In this document: positions 1 through 33,225 of the stretch, one piece after another
How the letters are laid out: each line of letters starts with the position of its first letter
Position numbering within the stretch: the first letter of the stretch is position 1
Virus record (IMG/VR): IMGVR_UViG_3300028595_000043
Span: 1-33,225 of that record
Source of the DNA: a virus
Reading direction: 5' to 3' (one strand)
DNA length: 33,225 nucleotides
Notes under the pieces: model-generated
The model's input: the letters and a program-made list of their open reading frames with translations, nothing else
What the model was told of the DNA's origin: nothing
Databases searched by the model: none
Program-made: the position numbers and the translations under genes

Positions 1-77
1 GGTCGGCAAGGGCTCGATTTTTAGTCGATTTTTTTTTTGATGTCGGGAGGGAAATGGGAAATGAAACGGAGTAAAAG

Positions 78-1649
78 ATGAGTGATATTGATGCCTTACA
101 GGAAAAAATCGGCGCTGGAAAAAGCACAGAAACAAGCACCGCTGTGGTCAATGGCAACGGGATCGATGATTTGGATCCTGATTTTATCCAGGAATGCCTC
201 AACGAGAATGAGTATGGAGATGGCAGAATATACAAAAGTAAGTTCGATGGGACTTTCATTTTTAACAAGAGCCTCGGGATGTGGATGAAGTGGGCAGGGC
301 ACCACTGGGAGCTGGATGTGATGGATGACTCCCTGGCCAACGTTGAGGTGGTGGCAAGGATTTACCAGGAAGAGGCGCGGCGTCTATCCGGAGAAAGATC
401 CGGGTTGAATGACGACGACCACAAAACCGAAAAAGACCGGCTGTCGAAGCTGATTAAAGAGCTGAACAAGAGGGCCAACCTGCTGCGGTCGAACCGGCGA
501 CGACGAAACGCCCTGGAGTTTGCCCACTCCAGTGAAGATGGACTGGCCACCCGGGGTGACGACACGGATCGGAAGCCTTGGCTCTTCCCATGTGCCAATG
601 GAGTGATCAACCTCAAGACCGGCGAACTCGAACCCGGCAAACAGAAAGACATGCTGCTGAAAGCGTCTCCGGTGGCGTGGGAGGGGATCGACGCTCCCTG
701 TCCCACATGGGAGAAGACCCTGATGGAGATATTTTCCGATCGGGAGCAGTTGGTGGAGTGCTTTCAACGGATCTGCGGGTATGCCATGGTCGGTGAGATT
801 GTACAGAGCGTGTTTGTCGTCATGACCGGCAAAGGGCGGAACGGCAAGAGCCTCATTGTGGAGACCATCAACAAACTGATGGGACCCATGGCCGGGGCGA
901 TCCGGTCAGAGATGTTGCTGGACCAGTGGCGGACGCCATCCAGCTCCGGGCCAAGTCCAGACATCATGGGACTCCAGGGTCTTCGGATGGCGTTTGGATC
1001 CGAGACAGACGACGGCTGCAAGATCTCCCCCTCCAGAGTCAAATGGCTGACCGGCAAGGACACGATCCGGGGGCGGAACCCCCACGACAAATTTGAGCAA
1101 GAGTTCCTCCCCTCTCATCTTCTATTTTTACTGACCAACCACAAGCCCCACGCCCCTGCCGAAGACTTCGCCTTTTGGGAGCGGATGCTGCTGATCCCCT
1201 TTGATCTATCCTTTGTGGATCGGGAACCGACCGCACCGGACGAGCGACGTGCGGATCCGCTTCTGGGTAACAAGTTGGAGGAAGAGCTCCCGGGAATCCT
1301 GGTTTGGATGGTGAAGGGCTGCCTCATCTGGCAGCAGCAGGGCATCGACCCACCCGCCATCGTCAAGTCTGCCGTTGCCGAGTACCAGAGGGAAGAGGAT
1401 GTGTTGTCAGACTTCATCGATGAGTGTTGCATTACCGGACCCGAATACTCAGTGGGAGCCACTGCCGTCTATTCCGCCTTTCAAAAATGGTGGGAGACCA
1501 ACGTATCAAAGAACGCTCCAAAGCAGAAACGATTCGGCACCTGGTTTTCCAAGCGGTTCAAGAAAGAGAAAGACGGCACAATGAAGTATTTCGGTGTGGC
1601 GTTGCTGGCCGAAGACGAGGATCTCCCGATGGAATTTGGTGGGATGTGA
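78..1649 (+). CDS. D5/P4-type phage SF3 replicative helicase (primase C-terminal half)
   Basis: Predicted ATP-dependent helicase that unwinds phage DNA at replication start. The 523-aa protein has a D5_N-like region (about residues 200-245, ending in the conserved aromatic-rich RICGYAMVGE segment), a Walker A GKGRNGKS at residues 251-258, an acidic Walker B-like SETDD near residue 310, and a sensor segment FLLTNHKPH followed by FWERMLLIPF. These are classic marks of the phage/plasmid primase P4 C-terminal family. No primase domain precedes it; that activity is encoded separately at 2055-3575. ACGGAG at 66-71 is a suitable ribosome site for the ATG. The 77 bases upstream hold only a TCGATTTTT direct repeat and a T-run, with no clear promoter. 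Family assignment is firm; the exact role at the origin is inferred. Confidence 0.93.
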   Translation: MSDIDALQEKIGAGKSTETSTAVVNGNGIDDLDPDFIQECLNENEYGDGRIYKSKFDGTFIFNKSLGMWMKWAGHHWELDVMDDSLANVEVVARIYQEEARRLSGERSGLNDDDHKTEKDRLSKLIKELNKRANLLRSNRRRRNALEFAHSSEDGLATRGDDTDRKPWLFPCANGVINLKTGELEPGKQKDMLLKASPVAWEGIDAPCPTWEKTLMEIFSDREQLVECFQRICGYAMVGEIVQSVFVVMTGKGRNGKSLIVETINKLMGPMAGAIRSEMLLDQWRTPSSSGPSPDIMGLQGLRMAFGSETDDGCKISPSRVKWLTGKDTIRGRNPHDKFEQEFLPSHLLFLLTNHKPHAPAEDFAFWERMLLIPFDLSFVDREPTAPDERRADPLLGNKLEEELPGILVWMVKGCLIWQQQGIDPPAIVKSAVAEYQREEDVLSDFIDECCITGPEYSVGATAVYSAFQKWWETNVSKNAPKQKRFGTWFSKRFKKEKDGTMKYFGVALLAEDEDLPMEFGGM

Positions 1650-1789
1650 TGGGAATAGACCGACCAACATATAAAAATGATTCACGGATAGACGTTTGAT
1701 CGTCCAGAAATAAATACAAATCATCCAGGGGCGTGGAACATGTCGATTTTACAAGCCAAAAATAGGAAACGGACAGGCATATTCGGAGA

Positions 1790-1871
1790 GTTGGACGGTT
1801 TTCCATATATCTTTTCTATTATCTTTATCTCTCTTTTTTATTTTCTCTTTTTCTATATAAAATCGTCCAAC
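1790..1871. repeat. 13-bp inverted repeat enclosing a G-free pyrimidine tract
   Basis: GTTGGACGGTTTT at 1790-1802 is complementary to AAAATCGTCCAAC at 1859-1871, with one G.U-type pair. The 56-nt interior contains no G at all on the + strand and is 47/56 pyrimidine. The arms belong to the same box family as three further copies in the gap. It may be an unwinding element or a regulator site. Confidence 0.7.
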
Positions 1872-1974
1872 TATCCAAAGAAAGAAAAGAAGTAATTGAA
1901 AAGATTGAAGGTTTTTCCCTTGGACAGACAGAGAGGGAAACCGTCTGAAACGCTCCAAACCGTCCGTAATGTCG

Positions 1975-2024
1975 GGCCAAACCAAGTCAAATCGGCTCAA
2001 ATCAGGTCAAACACGGTCAAAACC
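1975..2024 (+). repeat. Five tandem 10-bp iteron-like repeats
   Basis: Five adjacent decamers share a (T/C)CAAA core at exact 10-bp spacing (cores at 1977, 1987, 1997, 2007, 2017): GGCCAAACCA, AGTCAAATCG, GCTCAAATCA, GGTCAAACAC, GGTCAAAACC. One helical turn per unit suits cooperative binding on one face of DNA by an initiator or repressor. They end 30 bp before the primase start. Confidence 0.7.
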
Positions 2025-2054
2025 AAATAAAACAAAGGCCAACCGGAGGACACC

Positions 2055-3575
2055 ATGGGAATACTCGACGCTGTATCCAACAAAACCCAGGTCAAGAAAG
2101 TGGCATCCACCAAGGGCGGTGAGTATGCCGGGCCTTGCCCCATCTGCGGAGGATCCGACCGTTTTCGCGTTTGGCCGGCTGACAAGGGGGGCGAGGGATC
2201 TTGGTGGTGTCGGGGATGTGGCAAGGGGGGAGATTTGGTGCAATGGCATGTCGATTTCGAGGGTATGGCCTACAAAGACGCCTTCCGCGCTGCGGGGCGT
2301 GCCCCTCTCACACCGGATTCCGGCTATGTTTCCAAGCGCCAGCAACGGCTTCAGGCGGTAAGCACGCTCCCCGTTGCCGACAAAAAGCCCGATTTTATCC
2401 CGAGACGGCATGAATCCCCCATCGAGACGTGGCAAATCAAAGCGAGGGAGCTTGTGGATGCCTCTCACGCTCGGCTGCTTGAGACCCCCAAGGTGTTGGG
2501 GTGGCTCCATGCCCGCGGACTCGATTTAGATGCCGTCAAAGCGTTTTCCCTTGGCTGGTTTCCAGGGGAGCGTGACAATCCCTGCATGTGGCGGCCGAGA
2601 CTGTCCTGGGGGCTGCCCGAAGTGCTGAATAACAGTGGCAAGCCCAAAAAGCTCTGGATCCCCAGGGGCGTGGTGATCCCCTGGATCGTGAATGGGGAGA
2701 TCAAGCGGATCAAGATCCGGCGACCCAAGGCGGATCTTGGGGACAAGGGTGTTAAGTATTACCTCATTCCCGGCTCTGTATCCGAAGCGGCGCTCTTCAA
2801 TCCCGACCGAAAAGCGTTTGTTGTGCTGGAGTCTGAGCTGGATGCCATGCTTATTGCAGCCAAAGCTGGGGGACTGGTGGGCTCCGTCGCCCTGGGGTCT
2901 GCCGGTAACAAGCCCGGGGCGTATAGTTGGGATCGACTGCGGCATGCGCTGCGGGTGTTGGTGGCTTTGGATAACGATGATGCCGGTGACAAGGCGTATG
3001 CTTGGTGGTCTGAGCATTTCGATAACGCGAAACGATGGCCGGTCTCTGTTGGAAAAGATCCAGGGGAGGCGTTCGCCCAGGGCGTTGATATTCGGCAGTG
3101 GGTGATGGAGGGTCTTCCGCCGGTCATGACGCTGAATCTCAAACACAAACCCGGTGCTTCAGATCAAAATTCTTTGGCGGATGCATCTGTTGCCACAACA
3201 CCTTCCGGTGCGGCATTGCCCAAGGCGTCGTCGGAAAGCCTACTCACTGACGCGACGAATGACCCGATTCCGTCGGCGATTCAACCGGACCCGGCGGAAT
3301 CGGAGACGGCACAGGGGGCGGATGACGCTGTGGGTGGGAATGACGACTGGCTTCCCCAGGCCATCATCGATCTCCGGGAGATCATACAGCGTTATCCAGT
3401 GAAGATTATCTGCACGGAGGGGCGTCTGGCGATCGTAAACCACCCTGATTTTCGAAACGAACCCGTTTTGAACCGGCTGTCAGATCTTGTCTTCTGGGAT
3501 CCGAACGTCGGCGCTTTTCTGGATTCATTTCCAAAAAACGAAATCCATCGCGGAAATTTTGCTGAGGGGCTATAA
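2055..3575 (+). CDS. Phage DNA primase with CHC2-type zinc finger and Toprim domain
   Basis: Predicted primase making RNA primers for phage replication. The 506-aa protein begins with a zinc-binding domain (C28, C31, C52, C55, as CPIC and CRGC) like P4-alpha/DnaG-type primases. A central Toprim fold is marked by VVLESELDA (probable catalytic E259) and VALDNDDAGDKA with the metal-binding D306/D308, then GKDPGEAF. The tail after about residue 375 is low-complexity, followed by a small C-terminal domain without a recognised match. GGAGGAC just upstream fixes the ATG. With the helicase at 78-1649 it reconstitutes the two activities that P4 alpha carries in one chain. Family confidence is high; the C-terminal domain function is unknown. 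Confidence 0.93.
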   Translation: MGILDAVSNKTQVKKVASTKGGEYAGPCPICGGSDRFRVWPADKGGEGSWWCRGCGKGGDLVQWHVDFEGMAYKDAFRAAGRAPLTPDSGYVSKRQQRLQAVSTLPVADKKPDFIPRRHESPIETWQIKARELVDASHARLLETPKVLGWLHARGLDLDAVKAFSLGWFPGERDNPCMWRPRLSWGLPEVLNNSGKPKKLWIPRGVVIPWIVNGEIKRIKIRRPKADLGDKGVKYYLIPGSVSEAALFNPDRKAFVVLESELDAMLIAAKAGGLVGSVALGSAGNKPGAYSWDRLRHALRVLVALDNDDAGDKAYAWWSEHFDNAKRWPVSVGKDPGEAFAQGVDIRQWVMEGLPPVMTLNLKHKPGASDQNSLADASVATTPSGAALPKASSESLLTDATNDPIPSAIQPDPAESETAQGADDAVGGNDDWLPQAIIDLREIIQRYPVKIICTEGRLAIVNHPDFRNEPVLNRLSDLVFWDPNVGAFLDSFPKNEIHRGNFAEGL

Positions 3576-3581
3576 AAAGTG

Positions 3582-3610
3582 TTGACAAGCGCAAAAAATA
3601 CACATAAGAC
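3582..3610 (+). promoter_or_regulatory. Candidate sigma70 promoter of the immunity leader
   Basis: A perfect TTGACA (3582-3587) is followed after 17 bp by TAAGAC (3605-3610), a weak -10. Its place just upstream of the C4 RNA leader matches the early leader promoter of P4-like elements. The call rests on the -35 and position. Confidence 0.5.
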
Positions 3611-3641
3611 TGGCGGTGATCGTGGCAAAATCCACGATTCG

Positions 3642-3667
3642 GGTTTGGCGACCCGGCTTCAGATAGG
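3642..3667 (+). promoter_or_regulatory. seqA-like upstream antisense target
   Basis: The segment at 3641-3667 is complementary to C4 positions 3769-3793: 24 of 25 C4 positions pair, with two single-base bulges on this side. In phage P4 the CI RNA pairs through seqB with seqA and seqC in the leader and provokes premature termination; this segment has the seqA position. Complementarity is read directly; function is by analogy. Confidence 0.75.
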
Positions 3668-3704
3668 CACACAGGCGGTGCCTCAATTGGATACCGCTTT
3701 TTTT
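3665..3704 (+). terminator. Leader intrinsic terminator with competing hairpin
   Basis: GCGGT (3675-3679) can pair with ACCGC (3693-3697), immediately followed by seven T residues (3698-3704), an intrinsic terminator shape. An alternative stem AGGCAC (3665-3670)/GTGCCT (3678-3683) overlaps it and is mutually exclusive. Because seqA covers 3665-3667, antisense pairing would break the alternative stem and favour the terminator. Confidence 0.6.
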
Positions 3705-3727
3705 GTGTGTTGCAATTCCGCTATTAC

Positions 3728-3806
3728 GGGCGGGGTGCATTGGGAGACCGAAAGGTCTGCCGGTTTTTCCTATCTGAGCCGGTTCGCCAACCCGATGCGC
3801 CCCGCC
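3728..3806 (+). ncRNA. C4-type antisense RNA (P4 CI / P1 C4 family)
   Basis: A small immunity RNA. Outer stem GGCGGGGTGCAT (3729-3740) pairs with ATGCGCCCCGCC (3795-3806), one G.U. Inside are a GAAA-capped hairpin AGACC/GGTCT (3745-3758) and the antisense segment at 3767-3793 with the GCCGGTTCGCCAACCC signature known from enterobacterial C4/Ash loci. The antisense segment matches targets both upstream (3641-3667) and downstream (3852-3862). In P4 and P1 such RNAs are processed from the leader transcript and keep the prophage silent. Ends are approximate; recognition is by remembered consensus and visible pairing. Confidence 0.87.
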
Positions 3807-3839
3807 TTTTCTATTTTGGCGAGTAGAAAGCGGGGTTTT
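3800..3839 (+). terminator. Terminator overlapping the 3' arm of the C4 RNA
   Basis: CCCCGC (3800-3805) plus TTTCTA (3808-3813) pair with TAGAAAGCGGGG (3824-3835), loop of 10 nt, followed by TTTT. The 5' arm is also the 3' arm of the C4 outer stem, so the two folds exclude each other. It could end the C4 transcript or act as a second attenuation point. Confidence 0.6.
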
Positions 3840-3851
3840 CAAAAACTCAGA

Positions 3852-3862
3852 TCAGATAGGAA
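3852..3862 (+). promoter_or_regulatory. seqC-like target over the leader-ORF ribosome site
   Basis: TCAGATAGGAA here is perfectly complementary to C4 positions 3767-3777 and contains the AGG-type ribosome site for the ATG at 3870. Pairing would block translation of the leader ORF, as P1 C4 RNA blocks icd. Confidence 0.72.
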
Positions 3863-3869
3863 TCCCACC

Positions 3870-3998
3870 ATGAAAAATCCATCCATAGGTGCACATGCGC
3901 CCATTCCCGTTATCACGCCATTCTTTCAAAAATTCAAAACATCACATCGCCTTTCATCAACAGGCGCTCGGAGGACTATATGGACAACACGATCGTAA
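3870..3998 (+). CDS. 42-aa leader ORF (Icd/Ash-like position)
   Basis: Short reading frame starting MKNPSIGAHAPIPVITPFF. It begins 7 nt after the C4-complementary segment and overlaps the start of the 417-aa gene by 19 nt. The same frame is open back to a GTG at 3579 (139 codons), and translation across the C4 region resembles Ash-family (Phage_ASH) proteins (for example LSRFANPMRPAF). That long version would start on the promoter -35 and is probably not made. In P1, icd translation is needed for expression of the overlapping ant gene; this ORF sits in the same arrangement. Whether the peptide itself acts is unknown. Confidence 0.5.
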   Translation: MKNPSIGAHAPIPVITPFFQKFKTSHRLSSTGARRTIWTTRS

Positions 3999-5233
3999 CA
4001 ATAAACTCCCCACAGACTACGACCGCTCTATCTCGTACCGGGTGGGATCTCCCTGCAAATATGACCGAAGCCGACTGGAAACGTGCCGGTCAACTGCTTA
4101 TGGAAGTCAACCAAGCAAGACAGTGGTGGCTCGGTGACTGGTGGAATGCCTGCAAGTGGGGAGATGATCGGCGAAAAGAGATTTGTAAGCAAATCGGGGT
4201 GGAATATCCAACGGCTAAAAATGCAGGATGGGTTTCAAGGAAATTTGAAATGTCTCGTCGCCGAGACAACTTGACATTCACCCATCACCATGAAGCAGCT
4301 TCCATCTCCGACCCCGCTATCCAAGACCAATTCCTTGACTGGTGTCTCTCTGGTGAAAAAAGAAAATCAGTCCGTGATCTCAGGGAGAAGGTCCAGGAAT
4401 ATCTGGAAAAGAAGGATTGGGAGGACTTTGATGCGGAGGTCTTTCTCGGTGCTGGTCGGGTCCAAGAGTATGAACAGAAACTGGCTGAGGCAAACAAGCG
4501 GATTCAAGAGCTTCAAGATGAGTGTCAAAGCATGTTTCTGCGGGGGACGAAAAAGTATGACCTTAACAACCTCATTCCAGAGTTGTCGGCGCTGCACACT
4601 TCCGGCGACATCCTGGAGCATCGGGCCAAGATACTTTCAACGCTTCCCGAAGAGCATCAGAAAATCTATTACGCTGAAATCAAAACAAAACAGTATTTTG
4701 CTGACAAACTTCATAAGGCAAATGAGGCGGAAAAAGAGGCCAGGGCGATGTCCGAAGAGGCACGGGCCAAGCTTCAGGAACTGGCAGCCAGGCCGGAACC
4801 GAAACCGAAGATTGTGGAAAAGGTGGTCGAAGTTGAAAAGCTTCCGGAGGATTTTGAAAAGCGGCAAAAAGAGGTTGAAAAAAAAGATCGCCAGGCGACC
4901 AAGATTTTGAAAACCGTCGGAGAGCTTCAAAAAGAAAGAGATGAGTTGGAAAAAGAGGCCGACGCTATTCACAAAGAGCGAATGGAGTTGAAACGAAAGC
5001 TGAAGGCGATGGAGTCTAAACAAGATGTCAGCCCGTCAAGTATCGATACTGCCAGGGCTTTAAAACTTGGAAGGATGTTAAAAGAGTTGGACTGGGTGTT
5101 TCCAGACATTCGAAGTGAGGCCAAACTGGCGGGTGGTGGAATGGAGGAAACAAAAAAGATGATAACGAGTCTTATTCAGAAATGGGCTTCGATTCTCGAA
5201 GAGATCGATGGTTATGCGATTATAGACGTTTAA
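3980..5233 (+). CDS. C4-controlled DNA-binding-like coiled-coil protein (candidate antirepressor/regulator)
   Basis: A 417-aa protein with no firmly recognised family. The N-terminal third (residues 15-140) is Trp-rich and helical and contains FTHHHEAASI, then DQFLDWC and SVRDLREKV. That pattern recurs in LmbU-like and ParB-like DNA-binding domains. Residues about 150-370 are charged coiled coil with KPKIVEKVVEVEKLP at its centre, and a short globular tail follows. GGAGGA at 3970-3975 gives a strong ribosome site, and the start lies inside the leader ORF. By position downstream of a C4 RNA it corresponds to P1 ant, so it may be the gene that C4 silences. It lacks visible KilA-N/ANT motifs, so antirepressor function is inference only. 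It could also act in partition or replication. Confidence 0.75.
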   Translation: MDNTIVTINSPQTTTALSRTGWDLPANMTEADWKRAGQLLMEVNQARQWWLGDWWNACKWGDDRRKEICKQIGVEYPTAKNAGWVSRKFEMSRRRDNLTFTHHHEAASISDPAIQDQFLDWCLSGEKRKSVRDLREKVQEYLEKKDWEDFDAEVFLGAGRVQEYEQKLAEANKRIQELQDECQSMFLRGTKKYDLNNLIPELSALHTSGDILEHRAKILSTLPEEHQKIYYAEIKTKQYFADKLHKANEAEKEARAMSEEARAKLQELAARPEPKPKIVEKVVEVEKLPEDFEKRQKEVEKKDRQATKILKTVGELQKERDELEKEADAIHKERMELKRKLKAMESKQDVSPSSIDTARALKLGRMLKELDWVFPDIRSEAKLAGGGMEETKKMITSLIQKWASILEEIDGYAIIDV

Positions 5234-5255
5234 TTTTTTAAGGGTGGGGGTTGTT

Positions 5256-5903
5256 TTGGATATAGAAAAAGAACTTGAGCTTGAAGAAAAGTATTTGCCG
5301 GTACTCAGCTTTGTTGAAACAGGAAAGCTTCTTGCCGCTTACAAGATTGAAAGCGGCAAAATACGCGGGGCGTTGACCTCATTTTGCAAGAAAGAGGAAT
5401 ATGATCGCCCAGAGACCTTTGTCGAAATGGAAACCGACTTTACACCAGACTTTATGGACTGGTGGTTGAGTACTGCACCAAAATTTCATAAACGGTTAAA
5501 TGATAACGGTACAAGAATCGCTGTAAACAAATACCTTGCTTTCACAAATGTTTGGAAGTCAAAGTTTTTGAATAATCAGATTCTTACAGACCCACACATC
5601 GTACAGGCTGGAACCATGTTGGCGGTGAAGGGGTCTCTTTCTGCGTCGCTTAGGGCGTGGCTCTCTTACAACAAGCGCATCGAAAAACTTGAACAATCGG
5701 AAATCAAAGACGTTCTTCCAGAGTTGTTTTACACCATTCTACCCTTTATTCATCAGATTCAAACAGGGGTCATTGACCTTCCAAACAAAACAAGAATTGA
5801 CGATGCTTCAAGGTTGCTTGGTGCTTTTTTTGCCGGAGACGCCTCTGCTGTTGGCCTGTCCGAACGGTTAAAGCAAATAGAGTACAAAAAAGAGGCCGCA
5901 TAA
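5256..5903 (+). CDS. Hypothetical helical protein downstream of the C4-controlled gene
   Basis: About 215 aa, unrecognised. It begins with an acidic helix (DIEKELELEEKYLP) and is soluble and mostly alpha-helical in appearance, with no Cys motif, signal or membrane segment. TTG at 5256 is preferred because AGGGTGGGGG ends 5 nt before it; an in-frame GTG at 5244 has only AAGG directly touching it. It follows the 417-aa gene by 22 nt and probably shares its transcript. The pair may form an early regulatory unit. No function can be assigned. Confidence 0.7.
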   Translation: MDIEKELELEEKYLPVLSFVETGKLLAAYKIESGKIRGALTSFCKKEEYDRPETFVEMETDFTPDFMDWWLSTAPKFHKRLNDNGTRIAVNKYLAFTNVWKSKFLNNQILTDPHIVQAGTMLAVKGSLSASLRAWLSYNKRIEKLEQSEIKDVLPELFYTILPFIHQIQTGVIDLPNKTRIDDASRLLGAFFAGDASAVGLSERLKQIEYKKEAA

Positions 5904-5913
5904 GGATAATATC

Positions 5914-5974
5914 GGCATGGCTTGGCAGGGCAATGCAAGGAACAAGGCGAGGCAAGGCAAGGCAGGGAACAAGG
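5914..5974 (+). repeat. Degenerate pentamer repeats (GGCAA type)
   Basis: About twelve successive 5-mers resembling GGCAA/AAGGC, including perfect GGCAAGGCAAGGC at 5951-5963. A 9-bp direct repeat GGAACAAGG occurs at 5939 and 5966. Directly after the stop of the preceding gene; non-coding. Confidence 0.65.
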
Positions 5975-6013
5975 TTTAACCCTCGACCGATCAGCCACTG
6001 ACGGATGGGGGCA

Positions 6014-6115
6014 TGCCGGGAGGGATCTTTTATAAACCACTGGAAAAATGTGGTCGTCAATTGGTGACGAAATGGGATTGGACTCCCTCCCGGCAACTAT
6101 TCGGCTTTATCGAAT
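6014..6115 (+). other. Branched hairpin element in the 5904-6171 gap
   Basis: A perfect 12-bp inverted repeat (6014-6025 with 6084-6095, core GCCGGGAGGGA) encloses two adjacent hairpins: ACCAC/GTGGT (6036-6040/6050-6054) and CGTCA/TGACG (6055-6059/6065-6069). A further hairpin ATTCG/CGAAT (6099-6103/6111-6115) follows. No T-run follows the long stem, so it is not a simple terminator. It could be a structured RNA, a protein-binding dyad or a packaging (cos-like) site; the sequence does not decide. Confidence 0.5.
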
Positions 6116-6171
6116 CGTTGGGCCAACAAGAGAAAACATCGATCAAAACGCGGAGTGATTGGGGATTTTAA

Positions 6172-6873
6172 ATGCCGACAACAGATTTTAAGTGTGAAGT
6201 GTGCGGACAGATCGGGCGGCGGTGGTATCAGGATGAGTTGAGACCCCCGAGGTTTTGTTGCAGAGCCTGCCAGATCATCGGAATGAAGGGGCGAGAGACG
6301 AAAAGGCCGAAATATGTCATTACGCAGGAAATGCACGAGAAGATCAAAAAGGCGTATCAGGGCGATACAGGAAACGGAGAGATCCGCGCCCTGGCCAAAA
6401 GGCTCGGGCTCCCGCGGTGGAAGGTCACGCGTTATGCAGTCCGTCAAGGCTGGCTTGCGACGCAGAAGAAAGAGCCGCCCTGGAGCGAGGAAGAGATCCG
6501 GCTCTTGAAACGAAACGCCATGCACTGCCCGGAGATCATCCAAAAGAAGTTGAAACAACACGGATATGACCGAACGGTCAACGGCATTGTTTTGAAAAAA
6601 AAGCGGATGCGGTTCACGGCGGAAAATCTCGGGGGGTATTCCGCGTCGTCTCTTTGTCTCTGTCTCGGGGTGGATGCCAAATTTGTGCTCAATGCCATAA
6701 GGGACGGTCACCTGAAAGCAAAAAAGCGGAAAACCAACCGGACCGAAAAACAGGGCGGGGATCCCTGGTGGATCAAAGAGAAGGATATCAAGGCATTTAT
6801 AACGGACAACGTTCACAGTATCGATCTTCGAAAGGTCGATAAATACTGGTTTGTCGATCTGTTGGCCGGGTAA
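6172..6873 (+). CDS. Zinc-finger / multi-HTH DNA-binding protein
   Basis: A 233-aa basic protein, likely a phage transcription regulator. The N-terminus carries a Cys cluster (C8, C11, C29/C30, C33: CEVCG and CCRAC), suggesting a zinc ribbon. Residues about 65-95 look like a helix-turn-helix (IRALAKRLGLPRWKVTRYAV). Residues 100-145 resemble a Myb/SANT-type helical domain beginning PPWSEEEIRLLKRNA. The C-terminal third has an excisionase-like segment (LGVDAKFVLNAIRDGHLKA, then WWIKEKDIKAFI). It stands alone between two repeat-rich gaps, just before the packaging genes, where a late-gene activator would fit. Domain reading is by eye; the specific role is inferred. Confidence 0.75.
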   Translation: MPTTDFKCEVCGQIGRRWYQDELRPPRFCCRACQIIGMKGRETKRPKYVITQEMHEKIKKAYQGDTGNGEIRALAKRLGLPRWKVTRYAVRQGWLATQKKEPPWSEEEIRLLKRNAMHCPEIIQKKLKQHGYDRTVNGIVLKKKRMRFTAENLGGYSASSLCLCLGVDAKFVLNAIRDGHLKAKKRKTNRTEKQGGDPWWIKEKDIKAFITDNVHSIDLRKVDKYWFVDLLAG

Positions 6874-6877
6874 AAGA

Positions 6878-6947
6878 GGGCTGAACGGCGAGTGATGAAG
6901 GCAGAACGATAAACGATGAATGCTGAACGATGATGGATGACCGATGA
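6878..6947 (+). repeat. Heptamer array A (NNNNTGA type)
   Basis: Ten uninterrupted degenerate 7-mers, mostly ending in TGA: GGGCTGA, ACGGCGA, GTGATGA, AGGCAGA, ACGATAA, ACGATGA, ATGCTGA, ACGATGA, TGGATGA, CCGATGA. As 7 is not a multiple of 3, stops fall in every + strand frame. The small Cys gene at 6937 starts inside it. Confidence 0.75.
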
Positions 6948-7152
6948 GGTGCGAGTGACCGACACCATCCCAAAAGAAGCGGCGGTTGAGCTTGGGCTTT
7001 GCAAAACCTGCAATCTGTTTCGAAAAGCAGGGAAAAACAAGCCAGAACAGTGTGTGGCGACATTGCTGCCGTCACTAAACTGGCGGGGAACGCCGGTGGG
7101 GCACTGTGTCTTTTCGGCTGCGGAGAGAAAAGAGCGGCTCTCAAGGGGCTGA
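6937..7152 (+). CDS. Small four-cysteine protein (hypothetical)
   Basis: 71 aa with C22, C25 (CKTC), C39 and C57, a spacing compatible with binding one zinc or iron-sulfur site, and a charged C-terminus. The ATG lies within heptamer array A and follows an in-frame TGA by two codons. No good ribosome site is present; GTG codons at 6949 and 6955 are alternatives. It is bracketed by two heptamer arrays. The similar Cys segment at the N-terminus of the MazG-like protein (CKNNCEHYELW, then CFACKAR) is worth noting. Function unknown. Confidence 0.6.
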   Translation: MTDEVRVTDTIPKEAAVELGLCKTCNLFRKAGKNKPEQCVATLLPSLNWRGTPVGHCVFSAAERKERLSRG

Positions 7153-7153
7153 T

Positions 7154-7258
7154 GTTTGAATGCTGAAACCTGAATGATGAGGGGTGAATTTATAACTCAT
7201 AGTTCATAATTCATAATTCAGAAGTTATAATTCACAATTCATAATTCATAATTTTAAA
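7154..7258 (+). repeat. Heptamer array B (TGAA to TTCATAA type)
   Basis: Fifteen consecutive 7-mers in strict register, beginning GTTTGAA, TGCTGAA, ACCTGAA, TGATGAG, GGGTGAA and grading into TTTATAA, CTCATAG, then TTCATAA-like units (exact at 7203, 7210, 7238, 7245). Almost every unit carries TGA, TAA or TAG. It ends 12 nt before the next ATG, and the ribosome site AAAGGGAAGAAG abuts it. Confidence 0.85.
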
Positions 7259-7270
7259 GGGAAGAAGACG

Positions 7271-7585
7271 ATGACCATGAACGATAAACAACTGTTTGCA
7301 ATTCTACAGATGCCGCCGGATGCGTGGAAAAACGGAGAGCAGGAAGTGGCCATTCGCTACGGGGCATACAAAGAGGCGGCGGCAAAGATCGAGCGCCTTG
7401 AGCGGGCCTTGGATGCCAGTATGAAGCGGATGTTTGAGTTGGATGCCTTTGCCGGAAACGTGGCCAGCGTGATTGTGGATGGAGCGGGTGTGATGACACC
7501 GGAGCAAATCATCGACGCCATCAAGGATGAGCTGACAGAGATCGGCGAGGGTGAAACCAATAAGAGCTGGGTGGCGAGGGCGTAA
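7271..7585 (+). CDS. Hypothetical small protein upstream of terminase
   Basis: 104 aa, unrecognised, predicted mainly helical, with a likely short coiled coil around residues 30-55 (AAAKIERLERALDASMKRM). The ribosome site GGGAAGAAG precedes the ATG at 7271; ATG 7277 is also possible. It ends 2 nt before the small terminase gene, so it is co-transcribed with the packaging genes. No catalytic or binding motif is visible. Confidence 0.75.
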   Translation: MTMNDKQLFAILQMPPDAWKNGEQEVAIRYGAYKEAAAKIERLERALDASMKRMFELDAFAGNVASVIVDGAGVMTPEQIIDAIKDELTEIGEGETNKSWVARA

Positions 7586-7587
7586 CC

Positions 7588-8169
7588 ATGACCGATGCCG
7601 CTGCCGCGTCTAAACTGTCGGATGTTTCTTTGCCCTCTTTGCCAAGCTTTGTCTCCCTCCATGCCGTGGTGGACCATTTAAAGGCATCCGGGTACCGGAT
7701 ATCCAAATCCAAGATCTATCGGGACAAGGACAAGGGTCAGATTCGGGTGAACGATGACGGCACCGTGCTGGAAACCGAGGTGCGGGCCTATGCCGCCACC
7801 CTGGATCGCATCCATGCCGACATCGGGGATCTGAACGACATCCACGCCATCAAAACCAAAAGAGACGTGGAGCTTCGGGAAGAGCAAATCAAAAAGCTTC
7901 GGTTTCAACGGGAGGTCGACGAAGGAAAGTATCTCCCCCGAAAAGATTTTGAATCGGAGCTTGCATCCCGTGCCGTGGTGCTGGATTCCGGGCTGCGGCA
8001 CATGGTGCAGATGAAATCGGCAGAGTGGGTGGCGCTCTCCGGCGGAAAGGTGGAGAAAATCCCGGAGCTGATCCGGGCCATCAATGCCGAGGTGGATCGG
8101 GTGATGAACAGCTACGCCACCATCGAGACCTATCATGTGATGTTTAACAGTGAAGAGGCAGACGGATGA
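7588..8169 (+). CDS. Terminase small subunit, Nu1-like
   Basis: 193-aa predicted DNA-recognition subunit of the packaging motor. Residues about 20-75 form a Nu1/excisionase-like winged helix (SLHAVVDHLKASGYRISKSK, then a basic wing and VNDDGTVLETEVRAY). A charged helical linker (residues 95-125, including REEQIKKLRFQREVDEGKYL) and a C-terminal helical region follow. That organisation and the GpA-type large subunit immediately downstream match lambda-like terminases. It would bind near cos or pac and recruit the large subunit. The assignment rests on fold pattern and position, not on a strong signature. Confidence 0.82.
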   Translation: MTDAAAASKLSDVSLPSLPSFVSLHAVVDHLKASGYRISKSKIYRDKDKGQIRVNDDGTVLETEVRAYAATLDRIHADIGDLNDIHAIKTKRDVELREEQIKKLRFQREVDEGKYLPRKDFESELASRAVVLDSGLRHMVQMKSAEWVALSGGKVEKIPELIRAINAEVDRVMNSYATIETYHVMFNSEEADG

Positions 8170-8230
8170 CGCTGGAAAAAACAAGAGGCATGGACAACAC
8201 GGCAGGGAAGGCAAAGGGGGGAGAAACAGT

Positions 8231-10399
8231 ATGACAGATCTCTTCGGATCCAGCGACACCGCTCCCATCACGATTGCTGAAAAACCGCCATGGTTCCCGG
8301 GTTCCCTGTGGGATGCGGTGGGGAAAACCATGAACGGCGACGGGTCCATGGCCGTTCGGTTCGGGTTTTCCACGGCAGAGCGGAAGATCTTCCGAAAGCG
8401 TCCGCCCATTGCCGTCTCCGACTGGGCCGAGCGTCATCGGGTCTTGACCATGTCCGCCATTGGCGGGGCATGGCGAAACGATGTCACGCCCCACCTGCGG
8501 GACGCCATGAATTTGATGGCCCTTCCCTACGTGCGGGAGGTGGCGGTGTGTAAGGTGCCTCAGTCGGGATTTTCTGAGGCGACCCACAATTTTATCGGAT
8601 ACTGCATCGATCGGGATCCTGGGCCGGTCCTTTATGTCTATCCCGACGAGGTGACCGCGGTGGAGAACTCCCAGGATCGGGTCCAACCCATGATTCAGTC
8701 GTCGAAACGCCTGCGATCTTACTTTACCGACTCCGAGCGGGACAAAGCCAACATTCGGATCAACCTTCGGCACATGCCGTTGTACTTTGGCTGGGCCAGA
8801 TCTGCCTCCCGTTTGGCCAACAAACCCATCAAGATTGCCGTGGCCGATGAGATCGACAAGGACGGATTTGACCCAGGCACCCGGGAGGCGGCCGCCATCG
8901 AGCTCATCCGGAAACGCCTCATCACCTATCGTCGCCTGGGGGTCTCCAAACTGATCATGATCTCCACCCCGACGGTAGAGAGCGGCAATATTTGGCGGGA
9001 ATTTCGGGCCACTCAGATCCAGTGTGACTTCTGGGTGCGGTGTCCGTTGTGTGACCAGATGGTCCTGATGGATTTCAAAGGGATCCACTGGCCCGGTGGC
9101 GGACAGGCCGATCCCCGAGAGGTGAGGGAGAAGCGCCTGGCGTGGTACGAGTGCGATCGCTGCGGGGAGAAGTGGGATGACACCCTGCGGGATCTGGCGG
9201 CAAAAAACGGAAAATGGATGGTGCGTCCCCGTCCTTCAACCCGGGATCCGCTTTTCATGGGGGATTTCCCTTCAATTGGAGATCCCGGAGATGGAGAAGA
9301 TCGGATGGATTGCCGAGTCAGTGCCGACACCCACACCATCGGTGCCCCCGCTGCGGATCTTCCCCCCATTGAGATGCTCACCTACTGCGAAAAATTCAAG
9401 CCGGCGACCGTGGGACTCCACTTTCCGGCCTGGGCCGACTATTTTATCTCCCTATCCGATTCGGCCGCAGCCTTTTTGGAGGGGCTCAACGATCTGGATA
9501 AACTCCAGGACTTTATGAACTCGTTTGAAGCGACGCCCTGGAAGGATCGGGAAGAGACCAAGTCCGAAGAGGAAGTGCTCCGTCATCGGGTGGCCACTCC
9601 GCCGGGGATCGTTCCGGCCGATGCCGTGGCCCTCACCTGTGGCATCGACATGCAGATGTCAGGATTCTGGTTTGTGGTTCGGGCCTGGCGAAAGGATTTG
9701 TCGTCTCACCTGGTGCAGTATGGGTATATCAACACCTGGAAGGATGTTGAGAATCTGCTTTTCAACACCCGGTTTCAGGTTGAGGGCAAAGCCCAGACCG
9801 AAAGCATGCCGATTTGGCGGGCCGCCATCGACACCGGCGGTGGAAAGGATCGGGAAGATGACTGGTCAAAAACCGAAGAGGCGTACAATTTCATCCGGAA
9901 AAACGGGCGGGGCGTGCTCTACGGCATCAAGGGGACATCCCATGCCCAGCTCAAAAAGGTGACGCCCAAGGTGATCGATCGCATGACCCGGGGAAACAAG
10001 CCCATCCCCGGGGGGATCACCCTCTATTTTCTCGACACGGACAAATTTAAGGATCAACTCCATTGGCGCCTGGGCCGATCCTGGAGCACTGATGACGCTG
10101 CGGCGATTCGGGATGAAAAAGGGAACGTGGTCGAGGTGCAGAGCCACCACATGACCCTCCATGCCGACACCGGCGTGGACTATGCCCGGCAGATTTTGGC
10201 CGAAGAGCGCCAGAAGGATAAAAAAGGGAAAACCGAGTGGGTGGCGGTGCGTCGGGACAACCACTTGTTAGATTGTGAGGTGTACGCGGCCGCCTGTGCC
10301 GATCCAGAGTGGGCACCGAGTCTGCAATATCTGGCCGGCAGCCCCACAGCAGCACAAAAGCGGGGCCGACGGGTGGTCAGCAAGGGCGTGGAGGTGTGA
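8231..10399 (+). CDS. Terminase large subunit, GpA family
   Basis: 722-aa ATPase/nuclease that packages DNA into proheads. A lambda GpA-like atypical Walker A is seen as KVPQSGFSE (residues 108-116), Walker B as IKIAVADEID (200-209), and a coupling Ser/Thr motif MISTPT follows. Two Cys pairs (CPLC and CDRCGEKW) form a probable zinc knuckle at about 270-320. The C-terminal nuclease region starts CGIDMQ, with a further Asp at AAIDTGGG and a late RRDNHLLDCEVYA motif. ATG 8231 is chosen because GGGGGGAGA lies before it; the frame is open from ATG 8150, which would overlap the small subunit by 20 nt and lacks a ribosome site. Motifs appear intact. Confidence 0.95.
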   Translation: MTDLFGSSDTAPITIAEKPPWFPGSLWDAVGKTMNGDGSMAVRFGFSTAERKIFRKRPPIAVSDWAERHRVLTMSAIGGAWRNDVTPHLRDAMNLMALPYVREVAVCKVPQSGFSEATHNFIGYCIDRDPGPVLYVYPDEVTAVENSQDRVQPMIQSSKRLRSYFTDSERDKANIRINLRHMPLYFGWARSASRLANKPIKIAVADEIDKDGFDPGTREAAAIELIRKRLITYRRLGVSKLIMISTPTVESGNIWREFRATQIQCDFWVRCPLCDQMVLMDFKGIHWPGGGQADPREVREKRLAWYECDRCGEKWDDTLRDLAAKNGKWMVRPRPSTRDPLFMGDFPSIGDPGDGEDRMDCRVSADTHTIGAPAADLPPIEMLTYCEKFKPATVGLHFPAWADYFISLSDSAAAFLEGLNDLDKLQDFMNSFEATPWKDREETKSEEEVLRHRVATPPGIVPADAVALTCGIDMQMSGFWFVVRAWRKDLSSHLVQYGYINTWKDVENLLFNTRFQVEGKAQTESMPIWRAAIDTGGGKDREDDWSKTEEAYNFIRKNGRGVLYGIKGTSHAQLKKVTPKVIDRMTRGNKPIPGGITLYFLDTDKFKDQLHWRLGRSWSTDDAAAIRDEKGNVVEVQSHHMTLHADTGVDYARQILAEERQKDKKGKTEWVAVRRDNHLLDCEVYAAACADPEWAPSLQYLAGSPTAAQKRGRRVVSKGVEV

Positions 10400-10615
10400 T
10401 TGGCAGTGAATCGAAGCGGGTTAATGACAAGCAAGGAAGAGGTGCGAAGCTTTTTAAATAATGCGACCGACTATGCGCTTAAAAAATTTTTGTCTGCCGG
10501 TATGCCGGTACGGATAGAGGGGGGGAAGTGGTTGGCGCACAAGGATAATATCGAAGAGTTTTTTAAGGTTTACACACGAAAAAAGGCGAAAATAAGCGAT
10601 ATGGGGGCGGAATGA
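10400..10615 (+). CDS. Small excisionase-like protein (hypothetical)
   Basis: 71 aa, starting with TTG one base after the terminase stop and served by GGAGGTG at 10390-10396. ATG 10424 is an alternative. The sequence TSKEEVRSFLNNATDYALKK, then GGKWLAHKDNIEEFF, has the shape of a small winged-helix domain of the excisionase/Nu1 kind: helix, helix, wing ending in an Asp/Glu-rich helix. It opens the accessory cassette. DNA binding is inferred; no target is evident. Confidence 0.65.
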   Translation: MAVNRSGLMTSKEEVRSFLNNATDYALKKFLSAGMPVRIEGGKWLAHKDNIEEFFKVYTRKKAKISDMGAE

Positions 10616-11181
10616 GCCAAAGAAAAGCACACCTTTTGGACTTCATCGATGTTGATGAAGAGGATGACAGTGATATATATAAAATCTACTATTGGAATTG
10701 TGGGCATCGATCCACGACATACAAGAGGGATCAGCGTCGGTCGAATTGTATGCTCTGCCCCATCTGTAAGTTGGGGATTAGCATGGCCACCCGGGTATTT
10801 TGTCAGGACTGTGGTGTCGAAATTGGTTTTTTTCCGTCATCCGTCAACTTTCAGCGGGTGTGTGAGGATTGCCTGCTTGTCAGACGAAAAAAGAGTGTGT
10901 GCCGGCGGGATGTCGAGATGGACATGGAGCGGGAGACCAAAGCCGTTCGCATGGGGAAGGTTCCCCTGGAGTCAACCAGAAAGCCGGATTGCAGGCACTA
11001 TCTGGCAGAGTGTTTGCCCAAAGCCGCGATGCAAAACAATGGCCTTTCCTGCCGTCGATGCGATCGGTACGATCCGATGACAGAGGCCGATATGGCCGAT
11101 GCGTCCCTCGATCTTATGATGGTGAATGGCGGGGACTCTTTTTCAACCGTAAGTGTAAGGTACAGGGTAAGGGCGAAGTGA
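10612..11181 (+). CDS. Cys-rich multi-zinc-finger protein (hypothetical)
   Basis: 189 aa with thirteen cysteines, many as CxxC pairs (C46/C49/C52, C64/C67, C84/C87, C147/C150, with C30, C97, C127, C134). The pattern suggests two zinc ribbons in the first 90 residues (CPIC, CQDCG, CEDCL), a basic linker and a third Cys cluster. The N-terminus is acidic. It overlaps the preceding stop as ATGA, so translation is probably coupled. No family is recognised. A nucleic-acid or protein-binding adaptor is a reasonable inference. Confidence 0.72.
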   Translation: MSQRKAHLLDFIDVDEEDDSDIYKIYYWNCGHRSTTYKRDQRRSNCMLCPICKLGISMATRVFCQDCGVEIGFFPSSVNFQRVCEDCLLVRRKKSVCRRDVEMDMERETKAVRMGKVPLESTRKPDCRHYLAECLPKAAMQNNGLSCRRCDRYDPMTEADMADASLDLMMVNGGDSFSTVSVRYRVRAK

Positions 11182-11612
11182 TGACAAAAAACGAAAAGAT
11201 GGAATACATTGCGACACTGGCCCTGATACGGGCCATCCCGGACATGAGCATCGGCAACATTCGAAATGGACGGCTGAAATCGATTTACAGCCGACTCCAA
11301 ACTGCCGTCGATTTGAAGTTAAAGCAGTTTGGCAGACTCAGCGATTCGGATATCCTTGGGATTCGATCCCGGGTTTTCCGGTTTGGAAAGGCTTCCGGGT
11401 GGGAGCGGAACGAGAAGGATGTGGCGCTGCTGCTCTCTTTTGTTCTCGGGCTCATCGAGGACGCTCCCCACAGCTATCCAGACCGTATTGTAAAAGAGTT
11501 GAATAATGCCTTTGAGTTTGTCTCAAGGCCAGACATTGACGACCCCGACATATCGGACGTTGAAAGTGCGATAGGGGCATGGAAACAAACGAAAGAGAGG
11601 GAGATGGCATGA
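11181..11612 (+). CDS. Hypothetical helical protein
   Basis: 143 aa starting at the ATG that shares a base with the upstream TGA (TGATG). The frame is open much further upstream but that part overlaps the Cys-rich gene and is not needed. The sequence is predicted all-helical and soluble, with no obvious motif. It overlaps the MazG-like gene as ATGA, so it belongs to the coupled accessory cassette. Function unknown. Confidence 0.72.
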   Translation: MTKNEKMEYIATLALIRAIPDMSIGNIRNGRLKSIYSRLQTAVDLKLKQFGRLSDSDILGIRSRVFRFGKASGWERNEKDVALLLSFVLGLIEDAPHSYPDRIVKELNNAFEFVSRPDIDDPDISDVESAIGAWKQTKEREMA

Positions 11613-12115
11613 CAGAGACCAGAAACGAAGCCGGACCAGAGACCCATGGGACATCGAGTTCGTATCAAGAAGCGTTTTGTAAAAACAACTGTGAGCATTA
11701 CGAGTTGTGGAAGGCCGGAAACCGGCAGCACTGTTTCGCCTGCAAGGCCAGGGCCTTTCACGGCTATCTTGAGAAGGCGGGATATAAGATCGTGAGGTCA
11801 TCCACACTCTCCATGAACGAATATCAGGTCATGGCGTCCAAGTCCATGCAGCCACAATGCAACAACTTTAAGTATTTGGGGCTCGGCCTTGCCGGGGAGA
11901 CCGGCGAGTTTTGCGACAAGCTAAAGCGCCTCATCCGTGGAGACGGCGCTCCCAGTGACGACCTCATCGAGGAAGGCGGGGACATCTTGTGGTATCTTTC
12001 CCAGCTATTCTCTTTGTTTTTAATCGATATGGAGGATGCCGCCCGGCGAAATTTGAAAAAACTGGACTCTCGCATGGATCGCGGGGTGATTTCGGGGAAG
12101 GGGGACAATCGATGA
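11609..12115 (+). CDS. MazG-like nucleotide pyrophosphohydrolase
   Basis: 168 aa. Residues about 85-150 contain the all-alpha NTP pyrophosphohydrolase signature: LGLAGETGEFCDKLKRLI with E97 and E100, then IEEGGDILWYLSQL with E121/E122 and D125, giving the ExxE-ExxD metal site. Such enzymes hydrolyse NTPs or dNTPs to NMP and pyrophosphate; phage copies may tune nucleotide pools or lower ppGpp. The N-terminus adds a Cys cluster (C24, C28, C42, C45) not part of the core MazG fold. AGAGGGAGATGG precedes ATG 11609. It lies next to ThyX, consistent with nucleotide metabolism. Substrate is unknown. Confidence 0.85.
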   Translation: MTETRNEAGPETHGTSSSYQEAFCKNNCEHYELWKAGNRQHCFACKARAFHGYLEKAGYKIVRSSTLSMNEYQVMASKSMQPQCNNFKYLGLGLAGETGEFCDKLKRLIRGDGAPSDDLIEEGGDILWYLSQLFSLFLIDMEDAARRNLKKLDSRMDRGVISGKGDNR

Positions 12116-12768
12116 AGATCATCGACCCATCCTTCGAGATCCTTCAGGCCCTTCCCAGGGAAAGGGCCTATGAAATCATCGAGACCGCCGGCCGGGTCTG
12201 CTATCGATCGGAACCCAGGCACAGCGATCAAGAACGGTTTATTCAGAAGATTGTCCGATCCGGTCACGAGTCGGTGATCGAGCACGTTAGCGTCACCGCA
12301 AAGATCGTGTGTGACCGGGGCGTGAGTCACGAGCTGGTGCGGCATCGTTTGGCCAGTTACTCACAGGAATCGACTCGGTACGCCAACTATGCAAAAGATA
12401 AATTCGGGCGTGAGATCACGGTGATTCGCCCCTGCTTCTGGATGGATGGTGTGGGGGCTTTTGGTTGTAAATCAAAAGAGATGAATCGGTGGGAGCAAGC
12501 CATGAAAACCGCAGAACACAATTACATGACGTTGATTGATTGGGGATGCCCGCCGGAACAGGCCCGAACGGTGCTCCCCAACTCTCTCGCCACCACGGTC
12601 ATCGTCACCGCCAACATTCGGGAATGGCGCCACATCTTTCGCCTTCGCATTTCCAGTCGTGCCCACCCTCAGATTCGTCAGGTCATGAAAATGGGGGTCA
12701 TCGAGATGTCGAGTCTCTATCCGGCGCTGTTTGGAGACATGTCTCCGGCAAAGCCAATGGAGGCGTGA
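12112..12768 (+). CDS. thyX: Flavin-dependent thymidylate synthase
   Basis: 218 aa enzyme converting dUMP to dTMP using FAD, NADPH and methylene-tetrahydrofolate. The ThyX signature RHR-x7-S-x-R is present as R77-H78-R79 through S87-T-R89. Also present are GHESVIEH (51-58) and a C-terminal ISSRAHPQIRQ region. Length is typical of the family. The ATG overlaps the MazG-like stop as ATGA. Phages carry ThyX to supply thymidylate for replication. All key residues appear intact, so the enzyme is probably active. Confidence 0.96.
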   Translation: MKIIDPSFEILQALPRERAYEIIETAGRVCYRSEPRHSDQERFIQKIVRSGHESVIEHVSVTAKIVCDRGVSHELVRHRLASYSQESTRYANYAKDKFGREITVIRPCFWMDGVGAFGCKSKEMNRWEQAMKTAEHNYMTLIDWGCPPEQARTVLPNSLATTVIVTANIREWRHIFRLRISSRAHPQIRQVMKMGVIEMSSLYPALFGDMSPAKPMEA

Positions 12769-12890
12769 TGGAGCTCTTTTATTTTTGCATCGGCATTTTT
12801 GGACTCTTTGGTGTCACGATTTTTCTGATCTATCTGATCAACCGATGGTTTGAAGAGCTTGAGGATCAAATCAATGACCCGACAAAATAA
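12768..12890 (+). CDS. 40-aa single-pass membrane protein
   Basis: Starts on the ATG overlapping the ThyX stop (TGATG). Residues 2-25 are a strongly hydrophobic helix (FYFCIGIFGLFGVTIFLIYL), followed by an acidic tail EELEDQINDPTK. No lipobox. Such tiny proteins in phages may be morons, lysis helpers or exclusion factors; nothing here decides. Strong coupling to its neighbours supports its being real. Confidence 0.65.
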   Translation: MELFYFCIGIFGLFGVTIFLIYLINRWFEELEDQINDPTK

Positions 12891-13101
12891 TGGTGATCTA
12901 TTTACAATCATCGGGGAGGTGATCGGCCATCGAGGCCGTCACCGCATCATCGTCAAAGAGGATGAGACCGGCACACTGTATGAGCTGGATCGACACTCCG
13001 CCATCACGCCGGTGGAGCCGGTTCGCTCTTTGATCGAGTACCTTGTCACCCGAAACGACTACAAAATCATTGATGGAGAGAGAAAACGAATATGGGGATA
13101 A
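12874..13101 (+). CDS. Small beta-rich hypothetical protein
   Basis: 75 aa beginning MTRQNNGDLFTIIGEVIGHR; ATG 12874 preceded by GAGG at 12861. It overlaps the membrane protein by 17 nt. The sequence reads as a small beta barrel-like domain (GEVIGHRGRHRIIVKEDE, then GTLYELDRHSAIT), followed by a helix. Unknown function in the accessory cassette. Confidence 0.65.
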   Translation: MTRQNNGDLFTIIGEVIGHRGRHRIIVKEDETGTLYELDRHSAITPVEPVRSLIEYLVTRNDYKIIDGERKRIWG

Positions 13102-13409
13102 ACGACGACTACGGCTGTTTTGTGGATGACGAAAATGGCTCCGAGTGTGTCATGGATCGCGGTCAAGTGGATGACATTACTTGGACTTATGACGACTGCT
13201 TCATTGCCAAGGGCCTTCACTCAGAGGGCAAAACCAAGGAACACTGCAAATATTGGCGGTCTAAAACAGGCGATCCATGGAATGATGGACTGGAGTTTGC
13301 CATCAATAAAGCAGAGGATCTTCGGGATCACTTGGTGTCCATTGGTAAGATTCACCAAGCCAACGCAATCGGAAACGTCATTGATGAGTTGGAAGTGTAT
13401 GTGGATTGA
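13092..13409 (+). CDS. Hypothetical acidic protein
   Basis: 105 aa, overlapping the previous gene by 10 nt. Acidic N-terminal half with C9, C19, C36 and C52, then helical LEFAINKAEDLRDHLVS and a C-terminal helix. No recognised family. Part of the overlapping small-gene series of the accessory cassette. Confidence 0.62.
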   Translation: MGINDDYGCFVDDENGSECVMDRGQVDDITWTYDDCFIAKGLHSEGKTKEHCKYWRSKTGDPWNDGLEFAINKAEDLRDHLVSIGKIHQANAIGNVIDELEVYVD

Positions 13410-13587
13410 TTGCAAAAAAGAGTTTCCACCCATTGGACAGTGGGTTGGCGTTTCCGGTGATTACGCACAAAGACCGCCTTTTCCAAGTGCCGTTCGTCGA
13501 AAAATGCCGGATGGATCGATTGAGTGGTCAAGTGACCAGTGGCGTGGAATGGTTGGGGTAAGGTTTTGGTGGAAAAAGCAACGCTGA
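13399..13587 (+). CDS. DUF551-like small protein
   Basis: 62 aa, ATG 13399 overlapping the preceding gene by 11 nt. The opening MWIDCKKEFPPIGQWVGVSG has the W-x-x-x-x-x-x-P-x-x-G-x-x-V rhythm of DUF551-type domains common in phage accessory regions. The end is Trp-rich (GVRFWWKKQR). The family match is tentative, and the biochemical role of DUF551 is not established. Confidence 0.6.
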   Translation: MWIDCKKEFPPIGQWVGVSGDYAQRPPFPSAVRRKMPDGSIEWSSDQWRGMVGVRFWWKKQR

Positions 13588-13593
13588 GATCAC

Positions 13594-13652
13594 GGGCAAG
13601 GTGCCTGCCTGTAAACTTCAAATCAAAGACAGGTCTCTCAGGCACCTTGTCC
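13594..13652 (+). other. Long hairpin without T-tract
   Basis: GGGCAAGGTGCCTG (13594-13607) pairs with CAGGCACCTTGTCC (13639-13652) over 14 bp with one G.U. CCTGT/ACAGG (13608-13612/13629-13633) extends it beyond a 5-nt bulge, with a 16-nt loop. It begins 7 nt after a stop codon. No U-run follows, so it may be an mRNA stabiliser, a processing site or a protein target. Confidence 0.65.
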
Positions 13653-13692
13653 GGTGGATTGACTTGTTGAATGACCGGGAAGGAACCAATAT

Positions 13693-13878
13693 ATGAAAGT
13701 CAAAGCGATAATGCTCAGTTTACTCGACATCGAGATACACGAAGATGCTTTTTCGTTGTCAATGTGCACTATAGGGATAACATGGTATGGATACGCATGG
13801 AGGTATCGGTCATTGATCCATGTTGGCTGGCATAATGGGTGGGTTGGATTAGATCTGTTTTGGCTAAAATTTTTGTAA
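13693..13878 (+). CDS. 61-aa Trp-rich hypothetical protein
   Basis: Starts with ATG 13693 after GGGAAGGAA, a good ribosome site. The product is hydrophobic and aromatic (TWYGYAWRYRSL, HVGWHNGWVGLDLFWL) but has no clean transmembrane helix. It is the last gene before the strong terminator at 13969. No family recognised. Confidence 0.5.
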   Translation: MKVKAIMLSLLDIEIHEDAFSLSMCTIGITWYGYAWRYRSLIHVGWHNGWVGLDLFWLKFL

Positions 13879-13932
13879 TGAGTATTTTTGGAAATTCACT
13901 TAGGTCATTCAACAGCGTTAATAGATGGAAAC

Positions 13933-14006
13933 CGTCCATGATATCAAATATCATGGACGCAAAAATGGAAAATGGCGGCGCAAAAATGCGCCGCCATTTT
14001 TGTTTT
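13933..14006 (+). terminator. Tandem hairpins with strong intrinsic terminator
   Basis: First hairpin: 12-bp stem 13933-13944/13948-13959 with a 3-nt loop. Second: AAAATGGCGGCGCA (13969-13982) pairs perfectly with TGCGCCGCCATTTT (13987-14000) around an AAAA loop and runs into TTTTTGTTTT. The second is a textbook rho-independent terminator. It closes the accessory cassette and separates it from the head genes. Confidence 0.93.
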
Positions 14007-14143
14007 GAAAAAAAGGTTGTCAAGTAAAAAGACTCGGTGTTTAGACGGTGAACAGACTTTAAATGGATGGTGTTTTGCCGCGAAACGCATTTTTTATGAA
14101 AAACCGGGTGTAGAATCTCTTCAATATTAAATTGGAGGATTGT
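14007..14143 (+). promoter_or_regulatory. Presumed start region of the head/tail transcript
   Basis: Because a strong terminator lies just upstream, the next 137 nt should hold a promoter for the head operon. Candidates are weak: TTGTCA (14017-14022) with TTTAGA 17 bp on, and TAGAAT (14111-14116) without a good -35. A phage-activated promoter is possible. Confidence 0.3.
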
Positions 14144-14374
14144 ATGGCCGGTATTACCCTCGAACAAGCCCAGGCAAAACTCGATTTGTGGATGGCAGCC
14201 GATGACGCTATCGCAAACGGGCAGGCGTACACCATCGGTGGTCGGTCTCTCACCCGTGCCGATGCCGATATCATCGATCGAAAGATCGAAAAGTGGGATA
14301 AGCGCGTCAAGCAGCTCTCCAGGCAGGCGACAGGCTCCGGCGGTATCCGTGCGCGGAGGATCACCCTGGTATGA
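14144..14374 (+). CDS. gpW-position small head protein, DUF6148-like
   Basis: 76 aa, ATG 14144 preceded by GGAGG. The phrase MAGITLEQAQAKLDLWMAAD, then YTIGGRSLTRADADII, then helical WDKRVKQL is the DUF6148 pattern, a small helical protein found just before lambda-type portals, in the position of lambda gpW (head completion). It overlaps the portal start as ATGA. Role as a head-tail joining protein is inferred from position. Confidence 0.88.
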   Translation: MAGITLEQAQAKLDLWMAADDAIANGQAYTIGGRSLTRADADIIDRKIEKWDKRVKQLSRQATGSGGIRARRITLV

Positions 14375-16044
14375 GATCCAGCAGATCAGCGCAAAGCCGC
14401 AGCACACACCCCGCTCCCGCAACCCTCATCGATAGGGCCATCGGTTTTTTCTCCCCGTCCGCGGCTGTCCGGCGGCAGCGCGCACGCATGGCCCTCGACT
14501 ATCTTGCCAGCTACGATGGCGCATCCAAAGCCCGGCGATCCCTCAAAGAGTGGAATCCCCTGGGGAACGATGCCGATGCCGATATCCTGACCGACCTCCC
14601 CACCCTCCGCGAACGCTCCCGCGATTTGATCCGAAACAACCCCCTGGCCGATGGCGCCATTAAAACCAAAGTCACAAACGTGGTTGGAACGGGTATCCGT
14701 CTTCAGTCCCGCATCGATCGCGATGCCGTCGGCATGACCGACGAAGCCGCCGATATCTGGGAGGCCAAGACCGAACGGGAGTGGCGCCTTTTTTGGGAGT
14801 CCAAAGATCTGGATGTCTGCCGGACCCTCACCGGTGCAGACATGACCCGGATGATCTACCGCCAAGTAAAAGAAAATGGCGATGTCCTGATCCTGCTTCC
14901 CAGGGTGAACAGGCCGGGGAACCCCTACCAACTCAAAATCCAAGTGGTGGAGGCCGATCGCCTCTGTAATGAGGGCGATGTCTCCGATACGGATACCTTG
15001 GCCGGGGGGGTTCAGAGGGACAAAACCGGCGCTCCCGTTGCCTATCATATTTTGAAACATCACCCGGGGTCGGTCGTGAACTCACGGGAGTGGGAGATCC
15101 GTCCGGCGTTCGGGAGTAGAACCGGCCTTCGAAACGTGATCCACCTTTACAACCCCACCCGACCGGGCCAATCCCGCGGGGTGCCGGATCTGGCATCGGT
15201 CATCGAGCCTCTAAAGCAGCTCTCCCGATATACCAATGCTGAGCTGACCGCCGCCGTGGTCTCCGGCATGTTCACCGTCTTTATCGAATCCGAGTCCGGC
15301 GATACCGGCGGGTTTGGGTATGCCTACGACGAAGATGGCAACAGCACGGCATCCACCGGGGACGATCTGAAACTCGGTAACGGCACCGTGGTGGAGTTGG
15401 CTGCCGGTGAAAAAGTCCACGATGCCAACCCGGGAAGACCCAACACTGCATTTGACCCGTTTGTCCAGGCTGTTTTGAGACAGATCGGCGTCTCCCTTGA
15501 GATCCCTTTCGAAATCCTCATCAAACACTTTACCGCGTCCTACTCTGCGGCCCGTGCGGCACTGCTGGAGCTGTGGAAATATGTGCTCTCCGAACGGCGA
15601 TGGCTCACCGACAATTTTCTCCGCATCGTTTACGAGGTTTGGATGACCGAAGCGGTGGCATCGGGCCGCATCGATGCACCTGGATTTTTTCCAGATGCTG
15701 CCATGAAGTCCGCTTATCTCGGATCGGACTGGATCGGGCCGAGTAAGGGGCAAATCGATGAGTTGAAAGAGGTGAAGGCCGCCCAGGCCCGCATTGACGG
15801 CGGGCTGTCCTGCCTCTCCGATGAGATTGCCCACCTATCTGGACGCGACTGGGAGAAGGTGCATCGACAGCAGGTCAAAGAGAGAAAGCATCGGGTGGAC
15901 GACGGGCTGATCATCGATGAGATCGAAAAGTGGCGGCTCATGTACGAGGAAGATTACGACGTGGATGAAGCGGATGGAGAAGAGAACGAAAATGGCGATT
16001 CCGAGATCGAAAACAAAAACCAAAAAGGGTCAGACAATGGGTAA
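14371..16044 (+). CDS. Portal protein, lambda GpB family
   Basis: 557 aa forming the dodecameric portal at the capsid vertex through which DNA enters and leaves. N-terminal AIGFFSPSAAVRRQRARMAL, RRSLKEWNPLGNDADADI, and RERSRDLIRNNPLADGAIKT are diagnostic of the phage_portal_2 (lambda) family. Further conserved stretches are YNPTRPGQSRGVPDLAS and FTASYSAARAALLELWK. The acidic, Glu/Asn-rich C-terminus overlaps the protease gene by 8 nt. Complete and typical in length. Confidence 0.96.
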   Translation: MRSSRSAQSRSTHPAPATLIDRAIGFFSPSAAVRRQRARMALDYLASYDGASKARRSLKEWNPLGNDADADILTDLPTLRERSRDLIRNNPLADGAIKTKVTNVVGTGIRLQSRIDRDAVGMTDEAADIWEAKTEREWRLFWESKDLDVCRTLTGADMTRMIYRQVKENGDVLILLPRVNRPGNPYQLKIQVVEADRLCNEGDVSDTDTLAGGVQRDKTGAPVAYHILKHHPGSVVNSREWEIRPAFGSRTGLRNVIHLYNPTRPGQSRGVPDLASVIEPLKQLSRYTNAELTAAVVSGMFTVFIESESGDTGGFGYAYDEDGNSTASTGDDLKLGNGTVVELAAGEKVHDANPGRPNTAFDPFVQAVLRQIGVSLEIPFEILIKHFTASYSAARAALLELWKYVLSERRWLTDNFLRIVYEVWMTEAVASGRIDAPGFFPDAAMKSAYLGSDWIGPSKGQIDELKEVKAAQARIDGGLSCLSDEIAHLSGRDWEKVHRQQVKERKHRVDDGLIIDEIEKWRLMYEEDYDVDEADGEENENGDSEIENKNQKGSDNG

Positions 16045-17194
16045 CCAACAAAAAGAGATCGGCATCGATGAGGCCAACTGTACGGCACTGTCCATCCACG
16101 CTCCGGTGGAGATGCTGAAAAAAAACGGCAACGATCCATCCGGCCCGGTCACGGGTTTTTTGATCGAAGCCTACACCGGCGCCGTGGTGGAAAGGTGGTG
16201 GGGAAAGCTGGCCATTGACGTCTCTGGCATCTCTGCAAGGCAGCAGATTCCCATCTTTTTAAACCACGACCCGGACAAGATTGTCGGCTTTTCAAAGGAC
16301 ACCCGCAAAGACACCTCTTTCTGGGTGGAGGGGAAATTTTCCGAAGTCACAGAAGAGTCCAAAAAGGCCAGGGCTTTGGCGGCAGAGGGGTTTCCATGGC
16401 AGGCGTCCATCGGTGTCCAGGCGAAAAAGGTGATGAGCCTCGAAGCCAACACCACCATGGCCGTCAACGGTATCGATGTCACGGGCCCTGCCGAGGTGTG
16501 GCTTGAGTCCGAAGTGTTTGAAACCTCTTTTGTTCCTGTCGGGGCTGACAACAACACGGGAATCCACACGTTTTCACGATTCCAGGAAAAAGAGATGCCG
16601 GAACATCGGCAATACGCCATCGATCACCCGGAAGAGGATCATAAATCATACAATAGAGATGAGTCTCAAACAGGGGCTCTCAATAACAACCACCATAAAG
16701 GGGAACATTTTATGGAATTGACACTTGAAAAGTTGAAAGCGGATGCCCCTGATCTGCTGTCCCAGATTCAGACGGCAGCAGCAGACGAGGCCAGAAAAGA
16801 GGGGCTCAAAGAAGGATTGACGCAGGGTGCGGAGATCGAGCGGAAGCGGATTCAGGAAGTAATGGCCCAGGATATGCCGGGTCACGAGGGGCTGATCCAA
16901 AAACTGGCCTTCGACGGCAAAACCACTGGACCCGAAGCCGCTGTGCAAATTCTGGCGGCGGAACGGCAGATCCGAAAGGTGGCACAGGAAAATCTCTCCG
17001 CCGACGCCATCGATCCGGTGAGCACGCCGGCAGCAGATCCGACCCAGTCGACGCAACCCAAGACCGTGACGGCAGAGAACTTCAGTCAGCACAAGGATCT
17101 GGTGGAAGAGTTCAACGGAAGTTTTGAAATGTATGAGGCGTATCAAGACGCCCTTAAAAAACACAAAATCAACATCTTGGGGGGCAAACGATGA
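16037..17194 (+). CDS. Prohead protease with C-terminal scaffold domain
   Basis: 385-aa maturation protease fused to scaffold. Residues about 10-190 are the protease: LNHDPDKIVGFS with candidate catalytic H77, and WQASIGVQA with S124, as in the Mu-I/U35-like prohead proteases. Residues 226-385 are a helical, charged scaffolding region. ATG 16037 is the start, overlapping the portal gene. The frame is open further upstream inside the portal gene but not needed. Protease cleaves scaffold and sometimes capsid protein before packaging. Catalytic residues are assigned by context only. Confidence 0.88.
   Translation: MGNQQKEIGIDEANCTALSIHAPVEMLKKNGNDPSGPVTGFLIEAYTGAVVERWWGKLAIDVSGISARQQIPIFLNHDPDKIVGFSKDTRKDTSFWVEGKFSEVTEESKKARALAAEGFPWQASIGVQAKKVMSLEANTTMAVNGIDVTGPAEVWLESEVFETSFVPVGADNNTGIHTFSRFQEKEMPEHRQYAIDHPEEDHKSYNRDESQTGALNNNHHKGEHFMELTLEKLKADAPDLLSQIQTAAADEARKEGLKEGLTQGAEIERKRIQEVMAQDMPGHEGLIQKLAFDGKTTGPEAAVQILAAERQIRKVAQENLSADAIDPVSTPAADPTQSTQPKTVTAENFSQHKDLVEEFNGSFEMYEAYQDALKKHKINILGGKR
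16698..16714 (+). promoter_or_regulatory. Internal ribosome binding site for scaffold
   Basis: AAGGGGA followed by seven A/T/C bases and ATG, lying mid-gene in the protease frame in an AT-rich stretch between the two domains. Confidence 0.75.
16712..17194 (+). CDS. Nested in-frame scaffolding protein (internal start)
   Basis: An internal ATG with an excellent ribosome site (AAGGGGA at 16698-16704, 7-nt spacing) would yield a separate 160-aa scaffold, MELTLEKLKADAPDLLSQIQ onwards, sharing the C-terminus of the protease. Lambda makes Nu3 from the end of gene C in the same way. Helical, acidic, with the linker VSTPAADPTQSTQPKTV. The internal initiation is strongly suggested but not proven. Confidence 0.75.
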   Translation: MELTLEKLKADAPDLLSQIQTAAADEARKEGLKEGLTQGAEIERKRIQEVMAQDMPGHEGLIQKLAFDGKTTGPEAAVQILAAERQIRKVAQENLSADAIDPVSTPAADPTQSTQPKTVTAENFSQHKDLVEEFNGSFEMYEAYQDALKKHKINILGGKR

Positions 17195-17952
17195 CAACGC
17201 TTTCAGCAGATGCAAGAAGGGCTTATGAGCTTGGTGATCGGAATGAATTCCCGGTCATTGCAGACGATATCATTTATGAAAATGCAGCGGTTGGAATGGT
17301 CGTTTCGACAGGATATGCCAGACCGTTGACCAGTGCAGACCGTTTTGTCGGTTTTGCAGAGCAAAGGGCGGACAACGATGGTGGATCAGCAGGTGACATC
17401 AATGTCCGGGTGATCCGAAAAGGGGCGGCAAAGTTAACCGTTACCGGCGCAACTAGACCCGACGTGGGTCTTCCTGTTTATGCCTCTGACGACAACACAT
17501 TTTCTTTTTTGAAAACGTCCGGTGTTTTTGTCGGATTTGCACGTAAATTTGAATCTTCAGGGGTTATGACCGTTGAGTTTGATATCGACAAATATACAGA
17601 CCCGCACGAAGGTTTGACAGCGGAAACCGTGTCGGACAACAAAACCCTTGACGCTCAGGACACAGCCAAGGTGTTTTTCGTTACAGCAGATGCAAAGGCA
17701 ATTACGCTTCCAGGTGTTACTGGAATGTCTTTCAGAGTTGTCAATGGTGGAGCGTTTGGAACAATTGCTGTCACGATTAGTCCAAATGCAAGCGACGGCA
17801 TCAAGGGACCGGATCTGACGGCGGTTGACGACAAGGATTTGATCAATACGAAAGCAACTGCGAACAGGGGCGATTATGTGGATATTGAATATGGAGACGC
17901 AACCGGCTGGGTTGTAAAACGAAAAGTTGGAACTTGGGCCAAAGAGGCATAA
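17191..17952 (+). CDS. Capsid decoration/cement protein (DUF2190-like N-terminus)
   Basis: 253 aa. The N-terminal about 130 residues (IYENAAVGMVVSTGYARPL, then DRFVGFAEQRADN and GLPVYASDDNTFSF) match the style of capsid cement proteins encoded before gpT-like capsids. The C-terminal about 115 residues form a second beta-rich domain (TLDAQDTAKVFFVTADAKAI) perhaps exposed on the capsid. The start overlaps the scaffold stop as ATGA. Codon choice is visibly more AT-rich than in portal and protease genes, as is the next gene's. Assignment is by resemblance and position. Confidence 0.82.
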   Translation: MTTLSADARRAYELGDRNEFPVIADDIIYENAAVGMVVSTGYARPLTSADRFVGFAEQRADNDGGSAGDINVRVIRKGAAKLTVTGATRPDVGLPVYASDDNTFSFLKTSGVFVGFARKFESSGVMTVEFDIDKYTDPHEGLTAETVSDNKTLDAQDTAKVFFVTADAKAITLPGVTGMSFRVVNGGAFGTIAVTISPNASDGIKGPDLTAVDDKDLINTKATANRGDYVDIEYGDATGWVVKRKVGTWAKEA

Positions 17953-17964
17953 GGGGGAATAGAT

Positions 17965-18927
17965 ATGGGAGCAACAAAGATAACGGAAAGCCAGGTCATT
18001 GCGCTTTATAACATGGCCTTTAGAGCAGCAGCTCCACCCGCTTGGGTGTCCGCGGTCTCAAGATATTTTAAAAGCAATAACGCCAGTGAAGATTATGCGT
18101 GGCTGGGTCAGTCTCCCGCCATGAGAGAGTGGGTTGGCGGAAGACAGGCAACAGGCGTTTCAGAGTTTGAAATGCAAATCAAAAACAAGCATTTTGAAGC
18201 AACGCAACGAATCCCGGTCGAGCTGTTAAACCGAGACAAAACCGGACAGATTTCAATGCTTCTCAGCAAACTGTCAAACCGTGTTCAAACGCACTGGGCC
18301 ACGCTGCTTTCGGATCTGATTATCAATGGCGATACGTTGAGTTGTTATGACGGGACGACTTTTTTTGCAACAGACCACGAAGAGGGGGACTCTGGAGCTC
18401 AGTCGAATAAAATTAACGTTGATATCTCTGAACTGCCCGTTCTAACCGCAGGAACAACGACGAATCCAGCGGTTGCACAGATGCAGCTGGCAATTGGAAA
18501 GGGTATTCAGCAGCTTTTGTCTTTTGTGGATGACCAGGGCGAGCCCATGAATGAGTCTGCAACAAACTTTATGGTCATGGTTCCTACTGCGCTCATGCAC
18601 ATTGCGTATCAGGCGCTTGGAACAACCATTGAGGTTGCGGAAACTCAAACTGCAATGACAAGTTTAAAAAGTCGGTTTGGTTTTGAGCTTCCGGTTATCA
18701 ACAACCGGCTTACCATGGAAGGGTGGACGGATAAGTTTATCTTGTTCAGAACCGACCCGGGTGCCATGTCCTTTATCTGCCAGGAAGAGGTGATGCCGCA
18801 AATCGATTATATCGGTCGCGGGACTGAGCTTGAGTTTCGTGAGTATGTACATGAGTTCGGTATCAATACGTGGCGGAACGTTGGGTATGGTTTTTGGCAA
18901 AACGCCTGTCTTATCACCCTTACCTAA
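17965..18927 (+). CDS. Major capsid protein, Mu gpT-like
   Basis: 320-aa HK97-fold major head subunit. It resembles Mu gpT-type capsid proteins: ALYNMAFRAAAPPAWVSAVS at the N-terminus, VGGRQATGVSEFEMQIKNKH, RIPVELLNRDKTGQISML, and YDGTTFFATDHEEGDSGAQS. C-terminal region includes FICQEEVMPQIDYIGRGTEL, and the length fits the family. GGGGG before ATG 17965 is the ribosome site. It pairs with a lambda-type portal, showing mosaic head gene ancestry. Confidence 0.93.
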   Translation: MGATKITESQVIALYNMAFRAAAPPAWVSAVSRYFKSNNASEDYAWLGQSPAMREWVGGRQATGVSEFEMQIKNKHFEATQRIPVELLNRDKTGQISMLLSKLSNRVQTHWATLLSDLIINGDTLSCYDGTTFFATDHEEGDSGAQSNKINVDISELPVLTAGTTTNPAVAQMQLAIGKGIQQLLSFVDDQGEPMNESATNFMVMVPTALMHIAYQALGTTIEVAETQTAMTSLKSRFGFELPVINNRLTMEGWTDKFILFRTDPGAMSFICQEEVMPQIDYIGRGTELEFREYVHEFGINTWRNVGYGFWQNACLITLT

Positions 18928-18981
18928 TGATTTTTACACCGGCAATAATCACCCGACAAGGATTTTTGCATAGAGGCTTCG

Positions 18982-19308
18982 ATGGCGAACTTTAAAGAGC
19001 AGATGGAAACAGATCTTGAAAATGTTTTTTTCAACGCCAACGAGTTTGCCGTCGAAGCCACCTTTACCCCGTCGGGTGGATCCAGTGGAACCGTCGTCAA
19101 TGTGATCCTCGATCATAATGCCCTGGTGCAGATGGACGGGTATGAGACCGGTGTCACGACGCTGGGCACGGTCATCGAGGCCAGGTACAGCGACGTGGGG
19201 AAGCCAAAGTCCGGCGGAACCTTTCTCATTGACGGCACCACCTATACCGTTAGTGGTGTCCCGGAGATCAGTGAAGACAAGGCTGTGACCCGAATACGGG
19301 TGGTGTAA
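18982..19308 (+). CDS. Head-tail connector, lambda FII-like
   Basis: 108 aa, beta-rich; ETDLENVFFNANEFAVEATF at the start and YSDVGKPKSGGTFLIDGTTY in the second half resemble the phage_attach (FII) family that stabilises DNA-filled heads and docks the tail. AGAGG precedes the ATG. Sits between capsid and minor tail Z genes as expected. Confidence 0.82.
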   Translation: MANFKEQMETDLENVFFNANEFAVEATFTPSGGSSGTVVNVILDHNALVQMDGYETGVTTLGTVIEARYSDVGKPKSGGTFLIDGTTYTVSGVPEISEDKAVTRIRVV

Positions 19309-19310
19309 CC

Positions 19311-19889
19311 ATGGCCACCGACTTTAATATCCGGATTGACCAGGCTCAGTTTCGCGGGGTGGAGTCCATGCTGTCGGACATCAAAAACGGCAGCAAAAAA
19401 GCCATGACCAAGGCGATCAACAAAACCCTCACCACCACGAAAACCCGCATTCGAAAAGATCTGGTGGCAAAGTTGGCGCTTCCTGCCAAGCGGATTGCCC
19501 AAGATCTCTATATCACCAAAGCCAGTTATGAAAAACCGTCCGGAAAGGTGCAGGCCATCGGGAAGCCGGTTCGGCTGATCGAGTTCAAACCGACCCAGAC
19601 CCAAAAGGGCGCCAAGGCAAGAATCTACAAGGCCAACAAAAAAGATCTGATCCCATCGTCTTTTCACGCCACCATGCGATCCGGTCATAAAGGCGTGTTT
19701 CGACGGGCCATGAAGGGGGGCGGTAAGCGGGTGCACCGGCTCCCCATTGAGGAATTGACCGGACCCCGTATCGAGGATGTTCTGGCAAAAGATGAGATCC
19801 TGCGGCCCATTGAAAGCGCCGCGTCGGATCTGTTGGCGCAAAATTTGGACAAAGAGGCGGCTGAGATCCTTCGTCGGCACAAACTGTGA
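19311..19889 (+). CDS. Minor tail protein Z family
   Basis: 192 aa, strongly basic. KAMTKAINKTLTTTKTRIRK followed by KLALPAKRIAQDLYITKASY is characteristic of prophage minor tail protein Z, which helps complete the tail end facing the head. The gene starts 2 nt after the FII-like stop. Complete; length as in the family. Confidence 0.88.
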   Translation: MATDFNIRIDQAQFRGVESMLSDIKNGSKKAMTKAINKTLTTTKTRIRKDLVAKLALPAKRIAQDLYITKASYEKPSGKVQAIGKPVRLIEFKPTQTQKGAKARIYKANKKDLIPSSFHATMRSGHKGVFRRAMKGGGKRVHRLPIEELTGPRIEDVLAKDEILRPIESAASDLLAQNLDKEAAEILRRHKL

Positions 19890-19933
19890 GTCGGCGGCAT
19901 AAGTTTTAAAGTGGATAATTCGGAGAGGGGCCA

Positions 19934-20218
19934 GTGGTTCACAATCTTTCAGGTGAGGATCTGTCACGAATTTTGGACCACTCCAGATCCGAAGATTTCG
20001 GGAGGATCAAGCAGGCCGTCGAGGATCTTAGATCCGGGGTCGATGTTTTAGATCGTCGCATCGATCAATTAGATAGGCGATTGGATCAGCAGGACGTCTC
20101 CATCGCCGTCATGAAGGTGAAAATTATGTGGTGGTCGTCCCTGGCAGCCACCCTTTTGAGCAGCGCCATCACCTATGCAGTGTCGCAGGTTTTAAAAAAC
20201 GGCGGAAACAATCCATGA
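19934..20218 (+). CDS. Small coiled-coil membrane protein (XhlA-like shape)
   Basis: 94 aa with GTG start at 19934 served by GGAGAGGGG. Residues 15-60 form a heptad coiled coil (IKQAVEDLRSGVDVLDRRID, LDRRLDQQDVSIAVMKVKI). Residues 65-85 are a transmembrane helix (WWSSLAATLLSSAITYAVSQ). This is the architecture of hemolysin XhlA-like proteins, some linked to phage lysis, though here it lies among structural genes. It overlaps the PAS-protein start as ATGA, hinting at a joint membrane function. The XhlA relation is by shape only. Confidence 0.72.
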   Translation: MVHNLSGEDLSRILDHSRSEDFGRIKQAVEDLRSGVDVLDRRIDQLDRRLDQQDVSIAVMKVKIMWWSSLAATLLSSAITYAVSQVLKNGGNNP

Positions 20219-20997
20219 ATATCATGATTCATCAATATCACATTTTCCCGTTTGCCATCGTCTTCCTGCTGCTGATCTATTTTTTTTACGAGATGATCCT
20301 GCTCCACATCACCAAGAGCCATGAGCGGGTCATCAGCGAAACCAACATTCAAAATCAACTCAATCTTCATTATGCCCTGGATGACATCTCCGAGTTTATC
20401 GAGCAATTCGAACTCACTCAGAAGATGCTCGAAAACATGACCACCATGGTGGACCAGATCAGCGGGATCTCCATGTGGATCAAGGATCGGGACGATCGAT
20501 ATGTTTATGCAAACCGAAGCGTTCGAAAGCTCTTGTTTAACGATGCTCCGGTGGAAGAGATGATTGGCAAACTCGATTCGGAGATTATTGGAAAAGAAGT
20601 ACCAGACGGGATCTACAAAAAACTGGAGGCGGCGTTGGTCGGCATAGCGCCGGAAGATCTGCCAAAGCTCTCCATGGAGTTGTTTAATGGGGGATTGATC
20701 TGCAACCTGACGGATGTGATCACCCGCTCTTTCAAAAAACCGTGTCGATTTCATGAAGAGGTGGGGGATTTGACCCTCGACGTGTGGAAAACGCCGGTGA
20801 TGGATCGAGACGGAAACGTGATCGCAACGGTAGGGGCCCTGGTGGATGTCACCCGATACCACGGGGAGCGCCGGGATCAATTACAATACATGATGAGTAT
20901 GGGCCGGGCGTTTCGGATTGACTCGACCCGAAACTATTATCTCCGCCGGTACGACTTCGGCGGGTTTGAAGAAGAGTGCGAGGTGATATTTCAATGA
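20215..20997 (+). CDS. Membrane-anchored PAS-domain protein
   Basis: 260 aa. Residues 9-31 are a single N-terminal transmembrane helix (IFPFAIVFLLLIYFFYEMIL) and residues 35-78 a helical linker. A PAS domain follows: MWIKDRDDRYVYANRSVRKL (87-106) with the VYAN signature, and its closing strands LDVWKTPVMDRDGNVIATVG (188-207) ending VDVTRYH. No kinase, GGDEF, methyl-accepting or HTH output domain follows; the last 40 residues are short and charged. PAS domains sense redox, ligands or mediate pairing. ATG 20215 overlaps the coiled-coil membrane gene; the frame is open to 20128 but that part overlaps it. An unexpected gene in a phage head-tail operon; role unknown. Confidence 0.85.
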   Translation: MNIMIHQYHIFPFAIVFLLLIYFFYEMILLHITKSHERVISETNIQNQLNLHYALDDISEFIEQFELTQKMLENMTTMVDQISGISMWIKDRDDRYVYANRSVRKLLFNDAPVEEMIGKLDSEIIGKEVPDGIYKKLEAALVGIAPEDLPKLSMELFNGGLICNLTDVITRSFKKPCRFHEEVGDLTLDVWKTPVMDRDGNVIATVGALVDVTRYHGERRDQLQYMMSMGRAFRIDSTRNYYLRRYDFGGFEEECEVIFQ

Positions 20998-21311
20998 AAG
21001 ATTTATCAGGCGTTCGAAGCGCTGAATATACCGAGGCCATTGCAGACGGAGAGAATGGGGAGGCTGTCTATGTCCATCCTCACAACAGCAACTCCGGCGG
21101 GATCACCTGCACCGTGATTCCCAACGGGAACACGGGAAAGATCCAGACAACCACAAGCCCAAAGGCGTCCATCGTGGCCGGAACTGCCACCTGGAGCGAC
21201 TGGGCAGAGGGAGATGTGACCACAACGACATCCGATGTGATCACTGGGCCTGTTACAGGCATTCGGGGGGCGTCGGTCTCCGGCGCCATCACCATCGAGA
21301 TTGTGATTTAG
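20994..21311 (+). CDS. Small beta-rich virion-like protein
   Basis: 105 aa; ATG 20994 preceded by GAGGTGA and overlapping the PAS gene as ATGA. Thr/Gly-rich beta sequence (ITCTVIPNGNTGKIQTTTSP, then GASVSGAITIEIVI) typical of small phage surface or decoration proteins. No definite family. Probably structural by composition and position. Confidence 0.68.
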   Translation: MKDLSGVRSAEYTEAIADGENGEAVYVHPHNSNSGGITCTVIPNGNTGKIQTTTSPKASIVAGTATWSDWAEGDVTTTTSDVITGPVTGIRGASVSGAITIEIVI

Positions 21312-21340
21312 ACTTTTTAACAGGGATAGTGAGGTAAACG

Positions 21341-21817
21341 ATGGCCAGCACGATCAGAGAACAGATCATATCGGCATACCAAACCCGGCTCTCCGTGATC
21401 CGTACGGCAGCCGGTTATAACTCCGACATGGGGGCCAATGTCTACCGCTCGGCTGCCAACATCGACTCGGACATCACGGACGCTGTCGTGCTATGGCCGA
21501 AGACCGAAGATGTGATCCGGGAACATTACGGCCAATACAACGCAACCATGGCCCTTCGAGTGGAGGGCTTTTCCGCTTTTGATCCCACATCCGCTTTGAC
21601 TGCCGATCATCCGTCGGTGATCCAAGAGTCTTTGTTGGGTGACATCATCAAGTGCATGACCGATCTCGATGTGATCGTGTCGTCAAAGGTGGACGACATT
21701 TTTTACACGACCGGCGGCCCAGCGGAGATGCCTGGGGATCAGGACACCCGGGTGGCGGTGTTTGCCGAGTTTGAAGTGAAGTACCGATTCAATATTGGAG
21801 ATCCGTACAATCAATAA
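21341..21817 (+). CDS. Tail terminator-like protein
   Basis: 158 aa; ribosome site GAGG, ATG 21341. N-terminal helix STIREQIISAYQTRLSVIR, central strands with VLWPKTEDV, and a C-terminal strand pair ending FAEFEVKYRFNIGDPYN resemble the lambda gpU/minor tail fold that caps the tail tube. It lies just before the tube gene as gpU does before gpV. Assignment is moderate. Confidence 0.72.
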   Translation: MASTIREQIISAYQTRLSVIRTAAGYNSDMGANVYRSAANIDSDITDAVVLWPKTEDVIREHYGQYNATMALRVEGFSAFDPTSALTADHPSVIQESLLGDIIKCMTDLDVIVSSKVDDIFYTTGGPAEMPGDQDTRVAVFAEFEVKYRFNIGDPYNQ

Positions 21818-21832
21818 AAAAAGATTGATACC

Positions 21833-21939
21833 GGAAGGGTTGCAGCCCGTCCGGGATCTTTAAAATATGTGATCCAGGGAGGGTTGCAGCCCTCCCCGGA
21901 TCTTTTGAAACCTCGGGATCGTCGATGTTGCAGCATCGA
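21833..21939 (+). repeat. Three TTGCAGC-capped hairpins spaced 44 nt
   Basis: In the 149-nt gap before the tube gene, TTGCAGC occurs at 21840, 21884 and 21928, exactly 44 nt apart, each at the tip of a stem: 21833-21852 (7 bp, one A/G mismatch), 21877-21896 (GGGAGGG/CCCTCCC) and 21922-21939 (TCGATG/CATCGA). Each apex is a T.G pair closing TGCA. The third stem differs in sequence but keeps pairing. GGATC-bearing linkers also recur. No T-run follows them. Confidence 0.8.
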
Positions 21940-21966
21940 TGACCCCTCATCGAAAGGACAGTAACG

Positions 21967-22992
21967 ATGGCGACCGCTAAAGATGCCAAAGTCATGATGG
22001 AAACGTCGCAAACGACGTTCGATTACACTGCCGCGACCGATTCCGGTGATCATACCGTTTTCACTGTGTCCGGTAAAACCATTTTTTCAAATCGATCCGG
22101 GTACACGTTGAACGTCCGACCCGATGGCGTGGTGACCGGGCGGAATATGCTATCCACCCACGCCACAGTAAACACGGTCACCATTGCCGGGTTTACCTGT
22201 TATTTGGCGGGCGTACTGAAAACGATCACTGCCACGACCGACACGATTACCCGACCGTCGTCGGCTGTGTCCAAAATTAACTCCATCACTGTAGACAGTG
22301 ACGGAGATATTGCGGTCGTGGCCGGTTTAGACGGGGCGACGACGGCATTTTCAACAGAGCGCGGCGCTGCGGGCGGCCCTCCCTACATCCCTGTTGGGTC
22401 TATCGAGATCGGGCAGGTACGTGTCACGTCTGACTCTGATGCCGTCATTGCAGCATCAGAAATTGAGCAGACCATTGGAGAACACGTCGAGCGATTCGAC
22501 TATCCGACCTGGGATGTAAATCGGATTGGCGAGGGGGATAGCGCTTCTACATCCGCAAAGAAAAACGCTTTCATTGAGTTTGCAACCGCCATTGGCGACC
22601 CGATTCATACCGGCGATACCTACAAACCAGTGTATGTCTCTGGAGCCACTCCGAACCTGACCAAAATCGCAGATACCACCAACTTCAAGGGGGCCTTCAA
22701 CACATTTTCCGTCTCATCCGAGCAGGTGTATGGTGGCACTATTGGTTCAACGTCATCCTCCCTTGGCCAGGGATCTTTTGAGGTGAGACGGCTCAACGAT
22801 GGGATCACAGACACCGTTGTCACCGAAGCGGAGCAGGATCTGGTCTTTAAATTTTTCCCTGATGAAAACAAAATGCCCTACACACTGACCCAGGGGATAC
22901 TCGGTGTCGATGTGGACAATCCCCCGGACGGGCAGATCTCTGCCGCCTGCACGGTCTCTGCCGAAAAGAAAACCGTTCGGTTCAGTTCATAA
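21967..22992 (+). CDS. Major tail tube protein
   Basis: 341 aa, Thr/Ser/Gly-rich beta protein forming the tail tube. Sequence such as SGYTLNVRPDGVVTGRNMLS and GSIEIGQVRVTSDSDAVI and the tail NPPDGQISAACTVSAEKKTV fits siphovirus tube proteins. It sits directly before the frameshifted chaperone genes as gpV does. AAAGGA precedes the ATG, and the hairpin array lies upstream. Position is the main evidence. Confidence 0.82.
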   Translation: MATAKDAKVMMETSQTTFDYTAATDSGDHTVFTVSGKTIFSNRSGYTLNVRPDGVVTGRNMLSTHATVNTVTIAGFTCYLAGVLKTITATTDTITRPSSAVSKINSITVDSDGDIAVVAGLDGATTAFSTERGAAGGPPYIPVGSIEIGQVRVTSDSDAVIAASEIEQTIGEHVERFDYPTWDVNRIGEGDSASTSAKKNAFIEFATAIGDPIHTGDTYKPVYVSGATPNLTKIADTTNFKGAFNTFSVSSEQVYGGTIGSTSSSLGQGSFEVRRLNDGITDTVVTEAEQDLVFKFFPDENKMPYTLTQGILGVDVDNPPDGQISAACTVSAEKKTVRFSS

Positions 22993-23001
22993 GGGGGATG
23001 A

Positions 23002-23436
23002 ATGGCGTTTGATTATGACAAATTCGATCAGACCACTGTTCTTTTCCCCACCCGAAAGGTTCCGGTGCCTCAGCTCTCCGCGTTTTTTCCGGAGGGCGAA
23101 GCACCGGAGTGGGAGATTAAACCCCTGACGGGGCTTGAGCTTGGGATTGTTGAAGAGGCCGGGCAGAAATCTGAAGCCATGCGTCATCTTTTTGAGGCCC
23201 TGGCAGGGAACACCGTGGACAAGATGAAATCTGGCTTTGATGAGCTGTTTAACCTTGGGGACGATCCCACCCCAGCGCAATATCTCAGATGGGTCACAAT
23301 TTTTGAGCTCGGATCAGTGCCTCGATGCCCCAAACACATTGCTGTCAAGATCGCCCATGCCCAGGCGGGGGTATTTCGAAATATCGTACACGAGATTTCG
23401 AAAATGTCTGCCATGGGAGCGGATCTGGGAAAGTAG
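23002..23436 (+). CDS. Tail assembly chaperone, gpG-like
   Basis: 144 aa product made when ribosomes stay in frame; helical, with LELGIVEEAGQKSEAMRHLF and a C-terminal AQAGVFRNIVHEISKMSAMG. It would coat the tape measure during tail assembly. The last codons are GGA AAG followed by TAG, and the GGGAAAG slip site lies on them, as in lambda gene G. GGGGG precedes the ATG. Confidence 0.88.
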   Translation: MAFDYDKFDQTTVLFPTRKVPVPQLSAFFPEGEAPEWEIKPLTGLELGIVEEAGQKSEAMRHLFEALAGNTVDKMKSGFDELFNLGDDPTPAQYLRWVTIFELGSVPRCPKHIAVKIAHAQAGVFRNIVHEISKMSAMGADLGK

Positions 23437-23639
23437 CACGGCTCTGGGCAGATCCCATGATTCAAAATGTGATGTCGCTGTGTGACAAGTCCGGGCAGTT
23501 CCTCTTCCATGTGCTCCCGGATAAGTTCCCGGCGGAGGCTGCCCAGGGCCGGGTGGGGGAAACGGAGATGCTGTTGTGGGAGAAGTATTACACGCGGAAA
23601 AAGGCGGAAGCAGACCGACGGAGACGGCGGCAGGGATGA
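23002..23639 (+). CDS. Tail chaperone gpGT-like -1 frameshift fusion
   Basis: A -1 slip at GGGAAAG (23427-23433) bypasses the TAG at 23434 and adds 68 codons from 23433, giving a 212-aa fusion. The added part (VARLWADPMIQNVMSLCDKS, ending KKAEADRRRRRQG) continues the open frame to 23639 and resembles short gpT domains that contact tail protein and tape measure. The G to GT ratio is controlled in lambda by the same heptamer. The T frame has no sensible start of its own. Confidence 0.88.
23427..23433 (+). promoter_or_regulatory. Programmed -1 frameshift slippery site
   Basis: G GGA AAG in the zero frame, identical to the lambda G-T slip heptamer, immediately followed by the zero-frame stop TAG. 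Confidence 0.9.
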
Positions 23640-23662
23640 CGCTCTTATATATAAGGTAAAAC

Positions 23663-26236
23663 ATGGCAGATTTAACGAGAACGGTTGAAATCATATTCCA
23701 AGGGACAGACTCGATGGCAGGGAGCATCGACTCTATCGGGACCAAAATTGATGGTCTTGGCACCAAAATTGAGAACGTTGGCAATTTTTTTCAGCCGCTT
23801 GTTACAGCAATAACCGGGGCCAGTCTTGCAATGGGTGGGGTCGGCGTTGCTGCTGCTGTGATGCGTTCGGACTTTGAAACGGAAACGCAAAAGATGGCTG
23901 CCGCGTTAAATCTCCCCAAGGAAGAGGTTGGCGGATTGGTCTCTGTTGTTGAGACGGCTTTTACATCCGGGTTTTACACGACGATCGAATCTGCATTTTC
24001 AGCCGCAACAACAGCCGCAAAAAGTTTTAAATCAGCAACCGTCACGGAGCTTGGTGAAATTGTAAACAAAGCTGGGGCAATATCGAGTGTTTTTGATGTT
24101 GATTTTGGTTCGGCCATCAGAGCGGCAAAAACGGTTGTATCAGATTTTGGAGTTTCGTCCGAGGTCGCCCTAAACGCCATCGGAAATGCAATGAGGGAAG
24201 TTGCTGACCCCTCCGAGTTAATTGACTCAATTGGGGAATATGGTGGACTTTTTGCAGAGGCGGGTTCAGATGTAAATGATTTTTTCAACACCATTTTAGA
24301 CGGGTATGATGATTCTATTAATGGCACAGATAAAGTCGCAGATGCATTTAAAGAGTTTGCAATAAAAATACAGAACCCAACAAATGACGTAAAAAAAGAA
24401 CTTGAAAAAATTGGTATTGATGTTCCTGCGCTATATGAAAACATGGAGAGCGGAAAAACAACAATCTTCGAAGCGTTTCAGCAAATCATTGGCAAAATAG
24501 GTGAAGTAGAAAATCAAAACGATCAGTTTGCCGCGGGAGTGGCTCTGCTTGGTACTCCATTTGAAGATCTCGGGACAAAGGCTGTTTTAGAACTCGGGAA
24601 AATTGGAACCGGCACGAGGGATGTCACCAGAGACCTCGAAAACATGGTGCCGGAAAAAACCGTGTCAAAGTCGTTTTCGAACTTGAGAAATACGATGTAC
24701 CTGGAGCTTGTGAAAAACAGCGTATTTGACGACCTTGAAGCCCGGATTGTATCAGCGTTTGATTCGATGGAACCCGCATTTAAAGAGGCAGTATCAAAAA
24801 CTGATTTTTCCCCGCTTGTCACGGCGATTGGAGACATGCTTGACACGATATCGGAACACTTTTCAAGTATGGATCTGGATCTCACAACCGCGCAGGGGAT
24901 GGGGAATGCACTGCAACTTATGGCTGATGGGGCAACCGGTATTGTCAACGCTGCGACGGGCTTTTATGAGGCAACCGCCCCCATCATATCCTTTGGAAAA
25001 GACGCTTATGAATGGTTTGTAGATCTCAATCCGGAGACGCAGCAATTGATTGGTTATGTTGCCGGTCTCAGTTCGGTTTTAACCATATTGGGGGGAGTTG
25101 TTGCTGTCGGTGGAACGCTGGTTTTGGGGCTTGGGGCTGTCGTTTCAATGCTTTCCGGCCCTGTGGGCCTGGTCGGCTTGCTTGGCGCCCTGAGTGCGGC
25201 GGCATATGGTATTACCATTGGTTTGTTCATGACGTACAAAGAAAAGGTTTTCTCTTCTGTTAAAGAGTGGTGGGATGCCGTCGACTCGGACATCAAGGCG
25301 TTCATGACGGGTGGCCTTGTGGGCTACACAATCAATGCCATTTTGGGGGAAGGGTCCAAGGCTGATATTGAAAAAGACCTGAGTGGTTTTTTTGGAGATC
25401 TTGACGCTTATGAAATTGAAGTTAAAGAAAATCAAAACATCGAAAAGTCACTCAAAGCGTTTTTTGATGGACTCGACGCTTATGAAGTCGAAATAAAAGC
25501 CATTACAAAAGAGATCGACAACTATTTCAATGATCTGGACAGTTATGAAAAAAATCTAAAAATCGTTATGGAAGCATCGCCAGACGAAACGTCTTTTGAA
25601 AAAACTGAACAGAGACTTGAAAGGGTTGGAACCCGGGCAGATGGATCTCCCATATACATCGAAGTGCCTGTGTCTGCATCCGGTATCGACAAAACAAAGG
25701 CCGACATAGACAAAAAAATACCATCTGAAAAGATGCTTGAGATCAAGCTTCAGGGGGACATCGATAAGGAAATAGCGCTGATCGAGTCCAGCGCTGAAAC
25801 TGCCCAGGCCGCTTTTAAATATACCGCAGAGGTCAATATTGCTGAGGCGAAATCGGCCGCAGATGTCCTCAAGTCCGCTTTCGAAAGCGTCGGGGACTCT
25901 GTTGTCGCCATGTCGGATTCTGTCAGTGACATGTTTAGCTCTTTCGTTTCCGGTTTCAACGACCTGCCAACATTGCAGCAGTGGAACATGGAGGACATGC
26001 TTGAAGATCAACAGGAACTCCAGAGATTGGCCCTGGAATCTCAAATTAAACTGAATGATGCCCAAGTTGATCTGATGGAGGCAAAGGCCGAAGCCATGCG
26101 AACCGGTGACGGGATGATCAAAATCGATACCACCGGAATCGAGCCCGCCCTGGAGATGGTGATGTGGGAGATCATTAAAAAAGTACAGATCCGGGCCAGT
26201 GAAGAGAGCGCGGACTTTCTGTTGGGGATTTCATAA
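23663..26236 (+). CDS. Tail tape measure protein
   Basis: 857 aa; determines tail length and travels with DNA at infection. The largest gene of the tail cluster, directly after gpG/GT. N-terminal Gly/Ser-rich amphipathic repeats (IDSIGTKIDGLGTKIENVGN), a TP901-like middle (AAKTVVSDFGVSSEVALNAI), a long hydrophobic stretch at about residues 460-520 (VLTILGGVVAVGGTLVLGLG), and coiled coil near the C-terminus. Residues about 575-630 contain three copies of a F-F/Y-x-D/G-LD-A/S-YE motif. Predicted tail length is modest for this size. Confidence 0.93.
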   Translation: MADLTRTVEIIFQGTDSMAGSIDSIGTKIDGLGTKIENVGNFFQPLVTAITGASLAMGGVGVAAAVMRSDFETETQKMAAALNLPKEEVGGLVSVVETAFTSGFYTTIESAFSAATTAAKSFKSATVTELGEIVNKAGAISSVFDVDFGSAIRAAKTVVSDFGVSSEVALNAIGNAMREVADPSELIDSIGEYGGLFAEAGSDVNDFFNTILDGYDDSINGTDKVADAFKEFAIKIQNPTNDVKKELEKIGIDVPALYENMESGKTTIFEAFQQIIGKIGEVENQNDQFAAGVALLGTPFEDLGTKAVLELGKIGTGTRDVTRDLENMVPEKTVSKSFSNLRNTMYLELVKNSVFDDLEARIVSAFDSMEPAFKEAVSKTDFSPLVTAIGDMLDTISEHFSSMDLDLTTAQGMGNALQLMADGATGIVNAATGFYEATAPIISFGKDAYEWFVDLNPETQQLIGYVAGLSSVLTILGGVVAVGGTLVLGLGAVVSMLSGPVGLVGLLGALSAAAYGITIGLFMTYKEKVFSSVKEWWDAVDSDIKAFMTGGLVGYTINAILGEGSKADIEKDLSGFFGDLDAYEIEVKENQNIEKSLKAFFDGLDAYEVEIKAITKEIDNYFNDLDSYEKNLKIVMEASPDETSFEKTEQRLERVGTRADGSPIYIEVPVSASGIDKTKADIDKKIPSEKMLEIKLQGDIDKEIALIESSAETAQAAFKYTAEVNIAEAKSAADVLKSAFESVGDSVVAMSDSVSDMFSSFVSGFNDLPTLQQWNMEDMLEDQQELQRLALESQIKLNDAQVDLMEAKAEAMRTGDGMIKIDTTGIEPALEMVMWEIIKKVQIRASEESADFLLGIS

Positions 26237-26583
26237 TGATTTCGATTACGACAAATACGGCAGACACAATGCTCCCTCTGATCATAAATGAGTCTCCCAA
26301 GTCCTCTTTATACGACAAAGAGGCCAGGGTTTCGAGGGCAAAAACATTGGATGGCGGGGCTTACATCCAAAACAACGGATTCTCCCATGGGGATCGGACA
26401 CTGTCTGTTGTTGCTGTTTTAGATGAATCACAAAAAACAATTCTTGACCATCTGATGTCAAATTTTTCAAAAATCTGTGTTGCGTTTTCAGATGGTTTTT
26501 ATAGTGGGGCGATATCAAGAATAAAGACCCGGGGCAAGGATCACACCATTGAAATTATGATCGAACGGGAAGCAAGAACATAG
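26236..26583 (+). CDS. Minor tail protein (hypothetical)
   Basis: 115 aa; ATG shares a base with the tape-measure stop. Beta-rich with an immunoglobulin- or distal-tail-like feel (GAYIQNNGFSHGDRTLSVVA, then FSDGFYSGAISRIKTRGKDH). Position after the tape measure suggests a distal tail component, as does the short length. No family recognised. Confidence 0.7.
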   Translation: MISITTNTADTMLPLIINESPKSSLYDKEARVSRAKTLDGGAYIQNNGFSHGDRTLSVVAVLDESQKTILDHLMSNFSKICVAFSDGFYSGAISRIKTRGKDHTIEIMIEREART

Positions 26584-26630
26584 CGTGTTTAACAATATGG
26601 GCTTTTAGTCATAAGTAAAAAGGAAATATC

Positions 26631-27074
26631 ATGTCTGCAACCGTAACACACTCAAATCATTACCACGCACAACTATTAAAGGGTAATATCGACTGGGAAA
26701 ACGACACCATTAAAATTATTTTAATGAATACATCTTTTTCTTTTGACCAAGATGCACATGCGACACTTTCAGATGTGACATCGTCGCAGTTGGCGTCAAA
26801 CGCTTATGGGTACACTCAAAATGACAAAACAATCACATTCACGGTAAGCGAAAATGACACGGATGATTGTGCATACGCGACAATAGATACAGACCCGACA
26901 TGGTCTGCCTCCGGTGGGGACATTGGCCCATTTGGTTCCGCCATTATATATGATGACACAACATCCGATGACACCATTTTGTTTTGTGTTGATTTTGGGA
27001 CAGACTACACAATTATAGATTCAGCATCATGGACGGCTGAAGACATTTTGATTAAGCAAGAACAGGGTTCATAA
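26631..27074 (+). CDS. Conserved phage virion protein of tail-tip region
   Basis: 147 aa. The rhythm LLKGNIDWENDTIKIILMNT, then FDQDAHATLSDV and ASGGDIGPFGSAIIYDDTT recurs in a widespread group of small virion proteins of unknown exact role in siphoviruses. Acidic, all-beta; AAAGGA precedes the ATG. It overlaps the next start (TAATG). Structural role inferred. Confidence 0.8.
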   Translation: MSATVTHSNHYHAQLLKGNIDWENDTIKIILMNTSFSFDQDAHATLSDVTSSQLASNAYGYTQNDKTITFTVSENDTDDCAYATIDTDPTWSASGGDIGPFGSAIIYDDTTSDDTILFCVDFGTDYTIIDSASWTAEDILIKQEQGS

Positions 27075-28456
27075 TGAGCTTTATTGCCAAAAGTGTTGTA
27101 TTTGATTTTGCGGTCAATTGGGGAGACACAAAAAAGGGCGTTCGTTCAATTGAGTTTTTTTTGGACGGAACCTTAATCAGTGTTGATAGTGGGACGTGTG
27201 TTTGCTATGCCAAATCAGAGTACTCAACATCATTCACCGCAGAAATGGCATTTTATACGTCACTGTCAAAGGTTGACTCTTCTGCAAATACATCATGGCT
27301 CTCTTCCGCTGCTCAAGCATATCAAAATCAACGGCTCATCATCGTTTTTAATACGGAAACAGAATTTGATTCCATTGTAATAAATAATTATCACAGTTAT
27401 GGTGGGTCGTTAGACCGGGCTGTTAAAAACACAAAAATATACACATCAACCTCATCGATCACAAACACAACATACGGGGCATCAATAGCCAGTGGAATAT
27501 TAATTTTTGATGACACAATCAGACAACATGTATCATCAAATGTTCAAGATGACATTGTTTTAAGTTTGGTTGATCCAAATATTATTATTTCATGTCCAAG
27601 TGTTGTTTCAAATTCAGTTCCCTCAGTTGGCGATATCATTGGTGATGCAAGCACACCCGTTCCCACTGTTCACGCCAAATCGTTTGCATCTGTTGGTGAC
27701 ATCGGCTTGATGTCTTATGCTCAATGTCCACCTATTTCTTCATCGTCTACATTGGATATTGCTTCTTTTAGTCAAAAGTTATCTTGTCCTCTGGGTGTAA
27801 CAAGCTCAACACTAACGATTTCGTCTGTTTATGATCTTATTAGCGCTGGTTTCGCTTGTTCACGTTCTACGGGTTCTTTGGGGGATATTAAAGAAAGAGA
27901 CCTTGGCAATGCTGATGTCAGATTTATATTAACGATTACAGGCAAAAACGACGGTTTGGAAGATATTGAGATACCCATGTCTTCATTTCAGTATCGATGG
28001 ACGTATCCCGGAACGCGGTTTATCCAAGTGGTAGTTCCAACGCTTGATTATGCCGATCAGATATCAGACAGATCCAATGGAACAATCAAGGTCTCCCGAT
28101 ATTTCCCGGATTATGAATTTTATCAAGATCTCATTGAAACCTTTACTATTTACAGCCTGCGACCATACCGTGGAACCACAAACTCATCAATTGTTTTGAC
28201 GGGTTATGCGGCGGGCTACCCTTCAGTTGATCCAAGTTACGTCCCAACATTTCACTACATCGATGCTGGATATAAAGAATCCGGCGGAGACTTTCCAATG
28301 ACCTTGACGTGGCGGATTCCATATTACCCATTTACGGCGGTTGGCAGCGACGTTTTCGTGAGCGGGTCAGATATGCTCAGACTGTTAAGCGTCAACGCGA
28401 CATATACGGCAGACCAAAAAGACGTAACAATCAGAGGGTGGGCATATAGTGGGTAA
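27074..28456 (+). CDS. Tail-tip/structural protein with N-terminal discoidin-like region
   Basis: 460 aa, noticeably AT-rich codons. Residues about 1-140 read like a beta-sandwich (discoidin-like) module (FDSIVINNYHSYGGSLDRAV, then NTKIYTSTSSI). A Ser-rich central part has repeated VVSNSVPSVGDI/SFASVGDIG-like segments (two to three copies around residues 175-275, also SRSTGSLGDIKE). Residues 290-460 form a distinct, conserved-looking domain (ADVRFILTITGKNDGLEDIE, TFTIYSLRPYRGTTNSSIVL). Adhesion or baseplate hub roles are possible; not recognised with certainty. Confidence 0.7.
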   Translation: MSFIAKSVVFDFAVNWGDTKKGVRSIEFFLDGTLISVDSGTCVCYAKSEYSTSFTAEMAFYTSLSKVDSSANTSWLSSAAQAYQNQRLIIVFNTETEFDSIVINNYHSYGGSLDRAVKNTKIYTSTSSITNTTYGASIASGILIFDDTIRQHVSSNVQDDIVLSLVDPNIIISCPSVVSNSVPSVGDIIGDASTPVPTVHAKSFASVGDIGLMSYAQCPPISSSSTLDIASFSQKLSCPLGVTSSTLTISSVYDLISAGFACSRSTGSLGDIKERDLGNADVRFILTITGKNDGLEDIEIPMSSFQYRWTYPGTRFIQVVVPTLDYADQISDRSNGTIKVSRYFPDYEFYQDLIETFTIYSLRPYRGTTNSSIVLTGYAAGYPSVDPSYVPTFHYIDAGYKESGGDFPMTLTWRIPYYPFTAVGSDVFVSGSDMLRLLSVNATYTADQKDVTIRGWAYSG

Positions 28457-28919
28457 GGGAACAATAACCGGCGGCGGAACGGATGGTCTGTATGACGTTG
28501 ATATCTCATATCATCGCGGTAGCCTGGATGATAACGTTGAGATGTTGGCCCAGGCACTGATCGACATACAAACCAAAATCGATTCTGTTGATTCGGATAT
28601 AGATGCGCTATCTTTGGATTTGTCATCCTTGACATGGGAAGCATACAATGAACGAACCAAACAAATAAATTCAAAAATTCGGGAAAGAAGCTTTTTGAAG
28701 ATGCAAAAGCTATCTATCGAAAAGCGCATCGATGTTTTAAACGACATCCCAGAGTCACGATCCCTTACAGACACCGGCGGGGTTTGGTGCGCGGATTTTG
28801 CAGAAGAATTGTCAGGTGAGGTTGGGATTTTGGAAATCCCCGGGGAATCTGTCAGCTTTAACATTGCGCCAAGCGGGGGAGGAACCACCAGCTCTGGAGG
28901 ATCCGGGAGTGATTACTGA
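28449..28919 (+). CDS. Tail-tip associated coiled-coil protein (hypothetical)
   Basis: 156 aa, GTG start overlapping the previous gene by 8 nt. N-terminal GITGGGTDGLYDV-like opening (KGTITGGGTDGLYDVDISYH), then coiled coil residues 28-100 (IDIQTKIDSVDSDIDALSLD), and a C-terminal Gly/Ser tail. Similar N-termini occur in phage tail proteins encoded beside fibre genes. Function unknown. Confidence 0.72.
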   Translation: MGKGTITGGGTDGLYDVDISYHRGSLDDNVEMLAQALIDIQTKIDSVDSDIDALSLDLSSLTWEAYNERTKQINSKIRERSFLKMQKLSIEKRIDVLNDIPESRSLTDTGGVWCADFAEELSGEVGILEIPGESVSFNIAPSGGGTTSSGGSGSDY

Positions 28920-28937
28920 CCGATCGACCATGGCCAG

Positions 28938-30395
28938 TTGGTCATAACGCAAATGATGACACCCGCGCAGGCGTTTTATAATCTTGCAATGCTGCCGGGT
29001 TGGCAAAAGTGGAAGCCAACGTATCGATACGGGACAATTACGGGGCTGACGGGAAGCATTGCAAGCGTGACATTGGAAGAGGCGCTGTCTTCACAGCAGG
29101 ATATAAATGTTAACCAGAGTGCCTCCCTGGAAGACGTCCCCATCGAGTATATGACTTGTGACGGCGTGGCTTTTGAAGAGGGAGATGAAGTCCTTATAAA
29201 GTTTGAGGGTCAGGACTTCGGCTCTCCAAAAATTATCGGTTTTAAAGATCACCCCCGACGATGCCCGGGTGGAATATTGTTGATTGGTGTTAATGGCCAT
29301 GGCGACTATGCCCTTCCTCAAGCAAAGTGTGTCTTGTGGGATACCAAAGAAGGCAAGCTTTATGAGGGGGCCGTCACTGAAGAGGGTGATCCGATTACAT
29401 TCCCGTGTGACCGCTCGGACTTGGATTTTTTTCTAGATGCCCTTTCTCCGGCTGAAGCGTGGAACCTGTTTGAAGAGATTGACCCCGTTGATACGGAAAC
29501 AGATTGCGATGAAGAGCGATCCTACTGGGATGAAACCGGAACCTATAGAACAGAGCAAATAACTTGTAATACCTCGGAGTTAATTCAAGATGATTGCCCG
29601 TGTAGCGGGCGGATCACAGAAAAAACAATCAAGGGATACGGAGAGCACAAAACATTCGTCGCCTACACACGAACTCCGATTTATTTTTCGATTTGTGGAG
29701 AAGCCATCAGTCGAACAGGTTTTGTTGATTTTGATAACTTGCACATGGCGTGCGAGGATTTTTGTTATCAATGTGATGAATTCTTTGGCCAGTTGATTTG
29801 TGAGGACTCTTTTTTGGATGTGCTGGATGGCGCATTTTATTATGATGGAGGGGGATTTTACCCGACATACACGCCATACTATTTCAACACAGACCATAGA
29901 GACTACGTTTCAATTACGCCGTGGGGGGAAACGTTTGAATTTCGGTACATATATGCGGAAGAATTACATCAAGACGAGAATTATACATGGATAGATATGG
30001 TCGGGTACAATTATTCAAACACGACCCTGAGAAAAAATAACATCATTGGTGGGTTTTCAAGTAATGCCATGGTTGCCGTCAATTATTGGCATTATAAAGT
30101 GTCCGAGCGACGAAGCGAATATCGTTATCTTGACTATGACAATGAAACCTATTTCACAAAAACAGAAGCACCGGATCGGGTCTTCAATCGGTATCGCGAA
30201 ATTTATGCACCAACGATCAAGTGCTATCTGGAATACGATGAAACGGAAAACGCGGACAATATCAACCCGCTTGATATGGGAGAGGCAGAGGCGTTATCTG
30301 ATACGCTGCAATCAATAATTGACCAGATTTATGAGGACATGGATGAGGATGGTGACGAGTTAATCGAGCCGTCAATCGGGGTTATTTTTTACTAA
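28938..30395 (+). CDS. Large Cys/Tyr-rich tail protein (hypothetical)
   Basis: 485 aa; start uncertain: TTG 28938, or ATG 28953/28956, none with a good ribosome site. An N-terminal OB-like segment (YRYGTITGLTGSIASVTLEE, EGDEVLIKFEGQDFGSPKII) is followed by a middle with many Cys (TDCDEERSYWDET, DDCPCSGRI, CEDFCYQCDEFFGQLICED), then aromatic repeats of beta strands (YYFNTDHRDYVSITPWGETF). It ends in an acidic helix. The first segment recalls baseplate or tail-spike OB domains. Cys pairs suggest metal sites or disulfides in an exported virion part. No firm family. Confidence 0.7.
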   Translation: MVITQMMTPAQAFYNLAMLPGWQKWKPTYRYGTITGLTGSIASVTLEEALSSQQDINVNQSASLEDVPIEYMTCDGVAFEEGDEVLIKFEGQDFGSPKIIGFKDHPRRCPGGILLIGVNGHGDYALPQAKCVLWDTKEGKLYEGAVTEEGDPITFPCDRSDLDFFLDALSPAEAWNLFEEIDPVDTETDCDEERSYWDETGTYRTEQITCNTSELIQDDCPCSGRITEKTIKGYGEHKTFVAYTRTPIYFSICGEAISRTGFVDFDNLHMACEDFCYQCDEFFGQLICEDSFLDVLDGAFYYDGGGFYPTYTPYYFNTDHRDYVSITPWGETFEFRYIYAEELHQDENYTWIDMVGYNYSNTTLRKNNIIGGFSSNAMVAVNYWHYKVSERRSEYRYLDYDNETYFTKTEAPDRVFNRYREIYAPTIKCYLEYDETENADNINPLDMGEAEALSDTLQSIIDQIYEDMDEDGDELIEPSIGVIFY

Positions 30396-30418
30396 ATTGA
30401 AAGATAAGTGGTGATATA

Positions 30419-32533
30419 ATGGGAATTTGGAAAAGCGAAAATATATCAGCAGCAGATAATTTGTCCGCTGCACAGGTGGCAGATTTGACGGACGGCAGCT
30501 CAACTCTGCTGCACAATCATGACGAAATAGAAATAGTTAGGGAAATCGGTGGACACTCGTATGTGTCGAAACTCGGTCTCCCATGCCCCCCAACACTTGA
30601 TCTCAAAGCCTACGACTATCGAGACGAGACTTATGGTGTGCCCTCCAACGTCACATTCGATAGAGCATCCGTGGCCACACAAGTTAACGCACAAGGCTTG
30701 ATCGAGTCTGTTGGCGAAGATGTGATGAGACATGATTATGATCCTGTGACTGGGGAGTATAAAGGATGGCTGATTGAAGAGAGCCGGACTAATTTGCTGA
30801 CTTATTCCGAGGATTTTGATGATGCGGTTTGGACGAAGTCAATAACTACAATATCTTCAAATGCTGTAACCGCACCTGATGGGACTTTAACAGCCGATAA
30901 ACTAATACCGTCCACAGGATCGGGGACAAAATATATCGCAAAGATTATTACTATTTCAGCGAGCACATACTACACGATTTCTTTATTTGTTAAATCGGGT
31001 GACTTTAATTATATGTGGCTTGGTGGCGAGTCTTCAATATGGGGAACTATCATAGCTTATTTTGATCTTGCAAATTTAACAATCATATCTACAGGGCCAG
31101 ATGCTATAGATGCAAAGATAACCCCACACAAAAATGGGTGGGCAAGGATTGAATTGACAGTATTATCCGACGCAGATGGTGGTACTGGATCGGCTATAAC
31201 TTTAGGCCCGTCCAATTCTGGTACCTCACAAACTGTCACAGGAGACGGCACATCCGGCATCTACATCTGGGGAGCCCAACTGGAGCAAGGCTCTTTCCCA
31301 ACATCCTACATCCCTTCTACTCAAACCTTTACCTCCCGCGCATCATCAGCCACGTACATTGACTCTGATGGATTAATTGCTACGGCAACAACTGATGTGG
31401 CAAGGATGAGTTATAATCCGACTGCTTTGCATATTCCGCCGAAGTTGCTGTTGGAGGGGGCGAGTACGAACCTGCTGACTTATTCTGAGGATTTTGATAA
31501 TGCGATTTGGATAAAAACAAGAGGTTCTGTCTCTGCAAATGCCACAACAGCACCAGATGGTACATTAACCGCAGATAAGTTGGTTGAGGACACAACCGAA
31601 AATAACAGTCGCAGTATTAAACTCTTAACAGTTTCTATTTCGGACGAGATTCACACATTTTCTGTCTATGCAAAAGCTGAAACTCGCAATATTTTGTCAC
31701 TAACGATGTCTGGAACAACAACGTATAGCGGATCTTTTGATTTATCAGCCGGGACAATAATTAATTCCAGGATCGGTGGCACAACACAAGCTACAAACCA
31801 GACTATAGAGCCATTAAAAAATGGATGGTACAGATGCTCGATTTCACAAAACGCCTCGGATGGGGCATCCACAGAGGTGGCAATTTGGTTAAGCGACGAT
31901 AATAGCGCAATATACACCGGCGACGGAACATCCGGCCTATACATTTGGGGCGCGCAATTAGAGGAATCTTCCTATCCGACATCCTACATCCCCACAACCA
32001 CAGCCGCAGTAACCAGAGCCGCCGATGTCTCAACGTCTGATTCTGGTATAAGGGCAGCCGATGTCTGCTATATGGAGGGAACTGATTTTAGTGATTTTTA
32101 CAATTCAGAAGGCAGTATTATTGTTCAGCATAATAGTTATGCCGATGTAAGTAATTATTCAAGAATTTTAGAATTTTCAGATGGAACTCTTTTAAATAGA
32201 GTTTCTTCATTTATCCTATATCATGAAACAGACTTAAAACAATCAGTGTTTTGTATAACAAATGGTATTCAACAGGATACACTTTTTTCTATTACTGCTG
32301 ACGTAGATACAAATTACAACACCGCAGTTTCATACAATTCTGATATGTATAGCCTATACATAAACGGAGAGTTAATAGATAGTGGAAACGATCAAAATGT
32401 TGCGGTTAATGACTTTGATCAAATAAAAATTGGCAGCGCTGTTGTGGGAGGATCGACAAACGGCCACATCAAACAAATTACATATTTCCCCCGCAAACTT
32501 TCAGACTCTCAACTTCAGCTTTTAACATCATAA
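30419..32533 (+). CDS. Tail fibre/spike with duplicated carbohydrate-binding-like module
   Basis: 704 aa. After a short N-terminal attachment segment (DLTDGSSTLLHNHDEIEI), two related modules of about 226-aa period follow, each from TNLLTYSEDFD through TAPDGTLTADKL and GTSG(I/L)YIWGAQLE to P TSYIP and a T-R-A linker. Such modules are common in phage head-fibre and tail-fibre proteins and probably bind cell-surface sugars. The last 170 residues resemble a LamG/concanavalin-like sandwich (SLYINGELIDSGNDQNVAVN, then IKQITYFPRKLSDSQLQ). Ribosome site is weak (GTGGTG before ATG). Likely host-range determinant. Confidence 0.87.
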   Translation: MGIWKSENISAADNLSAAQVADLTDGSSTLLHNHDEIEIVREIGGHSYVSKLGLPCPPTLDLKAYDYRDETYGVPSNVTFDRASVATQVNAQGLIESVGEDVMRHDYDPVTGEYKGWLIEESRTNLLTYSEDFDDAVWTKSITTISSNAVTAPDGTLTADKLIPSTGSGTKYIAKIITISASTYYTISLFVKSGDFNYMWLGGESSIWGTIIAYFDLANLTIISTGPDAIDAKITPHKNGWARIELTVLSDADGGTGSAITLGPSNSGTSQTVTGDGTSGIYIWGAQLEQGSFPTSYIPSTQTFTSRASSATYIDSDGLIATATTDVARMSYNPTALHIPPKLLLEGASTNLLTYSEDFDNAIWIKTRGSVSANATTAPDGTLTADKLVEDTTENNSRSIKLLTVSISDEIHTFSVYAKAETRNILSLTMSGTTTYSGSFDLSAGTIINSRIGGTTQATNQTIEPLKNGWYRCSISQNASDGASTEVAIWLSDDNSAIYTGDGTSGLYIWGAQLEESSYPTSYIPTTTAAVTRAADVSTSDSGIRAADVCYMEGTDFSDFYNSEGSIIVQHNSYADVSNYSRILEFSDGTLLNRVSSFILYHETDLKQSVFCITNGIQQDTLFSITADVDTNYNTAVSYNSDMYSLYINGELIDSGNDQNVAVNDFDQIKIGSAVVGGSTNGHIKQITYFPRKLSDSQLQLLTS

Positions 32534-32545
32534 GGAATATATAAA

Positions 32546-33103
32546 ATGTCATACACAAATTACTATCTTAAATTCGATGATGAAGCTCAGTGCAAACAGT
32601 TTCATGATCCTGAAAACAACATCTCAATTGACGCTACAGCAGTGTCCATAATCGGCACTGTCTATGTCCCGACAGGTACTATGCTGACAGACGACGAGGG
32701 CAATGAGTATCCTGAGAAAGAAGCAGCAGAAGGCTTTTACGTCAATATCAGAACAAAGCAAGATCTTCCGGTAGACCTTGAATCTTTCGTTTACACGCCT
32801 GATGCTGATTTTCCAATCCCGAGATGGGCATCAAATCCTGCGACAATCAAGACAGACGCCTCTCTGAAAGTACCGAAGGGCGATATCATGGCAATGCTTT
32901 CAGTTGGTTCTTTGGCAGCGGTGATCGGCTGGATGAGGGCTGAGGCAGATAATTATGCTTTGGCGTTTCATGAGTATTTTAAAGCACATGATCAATTTAA
33001 AGTCGCAGATCCGGTGTTCATCTCTTTGATTAACATGCTATATCAGCTTGATTTGATTACTGAAGCTGAAAAAGACGCTGTGATTGGATTGGGGGCGGCA
33101 TGA
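32546..33103 (+). CDS. Protein downstream of the fibre (possible fibre-associated factor)
   Basis: 185 aa; AAGGA precedes the ATG. N-terminal MSYTNYYLKFDDEAQCKQFH, a Gly/Asp-rich beta region containing VPTGTMLTDDEGNEYPEKEA and EGFYVNIRTKQ, and a C-terminal helical part with a mildly hydrophobic stretch. Small proteins of this type follow fibre genes in many phages. Chaperone or structural role cannot be told apart here. Confidence 0.75.
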   Translation: MSYTNYYLKFDDEAQCKQFHDPENNISIDATAVSIIGTVYVPTGTMLTDDEGNEYPEKEAAEGFYVNIRTKQDLPVDLESFVYTPDADFPIPRWASNPATIKTDASLKVPKGDIMAMLSVGSLAAVIGWMRAEADNYALAFHEYFKAHDQFKVADPVFISLINMLYQLDLITEAEKDAVIGLGAA

Positions 33104-33225
33104 AAACAGCGCTGGCTTGCATGATAGCAATCGTGTTGTGCGGATGTGCCCCATACTACGAAGCCCAAAAAGCATACTACGAAGCAAATGCTGAGATCGC
33201 AAAACGACCAATGGCTGATATGACC
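33100..33225 (+). CDS. Putative small lipoprotein, cut by window end
   Basis: ATG 33100 overlaps the previous stop (ATGA); 42 codons are visible. The N-terminus MKTALACMIAIVLCGCAPYY is a lipoprotein signal with lipobox LCGC, so Cys16 would be lipidated. The mature part starts APYYEAQKAYYEANAEIAKR, helical. Location after the fibre suggests a lysis (Rz1/spanin-like) or lysogenic-conversion lipoprotein; the cut-off end prevents a decision. Confidence 0.75.
   Translation, partial: MKTALACMIAIVLCGCAPYYEAQKAYYEANAEIAKRPMADMT

Follow-up and report, generated by a model that had tools for sequence, protein, structure and literature searches.

The C4 antisense RNA of phage P1 is excised from a longer transcript by RNase P, and the CI RNA of phage P4 acts via premature termination of the replication genes. 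In the immI operon of P1 the c4 RNA is 77 nt long, begins with GG, and carries b' in the loop of stem P3 and a' in the junction; the sites a1/b1 (48255-48276, annotated as 'putative') lie upstream of it, and the sites a2/b2 (48423-48459) lie downstream, followed by icd, which overlaps ant1 (AF234172). In Gifsy-1, partial read-through of isrK yields an orf45-anrP mRNA, IsrK supplied in trans raises the translation of anrP 140-fold via orf45, and a processed RNA from downstream of isrK, STnc1160, is complementary to IsrK (PMC4825925). An action of STnc1160 on the IsrK terminator was discussed by the authors, not established; they favour direct binding of IsrK to the mRNA, and co-expression of orf45/STnc1160 left the toxicity of IsrK unabolished (PMC4825925). 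In B. cenocepacia an 81-nt isrK with a terminator and a C4 belong to one transcriptional unit (PMC4603805), A. baumannii expresses C4-like RNAs at high levels and apparently processes them (PMC5320573), and Weinberg et al. list C4 and c4-a1b1 for Proteobacteria and phages (PMC2864571). An antisense-RNA switch of this kind is already known from P1 and Gifsy-1, where it controls the induction gene; in P1 it is annotated with four pairing sites.

The window analysed here is the whole 33,225-base virus record IMGVR_UViG_3300028595_000043. We consider it likely that 3576-3998 holds an entire isrK-C4-leader-regulator operon comparable to immI of P1 and isrK of Gifsy-1, acting as proposed below. Its features, together with the two genes that precede it, are as follows.

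78-1649: D5-type helicase gene, upstream of the C4 unit.
2055-3575: primase gene, upstream of the C4 unit.
3582-3610, + strand: candidate promoter read from the sequence, TTGACA (3582-3587), 17 nt, TAAGAC (3605-3610).
3619-3703, + strand: isrK-like leader RNA with two hairpins and a terminator; matches to RF01394 and RF03163 below cut-off.
3619-3638, + strand: 5' hairpin of the isrK-like leader.
3640-3655, + strand: a1 hairpin, CGGGT-TTGGCG-ACCCG, helix 98.5% paired over 41 loci.
3645-3651, + strand: a1 target TTGGCGA, exact complement of a' of C4.
3659-3667, + strand: b1 target TCAGATAGG, exact complement of the P3 loop of C4.
3665-3683, + strand: candidate antiterminator hairpin, AGGCAC (3665-3670)/GTGCCT (3678-3683), found by inspection of the sequence.
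3668-3709, + strand: intrinsic terminator, GCGGT (3675-3679)/ACCGC (3693-3697), then seven T (3698-3704).
3668-3673/3704-3709, + strand: outer stem of the terminator, CACACA/TGTGTG.
3729-3806, + strand: C4 antisense RNA, expected processed form of 78 nt (RF01695 match 3723-3812).
3767-3777, + strand: b' of C4 (P3 loop), complementary to b1 and b2.
3784-3790, + strand: a' of C4, complementary to a1 and a2.
3799-3836, + strand: hairpin with a2 in its loop, then TTTT, -20.4 kcal/mol.
3816-3822, + strand: a2 target TTGGCGA, 7-nt complement of a'.
3852-3862, + strand: b2 target TCAGATAGGAA, exact 11-nt complement of C4 3767-3777.
3870-3998, + strand: leader ORF of 42 aa in the icd/orf45 position, ATG 3870, stop 3998.
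3980-5233, + strand: gene for a 417-aa protein, LmbU-like DNA-binding domain (aa 19-153) plus coiled coil.

The C4 RNA is the sole over-threshold Rfam match in the whole window: RF01695 scores 60 bits (E 2.2e-9; gathering score 45 bits) over its full model (1-87) at 3723-3812 on the + strand, and the predicted fold (-53.3 kcal/mol) contains stems P1, P2 and P3. A GG at 3729, where the processed RNA should begin, would fit cleavage by RNase P. The antisense strand of C4 (3768-3795) pairs with 3640-3668 at a calculated hybrid energy of -45.7 kcal/mol, with exact cores at a1 and b1, and downstream a' and b' are complementary to a2 (-11.6 kcal/mol) and b2 (-17.1 kcal/mol) around a ribosome site, b2 overlying the Shine-Dalgarno AGGA of the leader ORF. 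This ORF overlaps the 417-aa gene (ATG at 3980) by 19 nt, much as icd overlaps ant1 in P1. An earlier note on this DNA, drawn up from the letters alone, had already proposed the C4-type RNA with the stems found here, the upstream complementarity (at 3641-3667), the 11-of-11 match over the ribosome site downstream and the icd-like overlapping leader ORF, and all of these stand; its inventory of pairing sites lacked a2, and in the upstream region it saw the complementarity and overlooked the terminator (3675-3704) and the 5' hairpin.

In 20,000 shuffles b1 matches of at least 9 nt and b2 matches of at least 11 nt were obtained with p=0.003 and p=0.0003, respectively, and TCAGATAGG occurs on the + strand of the entire window at positions 3659 and 3852 only. 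The spacing resembles that of P1, with 62 nt vs 67 nt from b1 to C4, 30 nt vs 23 nt from a2 to b2, and 8 nt vs 11 nt from b2 to the ATG. The a1 hairpin shows pairs changed on both sides in the pair counts over 41 loci. The a2 hairpin uses the 3' arm of the outer stem of C4, and a2 lies inside the loop of a stem of at least 5 bp in 55 of 75 C4 loci, vs 19% when shuffled. The strength of this hairpin and the TTTT behind it make a second terminator at 3799-3836 possible.

To place the locus, viral contigs and genomes were searched for C4-like loci with a pattern as well as a model; a folding filter and the removal of similar sequences left 86 loci, and 83 once three false ones had been taken out. 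Matches of at least 7 nt were found for a1 at 83/86 loci, for a2 at 73/86, for b1 at 57/86 and for b2 at 62/86, and in 3-5% of the controls, which for b' consisted of loops swapped between loci (4-5%); the four-site a1/b1/a2/b2 layout is the rule for C4. Several pattern matches of the first scan (Actinomycetota, Chloroflexi and others) were due to chance, and one in D. cuneatus failed the Rfam model and was kept only as the centre of the phylum search. One locus from another phylum (L250) has a1, a2 and b2, with no detectable b1 match or terminator. The earlier note had stated that P4 and P1 layouts are both present in the locus. Sites upstream and downstream of C4 are the canonical P1 layout (AF234172), and given the P1 annotation, the families RF03163 and RF01394, and an upstream a1 at 83 of 86 loci, the statement describes P1 itself and is no novelty.

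The candidate promoter upstream of C4 has no entry in a consensus promoter scan, owing to its weak -10 box; the c4 promoters of P1 lie at the equivalent place, 5' of a1 (AF234172). The leader that follows matches RF01394 (isrK) over the full model (1-77) with 41.9 bits (E 6.4e-8) in a permissive Rfam search, below the cut-off of 50, and in a 341-base search 3605-3659 matches RF03163 (c4-a1b1) with 38.7 bits (E 1.7e-8), below the cut-off of 46.7. Judged by these scores, the upstream part is a close relative of isrK and c4-a1b1 and a curated member of neither; having exact a1 and b1 sites, it would work like c4-a1b1 despite its score. At five other loci (L152, L180, L220, L243 and L245) an isrK above its own cut-off is found beside C4.

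The combination of C4 with the gene behind the leader ORF is the single really unusual point of the locus. Among 45 first larger genes scanned after C4, 18 matched phrog_245 (Ant) and 16 Bro-N, with further families comprising P22_AR_N, Rha, ORF6N, AntA and KilA-N, so that by family assignment antirepressors predominate behind the other C4s; the first cistron starts 54-80 nt past the C4 core at loci for which a start was found. Among these 45 genes, that of the window was the only one like LmbU. The 417-aa protein matches NCBIfam NF038070 (LmbU) with E 2.2e-23 and 83.1 bits, below the cut-off of 125, and in tblastn has 36% identity to LmbU-family proteins of Streptomyces (E 4e-18), the helix-turn-helix stretch of LmbU being kept; by these matches it contains a domain homologous to LmbU and is not a filed member of NF038070. 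Beyond this domain it is predicted to be helical, with coiled-coil-type matches. Domain and family searches gave no match to Ant, Bro-N, KilA-N or related antirepressors and no significant Pfam or PHROG match, solved structures gave no sequence match, and the predicted structure (mean pLDDT 45.7) was unusable. Neither the locus DNA nor the 417-aa protein matched cultured phages, in which the N-terminal domain found weak matches to terminase genes only (E at least 0.08), and searches of viral contigs with the 417-aa protein or the primase returned no related loci. A search for the LmbU domain in the D. cuneatus phylum (297 genomes) gave none. LmbU-like domains occur in 25 viral contigs, some of them fused to apparent adenine methyltransferases, which suggests that they are common phage modules; C4 was absent from all 20 other viral LmbU-like loci scanned. 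In L280, L282, L283, L285-L287 and L289 the LmbU-like N-terminus is fused to an apparent adenine methyltransferase of the MT-A70 type, an assignment made from the motif DPPW read from the sequence.

From this arrangement we infer an operon working as follows. The promoter around 3582-3610 would make the leader RNA, much of which would end at the terminator (3698-3704) and give a short isrK-like RNA bearing a1 and b1. Read-through RNA would contain C4, which would then be cut out, and the a' and b' of free C4 would pair with a2 and b2 and thereby mask the leader ORF (42 aa) at its ribosome site; with the leader ORF blocked, coupled translation of the overlapping 417-aa regulator would be prevented. 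The isrK-like RNA, for which the calculated pairing with C4 is much stronger than for a2 and b2, would be the antagonist of C4, sequestering it in trans, and in uncut transcripts a1 and b1 would neutralise C4 by pairing in cis, an arrangement that is also predicted in the minimum-energy fold of the read-through transcript (3616-3900). The regulator would be an LmbU-like DNA-binding protein, most likely in the role that antirepressors fill elsewhere; this role is a guess, since the protein matches no antirepressor family. Points against the proposed operon are the weak -10 box and the isrK and c4-a1b1 scores below the curated cut-offs, while the preference of the Gifsy-1 authors and their result on IsrK toxicity argue against pure titration of C4 (PMC4825925).

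The intrinsic terminator, which sits between a1/b1 and C4, raises the question of whether C4 also acts on transcription. A terminator between b1 and C4 was detected at 63/83 loci (shuffle mean 7.8, maximum 17), with an outer stem of at least 5 bp beyond the T-run at 78% of loci vs 13% when shuffled. A counterpart of the candidate antiterminator, starting in or just after b1 and sharing the 5' arm of the terminator, was detected at 40/83 loci vs 1.3 in shuffles, and at 13.3/63 in a conditional control in which the real terminator was kept and the sequence 5' of it shuffled; the automatic hairpin detector overlooked the one in the window, which was identified by inspection. There its 5' arm overlaps b1, and the truncated transcript is predicted to fold with -14.5 kcal/mol. 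Pairing of C4 with b1 might thus break the antiterminator and stop transcription before C4, a negative feedback on C4 and the regulator that would come closest to P4 immunity and that was suggested, not established, for STnc1160 (PMC4825925). In a 41-locus alignment both helices are kept via changes on both sides, including a linked change of G-C-G to C-G-C across three strands, but this set was mostly picked for the presence of both hairpins, the commonest covariation (a G/C split) may represent few events, and the mispairs in the row of the window are an alignment artefact. With b1 blocked in the folding model, the predicted probability of the terminator averaged 0.79 instead of 0.56 (up at 25/41 loci, down at 1/41); however, blocking a control stretch also raised it, to a mean of 0.63 and at 16/41 loci, and in the window and P1 the terminator wins at equilibrium with or without the block. 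Many Pseudomonas loci have no terminator, and C4 would be shutting off its own supply. Given that the window and P1 do not respond to the b1 block, attenuation by C4 is possible rather than demonstrated, and we put it forward tentatively. In view of isrK and the discussion of Gifsy-1, the terminator element does not count as undescribed. The broadest reading, which we regard as doubtful, is that of a general switch, present in tens of phage lineages, with C4 and the isrK-like leader as mutual antagonists, in which C4 attenuates its own operon via b1 and the antiterminator and the terminated leader is a sponge for C4, rewired here to an LmbU-type regulator.

The window also encodes a lambda-type terminase, a portal and tail genes. 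Relatives of the helicase reach 494 bits and 46% identity in the D. cuneatus phylum (26/297 genomes), vs a maximum of 233 bits in the Halomonas phylum (21/296 genomes), and show about 30% identity among the best matches listed for cultured phages; C4 above the cut-off was found in 5/395 genomes of the D. cuneatus phylum and in 0/14 control genomes. Judged by the helicase, a single gene, the host phylum is probably that of Desulfovibrio. The setting outside enterobacteria that the earlier note had stressed is thus right for the probable host and no news for C4, known across Proteobacteria from Weinberg et al. (PMC2864571). The note's inference that this RNA keeps the prophage silent is a conjecture: the ORFs searched in the window included no recognisable gene for an integrase or a repressor, which leaves the term 'prophage' unsupported by the window, and the gene behind C4 is LmbU-like and not a known antirepressor. 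The switch may have a part in lysogeny. Elsewhere in the window, 20128-20997 encodes a protein with a PAS domain (PAS_4, E 3.9e-7) and possibly a membrane helix at its N-terminus; it stands among tail and head genes, an odd place for a sensor-like protein, and genes of nucleotide metabolism (a MazG-type pyrophosphohydrolase and the thymidylate synthase ThyX) occupy 11579-12768.

Most relatives of the helicase and primase genes are without C4 at the corresponding site, while one of them (L112) has C4 followed by a BRO-N gene, and by this example C4 plus its target, located between primase and terminase, behaves as a cassette that can be exchanged. The same phage has a 71-aa cysteine-containing protein (L112:3196-3411) that by eye is like one of the window (6937-7152); their positions relative to C4 differ. 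The rarity of C4 among the relatives, which makes it dispensable for the lineage, together with a gene after C4 unlike the usual target, could mean that the module is a relic or a passenger cassette with no present function in this virus. We consider this improbable: the stems are intact; b1 and b2 are exact to the phage-specific b' loop and a1 and a2 match a', matches that would be lost by drift if unselected; and L112 has a different b' with its own matching b1 and b2. A P4-type immunity region, in which the sole effect of the RNA would be to terminate transcription of replication genes, is very improbable: the antisense segment flanked by complementary sites, the terminator and the adjoining helicase and primase genes would suit it, but those genes (78-3575) lie upstream of C4 and do not belong to the unit controlled by the RNA, b2 lies over a ribosome site as it does in P1, and the Rfam model matched is that of P1-type C4.

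Two things appear to be new in the favoured isrK-C4-leader-regulator operon, both read from sequence comparison: the occurrence of C4 modules in the D. cuneatus phylum, which is also home to the closest genomic relatives of the helicase, and a controlled gene that combines an LmbU-like domain with a coiled coil and is no known antirepressor. A limited literature search found no earlier report of the module in the Desulfovibrio host group. The P1-type antisense switch is extended to phages of what is probably the Desulfovibrio phylum, which suggests an RNA module that can be transferred as a cassette and whose output gene can change, and the comparison of 83-86 loci yields predictions, both concrete and testable, for the upstream half (a1/b1, the terminator and the isrK-like RNA), which has been little studied.

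Compared with described systems, the locus shares with the CI RNA of P4 (seqA/seqB/seqC) a single antisense segment that has complements both upstream and downstream; unlike in P4, the downstream site covers a ribosome site, and the RNA does not precede a replication operon, the replication genes being upstream. With Streptomyces LmbU regulators the 417-aa protein shares the N-terminal DNA-binding region including the helix-turn-helix (34-40% identity), but it scores 83 bits vs 125, continues as a long coiled coil where LmbU has its C-terminal part, and is encoded by a phage gene behind C4. The ncS23 (isrK)/ncS24 (C4) pair of B. cenocepacia likewise forms one unit, with a terminator after isrK and about 20 nt between the two, although it lies on a Burkholderia chromosome. 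The isrK-STnc1160-orf45-anrP locus of Gifsy-1 has, in its published description, the same terminated isrK RNA, complementary processed read-through RNA and short ORF coupled to a regulator gene, whereas the window scores 41.9 vs 50 for isrK and its regulator is not AnrP-like. To immI of P1 (c4-icd-ant1) the likeness extends to C4 with a1/b1 upstream and a2/b2 downstream, their order and similar spacing, a short leader ORF that overlaps the next gene and has b2 over its ribosome site, and a terminator-like hairpin between b1 and C4; unlike P1, with its Ant and the neighbours sim and kilA in E. coli, the window places an LmbU-like coiled-coil protein under C4, among helicase, primase and terminase genes and in another host.
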